A stretch of 64,000 bases of DNA. It comes from Halorubellus sp. JP-L1. Its GTDB lineage: Archaea; Halobacteriota; Halobacteria; Halobacteriales; Natrialbaceae. The stretch is from contig NZ_JAAOIR010000004.1 of the NCBI RefSeq assembly GCF_011440375.1, positions 62,001 to 126,000 of the forward strand. Reading direction: 5' to 3'. Below the pieces are notes generated by a model that saw nothing but the letters and a program-made list of their open reading frames with translations, did not search any database and was not told the origin of the DNA. How positions within the stretch are numbered: the first letter of the stretch is position 1; every line of letters begins with the position of its first letter. The position numbers and the translations under genes are program-made. Positions 1-64,000 of this stretch are shown in pieces.

Positions 1-1
1 C

Positions 2-877
2 GGTTCGAACGACCGCACCCGCGAGTGGGAGCTCGTCGCGTTAGAGAGCGCGGACGGGACGAAGCGCTGGTCGGTGACGCTACCCGTCGCCGAGGAGGAA
101 CAGCCACGCGCGAGCCTCGTCGACGGGAGTCGAGCGGTCGTCGTGACCGGCTCGATGAACGACGCGTCCACGCAGTACTCGGACCTGCTCGTCGTCGACC
201 TCGACGCGCAGTCCGTGACGTACGAGGCCAGGCTGGCGGACGCCCAGCTCAACCCGGAGGACCTCGCGCTCGACGGCGACACGCTCCTCGTCACGACCGA
301 CGAGGCCGCGTCGGGCGTGGACAACGTCGTCGCGTTCGACCTCGCGGAGCGGGAGCGACGCTGGTCGAAGCGCCTCCCGATCGGCGAGAGCATCCCCGTC
401 CTCGGCGACGACGACGTCTACCTCGCCACGGAGAGCGACACGCGAACCGCCGCCGTCCGCGCACTCGCTCGAAGCGACGGATCGGAGACGTGGACGTTCG
501 ACCTCCAGAGCGCACCCCGGACGGGGGTCACCGTCGCCCACGGTCGGGTCTACGCCGTCACCAACAACAAACTGTACGCCGTCGATGCGACCGACGGCAC
601 GCCGACGTGGTCGTACGCGCCGACGGAGGGCCCCCGCATCCACGGCGGGTCGAGCCAGCTCCCGGTCGCGACGAGCGAGCACCTCCTCCTCGGGAGTAAC
701 TTCGGCGAGGACGGTACCGGCGCCGTCCGCGCGGTCACGGTCGCGGACGGCGAACTCGCGTGGCGCGTCGACCTCCCCCACGTCGAAGTGTATAGCCCGT
801 TCGTCGTCGACGACCACCTCTACGCGTTCGGTCGCGACCGCGAGGACGGCACCGGCGGCGTCTACGCGCTCCACTGA
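2..877 (+). CDS. PQQ-type beta-propeller protein, 5' end outside window
   Basis: Only the C-terminal 291 residues are present; the reading frame is open from base 2, so the true start lies upstream. The sequence has the repeated blade signature of PQQ-binding-like (WD40/PQQ) beta-propellers: strings such as ALESADGTKRWSVTLP, DLAERERRWSKRLP, RSDGSETWTFDL, DATDGTPTWSYAP and TVADGELAWRVDLP, in which a 'DG..W' turn closes each blade, followed by 'VYAV', 'LYAVD' strands. Such haloarchaeal proteins are usually exported through Tat and act as extracellular scaffold or quinoprotein-like modules. The cofactor cannot be predicted because the N-terminus is missing. The neighbour downstream is on the opposite strand. 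Family assignment is good, function unknown. Confidence 0.8.
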   Translation, partial: GSNDRTREWELVALESADGTKRWSVTLPVAEEEQPRASLVDGSRAVVVTGSMNDASTQYSDLLVVDLDAQSVTYEARLADAQLNPEDLALDGDTLLVTTDEAASGVDNVVAFDLAERERRWSKRLPIGESIPVLGDDDVYLATESDTRTAAVRALARSDGSETWTFDLQSAPRTGVTVAHGRVYAVTNNKLYAVDATDGTPTWSYAPTEGPRIHGGSSQLPVATSEHLLLGSNFGEDGTGAVRAVTVADGELAWRVDLPHVEVYSPFVVDDHLYAFGRDREDGTGGVYALH

Positions 878-908
878 CGCCGCTCCGGCCATGCGATGGG
901 CCGCGTCG

Positions 909-1763
909 TCACCCGAGTTCTGCGACGCGGAACCGCGCGTAACTCAGGCCGAGCGCGACCGTGCCCCACGCCGTCATGACGAGGTAGTTGTACCAGTTCT
1001 CGCTGTAGAGCTCTTCGCCGTTGCCCGCGTAATTCCGCGTGACGCGCGGGTACTCGCCCGTTCCGACCACGCCGTCGTACACGGGCTCGAGCCCGGAGAG
1101 GTACGCCGTCGTCGGGGAGGCCATCTGGATGTACCCCAGCGTGTCGTCGGCGACGGTCGTCCCGAGCAGGTCGGCGATCGTCGTGACGACCGCGCTCAGG
1201 CTCACGACGGGGAGGAACCCGAGCCAGAACGGCCCGAGGAGGAAGTACGCGCCGATGACGCCGAACATCGCGCGCGACCGTCGGCTCGCGACCGTCGAGC
1301 ACGCGACGAAGATCGCGGTCATCGACGCGACGAACAGCGACGAGACGGCGGCGAACGTGAGGAACCGCATCACGTCCACGCTCCCGTCGTACAACCCGAG
1401 CCCGATCAGGAGTGCGGCGACCGTCGACAGGAGGACGGCACCGATGGCGACCGCGGTCCGGGAGACGTACTTCCCGAACACGTACTCGGCGCGCGTGTTC
1501 GGGAGGCCGAGCGCGTGCTTGATCGACCCGCGCTCGCGGTCGCCGGCGACGGCGAGGTACGTGAGCGGGACGAGGATGAGCGGGAAGACGAGGAAGAAGA
1601 AGAACGACACGTCGAACAGCGCGCGGAACGCGTCGTCGTGGAACTCCGCGACCGAGTACGTGATGAGGGAGACGAACGCGGTGAGGACGGCGACGACGCC
1701 GATGACGACGTACGACCGCCGCGTGTTCTTGAAGTCGTCCCGGAGGATGGTGGTGAACGTCAC
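909..1763 (-). CDS. ABC transporter permease (ABC-2 / NosY type)
   Basis: A 284-residue membrane protein with about six hydrophobic segments, starting with a short cytoplasmic stretch (MTFTTILRDDFKNTRRSY) and a first membrane helix at about 19-40. The 'GDRERGSIKHALGLPNTRAEYVFGKY' region after the second helix is the coupling-type motif seen in haloarchaeal ABC-2 permeases of the NosY/CcmB-like exporter group. Its start codon overlaps the stop of the ATPase gene by four bases (ATGA at 1760-1763), so the two are co-transcribed and translationally coupled. Together they form a two-component exporter; the substrate is not evident. A second pair of the same kind lies at 25567-27335. Confidence 0.88.
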   Translation of the reverse strand: MTFTTILRDDFKNTRRSYVVIGVVAVLTAFVSLITYSVAEFHDDAFRALFDVSFFFFLVFPLILVPLTYLAVAGDRERGSIKHALGLPNTRAEYVFGKYVSRTAVAIGAVLLSTVAALLIGLGLYDGSVDVMRFLTFAAVSSLFVASMTAIFVACSTVASRRSRAMFGVIGAYFLLGPFWLGFLPVVSLSAVVTTIADLLGTTVADDTLGYIQMASPTTAYLSGLEPVYDGVVGTGEYPRVTRNYAGNGEELYSENWYNYLVMTAWGTVALGLSYARFRVAELG

Positions 1764-2746
1764 GCGGACTCACCTCCGTCGGCCGCCGCCACTTGCTCTC
1801 GTTCGCTCCCGGCGTCCCCTGCCGTCTCTCGCGCGGCCGCAGGTGCGTCGCTCGTGAATTCGTCGAACAGCGCCTCCAGCGACGCCTCCTCGATGCCGAC
1901 GTCGCGGACGGTCGCGCGCTCGTCGACGTGCCGGAGGACGCGCATCTTCGCCGTCGCATCGCTGACTTCGACGTCGACCCTGCGGTCGTCGACGGTCACC
2001 GACCTGACGTCGTCGAGGTCCGCGACGCCGAGGTCGGCGGGCGGCGCGCCGAGCGTGACCGATACCGTGGCACCCGCACCCATCTCCGACCGCAGGTTCT
2101 CGATGGTGTCGACGGCGACCAGCTCGCCCTGGTTGAGGATGCCGACGCGATCGCAGACCTTCTCGACCTCCTCGAGGATGTGACTGCAGAAGAACACGCT
2201 CGCGCCGCGGGCCGCCTCCTCGCGGATTATCTCCCGAAGGAGACCGACGCCGTCCGGGTCGAGTCCCGTCGACGGCTCGTCGAGGATGAGCAGGTCCGGG
2301 TCGCCGACGAGCGCCACCGCGAGCGACATCCGCTTGGCCATCCCCGTCGAGTACTCGCTCGCGGCTCGACGGGCGTCGTCGGGCGCCAGCCCCACGCGGT
2401 CGAGGAGTTCGTCCGGGTCGTCGCTCGCGCCCTTCGCGTGGATCGCGGACTGGACGTGCTCGCGCCCGGTGAGGTTCTCGTACGGCTCGTACCCCTCGGG
2501 GAGGAGACCGATCCGTCGTCGGATCGCGAGCGACTCCTCGGTGACGTCCATCCCGAGGACGTCGACCGATCCGGACGTGGGCTGGAGGAACCCGAGGATC
2601 GTGTTGATCGTCGTCGACTTGCCGGCGCCGTTGGGACCCAGAAATCCGAACACCTCGCCCTCGTCGACTGCGAGGTCGAGGCCGTCGACGGCGAGGACGT
2701 CCTCGCCGAAGCGCTTCGTCAGGGCGTCAGTTCGTATCGCTGTCAT
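1760..2746 (-). CDS. ABC transporter ATP-binding protein
   Basis: A 328-residue ATPase of the CcmA/NosF group. Walker A GPNGAGKST is at about 37-45, the signature is the degenerate YSTGMAKRM, Walker B is LLILDEP with the D-loop STGLDP, and the H-loop is in FCSHILEEVE. A C-terminal extension of about 100 residues follows the nucleotide-binding domain, as is common for ABC-2 exporters. The start is placed at the second of two adjacent ATG codons (2749 or 2746) because a TTTATTAC box lies at 2772-2779, giving a nearly leaderless message; an upstream in-frame extension exists but is before this promoter. Partner of the permease that overlaps its 3' end. Confidence 0.92.
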   Translation of the reverse strand: MTAIRTDALTKRFGEDVLAVDGLDLAVDEGEVFGFLGPNGAGKSTTINTILGFLQPTSGSVDVLGMDVTEESLAIRRRIGLLPEGYEPYENLTGREHVQSAIHAKGASDDPDELLDRVGLAPDDARRAASEYSTGMAKRMSLAVALVGDPDLLILDEPSTGLDPDGVGLLREIIREEAARGASVFFCSHILEEVEKVCDRVGILNQGELVAVDTIENLRSEMGAGATVSVTLGAPPADLGVADLDDVRSVTVDDRRVDVEVSDATAKMRVLRHVDERATVRDVGIEEASLEALFDEFTSDAPAAARETAGDAGSEREQVAAADGGESA

Positions 2747-2771
2747 CATCTCGACCGAGAACTGGAAGGGG

Positions 2772-2779
2772 TAATAAAT
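2772..2779 (-). promoter_or_regulatory. TATA box of the ABC exporter operon
   Basis: TTTATTAC read on the minus strand, about 23 nt before the ATG pair at 2746-2749. The spacing fits leaderless transcription as known for haloarchaea. Confidence 0.65.
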
Positions 2780-2950
2780 GTCGGGGACTGTTGCTCGCTC
2801 GGCAAACGCGACCCCGTCCCGTTCGAGCGACGCGGGCGGCACGTCACGTTCGACGCATCGACGTCACGACGACTCGGATCGAGCGCCGACCGTCGCCGCG
2901 AGCCCACGCCGCCGCGTACGCTTTTGTCGTTCGGCACCGTCGAGGTCGTC

Positions 2951-3472
2951 ATGCACATGCTCGCCGTCCTCGCCACACGCGTCGCGCTCCAGTTCGACTC
3001 GCCGTTCGGACCGACGGGCGTCGACGTCGACGTCACGACCGGCCTCGGGAGCGGCGCCCTCGGCGCGTTCTTCACCACGCTCGTCGTCGGCGCGATCCTC
3101 GTCACGTTCGCGCCCGACTGGACGCGAACGATGACCGCACGAGTCGTCGACGACACCGTCGGGTCGTTCGTCTACGGCGTCGTCTCGCTCCTCTTCTTCG
3201 TCCTCGCCGGCGTCGTCCTCTTCGTCACGCTCGTCGGCATCCCGCTCGCGATCCTGCTCGCGATCGTCGTCGGCCTCGTCTGGGCGGTCGGCGCCGCAGT
3301 CGCGTACCTCGCAATCGCCGAACGCCTCCTCGGCGCCGACGAAAGCGATATGGTCCTGCTGGTCGCCGCCGCCGCGATGAACGGCGTCCTCACGCTCACC
3401 GGGATCGGCGGACTCGTCTCGTTCCTCGTCGGCGCCACCGGCTTCGGCGCTCTCCTCCGCGACCGCCTGTGA
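2951..3472 (+). CDS. small polytopic membrane protein, unknown function
   Basis: A 173-residue hydrophobic protein with about four membrane segments: one near 38-55, two in a glycine- and valine-rich hairpin around 75-130 (LVGIPLAILLAIVVGLVW) and one near the C-terminus. Similar glycine-rich 'GIPLA..L' membrane modules occur at the end of haloarchaeal bactofilin/polymer-forming proteins, but the N-terminal beta-helix is missing here. The ATG at 2951 is chosen because the long upstream extension of the same frame runs antisense through the ABC operon and has no membrane character. A weak T-rich box (CTTTTG) lies about 25 nt upstream. No function can be assigned. Confidence 0.7.
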   Translation: MHMLAVLATRVALQFDSPFGPTGVDVDVTTGLGSGALGAFFTTLVVGAILVTFAPDWTRTMTARVVDDTVGSFVYGVVSLLFFVLAGVVLFVTLVGIPLAILLAIVVGLVWAVGAAVAYLAIAERLLGADESDMVLLVAAAAMNGVLTLTGIGGLVSFLVGATGFGALLRDRL

Positions 3473-3480
3473 ACTGCCTA

Positions 3481-3506
3481 GGGGCAAGCCCCGAGGCACT
3501 CGCCTC
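3481..3506. other. two adjacent small perfect hairpins after the membrane protein gene
   Basis: GGGGCAAGCCCC (3481-3492, 5-bp stem, 2-nt loop) is followed directly by GAGGCACTCGCCTC (3493-3506, 5-bp stem, 4-nt loop). They begin 9 bases after the stop codon of the upstream gene. They may act as a transcript 3' structure, or be a remnant of an IS200/IS605-type end, since such ends carry subterminal hairpins. No transposase is nearby. Confidence 0.4.
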
Positions 3507-3564
3507 AAACCGCCTGTAGACTCCTCCCGACGAGGAACCACCACCGGGAGGCCGCCACAACGCG

Positions 3565-3570
3565 TTTATC
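3565..3570 (+). promoter_or_regulatory. TATA box of the histidine kinase gene
   Basis: TTTATC located 27 nt before the TTG codon at 3597, which supports the TTG as start of a leaderless message. Confidence 0.6.
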
Positions 3571-3596
3571 CTGCCGCTCCTTTCGATACGAGTATC

Positions 3597-5321
3597 TTGC
3601 AACTGGGGGTCGTCGTCGCGTTGACGTCCGTACTCGTCGGAGCCGCGAACCTCGGGCTCCTCGCGTACCTCCGGCGGCTCCCCGATCGACCTGGACTCTC
3701 GTGGTTCAGGGGCGTCATCGCCGCCCAGGCCGTCTTCTGCGTGACGTACGGCGCCGGCTTGCTCGTCGGCGACAGCCCCCTTCGCGTCCCGCTCCTGATG
3801 GGGTACTGGCTCGCCGCCATCTGGATCGGGGTCGCGTACCTCGGGTTCGCGCTCGTCTACACGGGCCGGGCTCGCTACGTGCACTCGCGAGCGTTCCGCG
3901 GCATCGTCGCACTCCAGGCGGTCGCGAGCGTCGTCGTCCTCACGTATCCGCTGCACGACTACGGGCCGACGAACGTCGAACTCGTCGAGTTCGGCGGCGT
4001 GCTCGTCCTCGAGTACACGCACTCGGCGTTCGTCGTCCTCGAGTTCCTCACCGTCGTCGCGCTCGCGACGCTGGGCGTCGCGCTCCTCATCGATACCGTC
4101 GTCAGCTACGGGCCGCTGTACCGCAAGCACGCGTTCGCGATCGCGGTCACGCCGCTCCCGCCGACGGCCGCGTTCCTCGCGTGGCTCCTCGAGGTCGGGC
4201 CATTCTACCCGCTGAACTTCACGGCGCTCGCGTTCTTCCCGCATCTCGTCCTCGACCTGTACGCCCTCTTCGGCGAGGACATGTTCGAGTTCCCGCCCGC
4301 CACTCGCCGGCGCGCGGAACGCGCCGCCGTCGAGGACCTCGGGAATCCCGTGCTCGTCGTCGACCCCGACGACCGCATCGTCCGCCTGAACGCCGCCGCC
4401 GTGGACGCACTCGGCGTCGACGAGAACGCGGCACTCGCGACGGACGTCGCGACGTACCTCGACACCGTCGACGACGGGTTCGACGGCGACCACGTCCGCA
4501 TCGCCGGCGACCGGGACTCCGGGACGTATGCCCGCACCCGGAACCCGCTCGACGACGGCGCTGGCGGCGTCGTCGGCCACACGGTCGTCCTCCAGGACGT
4601 CACCGCCGAACGCCGCCGCGAGCAACGCGTCGGCGTCCTGAACCGCGTCCTCCGGCACAACCTCCGGAACGACCTCACCGTCGTCCTCGGCACGGTCACC
4701 GCCGCCGCCGACGCCGTCGACGACCCCGAGATCGAGTCGCTCCTCGAGACGGCCGCGGAGCAGACTCGCGACCTCTCCGCGCTCGGCGAGCGCGCCCGCG
4801 AGGTCGAAGCCACGATGTCCGGCACCGTCGACACCGACCAGGTCGTCGACGCCAGCGCAGTCCTCGACGCGGTCCGCGACGACCTCGCCGCTCGCCACCC
4901 CGACGCCGCCATCGACGTCGACGTCCCCGTGGACTGTCGAGTGCCGGCGGACCCGGACGTCCTCCGCGTCGTCTTCGAGAACCTCGTCGAGAACGGCATC
5001 GTCCACGACGACGGCGACCGCCCGACGGTCGCGGTCGGCGTCGACGACGGCACCCACCGCGAGTCCGGAGGGGTCACCGCGGCGTCGCCCTCGGCGAGCG
5101 CGACCGACGGTGGATCCGTCACGTTCGTCGTCACCGACACCGGTCCCGGCATCCCCGGGCACGAACTCGACGTCCTCGACGGCCGCGAATCCGCGCTCGA
5201 CCACGGCAGTGGCCTCGGGCTCTTCGTCGTCAACTGGGGCGTCACCACGCTCGGCGGCGACCTCGCGTTCGACGTCGACGACGACGGTACCCGCGTCCAC
5301 GTCACGCTCCCCGCCGCGTGA
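3597..5321 (+). CDS. membrane sensor histidine kinase with PAS domain
   Basis: A 574-residue kinase. Residues 1-225 hold about seven membrane helices, like the histidine-kinase N-terminal 7TM sensor module. A PAS domain follows at about 245-338 (NPVLVVDPDDRIVRLNAAA). The dimerisation/phosphoacceptor region contains LNRVLRHNLRNDL with His354, the form typical for haloarchaeal kinases. The ATPase domain has the N box FENLVENGIVHDDGD, the G1 box VTDTGPGIP and the G2 box GSGLGLFVVNWGV. The start is a TTG, chosen from the TATA box spacing. No response regulator is adjacent; the nearest receiver protein is the RR/PAS gene at 45014. The signal sensed is unknown. Confidence 0.9.
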   Translation: MQLGVVVALTSVLVGAANLGLLAYLRRLPDRPGLSWFRGVIAAQAVFCVTYGAGLLVGDSPLRVPLLMGYWLAAIWIGVAYLGFALVYTGRARYVHSRAFRGIVALQAVASVVVLTYPLHDYGPTNVELVEFGGVLVLEYTHSAFVVLEFLTVVALATLGVALLIDTVVSYGPLYRKHAFAIAVTPLPPTAAFLAWLLEVGPFYPLNFTALAFFPHLVLDLYALFGEDMFEFPPATRRRAERAAVEDLGNPVLVVDPDDRIVRLNAAAVDALGVDENAALATDVATYLDTVDDGFDGDHVRIAGDRDSGTYARTRNPLDDGAGGVVGHTVVLQDVTAERRREQRVGVLNRVLRHNLRNDLTVVLGTVTAAADAVDDPEIESLLETAAEQTRDLSALGERAREVEATMSGTVDTDQVVDASAVLDAVRDDLAARHPDAAIDVDVPVDCRVPADPDVLRVVFENLVENGIVHDDGDRPTVAVGVDDGTHRESGGVTAASPSASATDGGSVTFVVTDTGPGIPGHELDVLDGRESALDHGSGLGLFVVNWGVTTLGGDLAFDVDDDGTRVHVTLPAA

Positions 5322-5418
5322 GTCTGCGGACTGCGCCGCATCGAACCTCGTCGTCGCGCCATCCTGTGACGTCTCCGCTGCCGGTATCGCTTTCACCGAC
5401 CAACGCTTACGCTCGACA

Positions 5419-6072
5419 ATGACAGAACCTCGCGTCGTGGTCTGCCGGAACGAGGTCGACCCGGCGCACGCCTACCACTGCGACGCTCTCGCCGCGTCGC
5501 TCCCGGACGCCGTCGAACTCGACTACGCCGCGGGCGACCGACCCGACCTCGACGACGCCGACGCCGTCGTCCTCACGGGGAGTACCGCGGGGGTCTACGA
5601 GGCCGACGCGTACCCGTGGATGCACTCGCAGATGGCGCTCGTCGAGACGCTCGTCGACCGCGAGATCCCGACGCTCGCGGTCTGCTTCGGGCACCAGCTC
5701 GCGAACGCCGCGCTCGGCGGAACCGTCGAGGCGAAGGAGACGACCGCCCGACTGGTCGACGTCGAGTTCGCCGACGACCCACTCTTTGCGGGCGTCGAAC
5801 CGGTCGTCCCCGCCGTCCACGGCGACGTCGTCGTCGAACCCGCGCCAGCGATGGACGTCGTCGCGACGACGGACTACTACGACGCGTTCGCTACGCGGCA
5901 CCGCGACGCGCCGCTGTGGAGCGTCCAGTTCCACCCCGAGTTCACCGCCGCGCACCGCGACCGCCTCGACGCCGACTACGGCTGGAGCGACGGTGACCAC
6001 TCCTTCGCGGACGTGAACGCGGGCCGCGTCTACGCGAACTTCACGCGAATCGTCGCCGACGGCGACTACTGA
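5419..6072 (+). CDS. class I glutamine amidotransferase family protein
   Basis: A 217-residue stand-alone GATase1 domain, resembling the GMP-synthase-glutaminase-like family. The nucleophile elbow is LAVCFGHQLAN (Cys at about 94), and the catalytic His-Glu pair lies in SVQFHPEFT at about 175. It carries no synthetase domain and is therefore either an amidotransferase subunit for an unknown partner or a peptidase/hydrolase-like member. The ATG at 5419 matches the family N-terminus (RVVVCRNE); the upstream in-frame stretch overlaps the kinase gene in another frame and is rejected. It lies 97 bases after the kinase gene, so it may have its own promoter. Confidence 0.82.
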   Translation: MTEPRVVVCRNEVDPAHAYHCDALAASLPDAVELDYAAGDRPDLDDADAVVLTGSTAGVYEADAYPWMHSQMALVETLVDREIPTLAVCFGHQLANAALGGTVEAKETTARLVDVEFADDPLFAGVEPVVPAVHGDVVVEPAPAMDVVATTDYYDAFATRHRDAPLWSVQFHPEFTAAHRDRLDADYGWSDGDHSFADVNAGRVYANFTRIVADGDY

Positions 6073-6106
6073 CTCCAGGAACTGACTCGATGGTGTTACT
6101 GGCCAG

Positions 6107-7444
6107 TTACACCGAGTCGACGAAGCCCTCGGGGACGTCGGCGACGCGGCCCTGCTCGAAGAGCGCGACGACGGCCTCGTACTGGTCGTCGCCCTGCGCG
6201 AGCAGGTGCCGGCGGTCGACCGCGGGGAACTCGTCGCTCTCGACGACGTACGCGTTCGTTCCGACGACGTAGTCGCGGGTCCCGTCGATCTCCTCGCCGC
6301 CGACGCGCATGGCTTCGACGGTGCCGTCGCCGGCGACGCGGAGCGACGCGCCCGCGACCTGCAGCCAGCACGCGAACGCGCCGGTGCCGCGCGCGGCGCG
6401 TTCGTCCGTCACGACGCTGTCCCGGAGGAGTCGTGCGAGCGTCCGCCCCGAGACTTCCAGTCGGCACAGCGGCGCGGCGAACGGCACGAGTCCGATGACG
6501 TCCGCGCGCGAGACCGTCCCCTTCAGTCGCGGGCCCTCGCGGATGGCGCGCGTGTCGACGACGCCAACGTCAGCGCTCGCGCCCTCGCGGTACGCCGTCG
6601 CGACCAGCGACCCGGTGCGTTCTCGGCCCGCGAACCGACGCGTCGCGTCCCGGACCAGTGGCTCCTCCAGGTAGCCGACGGTGTCCTCGAGGCCCACGCG
6701 ATACCGTTCGGCCTGCAGGATCTCCGCGACGGACTCGTCGACCGTCGCCGCCTCGACGTCGTGGTCGTCCGTCTCCACGCGCTCGCCCGTGAACTCGAGT
6801 TCCCACACGACCTCCCCGTTCACGCCCGGACGGACGATCGGCGTCCCCGAGATGCGTTCGCGACCGACGCGATGCACGTGCCCGGCCGCGATCGCGTCGA
6901 CGCCCCGCTGCCGTGCGAGCGTCCGCACGACCTCGTCGCCGGCATGCGCCAGCACGAGGATCGCGCGGACGCCGTGGTCGCGCAGGTCTGCCACGGCGGT
7001 CCGCACCGCGCGGACCGGGTCCTCGACCGCCAGCGCGTCCGGCACCGACGACGCCGGGTCCGTGATGCCGACGACGCCGAGCGCGCCGTCCGAGCGGTCG
7101 ACGATCGTCCACGGCGCCGCGTCCCCGAACGGCTGCCCGCCCTCGAGGACGTTCGCCGTCACGTACCGCGCCGGCGAGTCCCACGTCACCTCGCGCGCCG
7201 CCGCCCGACCGTGGTCGAAGTCGTGATTCCCGACCGTCGCCACGTCCGGCGACACCGCGTCGTGGAACGCCAGCGCGTGCGTCCCCTTCGTCTCCAGGCC
7301 GAGCACGCTGGGCGCGAGCGTGTCCCCGCCGTCGGTGACGATCGGCTCCGAGCCACCCGACTCGCGGAGGACGGTCGCCAGACGCCCGGCTCGCTCCGGC
7401 TCGTCAAGTCCGGCCTCCACGTCGGCGAAGTGCAGCACCCGCAC
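6107..7444 (-). CDS. metallophosphatase / 5'-nucleotidase family protein (UshA-like)
   Basis: A 445-residue protein with an N-terminal calcineurin-like phosphoesterase domain and a C-terminal 5'-nucleotidase domain (from about 280). Metal motifs seen: TDGGD at 37-41, GNHDFDHG at 72-79, LAHAGDE near 165 and AAGHVHR near 188. In the first motif (HFADVEAG) the family's usual Asp-x-His is Asp8-x-Glu10, so one expected metal-binding His is replaced by Glu; I believe this is a haloarchaeal variant rather than damage, because all other motifs are intact. There is no signal peptide, so it should act in the cytoplasm on nucleotides or cyclic nucleotides. Stand-alone gene. Confidence 0.85.
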   Translation of the reverse strand: MRVLHFADVEAGLDEPERAGRLATVLRESGGSEPIVTDGGDTLAPSVLGLETKGTHALAFHDAVSPDVATVGNHDFDHGRAAAREVTWDSPARYVTANVLEGGQPFGDAAPWTIVDRSDGALGVVGITDPASSVPDALAVEDPVRAVRTAVADLRDHGVRAILVLAHAGDEVVRTLARQRGVDAIAAGHVHRVGRERISGTPIVRPGVNGEVVWELEFTGERVETDDHDVEAATVDESVAEILQAERYRVGLEDTVGYLEEPLVRDATRRFAGRERTGSLVATAYREGASADVGVVDTRAIREGPRLKGTVSRADVIGLVPFAAPLCRLEVSGRTLARLLRDSVVTDERAARGTGAFACWLQVAGASLRVAGDGTVEAMRVGGEEIDGTRDYVVGTNAYVVESDEFPAVDRRHLLAQGDDQYEAVVALFEQGRVADVPEGFVDSV

Positions 7445-7590
7445 GAGTTCGTCTCACCGACCGCTACCGGACGCGGGGCCGTAAGCCGTGCGGTCCCCGC
7501 AGCCGCCGCTCGCGACCATCGACGTGACACCTAGTCGTTCAGTGCGCGGCCCGATGCTGCCGGGTCAGTTCACGGCGCGCTGTGGTCGAG

Positions 7591-7776
7591 TCAGTTCGCG
7601 GGCTCGACGGGAGACTTCGGCTGGACGCGTTCGTCCTCTTCCTCGCCGTCTTCGCCATCTTCGCCGCCTCCCGCACCGTCTTCTTCGCCACCTTCCTCCT
7701 CCGGACCGGAGCAGCCGGCGAGCGCGAGCGGGACCAGCAGGGACGATCCGAGCGTCAGGACGCGTCTTCGATCCAT
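7591..7776 (-). CDS. very short Tat lipoprotein with acidic tail
   Basis: A 61-residue protein. It begins MDRRRVLTLGSSLLVPLALA followed by GCSG: a twin-arginine-type signal with a lipobox (LAGC), so it is predicted to be exported through Tat and lipid-anchored at Cys22. The mature part is only about 40 residues, rich in Glu, Asp and Gly, and ends in VQPKSPVEPAN. Nothing in it suggests a catalytic domain. It could be a surface charge peptide, or the surviving N-terminus of a longer lipoprotein cut short by a frameshift; I saw no in-frame continuation that looks coding. The upstream same-frame stretch is antisense noise through the MOSC gene. Confidence 0.6.
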   Translation of the reverse strand: MDRRRVLTLGSSLLVPLALAGCSGPEEEGGEEDGAGGGEDGEDGEEEDERVQPKSPVEPAN

Positions 7777-7859
7777 ATCCGGTCCCTCGCTCGTAGGTCG
7801 GAAGAGACTGCTGCAAGCGTCTGCATGGACGTTCGGGACGACGCAGGCTCCGAGGAGGG

Positions 7860-8672
7860 TCAGTCCGCCGCGCTGGCCGCGTCGCGCGGTCGCGTGCCGA
7901 AGACCTCGACCTCGTCCCCGACCGCGAGCGTCCCGCCGTCGGCGGACTCGTGGACGCGCGAGAGCGCCATCACCTGATAGTAGTGCTCGAGCGCGTCCGC
8001 GTCCGCCCACGCCGGCATCGTCGCCTCGCGGCGCTCGACGAACCGACGCTGGAACCCCTCGATCGCCTCGCCAGTATCCGGGTCCCGTGATGGGACGACG
8101 CAACGCGCACAGCACCCGACGCCCTCGAACTCCACGTCGCCGATGCGGAACGCGACCACCTCGTCTCCGCCGGTCCACAGGCGGTCCTCCCAGAACGGCT
8201 CCGCGTCCACGACGACGTTCGCGCGGATCCGACGCCTGACGTTCGCAGGGTCCAGGTCGAACCACTCGCCGATCGCCTCGAGCGTTCCCGTCGAGACGAT
8301 AGAGGGCCCCTTTGCGTACTCTCGGTCCATGAACCCACCGCCGGCGTCCCGAACGAGCGCGACGGGATAGCCGAGGTAGTCGCTGAACCACGCGTTCGCG
8401 TCCCCGCGCTCGCTGTCGAGCGCGAACGACACCGCCGCGTCCGCCGCTTCGTCGTTCCTGCGGGCGGTGAGCGTCCGCGTCTCGGGGTCGTAGGAACTGC
8501 GGACGCGGTGGAGGGCCGGTTCGCCCGTGGCCTTGACGAGTTCGCGGTCGTCGTCCTGGAGCGCGTACTCGCGGTCGTGGCGGAGACGACCGCCGACGAG
8601 GTCGACCTCGTCCACGAGCAGCGGGTCCAGCGACTTCACCGGGTGCGTCACGAGTGCGTCCACAGTCGGCAT
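7860..8672 (-). CDS. MOSC domain protein (molybdenum cofactor sulfurase-like)
   Basis: A 270-residue protein with a MOSC N-terminal beta-barrel (VDALVTHPVKSLDP, residues 1-100) and a MOSC domain (about 115-260). The conserved cysteine region GVGCCARCVVPSRDPDTGE is intact; in the family this Cys carries the sulfur handed to the molybdenum cofactor or acts in mARC-type reductases. The start at 8672 gives the usual family N-terminus; a 26-residue upstream extension (rich in W and G) is not family-like. No ferredoxin domain is fused. Monocistronic by context. Confidence 0.88.
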   Translation of the reverse strand: MPTVDALVTHPVKSLDPLLVDEVDLVGGRLRHDREYALQDDDRELVKATGEPALHRVRSSYDPETRTLTARRNDEAADAAVSFALDSERGDANAWFSDYLGYPVALVRDAGGGFMDREYAKGPSIVSTGTLEAIGEWFDLDPANVRRRIRANVVVDAEPFWEDRLWTGGDEVVAFRIGDVEFEGVGCCARCVVPSRDPDTGEAIEGFQRRFVERREATMPAWADADALEHYYQVMALSRVHESADGGTLAVGDEVEVFGTRPRDAASAAD

Positions 8673-8790
8673 ACCACGACCACCGGGCGCCGGCGGCGTG
8701 AACGCTTCGGTCCCCCACCAGACTCGCCGCTCACCGGACTTGCCGCTCACCAGACTCGCTGCCTACCACATCTGGTCTCTGCTCTCCCGC

Positions 8791-9225
8791 TCAGTCCTCG
8801 GCGTCGTGGGCGTGCGCCTCCAGCGTCTCCAGGTCGACCGCGTCCAGCACGGATTCGTTCGTCGCCGCCAGCACCACCGGCGGCGCCGCCCGGCCCTCCA
8901 CGGCCTCCACCCAGCGGGGGAGGCAGACGCACCAGCGGTCGCCGGGCGAGAGCCCCGGGAACTGCAGGTCCGGCCGAGGCTCCCGGAGTTCGTTCCCCAT
9001 CGTCGCGGAGAACTCGAGGAACCGCTCGGTCAGCACCGCACACACCTCGTGCCGCCCCGGGTCCCGCGCCGGCATCGCGTGACACTCCCCGTCCCGGAGC
9101 ACGCCCGTCTCCGGGTCGCGCCCGCACGGCTCCAGGGGGTCGCCGTACACGTTCCGCTCCTCGCCATCGACCTCGAGGCGGCGGTCGTCGACGCCGCCGC
9201 CGCCGTCGCCGTCTGGTTCGTCCAT
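8791..9225 (-). CDS. DUF2237 family protein
   Basis: A 144-residue protein with the full DUF2237 signature: NVYGDPLEPCGRDPETGVLR, then HEVCAVLTERFLEFSATMGN, PRPDLQFPGLSPGDRWCVCL, and a C-terminal APPVVLAATNE. The family is widespread in bacteria and haloarchaea and its biochemical function is not known to me. Conserved Cys residues in LEPC, CHAMPAR, EVCAVLT and WCVC could bind a metal. The start at 9225 is selected over an upstream methionine because the extra 26 residues are not family-like. Confidence 0.9.
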   Translation of the reverse strand: MDEPDGDGGGGVDDRRLEVDGEERNVYGDPLEPCGRDPETGVLRDGECHAMPARDPGRHEVCAVLTERFLEFSATMGNELREPRPDLQFPGLSPGDRWCVCLPRWVEAVEGRAAPPVVLAATNESVLDAVDLETLEAHAHDAED

Positions 9226-9318
9226 GCTCGAACCTGCGTCGCGGCACGGAAAACGCTTCGTCGCCGACGCGCCCGCACCGAGCCCCGATCGACTACTCGG
9301 CACTTCGAGGCGGACCGC

Positions 9319-9930
9319 TCAGCACTTCGTGAACGACTGCGTGCCCGCGACGCCCCGCGGCGTCAGTCGGATCTTCGTCACCGCGCCCTGTGGCGTCGAC
9401 ACCGTGATCGTCGCCTCGCCGCCGTTCTCCAGGGGCGCGTCGGTCCCGTTCAGCGCCGCGCCGCGGACCGCCGCGACGTCGACCGTCAGCCGCACCATCC
9501 GCGACGTGTTCGTTAGCGTCCGCACGCGCTCGCCGTCGTCCATCAGCGTGTACCGCGACGCGTTCGCCGTCGCGTTCGAGTACGATAGCGCCGTGTGGAC
9601 CTGTCCGTCCGTGTAGAGGACGGTCGCGTTCGAGACGTTCACTGCGTCCCCGCCGGGTCGGAGGCGGACGTGGATCCACGCCTCCTCGATGCCGACCGGA
9701 TTCGATGCGACGGTACACGTCTTGTCCTGGACCTGGACGCCGCCGACGAGCTGGCCGACGGCGTCCTCGCCGGCGTCCGTCGCACGGTCCTGCATCATCC
9801 CTGCCATGTTGACGAGGACGCCAGCGGCGATCGCGGACACGATGATCATCGCGACGAACATGACGAGGATGCCGATGCCGACCTGCCCGCGGTCGTCGAC
9901 GCCCGTCACGCCACCCGCCCCCAGGGTCAT
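9319..9930 (-). CDS. archaellin-like protein (type IV pilin N-terminal signal)
   Basis: A 203-residue protein with a class III (preflagellin) signal: ...[20 protein letters not shown], where cleavage after G by the PibD peptidase would leave the hydrophobic GQVGIG helix that builds the archaellum core. The rest is a beta-rich, glycosylation-prone domain with several N-x-S/T sites (NVSNAT, NATANAS, NTS). Two cysteines occur, one in KTCTV at about 75 and one as the last residue (FTKC). It lies 49 bases downstream of a paralogue with the same cysteine layout. No other archaellum (arl) genes are in the window, so it may be a minor or alternative filament subunit. Confidence 0.82.
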
Positions 9931-9979
9931 GCGCAATCGCTTCGCGAAGCACCACCAAAACTGTTGTCGCCGCGACCGG

Positions 9980-10555
9980 TCAGCAGGCGACGAAGGACTC
10001 GCTCTCGCTCAACCCGCCAGGGGCGCGGACGCTCGTCGAGGCCACCGTCGCGTCATCGACGACGAGGTCGATGCTAGCGCGCTGCCCGGCCTCCAGCGGC
10101 CCCCCACGAACCGAGCTCACGTCCACGACGACCGTCAACGAGGTTCCGCGCTCGATGGTCGGGTCGAACGCCCCGCTGCCGTTTCGCACGCCGACCGCGC
10201 TCTCGCCCGGCTCGTCGGCGATCGCGAGGCGACGCTCGGTCGTCTCGTCGCCGTATCTGACCGCGGCGTCGGCGAGGTCGACCGTCCCGTTCCCCCGGTA
10301 GCGCATCGAGAGCGTGACCGTCTCGATCCCGGTCGCGTTCCCGTCTGCGCCGACGGTACACCGCGAGGAGTCCACGGCGAGTTGCGTCGGGTCACCGCCG
10401 CCACCGTCACTCGTGGCGAGGATCCAGAACGACCCCGCAAGTAGCGCGGTGACGATGGCGAGCCCGACGAACACCAGACCGACGGTGACGGCACTGGCGC
10501 GGTCGTCGCTCTGGCCACCCACGATCCGACGCCAAGCGACGCGACCCGGGCCCAT
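9980..10555 (-). CDS. divergent archaellin/pilin-like protein, paralogue of the next gene
   Basis: A 191-residue protein with the same plan as its downstream neighbour: a single N-terminal hydrophobic helix ([20 protein letters not shown]) after a charged pre-sequence, then a beta-rich ectodomain with an internal SRCTV cysteine motif and a C-terminal cysteine (SFVAC). Shared strings include [11 protein letters not shown] against [11 protein letters not shown] near the C-terminus. The processing site is degenerate (DRASAVT rather than RGQVGIG), so cleavage by PibD is less certain. A CCTAAAC element (TTTAGG on the minus strand, 10583-10589) lies about 28 nt before the ATG; a GTG at 10567 is an alternative start. 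First gene of a two-gene operon. Confidence 0.72.
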
Positions 10556-11150
10556 CTCTACCGTCACTTCCGTCCAGTCCCTCCTAAACGTGCGCGTCGG
10601 CTCACGGTTCGAGTCGAGTTCGTTCGCCGGATCCCCTGCCCTCCGGGACAGCACCCACTCCTGCGTGCGGGTTGTTAGCACTGATGGGATAGTTTTATGT
10701 CAGCGGCCCCAGTTGATTTCGATACCCTGCGACGCCGACCTCTCGATCGGCGTCCAGCGCGACCCAACCATGTACATCGACCACATGAAGTCGGCGTCCA
10801 CTCGCGGTGTGAGTGGCAACGCCGTCGCCGGGGAAGGTGACGATGCCTACCCGGTCGACGGCGCCGACGAGCAGTGGTCCGCTGTGCGTGCGACTCAACC
10901 GGGTCGCCGCTATGCTCGGTCCGTTCTCGTCGGCGCCACGTGACCTCGTGTCCGTGACGGTGTGCCGCTTCGACGTCTAACCGTCGAGGCGACGCCACGT
11001 CCGCCGACGGCACTCCTCGGACCGGGCGAGTTCTTCGCCCCGTCTCCTGGATCCTCGGCGGCGACGCCGCACGGCCACGAGTTCTCACGACCCGACCGAA
11101 CCCGAGCCCCGGGTCCGCGATCGGCCGCGAGCTGACGACCGCCGCCGGTC

Positions 11151-11168
11151 GCGACTGACGTCAGTCGC
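11151..11168. repeat. perfect 18-bp palindrome GCGACTGACGTCAGTCGC
   Basis: The sequence equals its own reverse complement over 18 bases. It could be a dimeric regulator site or a cruciform-forming element within the gene-poor stretch. Confidence 0.6.
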
Positions 11169-11213
11169 CGGCCCCGTCGCAGTTGCGGTCCGAACGCTCG
11201 CTCGCGGTCGCAT

Positions 11214-11231
11214 CCCCCGATTCGTCGGGGG
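11214..11231. repeat. perfect hairpin with TTCG loop
   Basis: CCCCCGA-TTCG-TCGGGGG: a 7-bp stem with a UUCG-type tetraloop if transcribed on the plus strand. Such loops stabilise RNA; it may be a terminator or part of a structured RNA. Confidence 0.55.
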
Positions 11232-11339
11232 CGAAGAGACGCATCGCCGTCGAACGACTAGCCGCGGCGCCGTCCCGCGCCCGGCCCCGCTGACGCAAGC
11301 CCCTCCCCCACGCTCGCGCCCGTGGATGATCCGGCATCC

Positions 11340-11359
11340 CACGACCCTGCGAGGTCGTG
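11340..11359. repeat. perfect hairpin CACGACC/GGTCGTG
   Basis: A 7-bp stem with a 6-nt loop (CTGCGA), ending 25 bases before the ATG of the small protein gene at 11385. If transcribed it would lie in that gene's leader. Confidence 0.5.
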
Positions 11360-11384
11360 CGCGTTCGACTCGCGCCGGGCGTCT

Positions 11385-11702
11385 ATGGTAGCGTCAACCA
11401 TACGCCACCGATTCGAGGCGACCGCCCACCTCACCGTCCGCGTCCCCCACGGCGCCGACGGTGACATGACCACCGGTGCACGCACGGTCCTCCGCCGCCT
11501 CGACGCCCTCGACGGCGTCGAGATAGACCGCGTCACCGGCCTCACCCCGGGCCTGAACGCGCTCGAGGTCGACGTCGAGGTCACGGCGACGATCGCCGTC
11601 GCCGAGGACGGCGACGAGACCGAGGCCCGCGCGACGCTCGAGGACGGCACCGGCGTCGAGGCCGTTCACGACCTCGCCGTCGAACCCGCCGCCGGCGCGT
11701 AA
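11385..11702 (+). CDS. small acidic hypothetical protein
   Basis: A 105-residue acidic protein of alternating beta/alpha character (RHRFEATAHLTVRVPHGAD, then TVLRRLDALDGVEIDRVTGL, then EVDVEVTATIAVAEDG), resembling a ferredoxin-like or ACT-like alpha/beta fold. It has no cysteines, no membrane segment and no signal. The base composition and acidity fit a real haloarchaeal gene. I do not recognise the family. Start at ATG 11385 leaves out a basic, non-coding-looking extension. Confidence 0.6.
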   Translation: MVASTIRHRFEATAHLTVRVPHGADGDMTTGARTVLRRLDALDGVEIDRVTGLTPGLNALEVDVEVTATIAVAEDGDETEARATLEDGTGVEAVHDLAVEPAAGA

Positions 11703-11860
11703 CCGACGCCGTGCACTGGCCGCGACGCGGAGCGCTGTCGTCCCATCCTCGCGTCTTCGACCGTCGAGCGACGGTCTCGCGCCGGCCACGACGAGGCTAT
11801 CGTCGATTCGCCGTGCGCGCGCGATTCCGAGCAGCACCGAACCAACTACCCAAAGATTTA

Positions 11861-11870
11861 CTATTTATCC
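11861..11870 (+). promoter_or_regulatory. TATA box of the MTH865-family gene
   Basis: CTATTTATCC ends 20 nt before the ATG at 11890; surrounding AT-rich sequence (AAAGATTTACTATTTATC) makes it one of the strongest promoters in the window. Leaderless spacing. Confidence 0.7.
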
Positions 11871-11889
11871 CCGTGAAGGTCGAGTCGTT

Positions 11890-12141
11890 ATGGCAGACGA
11901 GCAAGACCTTCGCGAACAGATGGAAGACGCGTTCGGTGGCGCCGACTACCCGATCTCGAGCCCGATGGACCTCGTCCCCGCGCTCCCCAACGGTCCCGGC
12001 ACGCGCTTCGAGTCCGGCGACTTCTCCATGACGGCCATGGAGCTCCAGACGAAACTGCCGGGCGGGGACTTTCCCTACGACGACGTCGAGTCCTTCGTCG
12101 ACGACGTCATCGAGAACCTCAAGGACGAAGGCCACATCTGA
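11890..12141 (+). CDS. MTH865-like family protein
   Basis: An 83-residue acidic, helical protein of the MTH865-like family: ADEQDLREQMEDAFGGADYP, then PMDLVPALPNGPGTRFESG, then FPYDDVESFVDDVIENL. Family length and the 'SPMDLVPALP.GP.T.F..G' core are complete. The family is small, soluble and archaeal; a structure is known for the Methanothermobacter protein but the role is not established. The strong TATA box suggests high expression. Single-gene transcript. Confidence 0.85.
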   Translation: MADEQDLREQMEDAFGGADYPISSPMDLVPALPNGPGTRFESGDFSMTAMELQTKLPGGDFPYDDVESFVDDVIENLKDEGHI

Positions 12142-12261
12142 ACGCCGCCGACGGCGCCCGGGCGTGACGACGGGCGCATCTCGTCTTCTCGAATCTCCAG
12201 CCCCGATCCACGAGCCGCCGCTACACTGAACCCGTCCGCGCCCGAACGCCCGAACGAAACC

Positions 12262-13131
12262 GTGACTCCCTCCTCGTTCGACGCCGTCTCCGTCGTGGAC
12301 ACGGAACTGTTCGGCGCACCCGGACTGCACGCCGCGTACCTCGTCGAGGGTCCCGAGCCGGTACTCGTCGACGCGGGCGCCGCGCCGGCCGCGGACGTCG
12401 TCGAGGCGGCCGTACACGAGCACGGCGTCGACGCAGAGGCGCTCTCGGCGATCGTCCCGACGCACGTCCACCTCGACCACGCGGGCGCGGTCGGCGACCT
12501 CGCCGAGCGGTTCCCGAACGCGACCGTGTACGTCCACGAACGCGGACTGCCGTATTTGACCGACGCCGACCGTCTCGAGCGTCTCGTCGAGAGCGCGCGA
12601 GCGGCGGTCGGTGACGCGGTCGCCGACCAGTACGGGACGCCGAAGACCGTCTACCCGGACCGCACCGTCGCCATCGCCGACGGCGACGTCGTCCCATGCG
12701 GTGACCGCGACCTCGACGTCGTGCACGCACCCGGTCACGCCCCCCATCAGGTCGCGCTTTCCGACCCGGCGTCGGGCGTCCTGTTCGCCGGTGACGCCGC
12801 CGGGATGACCCTCGGTGGCGACCTTCTCCCGACCACGCCCGCGCCCGACTTCGACCTCGACGAGTCGCTCGCGACCCTCGAGCGACTCCGCGCACGCGAC
12901 CCCGACGCCGTCTGCTACGGTCACTTCGGCGTCCGCGAGGACGCCGTCGACGCCCTCGACGCGTACGCGGAACTGCTCCCGGCGTGGGTCGACGCCGTCG
13001 AGGCCGCGCTCGACGACCCCGACGTCGACGACCGGGGCGCGCTCGTCTCCCGCCTCCGCGAGAACTGGGCGAGTCCCACGCTCGAACGCGACGTCCACGG
13101 CGTCGTGCACGCACTCGACGCCGACAGCTGA
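12262..13131 (+). CDS. MBL-fold metallo-hydrolase
   Basis: A 289-residue metallo-beta-lactamase-fold protein. Metal-binding motif THVHLDHAG at about 70-78, next ligand His in APGHAPHQ near 160, Asp in FAGDAAGM near 179, and a C-terminal His in CYGHFG near 217. Such proteins hydrolyse thioesters, lactones or related substrates; the substrate cannot be told. The start codon is GTG at 12262, preceded by no clear SD; the N-terminus (FDAVSVVDTELFG) fits the first strand of the fold. Lies between two independent genes. Confidence 0.88.
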   Translation: MTPSSFDAVSVVDTELFGAPGLHAAYLVEGPEPVLVDAGAAPAADVVEAAVHEHGVDAEALSAIVPTHVHLDHAGAVGDLAERFPNATVYVHERGLPYLTDADRLERLVESARAAVGDAVADQYGTPKTVYPDRTVAIADGDVVPCGDRDLDVVHAPGHAPHQVALSDPASGVLFAGDAAGMTLGGDLLPTTPAPDFDLDESLATLERLRARDPDAVCYGHFGVREDAVDALDAYAELLPAWVDAVEAALDDPDVDDRGALVSRLRENWASPTLERDVHGVVHALDADS

Positions 13132-13157
13132 GTCACCGCGCGAGAACCGCCACCCAC

Positions 13158-13164
13158 ATTTATC
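13158..13164 (+). promoter_or_regulatory. TATA box of the uspA-like operon
   Basis: ATTTATC located about 25 nt before the ATG at 13189, leaderless spacing. Confidence 0.65.
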
Positions 13165-13188
13165 CTGTTGTCAGTCCGATATCCGACC

Positions 13189-13623
13189 ATGAGCAGACAC
13201 GTTCTGGTTCCGTTCGACGAATCCAATGGCTCCGAGCACGCCCTCGAGCACGCGCTCGAACAGCATCCCGACGCCACCATCACGCTCCTGCACGTCGTCG
13301 ACCTGATGGAAGCCGGGTACTCCACTCCGGTCGACGGCACCCTCCCCGGGTTCTGGGAGGACTGGTTCGAGAGCGAGAAGGCCCAGGCCGAGGAGTTGTT
13401 CGAGGGAGCGCGAGCGCGAGCGAGCGAGGCGGGCGTCGAAGTGGAGACCGAGACCGTCGTCGGACGGCCGACGCGAGCGATCAACGACTACGCCGAGGAG
13501 CACGACGTCGACCACGTCGTGATGGGGAGTCACGGCCGGTCGGGCGTCTCGCGCGTCCTCCTGGGGAGCGTCGCCGAGGGCGTCGTACGCCGTGCACCCG
13601 TTCCGGTCACGGTCGTCCGATGA
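13189..13623 (+). CDS. universal stress protein (UspA family)
   Basis: A 144-residue single UspA domain: MSRHVLVPFDESNGSEHALE at the N-terminus and the ATP-binding loop HVVMGSHGRSGVSRVLLGSV near the C-terminus (G-2x-G-9x-G-S/T type, followed by RRAPVPVTVVR). ATP-binding Usp proteins bind and sometimes hydrolyse ATP and act in stress response. Its stop overlaps the start of the following gene (ATGA at 13620-13623), so the two are coupled. Confidence 0.93.
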   Translation: MSRHVLVPFDESNGSEHALEHALEQHPDATITLLHVVDLMEAGYSTPVDGTLPGFWEDWFESEKAQAEELFEGARARASEAGVEVETETVVGRPTRAINDYAEEHDVDHVVMGSHGRSGVSRVLLGSVAEGVVRRAPVPVTVVR

Positions 13624-14087
13624 CGATGCAGCTCCGCGGCGACCCCGACCGCGAGTGGGCGGACGCGTTCCTCGACTCCCAGACCATCCCGATCCGCGTC
13701 GCGACACGGACGCCCGCGGGCGGGCTCTGGATGCTCTCGCTGTGGTACGGGTACGAGCCCGGGGACGGCTCGCTCCACCTGGCGACGTCCGCGAGTGCGC
13801 AGGTCGTCGAGTACCTCGAGCACGACCCGGAACTCGCGTTCGAGGTGTCCACGAACCAGCCGCCGTACCGCGGCGTCCGCGGCCAGGGCGAGGCGTCGCT
13901 CGAACCCGACGACGAGAAGGCACTCCTCCGGGCGCTCGTCGACGAGTACCTCGGTGACCGCGACACCGACCTCGCGAACTGGCTGCTCCGGGACGACCGC
14001 GAGGAGATCCACGTCACCGTCGACGTCGACCGCGCGTACGCCTGGGACTACAGCGACCGAATGAGCGCAGCGGATTCGACCGACTGA
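13620..14087 (+). CDS. pyridoxamine 5'-phosphate oxidase-like FMN-binding family protein
   Basis: A 155-residue protein with a split-barrel flavin-reductase/pyridoxamine-oxidase-like fold: FLDSQTIPIRVATRTPAGGL, WMLSLWYGYEPGDGSLHLAT, then a strand pair LAFEVSTNQPPYRGVRGQGE, which is typical of this family. It lacks a general-stress C-terminal extension. It probably binds FMN or a related cofactor (F420 is possible in archaea). Start ATG at 13620 overlaps the uspA stop; an internal ATG at 13626 is the alternative. Co-transcription with uspA suggests a role under redox or general stress. Confidence 0.8.
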   Translation: MTMQLRGDPDREWADAFLDSQTIPIRVATRTPAGGLWMLSLWYGYEPGDGSLHLATSASAQVVEYLEHDPELAFEVSTNQPPYRGVRGQGEASLEPDDEKALLRALVDEYLGDRDTDLANWLLRDDREEIHVTVDVDRAYAWDYSDRMSAADSTD

Positions 14088-14159
14088 CGGGACGGGACGA
14101 GCACTGGTTGGGGTTCTGGGACCGATGCGGTTAGGGCGCTGGCGGCCGCAGTGACGGCC

Positions 14160-15737
14160 ATGTCGAGTCTTCCGGACGCTTCCGTCCTGCCGCCGCGGCT
14201 GTCGCCTCGGTCGTTCGATCGCTGGAACGGGCTCGTGACCGCCGGCGAGGACGCGGACGGTCGCGAGGTCCTCGCGCCGTTCACGGGCGAGGCGTTCGGT
14301 TCCGTGCCGACGTCGACGCCAGCGGACGTCGACCGCGCTGTCGGGGACGCTCGCGACGCGCACGAGCGGTGGGCGGACCGCGACGTCGAGGCGCGCGCTG
14401 CGGTGTTCGAGCGCTTCCACGACCTCATCCTGGACCGCCGCGAGGAACTCCTGGACGTGATGCAACTCGAGTCCGGGAAGAGCCGCGGGGACGCCTACGA
14501 GGAGGTGATGGACGTCGCGATGACGGCGCGGTACTACGCGACGCGCGCTGGCGACCAGCTCGCGAGCGAACGTCGCCGTGGCGCGCTCCCGTTCCTGTCG
14601 ACCGCTCGCGTCCACCACGACCCGGTCGGGGTCGTCGGTATCATCGCGCCATGGAACTACCCCCTCACGCTCGCCGTCGGCGACGCCATCCCCGCCCTGC
14701 TCGCCGGGAACGCGGTCGTGCTCAAGCCCGCCGGTGAGACCCCCTATACTGCGCTCGCGACCGTGGAACTCCTTCGCGAAGCCGGGCTGCCCCACGACGC
14801 GTTCCACGTCGTCGCTGGGGAGGGGAAACGCCTCGGGGACCCCCTGATCGAGCGCGTCGACTACGTGTCGTTCACGGGCAGTACCGCCGTCGGGCGTCAG
14901 ATCGCGGCGAAGGCCGGGGAGGAACTCGTCGACGCGTCGCTCGAACTCGGCGGCAAGAACCCGATATACGTGCGGCCGGACGTCGACGTCGACACCGCGG
15001 TCGAGCGCACCATCGGTGCGTGCTTCACGAACGCCGGCCAGCTCTGTATCAGCGCGGAACGCGTCTACGTCCACGAGGACGTCTACGACGCGTTCGCGCG
15101 GCGGTTCGTCGACGCCGTCGGCGATCTGACTCTCGACTCGAACTACGGGTACGGCGTCGACGTCGGCTCGCTCGTCTCCGAGAGTCAACTCGAGCGCGTG
15201 AAGCGCCACGTCGCCGACGCGCGCGAACGCGGCGCGACCGTCGAAGTCGGCGGCGAGACCCGCCCGGACGTCGGTCCGTACTTCTACGCGCCGACGGTGC
15301 TGACGGACCTCCCAGCGGACGCGACCGCGGCGTGCGAGGAGACGTTCGGGCCGGTCGTCGGCATGGAGTCCGTCGCGAACGACGCCGAAGCGGTCGCGGA
15401 GGCGAACGACACCGAGTACGGCCTGCACGCGTGCATCCTCTCCGGGGACGTGAAGCGAGCGCGCGCCATCGCGCAGGACGTCGACGCCGGCACCGTCGCC
15501 ATCAACGACGGCTACATGACGGCGTGGGCTGCCCACGACGCCCCGATGGGCGGCCGGAACGACTCCGGCCTCGGTCGCCGCCACGGCCCCGAGGGCATCG
15601 AGCGCTTCACGGAATCGAAGACCGTCACCACGTCCCGCGCACTCCCGTTCTCGCCCGTCAGCGGCCCGACGGCGCTCGAAGCGAAGGTGCTCGCCACCGG
15701 CCTCAAACTCTGGCGGCGAATCCCGTTCTTGCGGTGA
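14160..15737 (+). CDS. NAD(P)-dependent aldehyde dehydrogenase
   Basis: A 525-residue aldehyde dehydrogenase of the succinate-semialdehyde dehydrogenase group. Seen: substrate/NAD region GVVGIIAPWNYPLTLAVGDA, the Rossmann motif FTGSTAVGRQIAAKAG, the catalytic Glu in SLELGGKNPIYV, the catalytic Cys in TNAGQLCISAERVYV and the C-terminal PMGGRNDSGLGRRHG. Length is normal plus a slightly longer C-terminal tail (TGLKLWRRIPFLR). GTG at 14151 in the same frame is a possible longer start. Substrate not determined. Monocistronic. Confidence 0.92.
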   Translation: MSSLPDASVLPPRLSPRSFDRWNGLVTAGEDADGREVLAPFTGEAFGSVPTSTPADVDRAVGDARDAHERWADRDVEARAAVFERFHDLILDRREELLDVMQLESGKSRGDAYEEVMDVAMTARYYATRAGDQLASERRRGALPFLSTARVHHDPVGVVGIIAPWNYPLTLAVGDAIPALLAGNAVVLKPAGETPYTALATVELLREAGLPHDAFHVVAGEGKRLGDPLIERVDYVSFTGSTAVGRQIAAKAGEELVDASLELGGKNPIYVRPDVDVDTAVERTIGACFTNAGQLCISAERVYVHEDVYDAFARRFVDAVGDLTLDSNYGYGVDVGSLVSESQLERVKRHVADARERGATVEVGGETRPDVGPYFYAPTVLTDLPADATAACEETFGPVVGMESVANDAEAVAEANDTEYGLHACILSGDVKRARAIAQDVDAGTVAINDGYMTAWAAHDAPMGGRNDSGLGRRHGPEGIERFTESKTVTTSRALPFSPVSGPTALEAKVLATGLKLWRRIPFLR

Positions 15738-15771
15738 CGATACCGACCGCTGAAGGAGAGACGATCCCGCA

Positions 15772-17265
15772 CTACGCGTCGGTCGACCCGGTTCTCGCGA
15801 GGCACGCGAACGCGACGAGCGCGACCGACAGGAGGCCGAGCGCCGTCAGCGCGCGCCCCTCCGACACGCCCGTCATTAGCGGGACGAAGAAGTGCGTCGC
15901 GAGCGACGCGACGACGACCGCGAGGGCGCCGACGGCGAGCGTCGCGAGGACGTGCACGGCCTCTATCGTCTGCGTGGACGCGGCCCGCCCGAGTTCCGTG
16001 CCGAGCGTCACCGAGTACTCGCCGACGTCCCAGACCGCGAGCGACGCGGCCATCGCGACGAATACCGCCGGTGCCGGAGCGCCGGCGAACGCACCGGCGA
16101 CGCCGGCGACGAACAGCGACGCCCCACCGAACACGAACCCGCTCGCGTGCTCGGGCACGAACGGTAGCCCGAACGCGGCGACGTAGAAGAACAGGCAGCC
16201 GCCGACGACGACGAGGACGCCGGAAACGCCCGCGAGCACCGACGGGCCAACCCCGTACGCGTCGACGACGCCGGTCACGACCGACTCCTCGCCCGCGAGC
16301 CAGCGCACGAGCGCCTCGAACCCGGGGATGCTCGTGACGACGACGACGACCGTCGACAGCGCGACGCCGCCGGTCGCGAACGCGAGGGACTTCGGCGGCC
16401 GATTCCCGAGGACCGACACGACTGACCTGCGGACGAACGCTGCGATCGGGAGCGTCGCGAGCACGGCCGCGAGCACGAGGAGTGCCCCGTGGAGGTAGAC
16501 GCTCGAGAGGACCACGGCCGCGATCACGCCGACGGGCCCGGCGAGCGCGAGCACGAAGTCGAACAGTGCCGCGCCACCGGGGAGAGCGACGAGGAGCACC
16601 TGGACGCCCAGGAGCAGCCAGACGCTCGTCGGGACGTCCCGGACGCCCATCGCGTCGACGTCCGACGCGGACCGTTCCGGATCGAGTTCGGCCGCCGCCC
16701 GCCCCGCTTTCGTCGCGAGCACGCCGACGAGCAGGAACTCGAACTGGAGCGCGACGAACCCGACCATCGGCGTCACTCCCAGGAGCACCGCGAACACCCC
16801 CCACGAGCCGCCGATGGCGGACCCGACAACGTTGGCGTACAGCGCCGCCGCGACGAACGTCCCGACGAGCGTCGCGACGAACGACCGCGAGAGCGCGGCG
16901 AACACCGGCCCGACGACCTCGTCGGGGTCGACGAGCGCCGAGACGGTGGTCACGCCGACGGCCGCCGGGACGGTGGCGACCAGGAGCGCGTCGGTGAACG
17001 TCCGCTTCTGGAGAGCGAGCGCGAGCACGACGAACACGGACGCGACCACGAGCAGCGTGCTGCCGCGGACGCGCGACCGAAGCGCGTCCTCGGACACGTC
17101 CCGAGCGGCGACGCCGAACGCGAGGCCGCCCACGATACCGAGCGCAGTCTGGAGCGCGTACCCCGCGCTGACGCCGAGCACTGCCGTGGCGACCGCTGCG
17201 ATGGCGACCGCCGTCCGGGCGCCGAGCGTGGTCCGCGAGCCGTCGAAGGAGTACGCGTCAGTCAC
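15772..17265 (-). CDS. large polytopic membrane protein of the DUF58 operon (DUF7519-like)
   Basis: A 497-residue, very hydrophobic protein with about 12 predicted membrane segments and no recognisable enzymatic motif. The start is the GTG at 17265, which overlaps the stop codon of the DUF58 gene (GTGA), as in a tightly coupled operon; an upstream methionine lies well inside the DUF58 gene and is rejected. It is the last gene of the operon DUF4129-like, DUF7269-like, DUF58, membrane protein. In haloarchaea such clusters usually carry a MoxR ATPase too, which I do not see here. Probably part of a membrane complex for assembly or surveillance of exported proteins; this is inference. Confidence 0.72.
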   Translation of the reverse strand: MTDAYSFDGSRTTLGARTAVAIAAVATAVLGVSAGYALQTALGIVGGLAFGVAARDVSEDALRSRVRGSTLLVVASVFVVLALALQKRTFTDALLVATVPAAVGVTTVSALVDPDEVVGPVFAALSRSFVATLVGTFVAAALYANVVGSAIGGSWGVFAVLLGVTPMVGFVALQFEFLLVGVLATKAGRAAAELDPERSASDVDAMGVRDVPTSVWLLLGVQVLLVALPGGAALFDFVLALAGPVGVIAAVVLSSVYLHGALLVLAAVLATLPIAAFVRRSVVSVLGNRPPKSLAFATGGVALSTVVVVVTSIPGFEALVRWLAGEESVVTGVVDAYGVGPSVLAGVSGVLVVVGGCLFFYVAAFGLPFVPEHASGFVFGGASLFVAGVAGAFAGAPAPAVFVAMAASLAVWDVGEYSVTLGTELGRAASTQTIEAVHVLATLAVGALAVVVASLATHFFVPLMTGVSEGRALTALGLLSVALVAFACLARTGSTDA

Positions 17266-18536
17266 TGCGACCACCTCCGGCGAGCGCGCTGGAACGCCGC
17301 CCGCAACGGTTCGTCCGGCGACCACGCGACGACCTTCACGCCGGCCTCCCGGACGTCACCGATCCGGTCGAGCCACTGGATGCGGTCGACGGTCGACCCC
17401 GCGGTCTCCGTGCTCGTCACGTCCGGCGCGAGCATCCGGACCGAGTGCCCGGACGCCTGCAGGCGGCGCGCGGTCTCCGCCGGCTCGTCGTCGGGGACCG
17501 CCGAGACGAACACGACCTGCGAGCCGTCGGGCAACCGTCGACGCAGCCAGTCCACGCGCCGGTCGTCGTCGTACGTGCCGAATCCGCCGTCGGTCACGAC
17601 CGGGAATGACGAGTCCGTACTCGTCTCCAGCATCTCCCGGACGCGGACCGCGTGCCCGTCGCCCACGCCGGGAGCGAGGTACTCGCTGTCGTGCCCGTAG
17701 AACGCGAGCCCCACGCGGTTCCCCTCGTCGAGCAGGTGCGAGACGAGGCGCGCTGCCGCGAACTTCGAGAGCGACACCGCGTCGGGTTCGTCCTCGCGTC
17801 GCGCCACCCGACAGACGTTCCGGACGTCCACGACCACGACGACGTTCGCCGCTCGCTCCTCCCGGAACTCGACGGTCGTCAACTCGCGCGTGCGAGCGTA
17901 GCGCTTCCAGTCCACGCGATTCATCGGGTCGCTGTGGTGGTAGTCCCTGGACTGGTAGAACTCCACGCCCTCCCCGCCCACGTCAGTCGGCACCATCCCC
18001 GTCTGCGGGATGGTCTGGTCGGCCAGCGGCACGTCGCCGACGTCCGCGTTCACCGTCATCGCCGTCGACGCCGTCACCGTCGTTCGAGACTCCACGTCCG
18101 CGCTCACGTTCCGCGCGACGACGGTGACGTCGTCGAACTCGTGGCGACCGCGGCGCGCACGAACGACGTACGAGTACGTCGCCGATTCGCCCGCCTGGAG
18201 CGTCGCCGAGTGCCGCGGCGACCCCTCGACCACGCCGATCGCGTCCGGGACGCCGTCGACGACGCGGACGTCCGGGACCAGCGAATCGCTCGTGTTCCGG
18301 ACCGTCACCGTCACCTCGACGTCCTGTCCGGCCGTCGGCGCGTCGTCACCGAGCGTCCGCGACACCGCGAACGACGCCTCGACGGGCGCGGTCGCGTACC
18401 CGTACGCCGCGTACGCGAGCCCGACGCTCGCCGCCATGAACAGGACCGTGTTGTTCCCGACGATGCCGAGCGCACACGCGACGAGCGCGGCGAGCAAGCC
18501 GACCTGCCAGCGTTCCGTTCGCGTCTGCGTCGTCAC
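17262..18536 (-). CDS. DUF58 domain-containing protein
   Basis: A 424-residue protein with two N-terminal membrane helices (about 12-45), an extracytoplasmic beta-sandwich-like region with CARDB-type strands (VEVTVTVRNTSDSLVPDVRV) and a C-terminal DUF58/von-Willebrand-like domain. The hallmark DUF58 motif is present: DPMNRVDWKRYARTRELTTV, followed by VVVVVDV. The MIDAS aspartate-serine pattern is only partly kept. DUF58 proteins occur with MoxR AAA ATPases and transglutaminase-like or DUF4129 proteins. It overlaps both neighbours by four bases. Confidence 0.88.
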   Translation of the reverse strand: MTTQTRTERWQVGLLAALVACALGIVGNNTVLFMAASVGLAYAAYGYATAPVEASFAVSRTLGDDAPTAGQDVEVTVTVRNTSDSLVPDVRVVDGVPDAIGVVEGSPRHSATLQAGESATYSYVVRARRGRHEFDDVTVVARNVSADVESRTTVTASTAMTVNADVGDVPLADQTIPQTGMVPTDVGGEGVEFYQSRDYHHSDPMNRVDWKRYARTRELTTVEFREERAANVVVVVDVRNVCRVARREDEPDAVSLSKFAAARLVSHLLDEGNRVGLAFYGHDSEYLAPGVGDGHAVRVREMLETSTDSSFPVVTDGGFGTYDDDRRVDWLRRRLPDGSQVVFVSAVPDDEPAETARRLQASGHSVRMLAPDVTSTETAGSTVDRIQWLDRIGDVREAGVKVVAWSPDEPLRAAFQRARRRWSQ

Positions 18537-19513
18537 GCGTCGTCACCTCCGTTCGTCGCGAGCGCGTCCTCCGCGAGACCCGTCGCCTCCGCGTCCGGCG
18601 CGGCCACGGTCGATTCGTCGTCGTTCGCCGATCCGTTCGAGCGCGACACGTCCGTCGCAGTCGCCGACTCGAACGTTCCGACGTCGGCCGTCGACCGGAT
18701 CGAACTCGCGTCGATGCCGTCCTCTTCGATCCGGTCGTCAGCGTCGCTATCGCTCGCGTCCTCGATGGAGTCGAGCGCCGAAGATTCGTGCGTCCGGAGT
18801 GCGGACTCGCCGGCGGTTCGCGCGACCGACGACTCGCCGACCGAGTCGCCCGACCCAGCCGTCGACACGCCCGCGTGTCGAGCGAGGGCGTCGACGGTGG
18901 CATCGACGCGACGCTGGTAGGCCTCGCCGCTCAACCAGTCCACGAACTGCACGCGCAGCGGGAGCGCCCCGGCCCCGTCGTCGCCGAGGAACGCCGCTGC
19001 ACGCGCGTCGTCCGTCCACGTCCCGGCCGCGACCATCGCCGCCGCGGTCTCGCCGTCGACGTCGTGCTCGTTCGCGAGCACGCGAACCGCGAGTTCCGTG
19101 AGCGTGCTCGTCACGTCGTTCTTCTCGCGGTACGTCCACCAGTTCTTCGCGGCCGACTCCGGGAGTTCACCACCGACCGTCTCGACGGACTGATCGATCT
19201 CCTCGCCGGAGACGTGATTCTCCGCGTAGTGCGCTCGCTCGGGCTCCCTCCCGACGAGCGGTGCCGCGGTCGACTCGCGCGTCCCCGTCAGGTACAGGTG
19301 CGCGAGCCCGTACACGCCACCGACGACGCTGGCCAGGACCACGAGTACGGGATTCCCGAAGGACGCGCCGAGGCTCCCCGCCACCGCGTCGCCGACGGCG
19401 GGCACCAGCGCCGACAGGACCGCGAGGGAGAGCGCGAGAACGCCGACGCCGGCGACCAGTCGCCGCACCGTCCGGCGGTCGCCGGCGTCGCGGAGGTCGT
19501 CGAGTCCCATCAC
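18533..19513 (-). CDS. DUF7269-like membrane protein of the DUF58 operon
   Basis: A 326-residue protein with two membrane helices near the N-terminus (about 20-42 and 52-72), a conserved-looking region VGGELPESAAKNWWTYREKN around 112 and a soluble domain to about 220, then a long acidic, serine-rich low-complexity tail. It fits the haloarchaeal family found between DUF4129 and DUF58 genes. ATGA overlaps join it to both neighbours (18533-18536 and 19510-19513), so translation is coupled. Function unknown. Confidence 0.75.
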   Translation of the reverse strand: MMGLDDLRDAGDRRTVRRLVAGVGVLALSLAVLSALVPAVGDAVAGSLGASFGNPVLVVLASVVGGVYGLAHLYLTGTRESTAAPLVGREPERAHYAENHVSGEEIDQSVETVGGELPESAAKNWWTYREKNDVTSTLTELAVRVLANEHDVDGETAAAMVAAGTWTDDARAAAFLGDDGAGALPLRVQFVDWLSGEAYQRRVDATVDALARHAGVSTAGSGDSVGESSVARTAGESALRTHESSALDSIEDASDSDADDRIEEDGIDASSIRSTADVGTFESATATDVSRSNGSANDDESTVAAPDAEATGLAEDALATNGGDDA

Positions 19514-20592
19514 GATGACTCACCCCTCAGGGCGGCCCGCACGCGCTCGTACGCGTCCCGGGCGACCGAGACGCGTTCGCCGTCGTCCGGCAGGCCACCG
19601 TAGCGGACGTCCCGGAACGCTCGCGTCAACGACCGGACGGCGTCCATCGGCAGGCCGCGGTCGATCGCCGCGCGCGCGATCTCGCCGGGCGTCGCGCCGT
19701 CCCGTCCAGAGACGCCGAGGTCCGACTGGAGGCGGTCCCACGCCTCGCGGACGGACGCCGGCGGGTCGGGATCGGCCGGCTCCGTGTCGGCGGTCTCGGT
19801 GTCGGTCGCGCCACTCCGCGGGTCCTCGTTGGCCGCGTCCGTGCTGCGCCCGAACAGGCCGCCCGACCCCACCGAGGTCGCGAGTGCGGAGAGGCCGAGC
19901 GAGAACGACCCGATGCCACGGCCGAGGCCGCCGACGGCGCCGACGAACCCACCGGGTACTTTCAGTAGACTCCCACCGATCGCGGCGCCGGCTCCCCCGA
20001 GGGCGCGCGCCATCGCTCCGAACCCGCTGGTCGCGGCGCCGAAGCGGTCGGCGAACCCGTCGAGGATGTCGGGCGCGTTCGTTCCCGCGAACATCACGAA
20101 CGCGAGCGACGTTTGCGGGATGCGTCGTACGTACGCCAGCAGCCGGAGGTGTGGCGCCGACGGCAGGTCCCACTCGGAGGGGTTCCGGCGGCGGTGATGC
20201 CGGCCGAGACCGACCGCGGCGACGAGGAAGAGGGCCGTCCCGCCGAACAGGACGGTGCCGAACGCGAGCCAGGCGCCTTGCTCGCCGCCCGAGGCCGCGT
20301 CGTCGTACGCGGGTGCCTCGGTCGTCGTCGCTACGTCGTCTCGCGAACTCGTCGCCGTGTCGGTCGCCGTTTCGTCCTTCTGGGTCTTCGTCGTCGACGC
20401 GTCGGTGTCGGTGGTCGTCGGCGTCTCCGTGGCGGTCGCGGTGGCGGTACCGGTGCCGACGCCGCCGGGTCCGCTGCTACCCGCGGGGACCGGGTTCGCT
20501 CCGAACCCCGTCGCGGGGAAGAGGCTCGCGCCGAGCACGACCGCGATTACGCACGCGACTGCGAGCGCCGCTCGATACAGGTCCTGGTCCAC
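19510..20592 (-). CDS. DUF4129 domain-containing membrane protein
   Basis: A 360-residue protein: an N-terminal membrane helix (about 8-28), a Thr/Glu/Asp-rich linker (TATATATETPTTTDTD), a second helix near 112-135, a glycine-rich central stretch that may form further helices, and a C-terminal DUF4129-type region (TPGEIARAAIDRGLPMDAVR, then RDVRYGG). DUF4129 is found at the C-terminus of transglutaminase-like proteins and in DUF58/MoxR clusters. Start: the GTG at 20592 is chosen because a strong TATA element at 20615-20624 precedes it by about 25 nt; the long upstream frame is antisense to the protease gene. First gene of the four-gene operon. Confidence 0.78.
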   Translation of the reverse strand: MDQDLYRAALAVACVIAVVLGASLFPATGFGANPVPAGSSGPGGVGTGTATATATETPTTTDTDASTTKTQKDETATDTATSSRDDVATTTEAPAYDDAASGGEQGAWLAFGTVLFGGTALFLVAAVGLGRHHRRRNPSEWDLPSAPHLRLLAYVRRIPQTSLAFVMFAGTNAPDILDGFADRFGAATSGFGAMARALGGAGAAIGGSLLKVPGGFVGAVGGLGRGIGSFSLGLSALATSVGSGGLFGRSTDAANEDPRSGATDTETADTEPADPDPPASVREAWDRLQSDLGVSGRDGATPGEIARAAIDRGLPMDAVRSLTRAFRDVRYGGLPDDGERVSVARDAYERVRAALRGESS

Positions 20593-20614
20593 ACGTCGAG
20601 ATACGTTCGAACGG

Positions 20615-20626
20615 TTAAATATATTA
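20615..20626 (-). promoter_or_regulatory. TATA element of the DUF4129-DUF58 operon
   Basis: TAATATATTTAA on the minus strand, unusually AT-rich for this genome, 23 nt before the GTG start at 20592. Supports a leaderless GTG-initiated message. Confidence 0.7.
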
Positions 20627-20722
20627 CCTTTGATACGTGGAAGGAGGTCCCGGAAGGTACCCCGAACGCGTGTCAGGACGGAAACCCTTTTGGTTCGGTA
20701 CTTCATTTCTTCGAGATACGGT

Positions 20723-21775
20723 ATGGAACGCGACAGGCCCCTCGTGCGACGCATCCTCCTCACGCTCGCCCTGATCCTGGCGATCGACGCCGTCGTCGTC
20801 GGCGTCTTCGCCCTCCTCGCGTACCCCTGGCTCTCGGTCGTCCACGACCCCATCGCGGCCATCGTCGGCTCGCAGGCCGCGCTCCTCGCCCGCTGGCTCG
20901 TGGTGTTCGTCCCCGTCCTCGTTCTCTTCGTGTGGGCGCAACTGCGCTTCACGAAGCGCGAACTCCTCGCGGACGTCCCCGCGACCGACGCCACGCGCGA
21001 GACCCACCCCGACCTCCACGCTCGATTCGCGCGACTCTGCAAGCAAGCGGACGTGCAGCCCCCGAACCTCGGCGTCGTCGATAGCAGCGTCCCTAACAGC
21101 TTCGCGGTCGGCGGCGTGACGGACGCGACCGTCGTCGTCTCCGAGGGCCTCTTCGACGCGCTCTCGGACGACGAACTGGACGCCGTCCTCGCCCACGAAC
21201 TCGCGCACGTCAAGAACCGCGACGCGACCGTGATGACGCTCGCGAGCTTCCTCCCGGCGCTCGTCAGCGACGACCGCCGCGTCGTGAACGGCGACGGTGC
21301 GCACCTCTTCGTCTGGATCGCCCTCACGTTCGTCCTCTACGTGTTATCGTCCGCGTTCGTCCCCGGGGCCCTGTTCTCGATGACCTCCGTCCTCGGGTTC
21401 GTCGCGCTCGTCGCCATCTCCGTCCTCGGCGGAGGCATCCTCCTCGGCGTCCTCACGGCCCCCGTCGTCCTCCTCTCCCGGCGGCTCTCCGAGAGCCGGG
21501 AGTTCGTCGCCGACCGCGCCGGCGCCGTCCTCGTCGGCGACCCGAGCGCGCTCGTCACCGCGCTCGAGAAACTCAGCGACCGCGGCCTCGGCCGCCCCGA
21601 GACCGACGCCCGTGCACACTACCGGGGCGTCGACGGCCTCTGCTTCCTCCCCTACGGACTCGACGAAACGGGAGACGAGGCAGCCAACGACGACGCATTC
21701 ACCGTCGAGACGCGCTCGCATCCGCCGACGCACGAACGCGTCGCCAACCTCCGCGCCCTCGCCGACGAACTGTAG
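20723..21775 (+). CDS. M48 family membrane metalloprotease (HtpX-like)
   Basis: A 350-residue protease with two N-terminal membrane helices (about 10-30 and 48-68), then a zinc metallopeptidase domain with HELAH in [13 protein letters not shown] (about 157-161) and the third-ligand Glu region [13 protein letters not shown], followed by the usual C-terminal [11 protein letters not shown]. Two more hydrophobic segments lie between these motifs. Family members degrade or clip membrane proteins under stress. It is transcribed divergently from the DUF58 operon, sharing the intergenic space 20593-20722. A second M48 protein is at 32506. Confidence 0.9.
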
Positions 21776-21839
21776 TCCGCTGTCCCGCCGTCGGCAATTC
21801 GAAGTCTCTCCCTTCGTCGGCAACTGGTCGGCCGTTGCG

Positions 21840-21845
21840 TTTATC
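21840..21845 (+). promoter_or_regulatory. TATA box of the gluzincin gene
   Basis: TTTATC, 24 nt before the ATG at 21870; leaderless spacing. Confidence 0.65.
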
Positions 21846-21869
21846 TCTCGATATCCAACAGTCTCCGGT

Positions 21870-23744
21870 ATGCAACGGGTAACCACCGTCCTCGTCCTCC
21901 TCCTCGTCGCCGGGACGCCCGCCGGGAGCGTCCTCGGGGCGAGCACACACGCCGGTCCCGGTCCGTCCGCGACTACCACCGGCGCAGCCCAGGTGGATGC
22001 TGCGGCTGCGGACGGCGCCCCCGCGGACGAAGTCGTTCATCAGACCGCCTCGAGTGTGGGGACGCCACGCAGTGCGCCAGCGTCGAGCGACCCGACGATC
22101 GTGGAGCGAACGCGACTGAACAGCACGCTCTCGGTCCCCGGACGGGTGACGATCACGTACGAGTACGAGCTCCCGACCTCGCTCTCGGAGTTCAGGATGC
22201 AGGCACCGTTCTTCGCGGACGACGCCGTCCAGTCCCTGCAGACCGACGACTTCGAGCGGACCGGCGAGACGGAGTTCACGTGGTCCGAGGACACCCAGAC
22301 GCCGTCGGTGACGGTGACGACGAGCGTCGACCAGGGCGAACTGACGAGCGACGCGGTCGGCGTGGAGACCGACGCGTTCGCGTTCGTCGAGTTCCCCGCG
22401 ACGTACGTCTCCTGGCGGTACTTCGGGACGGAACCGACGTTCACCACGACCGGCGAGGTCGCCGGGGACGGCGTCGCGAGTCGCGCGTTCGCGGTCGCCG
22501 GCGAGACCACGGCCGAGTCCGTCGCCGCGGGCGATCGAACCGTCGACGTCGTCCTCGCCGGCGACGCCAGCAGCCAGTCGACGCCCGCGGCGTACGGGGA
22601 CGTGTTCCGGCTCGGCGACCGCGAACTCGTCGACGGCGCCGAAGGCGTCGACGACGACGGCGACGACCACGACGACGGCGACGACGGTCCGCAGAGCGTC
22701 GTGTACGTCCTCCCAGAGGACGCGTTCGCGTACGAATATCCCTGGGCCGGGCGCGCGCAGTACGACAGCTTCTTCGTGCAGGATTCGGCGTCGACGGTCG
22801 AACGCGTCGAGAGCACGCCCTACCACGAGTACGTGCACGTCCGCATGGCGACGTTCGGCGAGGACTCCTCGGCGTGGCTGAACGAGGCGCTCGCGGAGTA
22901 CTACGGCCACCTGCTGGCGATGAACGCGGGCGACGGCGACTGGAGCGAGTTCCAGGAGGCGCTGGCGGTGACGCGCGACGAGTACCGGGACGCGAAACTC
23001 GCTGACACCGCGACCTGGGACCGCGAGCCCGTGGACTACGAGAAGGGGTCGCTCGTCGCCGCGGCGCTGGACGCCGAGATACGGAACCGAACCGGGGGTG
23101 CGAGGACGCTCCAGGACGTGCTCGCGTACCGGTACGGCGACGACGACCCGTACGGCGACCTGCGGACGTACGAGGACTTCTCGGCGGCGGTCGTCGCGGT
23201 CACTGACGACGAGTCGATGCGGGCGTGGCTCGACGAGTACGTCGCGGGCGAGTCGACGCCGCCCGTCCCGAGCGACCCGGACCGGTTCGTCCTGAACGCG
23301 TCGATGGACTCCGACGGCGACGGCGTCGAGAACCGCCGCGAGGTCCAGACGAACCCGTTCGAGTCCGACACCGACGGCGACGGCATCGACGACGGCGAGG
23401 ACGCCTATCCGACCGACGACACTCGGTACGAGGCGTCGACGACGACCGAGGAACCGACGACTGTGGCGACGTCCGCGACGCCGACGACGACTGTACGGAC
23501 GACCGAGAAGCCGACCACGAAGCCGACCACGACGGCGACCACGCAAACCACGGCGGCCACGGGATCGACCGCGTCGACCGCAACGGGCGAGTCGGCGCCG
23601 ACGGCTGACGATACGGCAAACGGCGACTCCAGTGGTGGACCCGGTGACGGAGACTTCGACCCGACCGCGGTTCCGGGATTCGGCCCGAGCGTGGCCGTCC
23701 TCGCACTGCTTGCCGTGGCGTTCATCGTCCGCCGGCGTCGCTGA
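21870..23744 (+). CDS. surface-anchored gluzincin metalloprotease with Ca-binding repeats and PGF-CTERM
   Basis: A 624-residue exported protein. A Sec signal peptide (1-24) is followed by a beta-rich region (about 75-240), an acidic Asp/His-rich stretch (260-272) and a gluzincin catalytic core: YHEYVHVRM with HEYVH at 319-323, and [10 protein letters not shown] with the third ligand Glu339. Thrombospondin type 3-like calcium motifs follow ([28 protein letters not shown]), then a Thr-rich glycosylatable stalk of about 70 residues and a C-terminal PGF-CTERM signal: [16 protein letters not shown], hydrophobic segment, RRRR. The PGF-CTERM is recognised by archaeosortase A, so the protease should be lipid-anchored at the cell surface. 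Substrate unknown. Confidence 0.88.
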
Positions 23745-23842
23745 GGCCCTCTCGCCCCGTTATCGCGTCGGCCCCACCCCACCGTGTCCGGAGTAACCGG
23801 CACCCCTTGCCGGGGCGACCGTCCGGGGACCGGGGACGTCAG

Positions 23843-24628
23843 TCAGTACGAGAAGAGGTCCGCGCCGCCGGTCACGCCGATCACCTGCCCCGTCACGTAA
23901 CGCGCCTGGTCGCTGGCCAGATAGCACACGAGTGGCGCGACGTCGTCCTCGCGACCCAGTTCCTTCATCGGGGTCGCCTGTCGGATGCGCTCGAACTGCG
24001 GATTGAACGCTTCCAGCTGCTCGGGCTCCATCTCCGCCAGGTCCTCGACGACGATGTTCGGCGTCAGGACGTTCGAGGTCACGCCGTACCTCGCGCCCTC
24101 CAGTGCGAGGGTCTTCCCGAACCCGATGAGGCCCGCCTTCGTCGTCGAGTACGAGATCTGCGCGAAGCTCCCGCGCCACCCGGCGATGCTCGCCATCGTC
24201 ACGATGCGTCCCCACCCACGTTCCTTCATGCCCGGGTAGACCGCCTTCGTGACGTTGTACGCACCCGTGAGGTTCAGTTCCACGTCGCGATCCCAGAGGT
24301 CGTCGTCGAAGTCCTCCATTTTCGCGACAGCGTCGACGAACCCGGCGTTGTTCACGAGGACGTCGATACCGCCGGTCTCTTCCTCGACGGCTTCGATCGT
24401 CGATGCGACGTCCTCACGGTCGGTGAGGTCGCAGTCCACCGCCATCGCCTCGCCCGTCGCGTCCTCGTCGTCGTCGATCTCGTCCACGACGCGCTCGGCG
24501 CCGTCCAGGTCGACGTCGAGGACGACGACGGCCGCGCCCTCGCGCGCGAGGTGCTTGCAGTCTTCGCTCCCGAGTCGCCCGGCCCCGCCGGTGACGAGCG
24601 CCGTGCGTCCGTCAAGTCCGAGATCCAT
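23843..24628 (-). CDS. SDR family oxidoreductase
   Basis: A 261-residue classical short-chain dehydrogenase/reductase. Nucleotide motif TGGAGRLG at 13-20 (the usual TGxxxGxG; the last Gly is present), NNAG at 93-96, catalytic Ser147 in VTMASIAGW and YxxxK as Tyr160-Lys164 (SYSTTK). Asp38 and Asp40 after strand 2 favour NAD over NADP. The sequence resembles 3-hydroxyacyl/3-oxoacyl type reductases, but the substrate is not decided. A CTATGAAC element about 28 nt upstream may be its TATA box. Stand-alone gene. Confidence 0.9.
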   Translation of the reverse strand: MDLGLDGRTALVTGGAGRLGSEDCKHLAREGAAVVVLDVDLDGAERVVDEIDDDEDATGEAMAVDCDLTDREDVASTIEAVEEETGGIDVLVNNAGFVDAVAKMEDFDDDLWDRDVELNLTGAYNVTKAVYPGMKERGWGRIVTMASIAGWRGSFAQISYSTTKAGLIGFGKTLALEGARYGVTSNVLTPNIVVEDLAEMEPEQLEAFNPQFERIRQATPMKELGREDDVAPLVCYLASDQARYVTGQVIGVTGGADLFSY

Positions 24629-24840
24629 GTCGCGATACCACGAACCAACCGTTCATAGTTGTTAGCGTCTCGGCACGAACGTCACGTCGCCAGATCGCTC
24701 CCGGTAACTTCAGTCGTCGTTTCGAAATAAACGATCTTGAACCACGAACGCCCACTTCGAACGGTAAGTATGACACGACTGAAGCGAGAAGAGATGGTAT
24801 AACGTCACGTACGCGCAGCAAAACAAAGTGGGAGGGGGTC
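24629..24840. other. intergenic region, divergent promoters
   Basis: Between the SDR gene and the Nudix leader. The left part holds the SDR promoter; a TATAACG box at 24796-24802 on the plus strand would start a transcript near 24825. No protein gene seen here. Confidence 0.45.
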
Positions 24841-24936
24841 ATGGACGGTTCCACCAAGGCCCGTCCCGGATTCACAGAACGAGCATCCCGGCCCGCAGAA
24901 CGGCCCTCCCGGCCTCAGACCGGCCCCTCCCGGTGA
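24841..24936 (+). CDS. candidate 31-residue leader ORF upstream of the Nudix gene
   Basis: An ATG at 24841 is preceded by a purine-rich GGGAGGGGGTC (Shine-Dalgarno-like) and opens a 31-codon frame ending in TGA at 24934-24936, 20 bases before the Nudix ATG. The peptide begins MDGSTKARPGF and contains repeated Arg-Pro steps (RPG, RPAE, RPSRPQ). The DNA itself is an imperfect tandem repeat of 20-21 bp (about 24875-24935). A TATA-like box at 24796 would give a leader of about 20 nt. It could be a true small protein, a regulatory upstream ORF or chance; composition is basic, which is unusual for a haloarchaeal protein. Confidence 0.35.
   Translation: MDGSTKARPGFTERASRPAERPSRPQTGPSR
24875..24935. 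repeat. imperfect tandem repeat, unit 20-21 bp, three copies
   Basis: CAGA(A/C)CG starts recur at 24875, 24896 and 24916, each followed within the unit by TCCCGG; a weaker fourth copy precedes it. It lies inside the candidate leader ORF. Confidence 0.55.
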
Positions 24937-24956
24937 CGGGCGTCGACTACCCTCTC

Positions 24957-25496
24957 ATGTCCCACTCGCACGACCACGACCGACCAGACCAGAGACGCCC
25001 AGTAGACGGACGGAACCAGGCCGCCAACCACGCCGCGAACCGTCCAGTACGATCACCGAGCGGCCCGCTCGACGCCGCGACGACCGTCCGGAAGGTGTGC
25101 GCGTACGTCACTCGGAACCAGGAGGAACTCCTCGTGTTCGACGGCCCCGGCCACGACGACCCGCAGGTCCCGAAGGGCACCATCGAGGGCACCGAACCGC
25201 CGCCGCAGGCCCTCCACCGGGAGGTCCGCGAGGAGAGTGGCTTGACTCCCGACGACGATCCGACGCACGTCGCGACCGACGTCTGGACGCGTCGCCACCA
25301 CCCACCGCGGCACTACCTCCGGCACTTCTACCACGTGAGCGTCGACGAACCCCGCGACGCGTGGACCCACACCGTCACCGGCGACGGCCCCGAGTGCGGC
25401 GCCGAGTTCGCGTACTCGTGGCTCGAACTGGACGAGGCGACGGACTTCGCGCTCGACCTCCACGACTACGTCCCCCTCCTCCGGGAACGACTCTGA
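24957..25496 (+). CDS. Nudix hydrolase
   Basis: A 179-residue protein with a disordered, His/Asp/Arg-rich N-terminus (MSHSHDHDRPDQRR) and a Nudix domain. The Nudix box G-5x-E-7x-RE-x2-EE-x-G is seen in GTIEGTEPPPQALHREVREE followed by SGL. Substrates of the family are nucleoside diphosphates linked to another moiety; here the fold resembles Ap4A/bis-phosphatase-like members but this is not decisive. The ATG at 24957 is preferred; the frame continues open upstream through the leader region to a GTG at 24828, which would add 43 residues without domain character. Confidence 0.85.
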   Translation: MSHSHDHDRPDQRRPVDGRNQAANHAANRPVRSPSGPLDAATTVRKVCAYVTRNQEELLVFDGPGHDDPQVPKGTIEGTEPPPQALHREVREESGLTPDDDPTHVATDVWTRRHHPPRHYLRHFYHVSVDEPRDAWTHTVTGDGPECGAEFAYSWLELDEATDFALDLHDYVPLLRERL

Positions 25497-25566
25497 ATCG
25501 ACCGGTCCGCCACACCACTGCGAAGACGGGGGTCAGCGCGTGGTCGTCTTCCACCGGCCACTGTCG

Positions 25567-26403
25567 TCACCCGAGGTCGCTCCGGGCGAAGGTCGCGTAC
25601 CCCGCGAGCAGCGGGAGCGCCGTCCAGGCCGCGAGCACCACTGCGAAGACGCTCCAGTGCAAGTACGCTGGCGATCCGTCGGCGACTGCACCGGCGATAC
25701 CGGGGAAGGAGTCGTCGGTCGCGTGGACGACTGCCTGGACGAGTGCGCCGTACGCCCCGGACGGACTGAGGCCCTGTACGAGCACGAACCAGCCGGGGAC
25801 GGTGCCGGCGGGCGCGGCACCCTCGACGACGAGGTGTGCGCCTTGCGGAACGAGGTCCCAGAGGAGCGCGAGTGCGAGGTACGCCGCGATACCCAGCGTC
25901 ATCGCTCGCCCGCGCGTCGCCGCGGCCGCCGAAACGCCTACCGCGATACCGACGAACGCGACGCCGAGCGCGCACGTCAGCGCGACGATGCCGGCGAACG
26001 CGACGACCGGCAGGCCGCCGTACGCTATCGCGGTCGGGATCGCCGCGAGCGCGAACCCGGCGACGAGACCGACGACGACCACGGCTGCTCGCCCCAGAAA
26101 CTTCCCGAGGACGACCGTACCGCGACGTGGTTCGAGCCCGAGGAGGATGCGGATGCTCCCGGACTCGCGTTCGCCTGCGATGGAGAGGTATGCGGCGACG
26201 AGCGCGACGATGGGGACGAGCATCGCGGCGAACTCCGTCGCCGCCCCGAGTCCGGAGAGGACGTTCGCGTCGAACGCCGGGATGGCGAGCGGCACCATCG
26301 AGGTGACTGCGACCATCACCGCGACGAGGGCGACGACCCCCCAGACGACGCGCGACTGGACGGCGTCGCGGAACTCGCGTCGCGCGATGACCGCCCAGCT
26401 CAT
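25567..26403 (-). CDS. ABC transporter permease (ABC-2 / NosY type)
   Basis: A 278-residue polytopic membrane protein with about six helices. N-terminus MSWAVIARREFRDAVQSRVV is typical for this exporter family, as is the GERESGSIRILLGLEPRRGT loop after the second helix, matching the same loop in the permease at 909-1763 (GDRERGSIKHALGLPNTRAE). Its ATG overlaps the stop of the ATPase gene by four bases. Paralogue of the first exporter in the window. Substrate unknown. Confidence 0.9.
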   Translation of the reverse strand: MSWAVIARREFRDAVQSRVVWGVVALVAVMVAVTSMVPLAIPAFDANVLSGLGAATEFAAMLVPIVALVAAYLSIAGERESGSIRILLGLEPRRGTVVLGKFLGRAAVVVVGLVAGFALAAIPTAIAYGGLPVVAFAGIVALTCALGVAFVGIAVGVSAAAATRGRAMTLGIAAYLALALLWDLVPQGAHLVVEGAAPAGTVPGWFVLVQGLSPSGAYGALVQAVVHATDDSFPGIAGAVADGSPAYLHWSVFAVVLAAWTALPLLAGYATFARSDLG

Positions 26404-27335
26404 GCCTCGACCTCGCGATGGGGTGCCGGGTCGTTGCGGTGCGTGTACGCGGCGAAGAGGTCCTCTAGCGACGGGTCGTCGATACCGATGTCGAGTATCG
26501 TACAGCCAGCGTCCCGGACGCGGTCGATGAGTGCGAGCTTCGCCGTCGGTTCGACGCACGTCCCCCGGACCGCGTCGTCGGTGACGGTGACGTCGACGAG
26601 GCCAGGAACGTCCTCGACGACGAGGTCGCGCGGCGGTCGGTCGACGGCGACGGTGACGGTCGCGCCGGTGCCGACGGCGTCGCGGAGTCCGTCGATGGTG
26701 TCGACGGTGGCGAGGCGTCCATCGTCGAGGATACCGACCCGGTCGCAGACGGCTTCGACCTGCGAGAGGACGTGACTCGAGAAGAAGACGGTGCCGCCGT
26801 CGTCGGCGTGATCGCGCGCGATCGTCCGCAGGTCGCGGATGCCCTCTGGGTCGAGGCCGGAGGACGGTTCGTCGAGGACGAGGACGTCGGGGTCGCCGAC
26901 GAGTGCCATCCCGAGCGCGAGGCGCTGGGTCATCCCCTTCGAGTAGCCGCCGGCCTTGCGGTCGGCGGCGTCGAGGATGCCGACGCGATCGAGAATGCTA
27001 TCCGGGTCGGTAGTCGCACCCTTGAGGTCGTTCGCGAACGCGACGTGTTCGCGTCCGGTGAGGCGATCGTAGAGGCTGTAGCCGTCGGGGAGGATGCCGA
27101 CCCGGTCGTGGACCGCGGGCGCCTCTGACTGCGCGTCGTACCCGAGGACGCTCGCGCTGCCGGCGGTCGGTCTGACGTAGTCCATGATGACGTCGATGGT
27201 CGTCGACTTCCCGGCACCGTTCGGGCCGAGAAAGCCGAATACCTCGCCCTCTGCTACTTCGAACGTGACGTCGTCGACGGCGTAGACGTCGTCGTCGTAG
27301 CGCTTCGTGAGGTTCTGGACTTCGATGGCGGTCAT
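26400..27335 (-). CDS. ABC transporter ATP-binding protein
   Basis: A 311-residue ATPase: Walker A GPNGAGKST at 37-45, Q-loop region near 78, signature YSKGMTQRL, Walker B VLVLDEPSSGLDPEG, H-loop SSHVLSQVE. A C-terminal regulatory extension of about 95 residues follows. The start is an ATG with an excellent Shine-Dalgarno (AGGAGGT at 27341-27347, spacing 5 nt), which is uncommon among the otherwise leaderless genes here; the leader would be about 58 nt counted from the TATA box at 27417-27429. Pairs with the overlapping permease gene; the ArsR-like regulator gene is directly upstream on the same strand. Confidence 0.93.
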   Translation of the reverse strand: MTAIEVQNLTKRYDDDVYAVDDVTFEVAEGEVFGFLGPNGAGKSTTIDVIMDYVRPTAGSASVLGYDAQSEAPAVHDRVGILPDGYSLYDRLTGREHVAFANDLKGATTDPDSILDRVGILDAADRKAGGYSKGMTQRLALGMALVGDPDVLVLDEPSSGLDPEGIRDLRTIARDHADDGGTVFFSSHVLSQVEAVCDRVGILDDGRLATVDTIDGLRDAVGTGATVTVAVDRPPRDLVVEDVPGLVDVTVTDDAVRGTCVEPTAKLALIDRVRDAGCTILDIGIDDPSLEDLFAAYTHRNDPAPHREVEA

Positions 27336-27340
27336 CGAGG

Positions 27341-27347
27341 ACCTCCT
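27341..27347 (-). promoter_or_regulatory. Shine-Dalgarno of the second ABC exporter
   Basis: AGGAGGT on the minus strand, five bases before the ATG at 27335. It fixes the start codon and shows a leadered transcript. Confidence 0.75.
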
Positions 27348-27416
27348 GTCCGCACCGGTCTATACTGGTCGTCGTGGGTCCGCGTCGTCGCCATGCGTCC
27401 GGTCGGGGCCGGAGCC

Positions 27417-27429
27417 CCAAATAAATTAT
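27417..27429 (-). promoter_or_regulatory. TATA box of the second ABC exporter
   Basis: AATTTATTTGGGG on the minus strand; predicted transcript start near 27393, giving a leader of nearly 60 nt that contains the SD above. Confidence 0.6.
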
Positions 27430-27459
27430 TGAGAATTTGATAACTTGTCGTGACGTTTA

Positions 27460-27475
27460 CTCAAACATTCTTGAG
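27460..27475. promoter_or_regulatory. inverted repeat CTCAA-N6-TTGAG, possible operator
   Basis: A perfect 5-6-5 inverted repeat about 30-45 bp upstream of the exporter TATA box. A further TTGAGAA occurs at 27429-27435, next to the TATA box. The arrangement suits a dimeric winged-helix regulator; the ArsR-like gene next to it is the obvious candidate. Confidence 0.45.
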
Positions 27476-27497
27476 AACGCCAGACGGCGTGTGCTCG

Positions 27498-28433
27498 TTA
27501 CCCACCATTCCCGGAGCCGTCCGTCCCGACGACGGATACGGTCAGGTCAGCGTCGAGTGAAAGCGCCAGCGACTCGCCACCGTAGCGGACCGTCACGGAC
27601 ACCGACGGCTCCGTCGAAGGCGACCGGTCCGCCGACATCGGCGGATCGTTCGATTCCACTTCGGCGACGTCGACGTCCCACGCCTCGATGTACCGCGGCA
27701 GGTCCCAGAACGCGATCGCGGTCGCGTCGACGCCGTGCCGCCAGTAGAAGGCGACGACCGCTGGATGAAACAGGACGTGCGCCGCCACCGGCGCGAACAC
27801 CCGATGGTTACAGCGCTCGCACACCGCCACCGCGTACGGGTCGGTCTCACCGTGGGACTCGCGCTGCTCGACCGACACCACCGCACGACCACCGCAGTTC
27901 GCACACGTCCCGCCGACCGCGACGGCGTACTCGTGGCGAACGCGCCGATCGCACGCCTCCAGGACCGCCCGCTCGCTCCGCCCCACCACCGCCGCTGGCG
28001 GCAGATCGTACGTCACGATTCGCATCCCGCAGCCGTCGCAGCGCACGGTCAACAGGCCGTCCTCCTCCGTCGCATCGAACGCCGTCTCCGGACAGCCCGG
28101 ACACTCCCCCGACAGCGCGAGCGGCTCGAACGACGGCGTCTCCGTGAACGATCCCGCCAGGACCGCACGCATCACGTCCTCGCCAGCTCGATTCAGCTCG
28201 TACCCCGACTCAGAGCGTCGCAGGAACACGCCCTCCAGATGATCGAGGTGGTACGACAACTGGGACGTGCTGTCGATGTCGAGCGCGTCGTATATCTCCG
28301 TGAACGACAGCGTCCGCTCGCCGTCGCGTTCGGCGTCCGCGAACGTCCGGAGCACGGCGATGCGGTGCTCGCTCGCAAGTGCCCCGAACGCGTCCGCTGC
28401 CGGCACCGACGACGACTCGGCGTCCTCCGTCAT
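27498..28433 (-). CDS. winged-helix transcriptional regulator (ArsR-like, haloarchaeal) with zinc-ribbon motifs
   Basis: A 311-residue protein. The N-terminal winged helix covers about 10-90: DAFGALASEHRIAVLRTFAD, then FTEIYDALDIDSTSQLSYHL, DHLEGVFLRRSESGYELNRAG. After a linker come two Cys pairs in each of two zinc-ribbon-like units (CPGCPE with CDGCGM; CANCGG with CERCNH), then an effector-like domain and an acidic tail. The layout matches haloarchaeal regulators annotated with ArsR-type HTH plus a DUF73xx domain. ATG 28433 gives a family-like N-terminus. It is upstream of, and in the same direction as, the ABC exporter, and probably controls it or itself. Confidence 0.85.
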   Translation of the reverse strand: MTEDAESSSVPAADAFGALASEHRIAVLRTFADAERDGERTLSFTEIYDALDIDSTSQLSYHLDHLEGVFLRRSESGYELNRAGEDVMRAVLAGSFTETPSFEPLALSGECPGCPETAFDATEEDGLLTVRCDGCGMRIVTYDLPPAAVVGRSERAVLEACDRRVRHEYAVAVGGTCANCGGRAVVSVEQRESHGETDPYAVAVCERCNHRVFAPVAAHVLFHPAVVAFYWRHGVDATAIAFWDLPRYIEAWDVDVAEVESNDPPMSADRSPSTEPSVSVTVRYGGESLALSLDADLTVSVVGTDGSGNGG

Positions 28434-28464
28434 GTCGACTGGTCCGTCCACGTTCCACAAACCA

Positions 28465-30786
28465 CTACTGCTCCACCCACTCGAAGTCGTCGAGCGTCGC
28501 GTTCTCGCCACCGGTTCCGTCCTCGCCGTCGCCGTCGCCGTCCGTCTCCGCGCCTTCCTCGCCACCGAGCCGTCGGTCGAGGTCGTCGGGCGTCGGCGCC
28601 GGGAACTCCAGCGCGGGGAACGGACCAGTCGCCTGCTCGCGGACGCGCTCGACCTCGTCGAAGACGCCGTGGTCGACGCCGGAGAGCGACGCCCACGCTT
28701 GCGTCCGCGTGAGCCCGACGAACAGCTCGTTCCGGCGCGTGACGAGGTCCGCGCGCCGGTCGTCGTCGGCGACGCGGTCCACGCCCGCGACGTGCACAGA
28801 CGCCGCCTCGTTCCCCTTCGCTCGATTGATGCGGGAGACAGTCACTGCGCCGTCCTCCCGGAAGTCGTCGACGTTGCCCTTCCAGACGCGGTTCGCGTCG
28901 ACGCCCCGCTTGGCGAGTGCGTCCGCGACGCGGTCGCCGAAGTCCCGGGAGTCCCCGACGTCGCCGAGCGGGACGACGAGCACTTCCTCCGGCGCCAGCC
29001 CCTCCTCGTGCACGTCGGCTGCGACGGCGTCCGCGACGTGCTCGACCTCGCCAGCGCGACTGTGCGCTCGCGACACCGAGAGGAACGGCCGCGCCGCCTC
29101 GCGGTCCCGGAGCGGATGCGGCGAGTGCGCGTCGGGCCGCACGACCTCCACCGGCTCGCCGTGCCGCCGGAAGTCCCCACGCTCGACCTCGTACCCCAGG
29201 GACTCCCAGCCGCGCTGGGTCGTCAGCGCCTGCACGGCGCCAGCGTCCCGCAGGAGCCCCATCCCGAGCCCGTGCGCCGTCAACAGCACGGGCCGGGGCG
29301 TCCGGTACGCCTTCCGCATCACGATCGACTTCCGCACCCCGCCCTCGTACTGGCCCTTGAGGTCGACGACGGGAGCGCCGTCGTCGTCCGTCCCGAACAC
29401 GGCCGTCGGACTCGGCGCCTGCAAGCTCTGGAGCGACTGCGCCTCGTCGTACGCCCAAACGAGCCGTTTCGGGGGCTTCAGGACCGCGTGACAGAGCTGC
29501 AGAAACCCCGGCTCGAAGTCCTGGGCCTCGTCCACGAGGATGGCGTCGTAGCGCTCCTGGGGCTGACCCGACTCGAGGACTTCCTCGCAGCAGTTCGCGA
29601 GCAACCCACCGTCGGCGTCCCCGAACGCCGCCTTCGCGTCCGAGAACGTCCGCGGCGCGACGCCCGCCGCCTGCGCCGCGTCGTAGTACAGGCCGCGACT
29701 CGTCTTCCCGCCCCACGCGTGCATCACCTGGAGGCGCGACCAGTCCACGTCGTCGTCCGCGAAGTACGCGTAGTACCTGTGGACGGCCTCGCGAGCGGCC
29801 TCGTACAGCGCTCGCGTCTGGAACGTCAACACGACGTTCCACTCGGGGTGCCGGGCGTGCAGTTGCGCCGCCTTCTGGGCGAGCACGATGGACTTCCCCG
29901 ACCCCGCGATTCCCCGTACCTGCTGGGGGCCGTCCGGGACCTGCATGGCGAACTCTTCTTGCGCGTCGTCCAGGCGCTTCAGCCCCGACTCCAGTTCGTC
30001 GAACAGGTCCGCACGAGAGGGCCCACCATCGCCGACGCCGGTGGCGTCCGTGCAGTTCGCGACCGTCGACGCGCCACCGTCCGTGCCGGTCGCATTCCCA
30101 CCGTCCGTGCCGGTAGCGCCCTCATCGTCCGTCCCTGTGGTCGCCCCTTCGCCCTTGCCCGCGTCCGGGAACCGCTCGCCGCTGATCGGCTGGCCGCCCG
30201 AGAGCACGGCTCGCGCGTCGCCGTACTCGCTCGTCGACAGCGAGTCGGCGTCCGGTAGCGAGTCGAACCGGTCGCGTAGCGCCGCGGGCGTCAACTCGTC
30301 GCCCGTGATCACGCGCGGCGCGGCCGGGAGGTCGTCGAACCCCTTCGCAACCCACTCCTCGCGCGTGACGTTCGGGAGCGCGACGACGGGATGCATCGCG
30401 ACCACGCAGTTCGCGCGCCGGTCCATCAACGACGGCTCCTTCGTGAAGTGACTGAGGAGCCTGAACCCCTGCTCGCGGACCTGCGTGTACGGCGCCGCCG
30501 CGTCCTGACTCGTTCCCGACAGGACCCAGCGCTCGCCCTCGATGCGCGCGATCTGGTCGATCGTGTACCCCTTCACCTCGAGGACGACCAGGCCGTGCTC
30601 GCGCGAGAGGACCAGGACGTCGAGTTCGCGGTCGAAGCGACCGTCGGCCTCGTCCACGACCGGGTACCGACGGAACGCCACCCCCGTCGCGTCCGGCCCA
30701 TACGCCTCCTTCAGCGACTCCCAGACCTCGTCCTCTGCGTCGACGCCCGCGTGCGTCGCCGCGACCCCGGACGCGACGAACTTCAT
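28465..30786 (-). CDS. NERD nuclease domain fused to UvrD/SF1 helicase
   Basis: A 773-residue protein. Residues about 15-115 form a NERD (nuclease-related) domain with ELDVLVL and VVLEVKG, the restriction-endonuclease-like D...ExK pattern. A Gly/Thr/Asp low-complexity linker of about 30 residues (GATGTDGG units, 215-240) leads to an SF1 helicase: Walker A RGIAGSGKS at 291-299, motif II LVDEAQDFEP with DEAQ at 419-422, and the C-terminal motifs NRAKGNEAASVHVAG and NELFVGLTRTQAW. The start is fixed by a TTTATCC box at 30809-30815. Such proteins are linked to DNA repair or defence, but no specific role is established. No defence genes flank it. Confidence 0.9.
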   Translation of the reverse strand: MKFVASGVAATHAGVDAEDEVWESLKEAYGPDATGVAFRRYPVVDEADGRFDRELDVLVLSREHGLVVLEVKGYTIDQIARIEGERWVLSGTSQDAAAPYTQVREQGFRLLSHFTKEPSLMDRRANCVVAMHPVVALPNVTREEWVAKGFDDLPAAPRVITGDELTPAALRDRFDSLPDADSLSTSEYGDARAVLSGGQPISGERFPDAGKGEGATTGTDDEGATGTDGGNATGTDGGASTVANCTDATGVGDGGPSRADLFDELESGLKRLDDAQEEFAMQVPDGPQQVRGIAGSGKSIVLAQKAAQLHARHPEWNVVLTFQTRALYEAAREAVHRYYAYFADDDVDWSRLQVMHAWGGKTSRGLYYDAAQAAGVAPRTFSDAKAAFGDADGGLLANCCEEVLESGQPQERYDAILVDEAQDFEPGFLQLCHAVLKPPKRLVWAYDEAQSLQSLQAPSPTAVFGTDDDGAPVVDLKGQYEGGVRKSIVMRKAYRTPRPVLLTAHGLGMGLLRDAGAVQALTTQRGWESLGYEVERGDFRRHGEPVEVVRPDAHSPHPLRDREAARPFLSVSRAHSRAGEVEHVADAVAADVHEEGLAPEEVLVVPLGDVGDSRDFGDRVADALAKRGVDANRVWKGNVDDFREDGAVTVSRINRAKGNEAASVHVAGVDRVADDDRRADLVTRRNELFVGLTRTQAWASLSGVDHGVFDEVERVREQATGPFPALEFPAPTPDDLDRRLGGEEGAETDGDGDGEDGTGGENATLDDFEWVEQ

Positions 30787-30808
30787 ACCCGGAGAATCCG
30801 CCGACCTC

Positions 30809-30815
30809 GGATAAA
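30809..30815 (-). promoter_or_regulatory. TATA box of the NERD-helicase gene
   Basis: TTTATCC on the minus strand, 22 nt before the ATG at 30786; leaderless. Confidence 0.65.
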
Positions 30816-30856
30816 CCCACCGCCTGCGTCGCCACCGAGCGAGCACGGGCGCGCCG

Positions 30857-31105
30857 TCAGGTCGCGCCGAACAGGCGCGCGAGCACGACGTCGCCGAGGA
30901 GGACGAACGCCATCCAGCAGACCGCGAGCACGACGAGGCCCAGCAAGAGGGCGTTCCCCGCGAGGCCCCTGTAGTACGCCGCGACCGCGGCGAACGACCC
31001 AACGACGAGGAACACCGCGGAGATCGTGCTGACGAGGACCGCGACCGCGGTCGCTCGCTCCTGCGGGTCTCCGTCGCGGACGAGCGCGAGCAGGTGTCCG
31101 AACAC
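30857..31105 (-). CDS. small two-helix membrane protein
   Basis: An 82-residue protein with two hydrophobic helices (about 21-43 and 50-75) and a charged N-terminus (MFGHLLALVRDGDPQERATA). Start is GTG at 31105, with a TTTATGCC element about 26-33 nt upstream on the minus strand supporting it. No motif identifies a function. Convergent or divergent context gives no partner; the next gene is the divergent A24 peptidase. Confidence 0.6.
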   Translation of the reverse strand: MFGHLLALVRDGDPQERATAVAVLVSTISAVFLVVGSFAAVAAYYRGLAGNALLLGLVVLAVCWMAFVLLGDVVLARLFGAT

Positions 31106-31263
31106 GTTCGTCGCACACTCCCGCCCGCGATGGCATAAATCGACGGGTCGACTCCGGTCGCGAGTCGAGTCCGCGTTCGACCCGCGAATCCAGTCGAGTC
31201 CCGTGTCGGGCGACGAGGCGTTGCGAGGGTTTTTGTAGGTGCTCGCGGTAACTCCGGCGAGAC

Positions 31264-32388
31264 GTGAACTCCGCGCTCGACCTCCTGCGACTCCTCGTCG
31301 TCCCCTTCTTCGCGTGGGCCGCCTACACGGACGTCAAGACGCGACGCATCCCGAACCGCGTGTGGCCGCCGCTGTTCGTCGCCGGCGTCGTCCTGCTCGC
31401 GCTCACCGTCCAGCAGGCGCTCGCGCCGGGCGCGCCCTACGCCTCGCGCGTGCTGCCTGGAATGGTCGTGAGCCTCGGCGTCGTCGGGCCAGTCGCGTAC
31501 CTGTTCTGGCTGTTCGGCGGGTTCGGCGGTGCGGACGCGAAGGCACTGCTCGTGCTCGCGTTGCTGTTCCCGATCTATCCCGCGTACGATGTCGCGGGCG
31601 TCGTGCTTCCGCTTCCGGGGAACGAGAACGCGCTCGGGAGCTTCGCGTTCACCATCCTGACGAACACCGTCGTCGTCGGCGTCCTCTACCCGACCGCACT
31701 CGCCGCGCGCAACGCCGCGAACGGCGAGTTCTCGCTCCCGATGTTCCTCGGTAAGCGCGTCCCCGCAAGCGCGGTCGTGGACCAGTACGGGACGCTGATG
31801 GGAACGAACGACGGCATGGACGCGGGGAGCCTCGACCTGGACGCCCTCCGCATGTACCTGACGTGGCGCGGGACGACGCTCGCGGCCGTCCGAGGGAACG
31901 CCGACGAACTCCGCGATCCGGCGTCGCTTCCCGAGGACCGGAACGATCCCGGCGGCGGCCAGGTCGCGGAGGGTATCGACGACGAGTGCGTGGACTCGGA
32001 GCCGGCGCGCGCACCCGACCACGGCGACGGCGCGGTCGATTCCGACGCCGAACCGGATGTCTCGGGAACGATCGACGATACGGCCGGTGAGGATGCGGCG
32101 TCAGAGGACGATACGGCCGGTGAGGATGCGGCGTCAGAGGACGATGCGGCGTCCGAGGAAGATGGGACGTACGAGGACGCGTGGGGCGCGGAACTGTTCC
32201 TCGAGGAGGTCGAGGGCGACGCGTACGGGACCTCCCCGGACGCGCTCCGGGACGGCCTCGATGTGCTCGCGGACGCCGAGGGGGTCTGGGTGTCGCCGGG
32301 CATCCCGTTCATCGTCCCGATGTTCCTCGGGCTCGTCCTCGCGCTCACCGTCGGCGACCTCCTGTCGGCCGCGGTCCCGATGCTGTAA
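31264..32388 (+). CDS. pibD: A24 family peptidase, preflagellin/prepilin peptidase (PibD-like) with acidic insert
   Basis: A 374-residue membrane protease. Catalytic aspartates of the A24 family are present: Asp23 in AAYTDVKTRRIPN and Asp91 in the GxGD-type motif GGFGGADAKALL. Helices span about 5-20, 36-50, 65-85, 90-110, 125-150 and a last one near 350. Between residues about 185 and 330 lies a long hydrophilic domain with an extremely acidic stretch encoded by a 33-bp tandem repeat. PibD-type enzymes remove the positively charged leader from archaellins and pilins, so this could process the archaellin-like proteins at 9319-10555. Start codon GTG. Confidence 0.82.
   Translation: MNSALDLLRLLVVPFFAWAAYTDVKTRRIPNRVWPPLFVAGVVLLALTVQQALAPGAPYASRVLPGMVVSLGVVGPVAYLFWLFGGFGGADAKALLVLALLFPIYPAYDVAGVVLPLPGNENALGSFAFTILTNTVVVGVLYPTALAARNAANGEFSLPMFLGKRVPASAVVDQYGTLMGTNDGMDAGSLDLDALRMYLTWRGTTLAAVRGNADELRDPASLPEDRNDPGGGQVAEGIDDECVDSEPARAPDHGDGAVDSDAEPDVSGTIDDTAGEDAASEDDTAGEDAASEDDAASEEDGTYEDAWGAELFLEEVEGDAYGTSPDALRDGLDVLADAEGVWVSPGIPFIVPMFLGLVLALTVGDLLSAAVPML
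32074..32157. repeat. 33-bp in-frame tandem repeat in the A24 peptidase gene
   Basis: Two identical 33-bp units (32074-32106 and 32107-32139) and a partial, diverged third (32140-32157). Each full unit encodes DDTAGEDAASE. The perfect identity suggests recent duplication; copy number can vary without breaking the frame. Confidence 0.9.
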
Positions 32389-32505
32389 CCCGGACGGCGA
32401 TCCGGCGGTGGCGAGAATAGGGTGCCGTCGTCGATTCGTCTGGAGCGGGAACAGGCCGCCGTCGGTATGGAAGCAACTTAGTGTCGGAACTGTCACTGTT
32501 CCCGC

Positions 32506-33927
32506 ATGCCCTCCCAGCAGCAGGCGTCGATCGCTCCCGACGCCAACAGTTCGCTCTACGTCGCCGCGTTCGTCCTCCTGGCAGTGGCGGCCGTCGGTGC
32601 GACGTGGCTGACGTTCGCCCTCCCACTCGGCTACCTCGTCGACGACGCCATCGCGCAGGGAGTGGCGACCGTCGTCACGCTGGCGCTCGTCGTCCTGGCG
32701 GTCCACCTCGACAGCTCCGGCGGGTGGCGGGCTCGCGCGACGGTCGCCGCAGGCGTCCTCGGGATCGCCGTCGTCACCGCCCTCACCGCGCTAGCCGTCC
32801 ACCAGCTACTTCTCATTCCGACCGCCGTCGTCCTCTCCGACCAGGTGCTCGGTACTGCGCTCGCCGCCGTCTTCGCGCTCGCGCTCGCCGCCGCGGTCGC
32901 CGTCGCCGTCCTCGCGGCGATCGGCGACACCGACACCGACTGGACGCTCACGCTCCGCATGGTCGCCGCCTGCCTCCTCCTCGTGGCACTCACCGTCGCG
33001 TTCCTCGACGTGGTCTGGGTGCTCGCGTTCCTAGCCAGCGGCATCGTCCTCGGCGACGTCGACGCCGGCGTCGTCGTCGCGACCGTCGTCGTCCTCGCCA
33101 CTGTCGCGCTCGTCGCCATCCGACAGGTCGGGACCGTCGACCGCCTCGAGCGGCGCACGCACGCCACGCCAGTCGACCCCGGCGACTACCCCGCGCTGCA
33201 CGCGACCGTCGGCCGCCTCGCCGCGCAGTTCGACGTCCCGAAACCCACGGTCGCTGTCGCTGACAGCGCGACCCCGGAGGCGATGGTCGTCGGGTTCCGG
33301 CCGTCGTCGATGCACCTCGTCGTCTCCGCGGGACTGCTGGACGCGCTCGACGACGACCAGCGGGCCGCTGTGGTCGCGCACGAACTCGCGCACGTCGCGA
33401 ACCGCGACGCCATGGTGATGACCGCCGTGAACGCGCCGGTCGTCGTCGCCGACGGCCTCCGACGGTTCGGCGACGACGACGGTTCGAACGGCGTCGCCGT
33501 CCTCCTCTACCACGTCGGCACGGTGATGCGCACCGCCGCCCGGGCCGTCGTCGCCGTCCTCTCCCGTGCTCGCGAGGCCGCCGCCGACCGAGCCGCCGTC
33601 GCCGTCACCGGCGACCCGGCAGCGCTCGCCACCGCGCTCGAGGAGCTCGACGCCGCGGTCGCGGACACGCCGACCGTCGACCTGCGGGCGGTCGCCGGCC
33701 TCAGCGCACTCTCCATCGTCCCCGTCGACCCCACGGAAGTGGAGAAGGTCATGCTCGGCCCGGAGGGCGACCGCGAGCCGTACCTCTGGAAGTATCGCGC
33801 GCCGGTCGAACGTGCCGCCGCGGTCGTCTTCCGGACGCATCCCTCGACGGAGGCCCGGATCGACGCGCTCCGCGAACTCCAGGCCGAAGTCGCCACCGAC
33901 GACGCCCGAGGACCCGCCGCACCGTGA
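32506..33927 (+). CDS. M48 family membrane metalloprotease
   Basis: A 473-residue protein with six or more membrane helices in the first 210 residues (more than the usual HtpX), then the peptidase domain: VVAHELAHVANRDAMVMT with HELAH near 296, and REAAADRAAVAVTG as the third-ligand region near 355, then a C-terminal THPSTEARIDALREL. It resembles the M48 protein at 20723 in its catalytic half only. Likely role: quality control of membrane proteins. Own promoter likely; the preceding gene is 117 bases away. Confidence 0.87.
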   Translation: MPSQQQASIAPDANSSLYVAAFVLLAVAAVGATWLTFALPLGYLVDDAIAQGVATVVTLALVVLAVHLDSSGGWRARATVAAGVLGIAVVTALTALAVHQLLLIPTAVVLSDQVLGTALAAVFALALAAAVAVAVLAAIGDTDTDWTLTLRMVAACLLLVALTVAFLDVVWVLAFLASGIVLGDVDAGVVVATVVVLATVALVAIRQVGTVDRLERRTHATPVDPGDYPALHATVGRLAAQFDVPKPTVAVADSATPEAMVVGFRPSSMHLVVSAGLLDALDDDQRAAVVAHELAHVANRDAMVMTAVNAPVVVADGLRRFGDDDGSNGVAVLLYHVGTVMRTAARAVVAVLSRAREAAADRAAVAVTGDPAALATALEELDAAVADTPTVDLRAVAGLSALSIVPVDPTEVEKVMLGPEGDREPYLWKYRAPVERAAAVVFRTHPSTEARIDALRELQAEVATDDARGPAAP

Positions 33928-33991
33928 GCGGGCTTCGAACGGGAGCGGGCGGACTGCAAGCGTTATTCGGCTGGCGACCCCGGGTCCGGGC

Positions 33992-34696
33992 ATGGACAAG
34001 CAGTCGCTCCGCGAGGCGGTCTGGGACGAACTCGAGGAGTCGGGAGAGGCGCGGTTCCCGTTCCCGCCGCACGGCCGCATCCCGAACGTCGCCGGTGCGG
34101 CGGACGCGGCCGACCGGCTCGCCGCGACCGACGCCTGGCGGGACGCCGACGTCCTGAAGGCGAACCCGGACGCCCCGCAGCTCCCCGTGCGCCGTCGTGC
34201 GCTCCACGAGGGGAAGACGGTGTACATGGCGGTGCCGCGGCTCGCGACCGAGGAACCGTTCTACGAACTCGACCCCGAGCGCCTCGACGCGTCCGACTAC
34301 GACGCGGCCGCGACCGTCTCGAAGGTCGAAAGCTACGCCGAGCCCGTCGCCGTCGAGGACGTCGCGCCCGTGGACCTCGTCGTCTCCGGGAGCGTCGCCG
34401 TCTCCGAGCGCGGCGCGCGCGTCGGGAAGGGCGAGGGCTACAGCGACCTCGAGTGGGCGGTGCTCGCGATGGCGGACCTCGTCGACGGCGACACGACGGT
34501 CGCGACGACCGTCCACGAGCGGCAGGTCCGCGACGTCCCGGAACCGGACGCCCACGACGTCCCGATGGACGCCGTCTGCACGCCCGAACGCACGATATGG
34601 ACCGACACGCCGTACGACCGGCCCGCCGGCATCGATGCCGAACTGCTCTCAGACGACCGCGTCGAGGAGATTCCCGTTCTGCAGGATAGGACGTAA
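33992..34696 (+). CDS. 5-formyltetrahydrofolate cyclo-ligase family protein
   Basis: A 234-residue protein matching the archaeal branch of the 5-FTHF cyclo-ligase family: an N-terminal KQSLREAVWDELEESG helix, PHGRIPNVAGAADAADRLA, a core VVSGSVAVSERGARVGKGEG with the glycine-rich loop, YSDLEWAVLAM and a C-terminal VTTVHERQV-like strand (TVHERQVRDVPEPDAHDVP, then DAVCTPERTIWT). Bacterial enzymes convert 5-formyl-THF to methenyl-THF using ATP; the archaeal branch may instead act in thiamine or folate-related pathways, so substrate is uncertain. A CGTTATTCGG element 22 nt upstream is a plausible promoter. Confidence 0.8.
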   Translation: MDKQSLREAVWDELEESGEARFPFPPHGRIPNVAGAADAADRLAATDAWRDADVLKANPDAPQLPVRRRALHEGKTVYMAVPRLATEEPFYELDPERLDASDYDAAATVSKVESYAEPVAVEDVAPVDLVVSGSVAVSERGARVGKGEGYSDLEWAVLAMADLVDGDTTVATTVHERQVRDVPEPDAHDVPMDAVCTPERTIWTDTPYDRPAGIDAELLSDDRVEEIPVLQDRT

Positions 34697-34748
34697 TGGC
34701 GCGTTGTCGCGCTGGAGGGGCTCGGTGGCGTTCCCGGTGGCGCTCCTC

Positions 34749-35810
34749 TCAGAACTCGGTAACGACCTCGATGCCCGCGGTGTCGTAGGTCGTCATCGCG
34801 GCGAGGCGGTCGGAGACGTCCGCGAGCGCGACGCGCTTCGAGACGAGCGCGCCCGGGTCGAGTCGGCCCGCGTCGAGCAATCGCAGGAGTTCGTCGTAGC
34901 GCGTCGGCGGCATCCCGCGCGAGCCGTGGAACGTGACGTCCCAGCGCGTCATCTCGTCGACGGGGAGCGCGACCTCGCCGCGCTCGTCGTCGGTTGTGAG
35001 CCCGAGCTGGACGTGCTCGCCGCGCGAGCGCAGGCACCGGACGCTGTTCCGGCACGTCTCCGCGCGCCCCAGCGCGTCGACGGAGACGTGGGCACCCCCG
35101 TCCGTGAGCGCGTCGATCGCCGCTGGGACGTCCTCCACTTCGCTCGCGTCCACCGTTTCGTTCGCGCCTACGTCCCGTGCGAACGCCAGCGGGTCGTCGC
35201 GCACGTCGACGGCGACGACGCCGGCTCCGAGCGCGCTCGCGATCTGGACCGCCGCGAGCCCCAGGCCGCCGCAGCCGTGGACCGCGATCCAGTCGCCCGC
35301 GTCGACGTCGACCCGATGGGAGAGCGCGTGGAACGCGGTCACGTATCGACAGCCGAGCGCGGCCATCTCCTCGAACGCGACGCCGTCGGGGAGCGATACG
35401 ACGTTGTATTCGGCGTGCGGGACGTGCACGGCCTCCGCGAACGCCCCGGGGACGTCGGCCTCGAACCCGAGCGCGTAGCCGTCCTCGCAGACGTTCCCGT
35501 GACCGTTCACGCACTCGTGACAGGAGCCGTCGCCGAGGTTGAACGGGACCGCGACGCGGTCGCCCGCAGCGAGTGCGTCGACGCGGTCGCCGACCTCCGC
35601 GACCACGCCCGCGGGTTCGTGCCCGAGTACCTGCCCGATCGGCACCTGGTCGTCCGCCCACTCGCCGTGGCCCTGCCAGGAGTGCCAGTCGCTCCGGCAG
35701 ACGCCACACGCCTCTACGTCCACGACGACGCCGTGGGGGTCGGGCTCCGGGCGCGGACGAGACTCGATCCGCAGCGGTTCGCCGTACGCCTCCAGGACGG
35801 CTGCTCGCAT
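34749..35810 (-). CDS. zinc-dependent alcohol dehydrogenase family protein
   Basis: A 353-residue medium-chain dehydrogenase. Catalytic zinc ligands Cys38 (CGVCRSD) and His64-Glu65 (GHEPAG) are present, the Rossmann motif is GCGGLGL near 180. The structural-zinc loop keeps Cys97, Cys100 and Cys108 (CHECVNGHGNVC) but the third of the usual four Cys is replaced by Gly with a His next to it, so structural zinc binding may be altered. The best match is to broad-range alcohol dehydrogenases of the AdhT/AdhP type. Converges with the 5-FTHF-like gene. Confidence 0.9.
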   Translation of the reverse strand: MRAAVLEAYGEPLRIESRPRPEPDPHGVVVDVEACGVCRSDWHSWQGHGEWADDQVPIGQVLGHEPAGVVAEVGDRVDALAAGDRVAVPFNLGDGSCHECVNGHGNVCEDGYALGFEADVPGAFAEAVHVPHAEYNVVSLPDGVAFEEMAALGCRYVTAFHALSHRVDVDAGDWIAVHGCGGLGLAAVQIASALGAGVVAVDVRDDPLAFARDVGANETVDASEVEDVPAAIDALTDGGAHVSVDALGRAETCRNSVRCLRSRGEHVQLGLTTDDERGEVALPVDEMTRWDVTFHGSRGMPPTRYDELLRLLDAGRLDPGALVSKRVALADVSDRLAAMTTYDTAGIEVVTEF

Positions 35811-35987
35811 ACCGGACCCGTCGCGGGAGACCCACATAGACCTGTGGTCCCCGGCCGTTCGCGACGGTAGGCACGTTCCGCGGAGTCGGCCGAGTCGACG
35901 GTCGCGACGGCCGCGTCTCCCGCGGGCATCGGGCGAGTCGCCGTTCGCGACGGAACGCCTATCCCGCTGTCGACTGATTGGTCGCGC

Positions 35988-36680
35988 ATGGACGCGTGCT
36001 GTTTCGACATGGACGGCGTCGTCGTCGACTCCGAGCGCCACTGGGTCCCACTGGAGAACGACCGCATCCTCCCGACCGTCGTCGAGGCGACCGACGAAGA
36101 CGGCAACGTCGCCGGCTCCGACCGCGGCGGGCCGACGGCGAGCGAGATAACTGGCATGAACGTCCGCGACATCTACGAGTACCTCGACCGCGAGTACGGG
36201 ACGACCGTCGACGAAGACGGATTCGTCGCCGAGTACGACGAGGCGGCGGTGGAACTCTACGAGGACCGCGTCGAGCTCGTGCCGGGGTTCGAGGCGCTCG
36301 TCGACGACCTCCGCGCCGCCGGGACGTCCGTCGCGCTCGTCTCCTCGTCGCCGCATCGCTGGATCGACCGCGTGCTGGAGCGCTTCGATCTCGCGAATCG
36401 CTTCGACGCAGTGGTTAGCGCGGAGGACGTCGACGGTCCGAGCAAGCCCGAGCCGGCCGTCTACGAGGCCGCCGCGCGGCGACTGGGCGTCGACCCGGCT
36501 CGTGCGATTGCGATCGAGGACTCCCGGCACGGAATCGCGGCCGCGAACGCCGCCGGGATGCACGCGGTCGCGTACCGCACCGAGGCGAACGCGGACGTCG
36601 ACCTCTCCGCGGCCGCGACCGAGGCCGAAGGCCCGGAGGCGCTCCGCGAGACGCTCCTGTCGCTCGCGAGGGACCGATGA
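35988..36680 (+). CDS. HAD-superfamily hydrolase (phosphoglycolate/beta-phosphoglucomutase-like)
   Basis: A 230-residue HAD subfamily IA protein: motif I CCFDMDGVVVDSE with Asp7 and Asp9, motif II VALVSSSPHRW, motif III Lys in GPSKPEP and motif IV AIAIEDSRHGIAAANAAGM. The 'EDS..G' loop with Asn-Ala-Gly is typical of beta-phosphoglucomutase/phosphatase members; the cap domain (about 15-95) is helical. Substrate not determined. Stop overlaps the next gene's start (ATGA at 36677-36680), so it is coupled with the RidA gene, hinting at a role in metabolite damage control. Confidence 0.88.
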   Translation: MDACCFDMDGVVVDSERHWVPLENDRILPTVVEATDEDGNVAGSDRGGPTASEITGMNVRDIYEYLDREYGTTVDEDGFVAEYDEAAVELYEDRVELVPGFEALVDDLRAAGTSVALVSSSPHRWIDRVLERFDLANRFDAVVSAEDVDGPSKPEPAVYEAAARRLGVDPARAIAIEDSRHGIAAANAAGMHAVAYRTEANADVDLSAAATEAEGPEALRETLLSLARDR

Positions 36681-37102
36681 GGCGCGAACGCGTCGCCTCC
36701 GGGACGCCGTGGGAGGACGCCGTCGGGTACTCGCGCGCGATCCGGGCGGGCGACGAGGTACACGTCTCCGGGACGACCGCGACCGACGACGACGGCGACC
36801 TCGTCGGCGCGGACGATCCCGCCGCACAGATGCAGCAGGCTCTCTCTAACGTCGCTGACGCGCTCGAACGAGCAGGTGCGAGCATCGACGACGTCGTCCG
36901 CACGCGCATCTACGTCGTCGACATCGAGGACTGGGAGGCGATCGGTGCCGTCCACGCGGACGTATTCGAGGACGTCCGGCCGGCGACGTCGATGGGGCAA
37001 GTCGAGCGCCTCGTCGACCCCGAGATGCTCGTCGAGGTGGAGGCTGTCGCCATCGTCGACGGGCACGACGCCGACGGGGAGGCCGATTCGCCCGGCGAGT
37101 GA
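36677..37102 (+). CDS. RidA family protein (YjgF/YER057c/UK114)
   Basis: A 141-residue RidA-like protein: AVGYSRAIRAGDEVHVSGTT, DDPAAQMQQALSNVADALER, VVRTRIYVVDIEDWEAI, and PATSMGQVERLVDPEMLVEVEAVAI. The last region normally contains the key Arg of the RidA deaminase subfamily (R in P-A-R-x..); here it reads RPATSMGQVERL, so it belongs to a Rid subgroup where imine deaminase activity is not assured. Overlaps the HAD gene by four bases. Ends in an acidic tail. Confidence 0.88.
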   Translation: MRRERVASGTPWEDAVGYSRAIRAGDEVHVSGTTATDDDGDLVGADDPAAQMQQALSNVADALERAGASIDDVVRTRIYVVDIEDWEAIGAVHADVFEDVRPATSMGQVERLVDPEMLVEVEAVAIVDGHDADGEADSPGE

Positions 37103-37249
37103 GCGACCGAGAAGGCCACTCGAGACGACCCCGACGCCGGGTGGTAGTCGACGACCCCGTAATGGCGTCAATCGTCGCGCCGTCCCCCGACTTTTCACTT
37201 TCACCGTACGAGGCTACTACTTAACACCTTACCGTCCGGATACCAGTTC

Positions 37250-37390
37250 ATGTTCGATAGGCTACGAGCGGTCTTCCGGGCGCCGGGGACGGGCTTCGCG
37301 GAGTGCCGCCGCTGCGGGTCGAACGTCGACGACCCGACCGCGGGCTGCGCGACCTGTGGGTCGACAGAGGTCGCCGAGTACGACCTCTAA
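37250..37390 (+). CDS. 46-residue zinc-ribbon microprotein
   Basis: A 46-codon gene: MFDRLRAVFRAPGTGFAECR, then RCGSNVDDP, AGCATCG, ending in STEVAEYDL. Two CxxC pairs (C19-x2-C22, C33-x2-C36) form a zinc ribbon, preceded by a short amphipathic helix. ATG at 37250 has a CTTAACACC box about 28 nt upstream, in an AT-richer intergenic patch. Tiny zinc-finger proteins of this plan are common and conserved in haloarchaea and some affect biofilm formation or motility; the role here is unknown. Confidence 0.7.
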   Translation: MFDRLRAVFRAPGTGFAECRRCGSNVDDPTAGCATCGSTEVAEYDL

Positions 37391-37436
37391 CCGACCGATC
37401 GCTAGGTACGACGGTACGTGGTCCGCGTCGCCGACC

Positions 37437-39032
37437 TCAGGCGAGGTCGCCGTCGACGGCGTCCTCGACTGCGTCCGCGAGGAGGCCCGAGCGGACGAGC
37501 GTCCCGGCGGCGTCCATCTCGGGCGACAACTGGCGGTCCTCGGCGAGGGGCGGTGCGACCTCGCGCACCGCTTCGACGGCCGCGGCGGACCCGACGCCCG
37601 GCGAGAGGCCGTCGTCGACGTACTCGAGCGCTTGCGCGCCACAGAGCAGTTCCACGCCGACGACCGTCGCCGCGTTCTCCACGGCGGTCTGGGCGTGCAT
37701 CGCCGCGCCCGCGCTCATCGACACGTGGTCCTCCTGGCCGCCGGAGACGGGCGTGTTGTCCGTCGCGGCGCGACCGAGACTCCGGCACTCGTTGACGAGC
37801 GCGGCGCTCGTGTACTGCGCGATCATGTACCCCGATTCGAGGCCGGGGTCGGCGGCGAGGTACGCCGGCAGGTGGTCCTCCTGGAGCTTCGGGTTCAGCA
37901 GGCGGTCCGTTCGGCGCTCGCTGATCGCCGCGAGGTCCGTCATCGCGGCGGTCAGGTAGTCGAGGCGGTGCGCGAGCGGGGCGCCGTGGAAGTTCCCGCC
38001 CGAGAGGATGGCGGCGTGCTCGGTGCCGCTCGCGCGCTCGTCGGTCGCGTCCGCGGCGAACACGAGCGGGTTGTCGGTCGCGCTGTTCAGTTCGGTCTCG
38101 ACGGCGTCCCGTAGATGGTCGACCGCGTCGCGGACCGCGCCGTGGACCTGCGGCATGCAGCGGATGGCGTAGGCGTCCTGGACGCGGTCGCAGTTCCGGT
38201 GCGATTCGACGATCTCGCTCTCGGCCGTGGACGCGCGGACGTTCCGCGCGCTCGCTGCTTGGCCATCGTGGGGCCGCACGGACTGGAGGGCGTCGTCGCA
38301 GGACGCGGTCGTCCCCATCGTCACCTCCGTCGTCAGGCCACCGGCGACGTCCGCGGCCGTGAGGATGCGTTCGGCGTCCACGACCGCCATCGCGGCGATG
38401 CCGACCGTCAACTGGGTGCCGTTGATGAGCGCGAGGCCCTCCTTCGGTGCGAGCGACACCGGGTCGAGGCCGGCGGCGGAGAGTGCCGCGGCGCCGTCGA
38501 CGCGCTCGCGCTCGTCCGGCGGCCCGCCCTCGGGCGGCTCGACGACTGCTTCGCCCTCGCCGAGGAGGACGAGCGAGAGGTGCGCAAGCGGTGCGAGGTC
38601 GCCGCTCGCGCCGAGACTCCCGCGCGAGCGGACGACGGGGTGAACGCCCTCGTTGAGGAACGCGACGAGGTGGTCGACGACGCGCTCGCGGATGCCGGAG
38701 TACCCCTTCGCGAGCGCGTTCACGCGAGTGACGAGCATCGCGCGGACCTCTTCGCGCGTGCAGTCCCGGCCGGCGCCGGCGGCGTGACTCCGCAGGAGGT
38801 TCGTCTGGAGCGTCTCCACGTCCTCCCGCGGGATGCGCTCGGTAACGAGGTCGCCGAACCCCGTATTGAGGCCGTAGACGGCCTCGCCGGAGTCGACGAC
38901 GTCCTCGACGCGCTCGCGGGACTCGCGGATCCGCTCGCGCGCCACCTCCGGGACGGCGACGGGCTCGCCCTCGCGGGCGGCCGCGACGACGTCCTCCGGT
39001 GCGAGCGTCTCGCCGTCGAGTTGGACGGTCAT
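37437..39032 (-). CDS. hutH: histidine ammonia-lyase
   Basis: A 531-residue enzyme of normal length that removes ammonia from L-histidine to give urocanate, first step of histidine use. The MIO cofactor triad Ala142-Ser143-Gly144 sits in RGSLGASGDLAPLAH; other family motifs are YGLNTGFGDL (53-62), QEDHVSMSAGAA and ATDNPLVF. No hutU, hutG or hutI is adjacent; a HutG-like gene lies 20 kb away at 59476. The start ATG (39032) has a GGAGG Shine-Dalgarno 8 nt upstream and is the last of five equally spaced ATG codons generated by a 32-bp tandem repeat; four short ORFs upstream each end on the next ATG (see below). Confidence 0.95.
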   Translation of the reverse strand: MTVQLDGETLAPEDVVAAAREGEPVAVPEVARERIRESRERVEDVVDSGEAVYGLNTGFGDLVTERIPREDVETLQTNLLRSHAAGAGRDCTREEVRAMLVTRVNALAKGYSGIRERVVDHLVAFLNEGVHPVVRSRGSLGASGDLAPLAHLSLVLLGEGEAVVEPPEGGPPDERERVDGAAALSAAGLDPVSLAPKEGLALINGTQLTVGIAAMAVVDAERILTAADVAGGLTTEVTMGTTASCDDALQSVRPHDGQAASARNVRASTAESEIVESHRNCDRVQDAYAIRCMPQVHGAVRDAVDHLRDAVETELNSATDNPLVFAADATDERASGTEHAAILSGGNFHGAPLAHRLDYLTAAMTDLAAISERRTDRLLNPKLQEDHLPAYLAADPGLESGYMIAQYTSAALVNECRSLGRAATDNTPVSGGQEDHVSMSAGAAMHAQTAVENAATVVGVELLCGAQALEYVDDGLSPGVGSAAAVEAVREVAPPLAEDRQLSPEMDAAGTLVRSGLLADAVEDAVDGDLA

Positions 39033-39064
39033 ACTGACTGCCTCCAGTTGCGCGGTGCGGTCAT
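39029..39064 (-). CDS. leader mini-ORF 4 of hutH (11 codons)
   Basis: Exact copy of mini-ORF 2; its TGA overlaps the hutH ATG at 39032. The hutH beginning (ATGACCG) is also the beginning of each mini-ORF, which suggests that the hutH start region was the template for the duplications. Confidence 0.5.
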   Translation of the reverse strand: MTAPRNWRQSV

Positions 39065-39096
39065 ACTGACTGCCTCCAGTTGCGCGGTGCGGTCAT
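39061..39096 (-). CDS. leader mini-ORF 3 of hutH (11 codons)
   Basis: Exact copy of mini-ORF 2 (MTAPRNWRQSV, TGA), shifted 32 nt, hence in another frame. Same SD and ATGA overlap. Confidence 0.5.
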   Translation of the reverse strand: MTAPRNWRQSV

Positions 39097-39128
39097 ACTG
39101 ACTGCCTCCAGTTGCGCGGTGCGGTCAT
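39093..39128 (-). CDS. leader mini-ORF 2 of hutH (11 codons)
   Basis: Reads MTAPRNWRQSV then TGA. GGAGG precedes its ATG by 8 nt; stop overlaps the next ATG by ATGA. Identical in sequence to mini-ORFs 3 and 4. Confidence 0.5.
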   Translation of the reverse strand: MTAPRNWRQSV

Positions 39129-39160
39129 ACTGACTGCCTCCAGTAGAGTCGTGCCGTCAT
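39125..39160 (-). CDS. leader mini-ORF 1 of hutH (11 codons)
   Basis: Reads MTARLYWRQSV then TGA. It is the first of four chained ORFs. Its ATG lies about 25-30 nt after a GATATG (TATA-like) element near 39188-39195 and so could be translated from a leaderless message. Its TGA overlaps the next ATG (ATGA). The first half differs from the other copies, the second half (WRQSV) is the same. Confidence 0.5.
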   Translation of the reverse strand: MTARLYWRQSV

Positions 39161-39338
39161 CGAATGCACCTCTGGTACTCGGTTCGCATATCTTCTGGAA
39201 CTGGTACGGCCGACGCCTTCGACCTTTCGCCGCCGGGCTTTTTCGACGTACAGAATCCCGCATACGAGGGCAGTCCTGTCCAGCGGGGGACGCGAGTTCA
39301 CCGAACGGATAAGGAACGTGGGGTCGTGGTCCCGCTCG

Positions 39339-39923
39339 ATGACTGGGCGAGACGACGCGGAGCCAGCCGACTCGGGGTCAGCCGACCCGACGCCGACCGC
39401 GTACGCGGCGGCGTACTGTCCGCGCTGCGGGACCGCGACCGGGGAGAAGGTCGTGGACGGCCGCGAGCGCACGTGGTGCCCCGAGTGCGACGTCGTGCAC
39501 TGGCGCGCCGCGGTCCCCGTCGTTGGCGTCGCGCTCGTCGACGACGGCGAGGTGCTGACGTTCCATCACTCTCGAACTGGATCGTTCGACCTCCCGAGTG
39601 GTCACCAGGAACTCCCCGAGAGCGCGCCCGAGACGGCGTCGCGCGAGCTCGAAGAGGAGACGGGGCTCCGCGTCGATTCCGCCGACCTCTCGATCTTCGA
39701 CGTCACCGTCAAGGAGCATCCGCTCGGCCGGTACAACTTCTCGACGACGTACGTCGCCACCGTCGACGACGCGACCGGCGAGCTCGAACCGGAGACCGAG
39801 GCGGACGTCGTCGAGTGGACGACGCCGACTGCGGCGCGCGAGCGCGAGGCGGATTTCGTCCCTGGCGTCGTCGACGTCGTGGAACGAGCCGTCGACGCGG
39901 TCGCCGGGAGCGAACGCCACTGA
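39339..39923 (+). CDS. Nudix hydrolase with N-terminal zinc ribbon
   Basis: A 194-residue protein: N-terminal zinc ribbon (AYCPRCGT with WCPECDVV, residues about 32-56), then a Nudix domain with the box in GHQELPESAPETASRELEEE followed by TGL. The layout is like NudC/ADP-ribose-type Nudix proteins and haloarchaeal HVO-type members. Start at ATG 39339 agrees with a GGATAAGG element about 25 nt before; a GTG at 39318 is an alternative. Divergent from hutH, sharing the 178-bp region 39161-39338. Confidence 0.86.
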   Translation: MTGRDDAEPADSGSADPTPTAYAAAYCPRCGTATGEKVVDGRERTWCPECDVVHWRAAVPVVGVALVDDGEVLTFHHSRTGSFDLPSGHQELPESAPETASRELEEETGLRVDSADLSIFDVTVKEHPLGRYNFSTTYVATVDDATGELEPETEADVVEWTTPTAAREREADFVPGVVDVVERAVDAVAGSERH

Positions 39924-39974
39924 GAACCCACGACCCGGCCGACCGAGAGTTCGGCCTCGGGCTCCGAGCTGCGC

Positions 39975-40286
39975 TTACGCGGCTTCCTCGAGGGCGTCGT
40001 CGAGCCGGTCCAGGCAGCGGTTCGCGGCTGCGAGGTGCTCGTTCGCGTCCTCGTTTCCGGTGTCGTCGACCTCCCCGAGCAGTCGGCGTACCTTCTCCGC
40101 GCGCTCGCGGACGGTCGCCGCATCGAGGTCCTCGGCGTACCGGAGGTCCGCCGCGATGGCTTCTGCTTCCCCGAGCCACCGGCTCTCCTTCGGGGCGACC
40201 GCGCACTCGCCGGTCGCCTCGAGGTGCGAGTGTAGCGTTGCGAGCAGGTCGGTCAGGGAATCTGTGGGCACAGTCCGAACTGGCAC
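39975..40286 (-). CDS. small helical hypothetical protein
   Basis: A 103-residue acidic, all-helical protein (SLTDLLATLHSHLEATGECA, then GEAEAIAADLRYAEDLDAAT, then NEHLAAANRCLDRLDDALEE). Helical repeats with heptad character suggest a small bundle. I do not recognise a family with certainty. Starts are GTG: 40286, or 40271, the second fitting better with an AATTAAC promoter element near 40297-40305 if transcription is leaderless. Confidence 0.65.
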   Translation of the reverse strand: MPVRTVPTDSLTDLLATLHSHLEATGECAVAPKESRWLGEAEAIAADLRYAEDLDAATVRERAEKVRRLLGEVDDTGNEDANEHLAAANRCLDRLDDALEEAA

Positions 40287-40362
40287 CGGACAGTGTTAAT
40301 TGTTACCGTCTCTCCCCTCCGTCGGGCGGTTGGGTTCCGGAAGCCCACGTCGCGTTCGACGC

Positions 40363-40370
40363 CATTTATG
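40363..40370 (+). promoter_or_regulatory. TATA box of the aldo/keto reductase gene
   Basis: CATTTATG, 24 nt before the ATG at 40395; leaderless. Confidence 0.65.
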
Positions 40371-40394
40371 CCGCTCGCGGGCGACGACTCGACC

Positions 40395-41393
40395 ATGGAC
40401 GTGACAATTGACGACGTCGCTCTCGGGTCGACAGGACTGACCGTCAGCGAACTCCCCTTCGGCACGTGGCGGTTCGGTCGCGAGGCACCCGACGGCGACC
40501 TCGAGATCGACCGCGACGCCGCACTCGAACTCCTCGACGCATACGACGACGCCGGCGGGTACTTCGTCGACACCGCCGACGTCTACGGCGGCGGGAAGTC
40601 CGAGGAGTGGATCGGTGACTGGCTCGCCGACCGCGACCGCGCCGACTACGTGATTGCGTCGAAGATCTACTGGCCGACGCGCGACGGCCCGAACGGACAC
40701 GGCCTGGGCCGGAAGCACATCCGCCAGAGCATCGACGAGATGCTCGACCGCCTCGGCGTCGACGCCATCGACCTCCTGTACGTGCACCGCGTCGACGACG
40801 ATACGCCGATCCGCGAGTTCATGCGGACCCTGAACGGCCTCGTCGAGGACGGGAAGGTCCACTACCTCGGCGCGTCCAGTTTCGAACCCGACGCCTGGAA
40901 GATCGCGAAGGCGAACGAGATCGCCGAGCGCGAGGGCTGGGAGCCGTTCTCGGTGACGCAGCCGCGGTACAACCTCGTCGACCGCGAGATCGAGGGCGAG
41001 TACAGGGAGATGTGCGAGCACTACGGGATGGGAATCGTCCCGTGGAGCCCGCTCGGCCAGGGCTTCCTCACCGGGAAGTACTCGCGCGAGGACCGCAATC
41101 CCGAGGACACGAAGGCCGGCCTCGGCGACCGCTTCCGCGAGAACTACCTCACCGAGGAGAACTTCGACGTCCTGGACGAACTGCAGGCGGTCGCCGACGA
41201 GGCGGGGGCGACGGTCGCCCAGACCGCGCTCGCGTGGCTCCTGCATCGCGACGGCGTCACCGCGCCCATCGTCGGTGCGCGCACCGTCGAGCAACTCGAG
41301 GAGAACCTCCGCGCCGCCGAGGTCGAACTGACTGACGACCAGGTCGACCGCCTCACCGAAGCGAAGGGCGGTCCGTTCTCGCACCTCCAGTAG
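40395..41393 (+). CDS. aldo/keto reductase
   Basis: A 332-residue TIM-barrel oxidoreductase with the catalytic tetrad: Asp and Tyr in [15 protein letters not shown], Lys in [10 protein letters not shown], and His in [12 protein letters not shown]. The C-terminal NADP-binding region has [17 protein letters not shown] with the Ser/Arg phosphate pocket replaced by GAR. It is close to the YajO/Tas or voltage-gated-K-channel beta type family ([20 protein letters not shown]). Substrate not known. Single gene. Confidence 0.92.
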
Positions 41394-41434
41394 TCCGCTC
41401 TCGTCCTCGCGTCCACCTCGAGTATGGGGCGGAC

Positions 41435-42139
41435 TTAGAGGAACGCTGACGCGGCGAGCGCGACGGCGGCGACGAGTGCGGCGTAGTCCCGTCCGCCGAA
41501 CGCGAGCGGTGGGAGCGTCGGGTCGTACGCGAAGCAGCGGGCCTGGAGGGCGACGGCGAGCGCGTCGGCGCGGTCGAACGCGCGATTGAGGCCGCTCGTC
41601 GCGAGGAACTGCATGCGTTCGCGTAGCGGCCGCTCGGTCCCGAGTCGGGCGTGCATGGCGGCGCGCGAGCGCTTCAGGTCGGCGACGAGGACGGGGACGA
41701 ACCGGAAGACGAGCGCGACGCCGACGCCGAGCAGCTGCCCGACGCGGCCGGGGACGAGGCGCTGGACGGCAGCGCGGGAATCTCTGGCCGGCGTCGACGC
41801 GACGTACGCGCCGCTGACGAACAGCACGAGGAGGACGCGGTAGCTCGCGAGCGCCGGGAAGCGAGCGTCCGCGAGCACGAACCACGGCGCGCCGAGGCGC
41901 GCACCCTCCAATATCGGTGCGAGCACGAGCACGGGCAGTACGAAGCGGACGTCGTACACGACGGTGACGGGCGATAGACGCGCGCTGGCGAGGATCCCGA
42001 GCGCGACGAGCGAGAGGGCGGCGAGCCCGCGCGGCGTCGTGTGCGCGAACGCCGCGAGCGCGAACGCGACCTGGACCGCGAGCTTCGAGCGCGGGTCGAG
42101 CGCGTGCGCGAGCGTCCCACCGGACTCGTACCTCACCAT
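41435..42139 (-). CDS. bioN: energy-coupling factor transporter T component (BioN)
   Basis: A 234-residue EcfT/CbiQ-family membrane protein with about five helices. The N-terminal ALDPRSKLAVQVAFALAAF and the coupling helix motif, here LKRSRAAMHARLG (A-R-G/H type), are characteristic. It transmits ATPase movement to the substrate-binding S unit. Third gene of bioY-bioM-bioN, 37 bases after bioM, hence assigned to biotin uptake. Confidence 0.87.
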   Translation of the reverse strand: MVRYESGGTLAHALDPRSKLAVQVAFALAAFAHTTPRGLAALSLVALGILASARLSPVTVVYDVRFVLPVLVLAPILEGARLGAPWFVLADARFPALASYRVLLVLFVSGAYVASTPARDSRAAVQRLVPGRVGQLLGVGVALVFRFVPVLVADLKRSRAAMHARLGTERPLRERMQFLATSGLNRAFDRADALAVALQARCFAYDPTLPPLAFGGRDYAALVAAVALAASAFL

Positions 42140-42176
42140 GAGTGAACGGACGGTCTCGTCGTGGTCGGCCGTGGGT

Positions 42177-42875
42177 TCACCATGGCCTGACGTCCAGTTC
42201 GTCGAGTCGCCCCCGGACGTCGCCGGGCGGGCCGTCGAGCGCGATCTCGCCGTCGGCGAGCACGACGATGCGGTCCGCGAGGTCCGAGACCGCGTCGAGG
42301 TCGTGCGTGACGACGACCACGCTCGTCCCGTCGGCGTGCAGGGCGGCGAGGTGGTCGCGGACGGCGTCGCGCGACGGCGCGTCGAGGCTCGCGAGCGGTT
42401 CGTCGAGCACGACGTGATCGGGTGCCATCGCGAGCGCGCCCGCGATAGCGACCCGCGACTGCTCGCCGCCAGACAGTTCGTCGAGTCGTTCCTCGCCGCG
42501 GCCGTCCATGCCGACGGCGGCGAGCGCGTCGTCGACGCGGGTGGCGATCTCCTCGCGGGGCAATCCCAGGTTCTCCGGGCCGAACGCGACGTCCGCGCGC
42601 ACCGTCGCCGCGACGAACTGGTCGCGGGGGTCCTGGAACACCATCCCGACCGCAGTCCGGGCCGCGACGAGGTCGTCCGCGACGCGGCGGCCGTTCACGA
42701 GCACCTCGCCGCTGTCGGGTTCGAGGAGTCCGTTGAACTGGCGGACGAGCGTCGTCTTCCCCGCGCCGTTCGCCCCAGCGAGCACGAGGAACTCGCCGTC
42801 GTCGACCGACAGCGACACGTCTTCGAGGACGACGGCGTCGCCGCGGTGAACGGTCGCGTCGCGGACGGTGATCAT
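42177..42875 (-). CDS. bioM: energy-coupling factor ATPase (BioM)
   Basis: A 232-residue ABC ATPase: Walker A AGANGAGKTTL at about 33-43, Q-loop VFQDPRDQF (the ECF-typical Q-D-P), signature LSGGEQSRVAIAGALA, Walker B HVVLDEPLASLDAP, H-loop VVTHDLDAV. It powers the ECF biotin transporter. Start ATG overlaps the bioY stop by four bases (42872-42875). Confidence 0.93.
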   Translation of the reverse strand: MITVRDATVHRGDAVVLEDVSLSVDDGEFLVLAGANGAGKTTLVRQFNGLLEPDSGEVLVNGRRVADDLVAARTAVGMVFQDPRDQFVAATVRADVAFGPENLGLPREEIATRVDDALAAVGMDGRGEERLDELSGGEQSRVAIAGALAMAPDHVVLDEPLASLDAPSRDAVRDHLAALHADGTSVVVVTHDLDAVSDLADRIVVLADGEIALDGPPGDVRGRLDELDVRPW

Positions 42876-43465
42876 TCGACGGCGAGCGCGTCGCTCCGGA
42901 CGATACCGACCGCGGCTGCGATCTTCACGGCCTCCGCGGGGATGAACGCGGCCGCGCCGACCGCGAACGCCTTCGACAGCGAGTAGCCGACGACGACCAT
43001 CAAGCCAGCGATACCCATCGCGTAGATGACGACGGTGCCGGCGACCATCGCCGCGACCAGTCGCCACACGGGGATCTCAACGCGGGGCACCGTCTCGAGG
43101 CCGCCGTGTGCGACGACCCCGACGAGTGCCGCCGCGAACGGGTACGAGAGGAGGTAGCCGCCGGTCCCCCCGAGGAGGTGTCCGAACCCGGCCGCGCCGC
43201 CGCTGAAGATGGGTGCGCCGAGCGCGCCAGCGACCAGATAGAGGCCGAGCGACGCCGCGCCCCACGTCGAGCCGAGGAGTGCGCCGGCGAGGAACACGCC
43301 CAGGACCTGGAGGGTGACGTTCGCTGCGGGACTCACGGGGTTCGGGAAGCTCACGTAGGCGAACGCGCCGACGAGCGCCGCCACCATCGCTGCGCGTGCG
43401 ACGTTCAGTGCGACCTCGTCGCCGACCAGGTCGACGTCTTCGGTTCGCGTGCTCACGGCGACCAC
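42872..43465 (-). CDS. bioY: biotin transporter BioY
   Basis: A 197-residue membrane protein with six helices, the S component of the ECF transporter. BioY family signature seen: FPNPVSPAANVTLQVLGVFL (the P-V-P-x-T-x-Q core is here SPAANVTLQ), LLGSTWGAASLGLYLVAGAL GAP, then FGHLLGGTGGYLLSYPFAA. First gene of the bioY-bioM-bioN operon. Start is GTG at 43465 or 43456; a TATGACTA element near 43485-43493 sits about 25 nt upstream. No BirA-type repressor or biotin synthesis gene is in the window, so the cell probably relies on uptake. Confidence 0.93.
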   Translation of the reverse strand: MVAVSTRTEDVDLVGDEVALNVARAAMVAALVGAFAYVSFPNPVSPAANVTLQVLGVFLAGALLGSTWGAASLGLYLVAGALGAPIFSGGAAGFGHLLGGTGGYLLSYPFAAALVGVVAHGGLETVPRVEIPVWRLVAAMVAGTVVIYAMGIAGLMVVVGYSLSKAFAVGAAAFIPAEAVKIAAAVGIVRSDALAVE

Positions 43466-43577
43466 CGCGTCTGCGCGCTCGACGTAGTCATACGCGAACG
43501 CTCGCCGTCAACCGAGTTCAAAACTTCGGTTCACGACGCGCCTCGGCGGTCGGCGCACGGGTCGCCGTTCCCGGCGG

Positions 43578-44900
43578 TCAGTCGGCGGGCGCTTCCGTTC
43601 GGTCTTCGTGGAGGAACGCGGTCTCGTACACCTGCGAGTACGTCAGGACGAACGCGAGCGCGGCGAGCACCGCGACGAAGACGAACGGCGTCGCGAACCC
43701 GAACCGAACGAGGTAGCCCGCGGCGAGCGGGCCGATGGCGACGCCGAACCCGAACGCGGTCGTGAGTACCGAGAGCGTCGTCCCGGACTGGCCGCGGCGC
43801 GCGAGGTCGCCGGCGAGCGCGAGGCCGGGCGCGAACACCATCGCGACGGAGACGCCTTGGAGCAATCGCAGGAGGATCATCACGAGCGCGGGCCCGTTCA
43901 CGCCGAAAATCGTCGCGGGGAACAGCGCCTGGAACTCCGGCACGTACCCCTGCAGGAGGACTGACGGGGCGAGGAGCGCGAACCCGACGACGAGGAACGG
44001 CCGGCGGCCGTACCTGTCGCTGGCTCGTCCGATCGGGACCTGGAAGAGGACGTTCGCGATGACGACCGCCGCGAACTGGACGGAGAACAGGAACGGCCCC
44101 TGCCCGAGCGCGGCGTTCACGACCTCCTGGAGCGTCGCGTAGATCGCGATGCCCGTCGCCATGAAGAACGTCCCGACGCCGACGACGAACACCGGGTCGA
44201 ACAGCTGATCGGACCCGAAGACGGCCACCGAGAGGTCGTCCGAGGCCGCGACCTCGCCCTCCGGGTCGTCAACGAGCACGGAGACGAGGACGAGCGAGAC
44301 GAGTGCGCCCGCGACCGCGACCGCGAACGCCGCGTCGAACCCGGAGACGCCGGTTCCGAAGACCTGGTACGTGACGACCGTGTTCGACGCGAATCCGCCC
44401 GTGATGAGGATCCCGGCGAGGATGGGGCCGAATCCGAACCCGATGAGCCGAAACGTGTTGAACACGCCGAAGTTCCCGCCGCGCTGGCTCGCGTCCGTCG
44501 AGTACTCGTTCACGAGCGCGATCGTCACGGGGATCGTCAGCGCAGCGCCGATGCCCTGGAGCGCACGGAGCGCGATTACGCCCCAGTACGTCGTCGCGAG
44601 CGGGTAGAGCGCACTCGCGATCCCGAAGACGACGAGGCCGGCGAGGATGAACGCCTTCCGGCGACCCGAGCGGTCACTCGCCCGGCCCGTGAACTGCTGG
44701 AGGCTGCTGTTCAGGAGCCCGAACAGGGAGAGGACGACCCCGATGAGCAACTCCGTCGAGAACCCCTCGAGGCCCGCGAGCGAGATCTCGCCGCTCGCGA
44801 TGTACAGCGGGAGCACGATGACGAGGAAGGAGTTCCCGAGCGAGTCCGCGAGCCGCGCCATCGCGAGCGCGAACACGCGGTCGTCCGTACCCAGCACCAT
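43578..44900 (-). CDS. MFS transporter
   Basis: A 440-residue transporter with 12 membrane helices. Motif A is present twice, in the loop after helix 2 (GRASDRSGRRKAFILAG) and in the second half (GRASDRYGRRPFLVVGF), reflecting the internal duplication. A cytoplasmic acidic loop separates the halves (VDDPEGEVAASDDLS). It resembles multidrug or sugar efflux MFS proteins; substrate unknown. The gene is followed by the biotin operon on the same strand but 112 bases away. Confidence 0.9.
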   Translation of the reverse strand: MVLGTDDRVFALAMARLADSLGNSFLVIVLPLYIASGEISLAGLEGFSTELLIGVVLSLFGLLNSSLQQFTGRASDRSGRRKAFILAGLVVFGIASALYPLATTYWGVIALRALQGIGAALTIPVTIALVNEYSTDASQRGGNFGVFNTFRLIGFGFGPILAGILITGGFASNTVVTYQVFGTGVSGFDAAFAVAVAGALVSLVLVSVLVDDPEGEVAASDDLSVAVFGSDQLFDPVFVVGVGTFFMATGIAIYATLQEVVNAALGQGPFLFSVQFAAVVIANVLFQVPIGRASDRYGRRPFLVVGFALLAPSVLLQGYVPEFQALFPATIFGVNGPALVMILLRLLQGVSVAMVFAPGLALAGDLARRGQSGTTLSVLTTAFGFGVAIGPLAAGYLVRFGFATPFVFVAVLAALAFVLTYSQVYETAFLHEDRTEAPAD

Positions 44901-45013
44901 TCGACCGAGGCTTTCGGTTCGAAGGGCTTGAAGGGCGTGGATTGCGCTGTTCGTCGCCGAAGTGCCACTGGTATGGGCGCAACGTCCTTACCATGCGCGG
45001 TTCAAGACCATCT

Positions 45014-45805
45014 ATGACGAAACCCCGGGTGGTGTGCGTGGACGACGAGCCGTCGTTCGCGGACCTCACGGCGACGCACCTCGAACGGACGGCGGCCGTG
45101 TCCGCCGAGGGCTACACCGATCCGCGGGACGCGCTCTCCGCCATCGAGGACGCGGACGACGTGCGATGCGTCGTGAGCGACTACGACATGCCGGCGATGA
45201 ACGGCCTGGCGTTCCTCGACGCCGTCAGAGAACGCCATCCGGACCTCCCGTTCGTCCTGTTCACCGGGAAGGGCAGCGAGCAGGTGGCGAGCGAAGCGAT
45301 CTCGATGGGCGTCACGGAGTACCTCCAGAAGTCGACGGCGGCGAGCCAGTACGAGGTCCTCGGGAACCGCGTCGAGAACGCGATCGAGCGGTACGAGGCC
45401 GAGTGCGCGCTCGCCGAGCAACGCGAGCTCGTCGACCGGATCGTCGAGGCGACGCCGGTCGCGATCGTCGTCCACGACGCCGACGGTGACGTCGAGGTGG
45501 CGAACGAGCGCGCGAGGGAACTCCTGTCGATGGACGTCGACTCGCTGCACTTGCGCTCGTACGACTCCAGCGACTGGTCGCTGTACGCCGCGTCCGGCGA
45601 ACGATTGCCGGAGGCGGAACTCCCGGTCGCTCGCGTCCTCGACACCGGGGAGACGATGCGCGCGGAGACGTTCGTCGTCGCGGTCGACGGACGACGGACC
45701 GAGGTCGCGCTGAACGCGGAGCCGCTCGTCGGCGACGACGGCGCGATCGACCGCGTGGTCGTGGTCTTCGCGCCGACCGCGGACTTCGATGGCGTCCCCG
45801 GCTAG
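45014..45805 (+). CDS. response regulator with PAS domain, no output domain
   Basis: A 263-residue protein: receiver domain (1-120) with the acidic pair Asp10-Asp11, phosphoacceptor Asp56 in VVSDYDMPAMNG, and the Lys in FTGKGSEQV; a coiled linker (residues 125-150) and a PAS domain (about 150-255, IVEATPVAIVVHDADGDVEV). There is no DNA-binding, kinase or HATPase domain. Haloarchaea have many such receiver-PAS proteins, often fused to HisKA; this one stops after the PAS. It may be phosphorylated by an orphan kinase such as the one at 3597. Confidence 0.88.
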   Translation: MTKPRVVCVDDEPSFADLTATHLERTAAVSAEGYTDPRDALSAIEDADDVRCVVSDYDMPAMNGLAFLDAVRERHPDLPFVLFTGKGSEQVASEAISMGVTEYLQKSTAASQYEVLGNRVENAIERYEAECALAEQRELVDRIVEATPVAIVVHDADGDVEVANERARELLSMDVDSLHLRSYDSSDWSLYAASGERLPEAELPVARVLDTGETMRAETFVVAVDGRRTEVALNAEPLVGDDGAIDRVVVVFAPTADFDGVPG

Positions 45806-45842
45806 GTGTCGACGCGGACGCGTGTCGCGTTCGGCGTCGGGT

Positions 45843-46838
45843 TCAGCCGACGAACAGCAGCGGGATCATGACGGCGACCCCGGCGACCAGTCCGACGGCG
45901 AGTTCCCTGTGGCCGCGACCGGGGAGGTCCGCGCCGGCTTCGAGCGCTTCCGGGACGAACTCGGTGAGGACGAGGTACACCATCGCGCCGGCGGCGAACC
46001 CGAACCCGAACGGGAGGAACTCGCGCGCCCAGCGCACGAACGCGAACGCGACGACCGCACCGATCGGCTGGGGGAGACTGGAGAAGATGGCGGCGCCGAC
46101 CATCCGCCACTCGCCGACGTCCATCGCCCGCAGCGGGATGGAGATGGCGAGCCCCTCGGGGACGTTGTGGATACTGATCGCGACCGTCATGAATATCGCG
46201 AGCACGGGGACGGTGAGTCCGAGTATCGGAACTCCGCCTTCGAGGCCGAGTTCGGCGAAGGACACGCCGACGGCGACGCCTTCCGGGAACGAGTGCACGG
46301 TCAGGACGCCGAGGATGAGCACCAGTTTCTTGACGTCCGCCTCGGCGAACGCCGCCGGATCGATCCCGTGGTCGTGCCCGTGGCCGTGGTCGTCGTCGGC
46401 GTGGTGGCCGTGGTTGTGCTCGTCGTCGGCGTGGTGGCCCTGGTTGCGCTCGTCGTCGTCGTCGTGCTGGATGCTATCGTCCTGCGCGTCGTCGGCGTCG
46501 TCGTCGCGTGCGACCGGTTCGCCGCCGTCCGTGCTCGCACGACTGCCGCCGACGTCGACGCGTTCGAGGACGCGGTTCGCGACGACGACGAGGGCGACGC
46601 CGGCGAGCAGGCCGAGCGCGAGGAGCCACGGGGTGCCCGTGGACTCGGCGAGCCCCTCGTCGATGAGTCCGAACAGGGACGCCGAGAGCATGATGCCGGA
46701 AGCGATCCCCCAGAGGGCGACGTTCCAGCGGTCGCTCACGTCGTCGACGAGGAAGAACGGGATGGCGCCGAGCCCGGTCGCGATGGCCGTGACGAGGCCG
46801 GCCACGAACACGAACGCGAGCGCGACGAACTCGACCAT
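45843..46838 (-). CDS. ZIP family metal transporter with His-rich loop
   Basis: A 331-residue ZIP transporter with about eight helices. Metal-pathway motifs are HSFPEGVAVG and HNVPEGLAIS. The loop between helices 3 and 4 (about 105-160) is extremely rich in His and Asp, with repeated GHHADD(E/D)H units, a likely zinc sensor or chelator. ZIP proteins move zinc or other divalent cations into the cytoplasm. A TATTATGC box (46861-46868) lies 22 nt upstream: leaderless. A dead copy of its first 38 codons and its promoter is at 54063-54225. Confidence 0.92.
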   Translation of the reverse strand: MVEFVALAFVFVAGLVTAIATGLGAIPFFLVDDVSDRWNVALWGIASGIMLSASLFGLIDEGLAESTGTPWLLALGLLAGVALVVVANRVLERVDVGGSRASTDGGEPVARDDDADDAQDDSIQHDDDDERNQGHHADDEHNHGHHADDDHGHGHDHGIDPAAFAEADVKKLVLILGVLTVHSFPEGVAVGVSFAELGLEGGVPILGLTVPVLAIFMTVAISIHNVPEGLAISIPLRAMDVGEWRMVGAAIFSSLPQPIGAVVAFAFVRWAREFLPFGFGFAAGAMVYLVLTEFVPEALEAGADLPGRGHRELAVGLVAGVAVMIPLLFVG

Positions 46839-46860
46839 ATCGGTGCTCGGGTCCGAACCC

Positions 46861-46868
46861 GCATAATA
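46861..46868 (-). promoter_or_regulatory. TATA box of the ZIP gene
   Basis: TATTATGC on the minus strand, leaderless spacing to the ATG at 46838. The same promoter is recognisable in the relic copy at about 54203-54215. Confidence 0.65.
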
Positions 46869-46970
46869 CCTTTCACCGAAGTGTCAGGTTTTGGGTGGCC
46901 TAAACGACGTCGATCCGAACGACGCCGATCTGGACGCAAACGTCTTGTGCTCGTCTATCCAGTTCGAAAC

Positions 46971-48107
46971 GTGCGACGCACTCTCGCACTCGTCGTCGCA
47001 ACTCTCGCCATCGGGGCGGTACTCGTAGCGCCCGCCGTCCCGGCCGAAGAGCCGGGCGAAGCGCCGACCGAGATGGCCAACCCGGCGCCCGACCAGCTCG
47101 TCGCCCCCGACGCCACCGGCAGCCAGCTCTGGCCGTACACCAGTCGAAGCCGGTCCGTCGACGGGCGCACGCTCGCCGTCAACGTCGTCATCGTCGGCCC
47201 ACCCGCGACCGTCGAGCGAGCGCTCGCCGACCGCACTGGCGCGAACTGGACCACCGCCGAGGAGCACCAGACCACGCCCGTCGTCGACGATCCGTCCCCG
47301 TGGACCGCCGCACGCGGATCGACGCGCTACACGTACGTCGTCCCCGCGGACGCGAACGGGGGCCAGTGGGTGGACGCCAGCTACCAGCTCGGGACCGGAA
47401 CCTACCTCGGGACGCGCGTCCACATCCGCGCCTACCCCGCGCCGACGGGGAACTGGACTGCGATCCAGGCCCACACCGAGTACTGGGACTGGTACCGCCT
47501 CCGGCACACCGTCACGAGCGTCCCCGACGCCGCCCGGTTCGTCGAAGCGGACCTCCAGGACGAACCGTTCGTCATCGACGTCGACAGACAACACCACGGC
47601 CGTAGCGGTGGCGGCAGCCGCGGCTGGATGACCGTCGTCCAGTTCGCCGCCATCGGCGTCGCCGCGAGCGCGTTCGTCGACCGCGGGACGATTCGTCGCG
47701 AGGACGTCGCCGTCCCGGTGCTCGTCGCGGCGTCCGTCCTCGGCGTCCGAGCGGCCGGCCTCCTCGCGGAATCGATAGCGCCAGGCGTCTCCCCGAAGGC
47801 GTTCGCGGCCGTCCTCTACCCGATCCTGGTCGCCGGCCCACCACTCGCGCTCTCACTCGGCCGCGACCGGCCGGCCGCCCGGACCGTCGCGCTCGCCACT
47901 GTCGCGCTCGCCGTCGCCCTCGTCGCCGACCTCGCGTTCGTCGGCGTCGCGCACGTCCCGGACCGACTCCTCCACCATCGCATCGCGCTCGTCGGCGCCT
48001 TCGGCCTCCTCGCGTTCGGCGTCGCGGAACGCGACCGCCTCACTGCCGCATTCGGCGTCCTCGCGTGGCTACTCGTGCTCGTCGCACCGCTCGCCGGCTA
48101 CGTCTGA
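46971..48107 (+). CDS. membrane protein with N-terminal signal and extracellular domain
   Basis: A 378-residue protein: signal peptide (1-25, RRTLALVVATLAIGAVLVAP), an extracellular domain to about 215 with many aromatic residues (WPYTSRSRSVDGRTLAVNVV, HTEYWDWYRLRHTVTS), then about five or six membrane helices. The first helix block follows a His/Gly-rich turn. I do not recognise the family. The start is GTG at 46971; the long frame upstream runs antisense to the ZIP gene. Its 3' end overlaps the convergent glycosyltransferase gene by 10 bases. Confidence 0.72.
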   Translation: MRRTLALVVATLAIGAVLVAPAVPAEEPGEAPTEMANPAPDQLVAPDATGSQLWPYTSRSRSVDGRTLAVNVVIVGPPATVERALADRTGANWTTAEEHQTTPVVDDPSPWTAARGSTRYTYVVPADANGGQWVDASYQLGTGTYLGTRVHIRAYPAPTGNWTAIQAHTEYWDWYRLRHTVTSVPDAARFVEADLQDEPFVIDVDRQHHGRSGGGSRGWMTVVQFAAIGVAASAFVDRGTIRREDVAVPVLVAASVLGVRAAGLLAESIAPGVSPKAFAAVLYPILVAGPPLALSLGRDRPAARTVALATVALAVALVADLAFVGVAHVPDRLLHHRIALVGAFGLLAFGVAERDRLTAAFGVLAWLLVLVAPLAGYV

Positions 48108-49789
48108 CGGCCCGTCGCGCGCCAGTCCGACGCGACCGTCGACGTCGACCGCGAACGCGCTCGGCGCTCGCGCGCACTCTCGTTCCCGCTCTCGCTGACG
48201 TCGACGGAACGGTACACGACGACGCCGTCGTTCTCGTACGCGCGCTCCCATCCAGGCGACGCTGCGAACGATCGTTCGAGCACGCCGAACTGGACCGCTG
48301 GCTGCCCGCGGATCGTGTACGCGCCCTTCGGGACGACGACGTAGTCCGGCACGACGCCCACGCCGGACGCGCCCACGCCGACGCACCACGCCGTCTTGCA
48401 CGCCGAGACGTTCTCGTACGCGTCGATCTGGGCCTCGAACGAACTCGGCGTGACCCACTCCACGCCCCACGGCGACACCACGATCGTCCGGTCGGCGAGC
48501 ACGGGGAACCACTCCGCGGCGTCGCCGAGCACGACGAACGTCGCGTCCTGCGGCGTCTGCTCGGCCGCCCACTCCATCGCTGCGACGTCGTCGTCGTCGA
48601 CGAACTCCGGCGTGGATGGATCGTTCGCGAGCGTCATCTCGTGCGCGAGGTACGCGCCGCCGACCGCCGTCCCGAGGACGATCACGACCGCGAACCCGGC
48701 CGCCGCAGGCGTCTCGAATCGGTCCGCGAATCGAGCGCTCGTCGAATCCGCCGGTCGCCATCGCGCGAGGGCGTCGCGGCGCACGAGGTCCACGACCGTC
48801 GTTGCCATCGCGAACGCGCCGACGGCGTACGCGAACCGGGGCTGCTGGAACACGACCTCTGCAACGACGAGCCACGCCGGCAGGAAGTACCGGCGCCTGG
48901 CGAGGAGGTACGCGCCCGTGGCGAGCGGGACGACGACGAGAGACGACGCGAATCCGCCGAGTGCCGCCCCACCGCCGACCCCGCCGTGCGTGCCGGCGGC
49001 CGACACGTACCGCCCGATGCCGTGCGTCGTCACCGTCCACGCCAGCCAGGGAGCGGCGACGAGCGCACCACCGAGTGCGATCGCCGCGCCTCGAACCAGC
49101 CCGTCGAGGGACCGCGACTCGGTCGCGTAACACGTCAAGATCGAGAGCGCCGCGAACAGCGTGTACGTCGGATGCGAGAGGACGGTCGCGCCGAACGCGA
49201 CCGCCGACACCGCGACGGCGCCCCAGCCGTCCGTGGTGAACGCGCGATAGGCCGCGTAGATGGCGACGAGCGCGTACAGGAACGCGAATGCGCGAACGAC
49301 GCCGCCCGCGGAGACGTGCCACTGGAGGACCTGCGGGTTCAGACTCAGGAGCGTCGCGGCGAGCGCACCGCCCGCTCGCGACTCCGAGAGGTCTCGACCG
49401 AGGAGGTACGCGGGGACCGTCGCCGCGACGACCGCGACTCCGGGCAGGAAGCGAGCGATCGCGAGCGGATCGACGCCGAGGTCCAGGAGGACCGCGAGCA
49501 CGTAGAACTGCAGCGGCGGGTACGCGAACGGGACGCCGATCGCGGTGTATCCCTCCACGTCCGTCGGCGGCGCGTACCCGTTCGCGGCGATCTCGGACCC
49601 GAACTGGAGGTACAGTCCGGCACCGAACGCCGGGTAGGGATTCGTGGCGATGTAGACGGCGACCGCGACGACGGCAGGGAGCGCCGCGAGCGCGAGCCAC
49701 CGGCCGTCGCCGCGCTCGAAGGGAAGGCCAGCACGAACCCGACTGGCGCTCGGCCACGGTCCACTCCAGAACGACTCGGTGTCCGTCAT
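48098..49789 (-). CDS. polytopic GT-C-like glycosyltransferase family membrane protein
   Basis: A 563-residue protein with about 10-12 helices followed by a C-terminal extracellular domain (from about 400). The N-terminal loop QFGSEIAANGYAPPTDVEGY, with an acidic residue after the first helix, and the YPPLQFYVLAVLL segment resemble GT39/PMT- or GT83-type membrane glycosyltransferases that use polyprenyl-phosphate sugars. The C-terminal domain contains a Cys pair (SACKTAWC) that may form a disulfide. Start ATG overlaps the stop of the upstream arylsulfotransferase-like gene by four bases, so the two act together, perhaps in surface glycan synthesis and sulfation. Confidence 0.75.
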   Translation of the reverse strand: MTDTESFWSGPWPSASRVRAGLPFERGDGRWLALAALPAVVAVAVYIATNPYPAFGAGLYLQFGSEIAANGYAPPTDVEGYTAIGVPFAYPPLQFYVLAVLLDLGVDPLAIARFLPGVAVVAATVPAYLLGRDLSESRAGGALAATLLSLNPQVLQWHVSAGGVVRAFAFLYALVAIYAAYRAFTTDGWGAVAVSAVAFGATVLSHPTYTLFAALSILTCYATESRSLDGLVRGAAIALGGALVAAPWLAWTVTTHGIGRYVSAAGTHGGVGGGAALGGFASSLVVVPLATGAYLLARRRYFLPAWLVVAEVVFQQPRFAYAVGAFAMATTVVDLVRRDALARWRPADSTSARFADRFETPAAAGFAVVIVLGTAVGGAYLAHEMTLANDPSTPEFVDDDDVAAMEWAAEQTPQDATFVVLGDAAEWFPVLADRTIVVSPWGVEWVTPSSFEAQIDAYENVSACKTAWCVGVGASGVGVVPDYVVVPKGAYTIRGQPAVQFGVLERSFAASPGWERAYENDGVVVYRSVDVSESGNESARERRARSRSTSTVASDWRATGRQT

Positions 49790-51177
49790 TCCTCGCGCTC
49801 GAACGTGACGGGCGAGCGAACGCCCAGCGAGACGGTCGACCAGCGATACTCGAGCGCGAGCCACGTCGGAACGACGAGGAGCAGGAGGACCACTGCGACG
49901 GCGTGAATCGGCGTCACCCAGCGGGGTAGCACGTACGAGATCGCGTTCTGGACGCTCGGCGGCAGGAGTGCGCTCGCTCTCGACTCGAGCGAGCCGTCCT
50001 CGTCTGGCGTCCGGTCCGGGAGGTCGAGCGCTGCCGCGCTCGGCCCGTTCGCGCTCTCCGGCCCGGTTCCGAGGCGTTCGGCCTCGTACGGGAATCCGAT
50101 CGACGCCGACCAGACGACGTCGCCGTCGCGGTCGACCTCGAGCACGCGGTCGCCGTTCGAGTCCGTGACGAGCGTGTGGCCGTTCGGGAGCCGGTCTGCG
50201 TCCCGCGGCCACGTCAACCGCGCGTCCGACCACGTCCAGGACTCGTTCCACGTCCCGTCCTCGTGCTGGTACTCGACGACGCGACCGTTCTCGGAGTCCG
50301 CGACGAGGACCGCTGGCCCACCCTCGCTGGCCGGCACGAAGTCCGGGTTGTGCTGCTCGTAGAGCACGTCGTGGTCGCCGTCCGTACCGAGCGTCCACTC
50401 GTCGAGCAGGCCGCGCTCGTAGTCGACGAACACGACCTGATCCTGGTTCCGGAGGCTGAGCATCGCCGCCTCGCGCCCGTCGATGGTGACGGACTCGACG
50501 TCGTTCAGGTGCGTCCAGTCCGAGGGGAACGGTCCGCCCGAGTCGATGTCGTAGTCGGCCTGGGCCTCCCACTCCCACTCGATCAGCTCGGTCGTCGTGT
50601 TCACGACGAACGCTCGGTCCTGCGCGATGTCCGCGACGAGGAGGCGCTCGTCGTCGACGCGGTCGACGTCGTGCCAGCGCGTCGAGTGCTTCCCGGCCGT
50701 CACGCGACTGAACACGGTCGTCCGCTCGCCGTTCGTGAGGTTCACGCGAACGACACCGTTCTCCGTGCAGACGCCGTCGCCGTCGCACTCGTCGCTGTCA
50801 AGGTGGTCGGCGTACACGAACTCGACCGTCGCCGCCGTCCCCTCGACGGGGTCGACGTCCCAGTACCGCGTGTGCCGGTTCTCGTAGTAGTGGATGCTCC
50901 CGTCCGGGGCGAACGCGACGAGCTCGGCTTGCGCGCGCGGGCCGTCGTTCTCGTCGCTGACGAACGCGTTCGAGTCCGTCGCGACAACGGTCACGTTCTC
51001 GCGCGCGCCGACGACCGCCGACCTATCGCCCGACCGGAACGCCTGCTCCACCGCCGGGTCGCCCGTGACGGCGTCCTGTTGGCGTTGCGCGTCCACGTAC
51101 CCGAAGACGAGTACCGCCAGTGCCAGCACGAGAACGACGGCGAACGCGCGACGAATCGTCCGGCGACTCACGACCAT
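49786..51177 (-). CDS. arylsulfotransferase (ASST) family protein, membrane-anchored
   Basis: A 463-residue protein with an N-terminal membrane helix (about 10-28), a beta-propeller domain and a C-terminal helix (about 430-450). The propeller shows ASST-type repeats: TRWHDVDRVDDERLLVADIA, WTHLNDVESV, EQHNPDFVP, WPRDADRLPNGHTLVTDSNG, RVLEVDRDGDVVWS. Histidines in RWHDVDRV, THLNDV and YEQHNPDF are at places where ASST enzymes hold catalytic His. The TATA box GTATAAAAG gives a clear leaderless start. First gene of a two-gene operon with the glycosyltransferase. Sulfated surface glycans are known in haloarchaea; this role is inference. Confidence 0.85.
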   Translation of the reverse strand: MVVSRRTIRRAFAVVLVLALAVLVFGYVDAQRQQDAVTGDPAVEQAFRSGDRSAVVGARENVTVVATDSNAFVSDENDGPRAQAELVAFAPDGSIHYYENRHTRYWDVDPVEGTAATVEFVYADHLDSDECDGDGVCTENGVVRVNLTNGERTTVFSRVTAGKHSTRWHDVDRVDDERLLVADIAQDRAFVVNTTTELIEWEWEAQADYDIDSGGPFPSDWTHLNDVESVTIDGREAAMLSLRNQDQVVFVDYERGLLDEWTLGTDGDHDVLYEQHNPDFVPASEGGPAVLVADSENGRVVEYQHEDGTWNESWTWSDARLTWPRDADRLPNGHTLVTDSNGDRVLEVDRDGDVVWSASIGFPYEAERLGTGPESANGPSAAALDLPDRTPDEDGSLESRASALLPPSVQNAISYVLPRWVTPIHAVAVVLLLLVVPTWLALEYRWSTVSLGVRSPVTFEREE

Positions 51178-51200
51178 CGTCCGGTCGTTCCAGCCACAGT

Positions 51201-51210
51201 GTATAAAAGT
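51201..51210 (-). promoter_or_regulatory. TATA box of the ASST-glycosyltransferase operon
   Basis: ACTTTTATAC on the minus strand, 23 nt before the ATG at 51177. Strong, leaderless. Confidence 0.75.
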
Positions 51211-51315
51211 AACCGACTCTATCACAGTCGTTCCCCGAACAGGAACCGTCCCCAGGCGACAGTTCGCGGGCACGATACCGAACTCATTTCAACTCGAGCG
51301 AACAACCTCCACGCG

Positions 51316-53169
51316 ATGCAGAACGCGGCGGGATCCGCTACCGTGGGGCGACGCGAGCTCCTCGGCGCGCTCGGCACCAGCACGCTCGCGGCCAGCGCCG
51401 GCTGTACGCGCCGCCTTCGGTCGATCGCGGGCTGGCAGAGCCGATCCCAGATCTCGCTGTCCATCGCGACGCTGCCCGACGACGCCGACCCGTTCGCGCT
51501 CCGGGCCGCACGACAGATCGCGGAGTGGTTCCGGGCCGCCGGCATCGACGCGACCGTCACCCCGATGGCCAGAGAGGAACTCCACAGGCGGACGCTCCTC
51601 GACCACGACTACGACGCCTTCGTCGGCCGGATCGCTCCCGAGGTCGTCCGACCGAACTCGATGTACGCGCTCGTGCACTCGAAGTACGCGGACGTCGCCG
51701 GCTGGCAGAACCCGTTCGGGTACGCGAACCTCGACGTCGACGACGGCCTCGACGAGCAGCGCCGAGTGACCGGCGACGACCGCGTCGAGGTCGTCGCGGA
51801 CGTTCAGGAGACAGTCGCGCGGACGCAACCGTTCACGACGCTCGCGAAGCCAGACGACGTCCGCGCGGTCCGCACGTCGCGCTTCGAGAACTGGAGTGCG
51901 GACGTCCTCTCGAACCCACTCGGGTACCTGGCACTCGACCGCGCCGCGGACGCCCCGAGCGACGAGTCGACGCTCCGCGTCGTCGCTGCCGACCACCGCG
52001 TCACGGAGAACCTGAACCCGCTCGCCGTCGAGTACCGCGGGTTCGGGTACGTCATGGATCTCCTCTACGACTCGCTCGGGTACGTGACGGAAGCGGGAAC
52101 GGTCCAGCCGTGGCTCGCCGACGCCTGGGACGTCTCCGCGACCGCGGACGCGCCGACGGCACGAGTGAGTCTCCGCGACGACCTCTCCTGGCACGACGGC
52201 GAGTCCCTCACCGCGACCGACGTCGCGTTCACGTACGCGCTCCTCGCCGACACCTCCGTCGGTGCGAACGGCGACGGGGACGGCGACGACGGGACGAGGA
52301 CGGTCCGCACGTCGATGGACGGCGACGACGGGAACGTCGTCCCCGCGCCCGTGTTCGCGGAACGCAGCAGCCTCGTCGCGGACGTCGACGTCGTCGACGA
52401 GCAGACCGTCGACGTCCAGTTCGTCGAAGCGACGTCGTCGGTCGCCATGCACGCACTGACGATCCCGGTCCTCCCAGAGCACGTCTGGGCGGACCGAACC
52501 GGTCGGTCCTCGGTCAGCGGGATCGAGTTCGGGCCGACGACCGAAGCCCTCGTCACCGACAACGTCCCGCCCGTCGGGAGCGGCGCGTTCGAGTACGTCG
52601 ACAGCACGCCCCGCGAGACGCTCGTCCTCGAACGGTACGACGACCACTTCCTCGAGCGCGGCACCGACCCAGACGTCGACGGCGTCGCAGCGTACCGGCC
52701 CGCGTTCGATCGCGTCCGGATCGACGTCGTCGGGACCGACGACACCGCGGTCTCGCTCGTGAAGGACGACGAAGCGGACGTCACCGGAACGCCAGTCGGT
52801 GCGGGACTCGTCCCCGACATCGGCCGTTCGGACGACCTCGACCTCCTCGTCTCGCGCTCGAACGCCCCGTACGTCGTCGGGTACAACGTCCGCGGGCCGC
52901 CGCTCTCGAACCCGCGCTTCAGGAACACGCTCGCGCACCTCGTCGACCAGACCGCGCTCGTCGACCAGACGTTCCGCGGGTACGCCGAACCCGCGGTCAC
53001 GCCACTCACCGCCTCTCGCTGGGTTCCCGAGTCACTCGCGTTCGACGGCGAGAACCCCGTGACGCCGTTCCTCGGCAGCGACGGCGACCTCGACGTGCGC
53101 CGCGCGCGAGCCGCGTTCCGCGACGCCGGGTTCCAGTACGACGACGGGAAACTGGTCCGGACCACGTGA
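51316..53169 (+). CDS. extracellular solute-binding protein (family 5), Tat lipoprotein, lobes in permuted order
   Basis: A 617-residue lipoprotein: twin-arginine signal GRRELLGALGTSTLAASAGC with lipobox Cys30. Residues about 46-193 look like the C-terminal part of a peptide/nickel (SBP family 5) binding protein (AARQIAEWFRAAGIDATVTP, DYDAFVGR, WQNPFGYANLDVDD, RTQPFTTLAKPDDV). Residues 219-617 then look like the N-terminal and middle parts (STLRVVAADHRVTENLNPLA, LLYDSLGYV, LSWHDGESLTATDVAFTYAL, VGSGAFEYV, RNTLAHLVDQTALVDQTFRG) and the protein ends where the C-terminal part would begin. This is a circular permutation of the family. No permease or ATPase gene is near; a PAP2 gene follows after 30 bases. 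Confidence 0.85.
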   Translation: MQNAAGSATVGRRELLGALGTSTLAASAGCTRRLRSIAGWQSRSQISLSIATLPDDADPFALRAARQIAEWFRAAGIDATVTPMAREELHRRTLLDHDYDAFVGRIAPEVVRPNSMYALVHSKYADVAGWQNPFGYANLDVDDGLDEQRRVTGDDRVEVVADVQETVARTQPFTTLAKPDDVRAVRTSRFENWSADVLSNPLGYLALDRAADAPSDESTLRVVAADHRVTENLNPLAVEYRGFGYVMDLLYDSLGYVTEAGTVQPWLADAWDVSATADAPTARVSLRDDLSWHDGESLTATDVAFTYALLADTSVGANGDGDGDDGTRTVRTSMDGDDGNVVPAPVFAERSSLVADVDVVDEQTVDVQFVEATSSVAMHALTIPVLPEHVWADRTGRSSVSGIEFGPTTEALVTDNVPPVGSGAFEYVDSTPRETLVLERYDDHFLERGTDPDVDGVAAYRPAFDRVRIDVVGTDDTAVSLVKDDEADVTGTPVGAGLVPDIGRSDDLDLLVSRSNAPYVVGYNVRGPPLSNPRFRNTLAHLVDQTALVDQTFRGYAEPAVTPLTASRWVPESLAFDGENPVTPFLGSDGDLDVRRARAAFRDAGFQYDDGKLVRTT

Positions 53170-53199
53170 TCGAACGACTCCTCCCGCCACCATCCACAG

Positions 53200-54006
53200 A
53201 TGTCCCTCCTCCAACTCCTCGCGTCCGTCGTCGCCGTCGTCGCCGTCCTCCACGGCGTCGGTCTCGTCGCGGTCGTCGGGCGCGAACGCGTCTTCGCAGG
53301 CGGTTCGACGATTCGACGGAACGTTCACGCGGCGAGATACCTCATCGCGTTCCTCGGGGGCGTCCTCGCCATCAACAAGGTCGTCCGCGACGTGGGCGTG
53401 GAACTCTCCTGGTTCGTCGGCGCGAACGTCACGGGCGGCATCTACGCCATCGAGGGCGAACTCGTCGCGACCGTCCAGTCGTACGCGATGCCGGCGCTGA
53501 CGTCGTACTTCAGCGCCGTCTACGTGTACGGCTACGTGTTCCTCCTGACGTTCCCGCTGGTCGCGTACGCGTTCACCGACCGCAATCACCCACTTCGCGT
53601 CCTCCTCGTCGCGTACACCGTCAATTACCTCGTCGGCCTCGTCATGTACGTCGCGTTCGTCGCGTACGGGCCGCGGAACTACATGCCCGAGCTCGTCGAC
53701 TCGCTCCTGTACGTCCACTGGCCGGACGTCCAGTTGCTCACGAGTCGCGTGAACAGGAACACGAACGTCTTTCCGTCGCTGCACGCGTCGCTGTCCGCCA
53801 CGGTCGCGTTCGCCGCGTACCGGTTCCGGGCCGACTACCCGGCGTGGACGCCGATCGCAGCCTGGCTGGCGGCGTCGATCTCGGTCGCGACGGTCTACCT
53901 CGGCATCCACTGGATGACGGACGTGGTCGTCGGCGTCGCGCTCGCCGCCGGGAGCGTCGCGTTCGCGCTCCGCGTCGTCCAGTCCGACGACTCGACGGTG
54001 AATTAG
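53200..54006 (+). CDS. PAP2 family phosphatase (inositolphosphotransferase-like)
   Basis: A 268-residue membrane protein with about six helices. Phosphatase motifs: NTNVFPSLHASLSA (the PSGH motif, as PSLHA) and YLGIHWMTDVVVG (the SRxxxxxHxxxD motif reduced to GIHWMTD). The variant resembles AUR1/inositol phosphorylceramide synthase-type PAP2 proteins, which act on lipid head groups. It could transfer or remove a phospho-head group of archaeal lipids or polyprenyl phosphate. It lies 30 bases after the solute-binding protein gene and may share its transcript. Confidence 0.85.
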   Translation: MSLLQLLASVVAVVAVLHGVGLVAVVGRERVFAGGSTIRRNVHAARYLIAFLGGVLAINKVVRDVGVELSWFVGANVTGGIYAIEGELVATVQSYAMPALTSYFSAVYVYGYVFLLTFPLVAYAFTDRNHPLRVLLVAYTVNYLVGLVMYVAFVAYGPRNYMPELVDSLLYVHWPDVQLLTSRVNRNTNVFPSLHASLSATVAFAAYRFRADYPAWTPIAAWLAASISVATVYLGIHWMTDVVVGVALAAGSVAFALRVVQSDDSTVN

Positions 54007-54062
54007 TTCCGGTAGCGACTACTGCTTGTAAAGCGGCATTGAACCGCTCGCTCCAAAAAATC

Positions 54063-54181
54063 CCCCTCTAGCGGTTACTCACCTTGTCGACGAGGAAGAA
54101 CGGGATAGGGCCAAGGTCGGTTGCGACGGCCGTGCGGAGGCCAGCGACGAACTAGAATGCGAGCTTGGCAAACTTGATCAT
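54063..54181 (-). pseudogene. relic of the ZIP transporter gene (5' end only)
   Basis: Minus-strand sequence starting at the ATG 54181 reads MIKFAKLAF-stop-FVAGLRTAVATDLGPI, then PFFLVDKVSNR-stop, matching the start of the ZIP protein at 45843-46838 (MVEFVALAFVFVAGLVTAIA, PFFLVDDVSDRW) residue for residue with no gap. Codon 10 is TAG and the Trp codon after VSNR is also TAG. GTCGACGAGGAAGAACGGGA (plus strand) is identical in both. Homology covers about 38 codons and continues upstream into the promoter (to about 54225), then ends; the rest of the gene is absent. Confidence 0.9.
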
Positions 54182-54268
54182 CCCGACGCTCGATTCAATC
54201 CTCGCATAGTACCTCACCACGAATATACTATTTTCTCGTGTGACCTCATTAGGGCATAAATGACATAA

Positions 54269-56323
54269 TTATGACTTAGTTCGAATACTTTGAGGCAAAG
54301 ATGTATTTATATCATTAACCAACTGTGTGAAATTTTCCACGGACTTTTCTGTCAAGACTTCTCCCACATCATGCTTCTTTAGTTGCATATCAATATAGTC
54401 TGCAATTTCTCTCTTGCGGAAATCCGGTATGTCTCGACCTTGTTGCCCCCTTAGTTTTTGGAATCGAATATTCACGTCTTCTACAATTGATTGTTTACCC
54501 TCTCCTACCATCTCAAAATCACCCCTACTCACATCTTCATAAACATCGCAAACAAATCTTAAAAAGTCTTCGCGGTCAAATACGTCTTCAATTTCGACCT
54601 TATCTCCCTCTGAAATTGTTTTGTCAAGTATACTGTCGATACGGATAACATCTTCTTTATCTAAATAATCATCTTCTTCAATACGTCTATCTGAATTATC
54701 TTCAACACCGTCATAATCAAGTAGGAGAACATAATCGTATCCTTCACTTTCTAAAAACCGGGTATACTTCTCCCATTTAGCTCCACCTCCCATATCGACG
54801 ATCCCTGCGTCCTGGGCGAATTCTACCCGGCCTGAGTTCTGAAAGATATTCGCGAATCTCCGTAGATATACGCGGTCCGTATATCCTTCTACAAGTATTG
54901 TCTGGTTGCTTCCAAATAGGGAATCGCTGAATGTGGCGCCAAGAGCTCCTCTCACGGGTTCAAGAGAGTCACCGTCCAATTCCCTCGCCTTGGTGAGATT
55001 TGACTCAATTATAGTCCCTTCGTGACCATTCTTTGAAGAGATAACACGAAGACCGTTGATATGGCTCTTATCTAGCATGTATGGGGAATGGGTTGAATAC
55101 AAAATTTGATTAAAATCACTAAGGTTCGAAATAGCCTCAATGAGGTCCTTTTGTCTTTCGGGATGGAGGTGAATCCCAGGGTCGTCCAATAGGATTACTT
55201 GATTGCTAAAGGATTCCCCACCGTTGTTCGTGAGAAGACGTAGGAAGAATGTAAGAAATTCCTTAAATCCTCGAGATCGCTGGCTGACGTACTGTTCTTC
55301 TTCTGACTCGTCGGATATAAGTAATGTAGCTTTCCCATTGACAAAATCTAGATCGAATCGAATCTCTCCCTGTGTCCAGAATTTAGTGAATAAGCTGGTG
55401 AACTCAGACATGGCGCTCTCAATAGTAGATCGTCTTTCCCGGGGATCCATTCCCTCAACTTCGTCCGGACCGATGCCAATGAATTCTAAAAGACTCGAAT
55501 ACAATAATTCCTCTTTTTGCCCAACTTTATCGAGTTTAATCGAATCGTCAATAATAGGCGGATTCTGATATAAGACGGTCGAGAAAAAGTGATCAGCGAA
55601 GAGATCACCGGCTGGCCGAGAGCTAGATATTTTTCGCTCTAATTCCATAGCTTGACTAGTCAAAGGGCTAGGTAAATCATCAGATCGCGCCGAAACTAAT
55701 ATACCTTTCAGAGTCTGGTATTGGTTCTGGAGGCCTCCAATGTCCACTTTATCTGTACTTCGGAAGCTAGAATAAATGGACCCAGAGTTCCCTGATTGGG
55801 TGGCAATGGATTCGATTTCTTTTTGCGATTCCCCTATATCCTCCTCAGAAAGTTCATCCAGCATACTGGATGCTAAGCTTTTGAGGTCCTTGTGCAGATT
55901 CTGTGACCTCTCTTGGCGAGATGACTCATATTGTGTTATCTCAGATTCAATATCGGCAGATTCAACCGAGTAGCTGCCGTCAAAATATTTATATATGGTA
56001 ATGTCTATTTCTCGATCGATTTTCAGAAGGTCGGGTTGGTTAAATGAGGCAGTATGTCTTGAAGATGAAGAAGCAGGGGTCACCCCAGACAACCTAATAG
56101 ATACCATCGCGGTGTTTTCAAGATCGGGTGAACTAACATAGTCACAAACATCATCTTCGTTGAATCCTTTATTTGGCTCAAATCTTCTAAGGGCCTCTAA
56201 AATTGCAGTCTTGCCCGCTTCATTGGGTCCGACTAGAGTTGTAACTCCATCTTCAAGTGAAACCCATTCGGAATCAATAATTGAACGAAAGTTTTGGATT
56301 CTTACTTCATCAACCACTGTCAT
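54269..56323 (-). CDS. OLD family ATP-dependent endonuclease (AAA ATPase + TOPRIM), AT-rich
   Basis: A 684-residue protein. N-terminal ABC/SMC-like ATPase: Walker A VGPNEAGKTA at 31-40, signature-like SQRSRGFKEFLTFF at 347-360, Walker B VILLDDPGIHLHPE at 376-389, H-loop YSTHSP at 409-414. C-terminal TOPRIM nuclease domain: ILVEGYTDRVYL with Glu479 and VLLLDYDGVEDN with Asp536/Asp538. A coiled region lies about 125-175. This is the layout of OLD nucleases and of GajA of Gabija systems, but no GajB-type helicase follows. The gene is far richer in A+T than every neighbour and its codon use and lower acidity differ, so it was acquired by transfer. Leaderless start from the TATA element at 56346-56356. 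Confidence 0.9.
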   Translation of the reverse strand: MTVVDEVRIQNFRSIIDSEWVSLEDGVTTLVGPNEAGKTAILEALRRFEPNKGFNEDDVCDYVSSPDLENTAMVSIRLSGVTPASSSSRHTASFNQPDLLKIDREIDITIYKYFDGSYSVESADIESEITQYESSRQERSQNLHKDLKSLASSMLDELSEEDIGESQKEIESIATQSGNSGSIYSSFRSTDKVDIGGLQNQYQTLKGILVSARSDDLPSPLTSQAMELERKISSSRPAGDLFADHFFSTVLYQNPPIIDDSIKLDKVGQKEELLYSSLLEFIGIGPDEVEGMDPRERRSTIESAMSEFTSLFTKFWTQGEIRFDLDFVNGKATLLISDESEEEQYVSQRSRGFKEFLTFFLRLLTNNGGESFSNQVILLDDPGIHLHPERQKDLIEAISNLSDFNQILYSTHSPYMLDKSHINGLRVISSKNGHEGTIIESNLTKARELDGDSLEPVRGALGATFSDSLFGSNQTILVEGYTDRVYLRRFANIFQNSGRVEFAQDAGIVDMGGGAKWEKYTRFLESEGYDYVLLLDYDGVEDNSDRRIEEDDYLDKEDVIRIDSILDKTISEGDKVEIEDVFDREDFLRFVCDVYEDVSRGDFEMVGEGKQSIVEDVNIRFQKLRGQQGRDIPDFRKREIADYIDMQLKKHDVGEVLTEKSVENFTQLVNDINTSLPQSIRTKS

Positions 56324-56345
56324 GTCTTTAAAGGACGTTGGTCAG

Positions 56346-56356
56346 GAATATTAACA
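56346..56356 (-). promoter_or_regulatory. TATA box of the OLD nuclease gene
   Basis: GGAATATTAAC on the plus strand, i.e. GTTAATATTCC on the minus strand, 23 nt before the ATG at 56323. Confidence 0.65.
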
Positions 56357-56401
56357 GTTACGGCCAAGGGCCAGTTGTCAAAAAATATAGGTTACGATGG
56401 A

Positions 56402-57142
56402 CTAGCCAGAATCGTCTACAGTCCGAGTACTTTCGCCGGGCGTCTCCCGGATCGACGGCATCGCCGGGTCGCGGTACGGGGACCGACCGAGGACCGCGTC
56501 CTCGAGGTCCTGCTCGACGACTTGCTCGCGGAGCGATCGCTCCAATCGATTCACCTTCGTCACGTCCAGGTCCTGGGCCTCCATGAGCTCCTGGAAGCGA
56601 TCCTCGTCCGAGAGCGACTCGTAGCGGTCGTACAGCGACTCCATCTCGTCACCAGTGAGGCTCGCGACGAACGATTCGTCCTGGAGTCCGAGCTTGCGCT
56701 CGCGCTCGTCGTCGACCACGTACTTCAGGACGACCAGCGACACCTTCTCGATCGCGCGCTGCTGGCCGAACACGGTCAGGTCGAGGTCGACCATGATGCC
56801 CATCGCGCGGTCGCGCTCCCACGGCGTCACGTCGAGCGCCGAGGCGTACGCGTGCGTGATCCGGGCCTTCTCGAGGCGATGCATCCGGGCGCTGTGGCCC
56901 GCCATCGCGGGATGCTGCTCGTCGTGGAGCCGTCGGAGGTTCTCGCTCACGTCGCCGTCCGGTGACTCCGGGCGACCGATGATGGTCGCCGCTGGCGTCG
57001 CGACGTCCCAGCGCCGGAATCGCTCGTCCTTGACCGCGTCGACGCGCGACAGCGACCCGTCGCCCGGCCGCGAACTCACGTCCCGCCGCTCGACGTCGTC
57101 GAACGCGGGATCGACGTCGCGCGGCGGGTGCCCCTCAGTCAT
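56402..57142 (-). CDS. haloarchaeal RNA polymerase epsilon-subunit-like protein
   Basis: A 246-residue protein with a disordered acidic N-terminus, then a helical domain: RRWDVATPAATIIGRPESPD, ENLRRLHDEQHPAMAGHSAR, RITHAYASALDVTPWERDRA, EKVSLVVLKYVVDDERERKL. From memory this matches the protein annotated in haloarchaea as DNA-directed RNA polymerase subunit epsilon, with a cyclin-box-like helical core; I cannot verify by search. A CCCTTAAGTAG element (57166-57176) lies about 25 nt upstream. The island with the OLD gene ends right after its 3' end. Confidence 0.6.
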   Translation of the reverse strand: MTEGHPPRDVDPAFDDVERRDVSSRPGDGSLSRVDAVKDERFRRWDVATPAATIIGRPESPDGDVSENLRRLHDEQHPAMAGHSARMHRLEKARITHAYASALDVTPWERDRAMGIMVDLDLTVFGQQRAIEKVSLVVLKYVVDDERERKLGLQDESFVASLTGDEMESLYDRYESLSDEDRFQELMEAQDLDVTKVNRLERSLREQVVEQDLEDAVLGRSPYRDPAMPSIRETPGESTRTVDDSG

Positions 57143-57460
57143 ACGATGACGGTAGGGCCGCGCCGCTACTTAAGGGATGGGACCGCAGACGAAAGCCGGG
57201 GACGACGGCGACGAACGACGCCGGGTCGGACGGCGCCTACTTCCTCACTATCAACCATTGAAACCAGAATGACTTGAACGACGGTGGCCGTCGCACCCGA
57301 TCGCTTCGCGCGGTCCGGCCCCGCGGACGAGGACGTTCGAACCAATGTACGGCAGCGAAAGTGGAGCAAGAAAACCGTGGGAAGACCCACCGAGTGACGC
57401 CGTCTCGCACCGTTCCGGGAAGGAAACCCCTATGTTTTCGAAACGAAATACTCGCTGGTA
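57143..57460. other. intergenic region with divergent promoters
   Basis: About 318 bp between the epsilon-like gene and the divergent MATE gene. Contains the TATA box of the former (57166-57176) and a CCTATGTTTTCG element (57429-57440) that may serve the latter. No gene or strong repeat seen in between. Confidence 0.55.
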
Positions 57461-58912
57461 GTGGTCCGGTACCAGAATCCCGTCCGACTGCTCTTGCTCT
57501 CGGTCGGCCTCCTCCTCGCGAAGGCCGGCCTCGTCCGCCGAGAGCACGTCGAACGGACGACGGACCTCTCCTGGCCGCGGATCGTCACCGGCCTCGCGCG
57601 GATGAGCAAGAACGCGGTCGACGTGGCGATGGTCGGCATCGCCATCGGCGAAGTCGCGATCGCCGGCGTCGGGTTCGCCGGCCCGTTCTGGGGGATCGCG
57701 TTCTCGCTCGGCGGCGGGTTCGCCGCCGGGACGATCGCGCTCGTCTCCCAGGGGTTCGGCGCGGACGCGCACGACGAGATCGGGCAAGCGATCCGCTCCA
57801 GTACCGTCATCGTCCTCGCGCTCACCGTCCCCGTCGCCGCCGTCTTCGCGACCTACCCCCGGGCGCTCGTCGACCTCATCGCCGCGGAGCCGGCGACCGC
57901 CCGAGCGGGCGCGGAGTACCTCGGCGTCGTCGCGTTCGGCGTCCCGTTCGCTGGGCTGAACCTCGTCGGGAGTCGCGTCTTCATCGGCGCGGACGACGCG
58001 TGGACGCCGATGCTCGTCCGCGGCGGCGGCGCCATCGCGAACATCGCGGGGAACGCGGTGTTCATCTTCGCACTCGACATGGGCGTCGCCGGTGCGGCCC
58101 TCGGGACGGTGCTCGCGAACGTCCTCGTCACCGCGACGTTCGTGCTCGCGATGGTCGCCGGCCGCATCCCCGGCCTCGGCGACCTCCCCGTCCACGTCGA
58201 CCCGTTCGGGACGTACCTCGACTGGGCGACGATCCGGGACGTCTTCGAGATCGGCCTCCCGGTCGTCGGCCGGAACTCCGTGTGGACGGTCGCGAAGTTC
58301 CCGATGCTCGCCATCGTCGCGCTGTTCGGGCCGAGCGTCGTCGCGGCGTACGTCATCGTCCGCCGCATCCTCGGCTTGATGAACACGCCCGGCTGGGGCT
58401 TCGGACTCGCCGCGTCCAGCCTCGTCGGGCAGGAACTCGGCGAAGGCGACGAGGCCGACGCGGAGGCGTACGCGGACGACATCCTCGTGTTCTCGTTCGC
58501 GACGTACGCCGTGTTCGCGGTCGTCGTCGCCGCGTTCGCACAGCCGATCGTCGAACTGTTCGTCGGCCCGGACGCGAACCCGAACACGGTCCCCGTCGCC
58601 GTCGGTCTGACGTACGCCGCGTGCGTCGCCGTGATGGCCCAGAGCGTCAAGGGGACCGCGGCGGGGCCGCTCGACGCCTCGGGCGACACGAACTGGACGT
58701 TCTACAGTCAGGTCATCGGCATGGTCGGGTTCGCGATCCCGCTCGCGTACGTCGGCGCGGTCGTCCCCGCCGTCGGCATCGTCGGCCTCTACCTCTCCTT
58801 CATGGGGGAGGCACTCGTCCCCGCCATCATCAACTTCTGGCGGTACCGCTCCGGGAAGTGGAAGGCCATCAGCAAGGAGTACCGGCCCGAGACTCCCGTC
58901 GCGGACGACTGA
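57461..58912 (+). CDS. MATE family efflux transporter
   Basis: A 483-residue membrane protein with 12 helices in two homologous halves. The first half has MSKNAVDVAMVGIAIGEVAI and GGGFAAGTIALVSQGFGA, the second GLPVVGRNSVWTVAKFPMLA with MNTPGWGFGLAASSLVGQEL, the usual MATE repeats. Family members extrude cationic compounds using a Na+ or H+ gradient. The GTG at 57461 gives a family-length N-terminus with a short extra helix. Substrate unknown; monocistronic. Confidence 0.92.
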   Translation: MVRYQNPVRLLLLSVGLLLAKAGLVRREHVERTTDLSWPRIVTGLARMSKNAVDVAMVGIAIGEVAIAGVGFAGPFWGIAFSLGGGFAAGTIALVSQGFGADAHDEIGQAIRSSTVIVLALTVPVAAVFATYPRALVDLIAAEPATARAGAEYLGVVAFGVPFAGLNLVGSRVFIGADDAWTPMLVRGGGAIANIAGNAVFIFALDMGVAGAALGTVLANVLVTATFVLAMVAGRIPGLGDLPVHVDPFGTYLDWATIRDVFEIGLPVVGRNSVWTVAKFPMLAIVALFGPSVVAAYVIVRRILGLMNTPGWGFGLAASSLVGQELGEGDEADAEAYADDILVFSFATYAVFAVVVAAFAQPIVELFVGPDANPNTVPVAVGLTYAACVAVMAQSVKGTAAGPLDASGDTNWTFYSQVIGMVGFAIPLAYVGAVVPAVGIVGLYLSFMGEALVPAIINFWRYRSGKWKAISKEYRPETPVADD

Positions 58913-58963
58913 CCGACCGATCGTATCCGTGAGCCACCGGTCCGCCGTCGCGGTGCGGGACGC

Positions 58964-59386
58964 TCAGTCCGAGTCGACGAACGGGTTCTGTCCGCCGACG
59001 AGGTTCGTCTTGTAGACGCCGCGGGTCTTCGCGATCGAGTTCTCCTCTGCGTCGAAGAGTTCGGTCTCGACGACGCCCGTGTCGGAACCGTACCGGTCGA
59101 CGACGGCTTCGCCGTGAATGTCGCCTGTGGCGGGCCGGAGGTAGTCGATGCGGACGTCGAGCGTCGGTCCGGGATTGCCCTCGACGGACGCGAGCGCGGC
59201 GGCGGAGAGCGAGTCCGCGAGCGCGAACGGCACCGCGCCGTGCGCGAGCGTCGTCGTCTCCGACAGCGAGTGGTGGTCCTCGAGTGCGACGTGCCCCTTG
59301 GCCACGCCGTCTTCGGCCGCCGTGATCTCCAGGCCGAGGTGCTGACCGAACGGGTACTTCTCGTTGAAACGCTCGAGTACGTCCAT
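58964..59386 (-). CDS. PaaI family thioesterase (hotdog fold)
   Basis: A 140-residue hotdog-fold acyl-CoA thioesterase: FGQHLGLEITAAEDGVAKGH, LEDHHSLSETTTLAHGAVPF with the HGG-like catalytic motif present as HGA followed by ADSLSAAAL, then TLDVRIDYLRPA and GVVETELFDAEENSIAKTRG. These enzymes hydrolyse aromatic or short acyl-CoA thioesters. Start at 59386 gives the family N-terminus (MDVLERFNEKYPFGQH). Lies 89 bases after the HutG-like gene on the same strand. Confidence 0.88.
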   Translation of the reverse strand: MDVLERFNEKYPFGQHLGLEITAAEDGVAKGHVALEDHHSLSETTTLAHGAVPFALADSLSAAALASVEGNPGPTLDVRIDYLRPATGDIHGEAVVDRYGSDTGVVETELFDAEENSIAKTRGVYKTNLVGGQNPFVDSD

Positions 59387-59475
59387 GCAGTGCCCCTCGG
59401 GCACGGGGGACAAAACCATTGTCCTGGTTCGAACAGGTAACGTCGCGAATCGAAACCCGAGGGATCGCCGTCGAA

Positions 59476-60441
59476 TCAGATGCCGTGGCCGGCGAGGAAG
59501 TGCGCGACCGTCCGCGCGGCCGCGTCGACGGTCCGGTCGTTCTCGTCGAGCGGCGGGGCGGTCTCGACGACCTCGAACCCGGCGACGCGGTCGTCGCTCG
59601 CGGCGACCCTGACCATCCGGAACAGTTCGCGAGCCGTGATGCCGCCGGGCGTCGGCGCGCTCGACCCCGGGTAGGGTGCGTCGAGCACGTCGATGTCGAC
59701 GCTCACGTACACCTGGTCGACGTCGCCGAGCGCGTCGAGCGCGCGATCGACGGCTTCGACGTCGTCGTCGCCGACCTCCTCGGCGGTCACGATCTCGTAG
59801 TCGTTGTCGCGGACGAAGTCGTGGTAGCCCGTCGACGTCTCGAAGTGCCGTGCGCCGACGACGGCGAGCGCGTCGAGGCCGTCGTCGTGGAGCTGTCGGT
59901 ACGGCGACCCGCTCGTCGGGTCCTCGCGGACCACTCGACAGTCGAGGTGCGCGTCGAAGCTCACGACGCCCAGCGAGTCCGTGCCCGCCCCGACGTCCCG
60001 GTCGAGTAGGGGGCTGGCGTTCGCGTACGTCGTCGAGTTGTCGCCACCGAGAAACACGGGCGCGGTGTCGCGATCGTGGACCGCTCGCGTCGCGTCCGCG
60101 ATCGCGCTCTGTACGACCGCGGTCGACTCCTGCTCTGGGAAGGCGACGTTCCCGAGGTCCGCGAGCGAGTCGACGGGCCCGGCGTCGAAGTGATGCGTCT
60201 TCGTGCTCATCAACGACCGCCTGATCGCGGCCGGGCCCTCGCTCGCGCCCTGCCGCGAGATGACGGCGCCGTCGTAGGGGACGCCGACGAGGACCGCGTC
60301 GTAGTCCGCGGCGTCCTCGAGCGTCGCACCGTCGACGAGGTGCCCGAACTGGTCGTCGACGGGGTCCGTGCTCGTCGGTCGCCACTCCGGGGGCTCCAGT
60401 AGGTCGGTCACGTCCGGAGAGTCGATTGCGCCACCCTTCAA
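59476..60441 (-). CDS. hutG: arginase/agmatinase-family ureohydrolase, probable formimidoylglutamase
   Basis: A 321-residue ureohydrolase. Metal motifs: [15 protein letters not shown] (about 130), SFDAHLDCR (about 162) and [14 protein letters not shown] (about 245). In the first motif the family normally has GGDHS; here His is Asn, so one expected Mn ligand is absent. [20 protein letters not shown] and [12 protein letters not shown] are like haloarchaeal HutG, which turns N-formimino-glutamate into glutamate and formamide in histidine breakdown; agmatinase is the alternative. hutH is 20 kb away. The start could be TTG at 60441 or GTG at 60411; no clear promoter decides. Confidence 0.72.
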
Positions 60442-60474
60442 TCGTCCCCCTTCGAGCGGTGACGGACGATACCG

Positions 60475-61365
60475 TCATCCCGACGGTCGGATCTTCGCGG
60501 TCGGGACGACGCCGGTGACGCGCACGAGGTGGTCGTCCTTCAGGACGGTGACGTTCGACACCGACGCGTCCGGCGTCAGTCGGGACTCCCATCGGTCGAC
60601 GACGTCCAACCGCGCGTTCCGCTTGCTCGGGTCCCGGTGGTCGGCTGCGAGTCGCGCCGTCGCCAGCACCGACTGCTCGCCGCGCACAGACACCCCGAAG
60701 ATCTCGCTTCGAAAGTCGACGTCCGAGAGCGACGGCGAGACGCTCACGTACTGGCAGGCCGGGAGCGCGTCCGCGACGCGACGCGAGGGCTCGTGGACGT
60801 CGAGCAACCGGTCCTCGTCGCCCGCCACCGCGGCAGCGATCGTGGTCGCGTACTGGCGGCGTTCGCGAGCCGACCCGACCAGGGGTGCGGCCGCCTCCAC
60901 CACGGCGTCGTCGGTGACAGCGGCCGCCCAGTCCTCGCCCTCGAAGTACGGTCGCCCGGACGCGGTGGTCTCCTCGCCTGCGTCGGCGAGCGACGACCGG
61001 GCCGCGTCCGCGTCGACGCCGACGAACGCGCGCGCCCCCGCTACCTTCGCGTACGCCGTCGTCGACGGCAGGGAGACGACGTCCGAGACGGGCGACGAGA
61101 GGGGTTCGTGTCCGGCGAGCGCGTGGGGTGGGTCCGCGAGGTGCGCGCCGTGATCTCTGAGGTCGTCGAGCCTGCCGAGTACGACCGGCGGCCGCCGCGG
61201 GATCGCCACGTCGGTCGCCTCGTACGCGAAGCGGAACTCGGATCCCGCGACGCCAGGTGCCTCCGCGATCGACGGGACCGTCGGTCCGCCACCGCTACAG
61301 CCGGCGAGCCCCGCGGCGAGTCCGGCACCCGCGGCGCCCAGGAACCGTCGTCGTGTCGTTCGCAT
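60475..61365 (-). CDS. Tat lipoprotein, unknown function
   Basis: A 296-residue protein: twin-arginine signal MRTTRRRFLGAAGAGLAAGL with lipobox AGC (Cys at 23), then a globular domain with alternating helices and strands (FRFAYEATDVAIPRRPPVVL, TAYAKVAGARAFVGVDADAA, YVSVSPSLSDVDF, RLAADHRDPSKRNARLDVVD). It should be exported folded through Tat and lipid-anchored. I do not recognise the domain. It is 33 bases upstream of the HutG-like gene on the same strand, so a shared transcript is possible. Confidence 0.75.
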   Translation of the reverse strand: MRTTRRRFLGAAGAGLAAGLAGCSGGGPTVPSIAEAPGVAGSEFRFAYEATDVAIPRRPPVVLGRLDDLRDHGAHLADPPHALAGHEPLSSPVSDVVSLPSTTAYAKVAGARAFVGVDADAARSSLADAGEETTASGRPYFEGEDWAAAVTDDAVVEAAAPLVGSARERRQYATTIAAAVAGDEDRLLDVHEPSRRVADALPACQYVSVSPSLSDVDFRSEIFGVSVRGEQSVLATARLAADHRDPSKRNARLDVVDRWESRLTPDASVSNVTVLKDDHLVRVTGVVPTAKIRPSG

Positions 61366-61468
61366 CGCCGGTCGGTTCGTCACAGCGCGCTGAAAAGGTC
61401 GCGGTTCGTGTCTCGGGTTCCCTCCGGCGATACCTGCACGGGCCCGCTCGAGGCTCGGTCCGTGATGC

Positions 61469-63181
61469 TCACTCCTCGTCGGTCGTCGTCCGACGCCTCC
61501 GACGTAGTGCCACTCCGGCCGCGGACGCCAGTGCCGTCGCACTCGCGACGACGCCGAATCCCGGGGTCGACCCGCTCCCGTCGGTCCCGGTCCCACCATC
61601 ACCCGTCGGGTCCGTCGTCTCCGACGCCGTCTCGGTCGATGGACTCGTTGCCGTCGCCCTCGGCTCCGTCGTCGACGCATCGGTCGTCGGACTCGCCGTC
61701 GTCGACGCCGTCGGCGCACAGACAGCCTCGATCGAGAAGTCACCGCGGTCGCCGGTGACCCGCAGAAGGCGCTCGTTCGAGGCCAGGAAGAGGTCGCCGT
61801 CGACGACTCGCGGCGTCGTCGACGCCCGCTCCCCGACCCGGTACTCGAAGCGCTTCGCGCCGCCGCGGACCGCGAACCCGTACAGCCAGCCTTCGCGGTC
61901 CACGACGTACACCGTCCCGTTCGCGACCGTCGGCGGCATCTCCACGGCGGCCCGGGTGTCCGCTCGCCACCCCCACTCGCCCGTCTCGACGTCCATCGCC
62001 GTCACGTGCCCGCCGAGCGACCCGACGAACGCCCGACAGTCCGCTATCGCGACCCCGTTCCGCGGCCCGAACTCGAACCCCTCCTTCTGCCAGACCATGT
62101 CGTGACCGTCGAGGTCGAACGCGAGCATCCGACCGCGCGTCCCGTCCGGCACGAGGAGGTGGTCGTCGGCGACCGCTGGCGGCGCGACGCCCTTACCGCC
62201 ACCGAGTGACACGTCGTACTTCCATCGCTCGCGCCCGTTCTCGACGTCTAGCGCGTACAGGAACGACGCCTGATCGCCGGGCGCCCACGTGTTCACGTAC
62301 ACCAGACCGTCGTCGATGGGTTGACTCCCGTAGATCCGGAGGTTCTCGGCGTCGTCGCTGGTGTCGTGACGCCACACCCGGAACCCCTCCGCGGGGTCGA
62401 GCGCGTAGAACCGCCCGTCGTTGCAGCCGACGAACACCGTCCCGTCGTGGTACTTCGGCGAGGACTTCACGTCCCGGCCGACCCCCCACTTCCAGAGCTC
62501 CTGGCCGCTCTCGAGGTCGAGCCCGACGACGAACGACTCGTTCCCGGCCGCGTACACGCGACCGTCGCCGACGGCGACCGAGGCGTTCACCTCCGGCATC
62601 GTCGTCCGCCAGACGTGCTCGCCGGTCTCGACGTCGACGGCGTGGACGTAGTTCTGGCTGGACGTGACCGCGCCGTCGCCGAAGATCACCACCCCGTCGG
62701 CGATCGTCGGCGGTGCGTACTCGATCCGCCCGGTCTTGTACTTGCCGCCGCGGACGTGGTCGACGCTCACGTCGAACTCCCAGACCTCAGAGGCCGACCC
62801 AGTGACCGCGGACGCGTCCGGCGCGTACCTGGTGTTCGCGACGTCGAACCCGTCCATCACCCACTCCGTCGGCGTCGCGTTTGCGGCGGTCGGCGTCGCG
62901 TTCGCCGCCGTGGACTCGCCAGCACGCTCGCGGCCCACGCCGGGCGACGACTCGCTCGCGTCCGCGGCGGCGGACGAGACTGTCGCGCCGACCCCGAACG
63001 CAACTGCGGCGCCCGCCGTCGCACTCAAGACCGTCCGGCGACCCAAGCCACTGCGAGCGTCCGCCCCGTCCATCGTCACCACCTTCGACCGGTCGAGTGT
63101 CCCCCGCGATGCCCCACCGTCGGATTCCACGGTCGACTCGCGTGCCCCGCCCGCGTCCTCCTGCCCATGATCGCTCGACAT
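61469..63181 (-). CDS. PQQ-type beta-propeller surface protein with Tat signal and PGF-CTERM
   Basis: A 570-residue exported protein. A Tat-type signal (LGRRTVLSATAGAAVAFGVG) starts after a long N-region; a TATA-like CGTATATG at 63215-63222 favours the ATG at 63181, an internal ATG at 63073 would give a more ordinary signal peptide. Seven or eight propeller blades follow (for example HAVDVETGEHVWRTTMP, GLDLESGQELWKWGVG, ALDVENGRERWKYDV). A Thr/Ser-rich stalk leads to a C-terminal PGF-CTERM (STPGFGVVASATALAS, hydrophobic, RRRRR), recognised by archaeosortase A. A duplicated AANATPT occurs after the signal. Similar in repeat type to the truncated gene at the left edge. Confidence 0.87.
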   Translation of the reverse strand: MSSDHGQEDAGGARESTVESDGGASRGTLDRSKVVTMDGADARSGLGRRTVLSATAGAAVAFGVGATVSSAAADASESSPGVGRERAGESTAANATPTAANATPTEWVMDGFDVANTRYAPDASAVTGSASEVWEFDVSVDHVRGGKYKTGRIEYAPPTIADGVVIFGDGAVTSSQNYVHAVDVETGEHVWRTTMPEVNASVAVGDGRVYAAGNESFVVGLDLESGQELWKWGVGRDVKSSPKYHDGTVFVGCNDGRFYALDPAEGFRVWRHDTSDDAENLRIYGSQPIDDGLVYVNTWAPGDQASFLYALDVENGRERWKYDVSLGGGKGVAPPAVADDHLLVPDGTRGRMLAFDLDGHDMVWQKEGFEFGPRNGVAIADCRAFVGSLGGHVTAMDVETGEWGWRADTRAAVEMPPTVANGTVYVVDREGWLYGFAVRGGAKRFEYRVGERASTTPRVVDGDLFLASNERLLRVTGDRGDFSIEAVCAPTASTTASPTTDASTTEPRATATSPSTETASETTDPTGDGGTGTDGSGSTPGFGVVASATALASAAGVALRRRRRTTTDEE

Positions 63182-63345
63182 TGCGGTTCGAACCGACCCA
63201 TGCATCGAACACACATATACGTTGCAGACTGCATCCACTCGGTGGCCAATTCGCAATCGCCCACAGCTGACCGACGAGCGCCGTCCGGGCATTCAAGTGC
63301 GATCGGGCGGCGACGGTCGACATGACTGGACGGAGGCGGTCGTAG

Positions 63346-63879
63346 GTGGGGCATCGTGCACTCGTCGCGTACGAACGACCGACGGGCGGGTACACGGTGC
63401 GGTACTCGCAGTGGGGCGCCCACGGCTACCGGTTGCTCGACGCCGTGACCGAGTCGACGCCGCTGGGCGGACGCGGTCGCGGCGGGGACGCACCCAGGGT
63501 TCGGCCGGGTCCGCTCGGCGTCGCGGACGACCTCGCGGACCTCGCGGCGACGTACGTCGATCCGCTCGCGCACGAGGCCGCGTTCGTCGTCACGCCATCG
63601 TTCTGCGTCCGCGCGTTCGAATCGCTCGCGTTCTGGCTCGACGACCCGACCGTCGAGTACGGCGGCGCGCTCGTTCCTCTCAGACGGGATCGCGACCCCG
63701 AGCACGACGCCAGCGAGTTGCGCGCGTGGCGCCGCGGCGCCACTGCCGCTCACGCTCGAGCGGTGGGCGACGCACCCCGTCGCGTTCACGAGGACCTCCT
63801 GGACGCGCTCGACGCCGAGGTCGCGGACCGGACCGTCGTCGCCATTCCGCCCGATTCGACGGACGCAACCGGACTCTGA
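63346..63879 (+). CDS. DUF6735-like haloarchaeal protein
   Basis: A 177-residue soluble protein beginning GHRALVAYERPTGGYTVRYS and followed by QWGAHGYRLL, a start I associate with the haloarchaeal DUF6735 family. There is no signal, membrane segment or metal motif. Middle part VADDLADLAATYVDPLAHEA and the end RRVHEDLLDALDAEVADRTV are acidic helices. Start codon GTG at 63346. Function unknown; single gene. Confidence 0.7.
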   Translation: MGHRALVAYERPTGGYTVRYSQWGAHGYRLLDAVTESTPLGGRGRGGDAPRVRPGPLGVADDLADLAATYVDPLAHEAAFVVTPSFCVRAFESLAFWLDDPTVEYGGALVPLRRDRDPEHDASELRAWRRGATAAHARAVGDAPRRVHEDLLDALDAEVADRTVVAIPPDSTDATGL

Positions 63880-63961
63880 GACCAGTTGGATTCGCTCTCA
63901 GTCGGAAGGTACGGCCAGCGCGGTCGCGACGCTTAACTGCGGGCGATGGTTACGCTCGTTC

Positions 63962-64000
63962 GTGACGCTCGACAGCGGGCCCACTCCGTCCGAGCCATCC
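63962..64000 (+). CDS. first codons of a gene cut by the window edge (tentative)
   Basis: A CTTAACTG element at 63931-63938 is followed after 23 nt by GTG (63962), opening a frame TLDSGPTPSEPS to the window end. The spacing fits a leaderless haloarchaeal gene; too short to identify. Confidence 0.3.
   Translation, partial: MTLDSGPTPSEPS

Follow-up and report, generated by a model that had tools for sequence, protein, structure and literature searches.

The window analysed here, a stretch of 64,000 nucleotides from Halorubellus sp. JP-L1, carries on its minus strand the histidine ammonia-lyase gene hutH (37437–39032, ATG at 39032; 531 aa), whose product matches PF00221 and also TIGR01225, where it scores 648.9 bits (cut-off 539). 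A NUDIX hydrolase gene (PF00293; 39318–39923, plus strand) is oriented divergently, and hutH is therefore the first full-size gene on its own transcript. Upstream of hutH, five minus-strand mini-ORFs (ORF0–ORF4) are joined by five consecutive ATGA stop/start overlaps into a chain that ends in hutH itself. ORF0 (MRTEYQRCIR, 39157–39189) is the positional counterpart of a single mini-ORF seen in relatives (L002–L008, see below), and its TGA overlaps the ATG at 39160. From this ATG four tandem 32-bp units (39033–39160, minus strand) run down to the hutH ATG. The diverged unit 1 forms ORF1 (MTARLYWRQSV, 39125–39160), and units 2, 3 and 4 form ORF2 (39093–39128), ORF3 (39061–39096) and ORF4 (39029–39064), each reading MTAPRNWRQSV; the TGA of ORF4 overlaps the hutH ATG. 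A Shine-Dalgarno (SD) motif precedes every chained start, GAGGTG at 39160 and GGAGG plus 8 nt at the other four, including that of ORF2. Thus, two features of translational coupling are present: a 4-nt stop/start overlap (RTGA) at all five junctions, and an SD within the upstream ORF ahead of the downstream start, which is common in coupled genes and not essential.

The initial annotation had described a chain of four overlapping 11-codon ORFs leading into hutH. Its sequence and coordinates hold, but the number does not, as ORF0 (ATG 39189) adds a fifth member upstream; the gatATG that had been taken for a TATA-like element near the first ATG is the start codon of this ORF. Re-reading the sequence bore out the GGAGG, 8-nt spacer and ATGA of each 32-bp unit as well as the final TGA overlapping the hutH ATG. 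It is also correct that no unit loses its start or stop although 32 is not a multiple of three, which follows automatically from the unit design: the unit begins with ATGA, its length is 2 mod 3 and it holds no internal stop in that frame.

TRF reports the repeat with period 32, 3.7 copies, 100% match and a score of 238 (39026–39144). The core TGGAGGCAGTCAGTATGAC occurs four times in the window, compared to zero expected in shuffles even with three mismatches allowed, and among 125 family genomes the array is found in one species only. A 21-base core (ACTGGAGGCAGTCAGTATGAC, up to two mismatches) is absent from the rest of the genome and from the 124 other family genomes. A genome-wide regulatory site or a mobile repeat was considered for the unit and rejected, the core being found at hutH only in the 125 family genomes. 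Units 2–4 are identical, and unit 1 differs from unit 2 at five positions (6, 11, 12, 14 and 16), all of them outside the SD/start half; GGAGG, spacer and the next ATGAC are the same in all units. The differences fall in four codons and change the residue in three of them. Unit 1 matches the hutH 5' end at 10 of 19 positions (p 0.017), which is only suggestive of an origin of the unit from the gene's own 5' end. We infer, with weak support at hutH, that a coupled junction was recently expanded in tandem to give the array. Such an expansion would be tolerated because a unit of 2 mod 3 leaves hutH coupled.

The comparison with other haloarchaea gives the upstream mini-ORF a context. Among 109 hutH loci, 72 lie behind hutI and 37 stand alone. 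In 58 of the 72 the hutI stop overlaps the hutH start, ending 4, 8 or 11 nt beyond the first base of the start. All seven nearest relatives (L002 of the same genus, L003–L008 of the sister genus) have one mini-ORF of 13–19 codons that ends with RTGA at the hutH start, and the peptides and lengths of these mini-ORFs vary while the frame is constant. A frame test was conducted on 34 lone hutH loci with RTGA starts, the window being left out; an ATG located at -85 to -18 and open up to the start was counted, and 300 dinucleotide shuffles served as null. A mini-ORF in the coupling frame is found in 19 of the 34 leaders, compared to 5.6 +/- 2.2 in the shuffles, none of which reaches 19. The other two frames hold one and none, compared to 5.8 and 5.6, and at genus level (13 genera) the coupling frame counts 8.0 versus 1.9 expected. 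The remaining 15 leaders are without an ATG mini-ORF under the criterion used. Judging from the sequence patterns, the coupled mini-ORF before lone hutH genes is real and is probably translated, and a single short ORF often occupies the place of hutI where hutH stands alone.

A stretch coding for RSC(A) lies 50–83 nt before hutH in the leaders of one group of genera (L010–L012, L016–L022, L026, L027, L029, L136, L143 and L152); it shows third-position variation in CGN and TGY and stands at many distances from hutH, with few exceptions in the coupling frame. Where an ATG is missing, as in some of these leaders, translation may begin at GTG or another codon. The hutU gene (G000:C4:5648–7342) shares the contig with hutH at a distance of about 94 kb; in G013, a genome of the same genus, two hutU genes and a second hutH-like gene are present.

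A promoter-like box, CGAAAGGTCGAAGGC (39215–39229, minus strand), ends 25 nt upstream of the ORF0 ATG. L003 has an identical copy, the copy in L002 differs by a single change at the end and that in L004 by one or two changes, and in these three it stands 22–23 nt ahead of the single mini-ORF ATG despite diverging flanks. The position of the box would suit an archaeal core promoter of a nearly leaderless transcript. As a TATA element it is a poor match. When 17 representative leaders were pooled and anchored on the mini-ORF ATG, AT content peaked at 51% at -35 to -26 (p ~0.03, best window); no such peak was seen when the same 17 leaders were anchored on the hutH start. Each repeat also contains a TATA-like GTATGA, some 30 nt ahead of the following ATG, so that transcription might instead start inside the array. 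In the leaders of L005–L008, CCCTTCGGGCTGGC is conserved with minor variation roughly 30 nt ahead of the mini-ORF, and the complement of this motif is similar to the CGAAGG box of L001–L004, possibly one regulator site in opposite orientation.

On balance, we consider it reasonably probable that ribosomes pass through the five mini-ORFs into hutH by a relay of termination and reinitiation. The hutH transcript would probably begin at or just upstream of the ATG at 39189; ribosomes would initiate on ORF0, terminate at its TGA and reinitiate on the ATG that this stop codon overlaps, and the same step would be repeated over the four 32-bp units, each supplying an SD and ATGA, until the last reinitiation takes place on hutH. 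ORF0 would be the ancestral mini-ORF, standing in for hutI, the coupling partner of hutH in most haloarchaea. Published work on Haloferax volcanii provides the rules for such a scenario: SD motifs do not drive de novo initiation and are used at overlaps for reinitiation (PMC6728339), coupling at overlapping genes is strict (PMC6728339, PMC10666635), and reinitiation is lowered by a gap of 13–14 nt and nearly abolished at 22–23 nt (PMC10666635). In E. coli an upstream ORF of 15 nt is enough. Because a gap of about 20 nt abolishes coupling in Haloferax, a chain would be needed to hold hutH coupled over 128 bp; an insert whose unit begins with ATGA, is 2 mod 3 long and has no other in-frame stop would itself relay automatically. 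The relay would thus maintain the coupling of hutH and probably lower its output with each unit. With a per-step efficiency e below 1, hutH output would be about e^5 instead of e, and as output would fall with each step the unit number would be a dial. The serial termination-reinitiation leader proposed in the initial annotation hence gains indirect support, namely from the conserved single coupled mini-ORF of the relatives and from the Haloferax rules. For the single coupled mini-ORF the indirect evidence is good; the role of the repeats is one that we infer.

Other readings of the array have to be weighed against this relay. Many genes are coupled without repeats, so the array may be neutral. 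Indeed, hutH could be expressed from a leaderless transcript starting at about 39032, the mini-ORFs being rarely or never translated and the repeats being neutral products of slippage. Leaderless initiation is the rule in haloarchaea (72% of transcripts in Haloferax; PMC4983044), the TATA-like GTATGA of each unit lies some 30 nt from the next ATG, and the identity of units 2–4 marks them as young. We nevertheless regard this scenario as rather unlikely, because neither the coupling-frame bias of lone hutH leaders nor the frame-keeping length variation of the relatives' mini-ORFs would be expected if these were untranslated, and because the conserved box stands upstream of ORF0 and not of hutH. 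A misassembly would be a far less plausible explanation still, and in fact the least probable of those considered: the array is known from one assembly, but its 128 bp are short enough for single reads to span, the genome is assembled in 5 contigs and 99.8% complete, and the divergent unit 1 anchors the array.

Improbable, too, is the view that the repeats function at the level of DNA or RNA, as sites for binding factors or as structures, with the ORF chain as a by-product. Exact tandem copies between promoter and gene, together with a small inverted repeat (ACTG-GAGG-CAGT), would fit such elements. The leader, however, shows no folding beyond that of shuffled sequences (z 0.40 and 0.34) and matches no Rfam family, which leaves it without the stable or conserved RNA structure of a riboswitch or structured leader; moreover, the unit has no other genomic copies, as a regulon site would, and the relatives lack it. 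An attenuator whose mini-ORF peptides stall ribosomes upon sensing a metabolite appears very improbable, even though short leader ORFs precede an amino-acid catabolic gene here and histidine is encoded in some of the relatives' mini-ORFs (MNDCRTLHDSHEVRHR, MHEHREREPNGGGQP). Between g1 and g2 species the peptides differ without conservation, and a run of regulatory codons, as in amino-acid attenuators, is missing from ORF0–ORF4, which contain no histidine codon at all; three of the four codons that differ between units 1 and 2 alter the residue. The earlier argument that classical attenuation is unlikely without histidine is reasonable for the repeats; the relatives' mini-ORF peptides lack sequence conservation. 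A His-rich leader was likewise dismissed, histidine occurring in some of the relatives' mini-ORFs without conservation.

The nearest natural analogue is the mycobacterial interspersed repetitive unit (MIRU). MIRUs are short repeats that occur in tandem copies as well, and their copy number varies among strains. Like the hutH array they sit at start codons and contain an internal ORF that is coupled to the host gene at -4, which minimises harm (review PMC12548453). They belong to another domain of life and have another sequence, lie within operons instead of behind a 5'-terminal mini-ORF, and are dispersed and apparently mobile, whereas the 32-bp unit is found at hutH only in the 125 genomes; since it is not dispersed, we do not class the array as a MIRU. 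Another related system is termination-reinitiation (TeRe) in Haloferax volcanii (Huber 2019, 2023; PMC6728339, PMC10666635), a member of the same taxonomic class, where ATGA overlaps with an SD in the upstream frame occur as they do here; those pairs, however, are full-size genes with one overlap, while at hutH several ORFs of 10–11 codons are chained. In bicistronic designs, including the leaderless BCD (PMC10367133), a short translated fore-cistron with an internal SD feeds the main ORF, as proposed here. The leaderless BCD, the nearest engineered analogue, corresponds to the arrangement that we suggest for the relatives' hutH, although these designs are synthetic and bacterial and use a single fore-cistron instead of a relay. 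Haloarchaeal leaders with short ORFs are also known from the long 5'-UTRs of H. volcanii, with 16 cases of 15–31 codons (PMC4983044); stop/start coupling or repeats are not reported for them. Tandem-repeat mini-ORF relays in archaea were not found in the open-access literature.

Similar junctions do occur in other haloarchaea. A search that allowed any frame covered GGAGG-N7-ATGA pairs in 125 genomes of the family and 392 of the order, and GGAGG-N8-ATGA pairs in the 125 family genomes. In the 61 distinct rows besides the window (transcribed by hand and partly non-independent, as tandem units and sister-species orthologues recur) the spacing is 2 mod 3 in 54 and 0 mod 3 in 7, while 1 mod 3 does not occur. 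Very few matches were obtained with the reversed pattern. Most junctions examined sit between two large co-directed ORFs. Among the tandem cases, G048 has three units of 50 bp ahead of the gene for a zf-ChsH2 protein (PF12172), G122 two units of 50 bp, G285 and G380 units of 35 bp, G285 also units of 26 bp, and G275 units of 29 bp; the hutH chain of five is the longest found with these patterns. The mini-ORF MSVTAVVRTVVRTEVTA of G111 has a beginning similar to that of the downstream protein (MSVTAIVR) and an end similar to that of the upstream protein (TEVTA), and the mini-ORFs of G275 copy the end of the upstream protein (EAALRKEATA). Such copied ends are what tandem duplication of an overlap junction yields. 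One may tentatively envisage, though with some doubt, a general haloarchaeal class of junction relays in which tandem duplications of coupled junctions, tolerated only if their length preserves the frame, insert mini-ORFs that hand ribosomes on, and in which the unit number tunes the stoichiometry of the downstream protein.

Further observations concern individual junctions. In the own genome, outside the window, one junction (L265, G000:C1:141747–141763) has a 59-bp unit that makes up a mini-ORF of 20 codons (MSERRERMRVRPNAVREVDS), and the product of the following gene resembles the zf-ChsH2-type proteins encoded next to comparable junctions of relatives. The motif GCGAATGCGAGTACGCC is found repeatedly, both at junctions of this kind and between unrelated genes, in some cases as a 50-bp tandem, and is possibly a MIRU-like haloarchaeal element. 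In one genus the gene MTTVRVRGIYTTA has a 21-bp in-frame SD/start repeat, whereas another genus has a 32-bp relay unit at the same gene (L230/L234 in G109, L227 in G037), as if its start region were prone to tandem duplication.

Self-contained mini-ORF chains would offer a natural ruler for termination-reinitiation: plotting output against the number of steps would give the efficiency per junction in an archaeon, a quantity to which there is otherwise little access. From the mod-3 rule one can also predict which insertions survive at overlapping gene junctions. As annotation pipelines usually skip ORFs of 7–20 codons, relays have probably been overlooked. With the hutH array, haloarchaea would have their own equivalent of the mycobacterial MIRUs, and the bicistronic designs of biotechnology a natural version with several steps.

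Two other tandem repeats were seen in the window. At 46374–46466 a 30-bp repeat (TRF, 3.1 copies) would read as His/Asp-rich on the minus strand if coding, and possibly encodes a metal-binding linker; at 32074–32150 a 33-bp repeat is present in 2.3 copies with 97% match.
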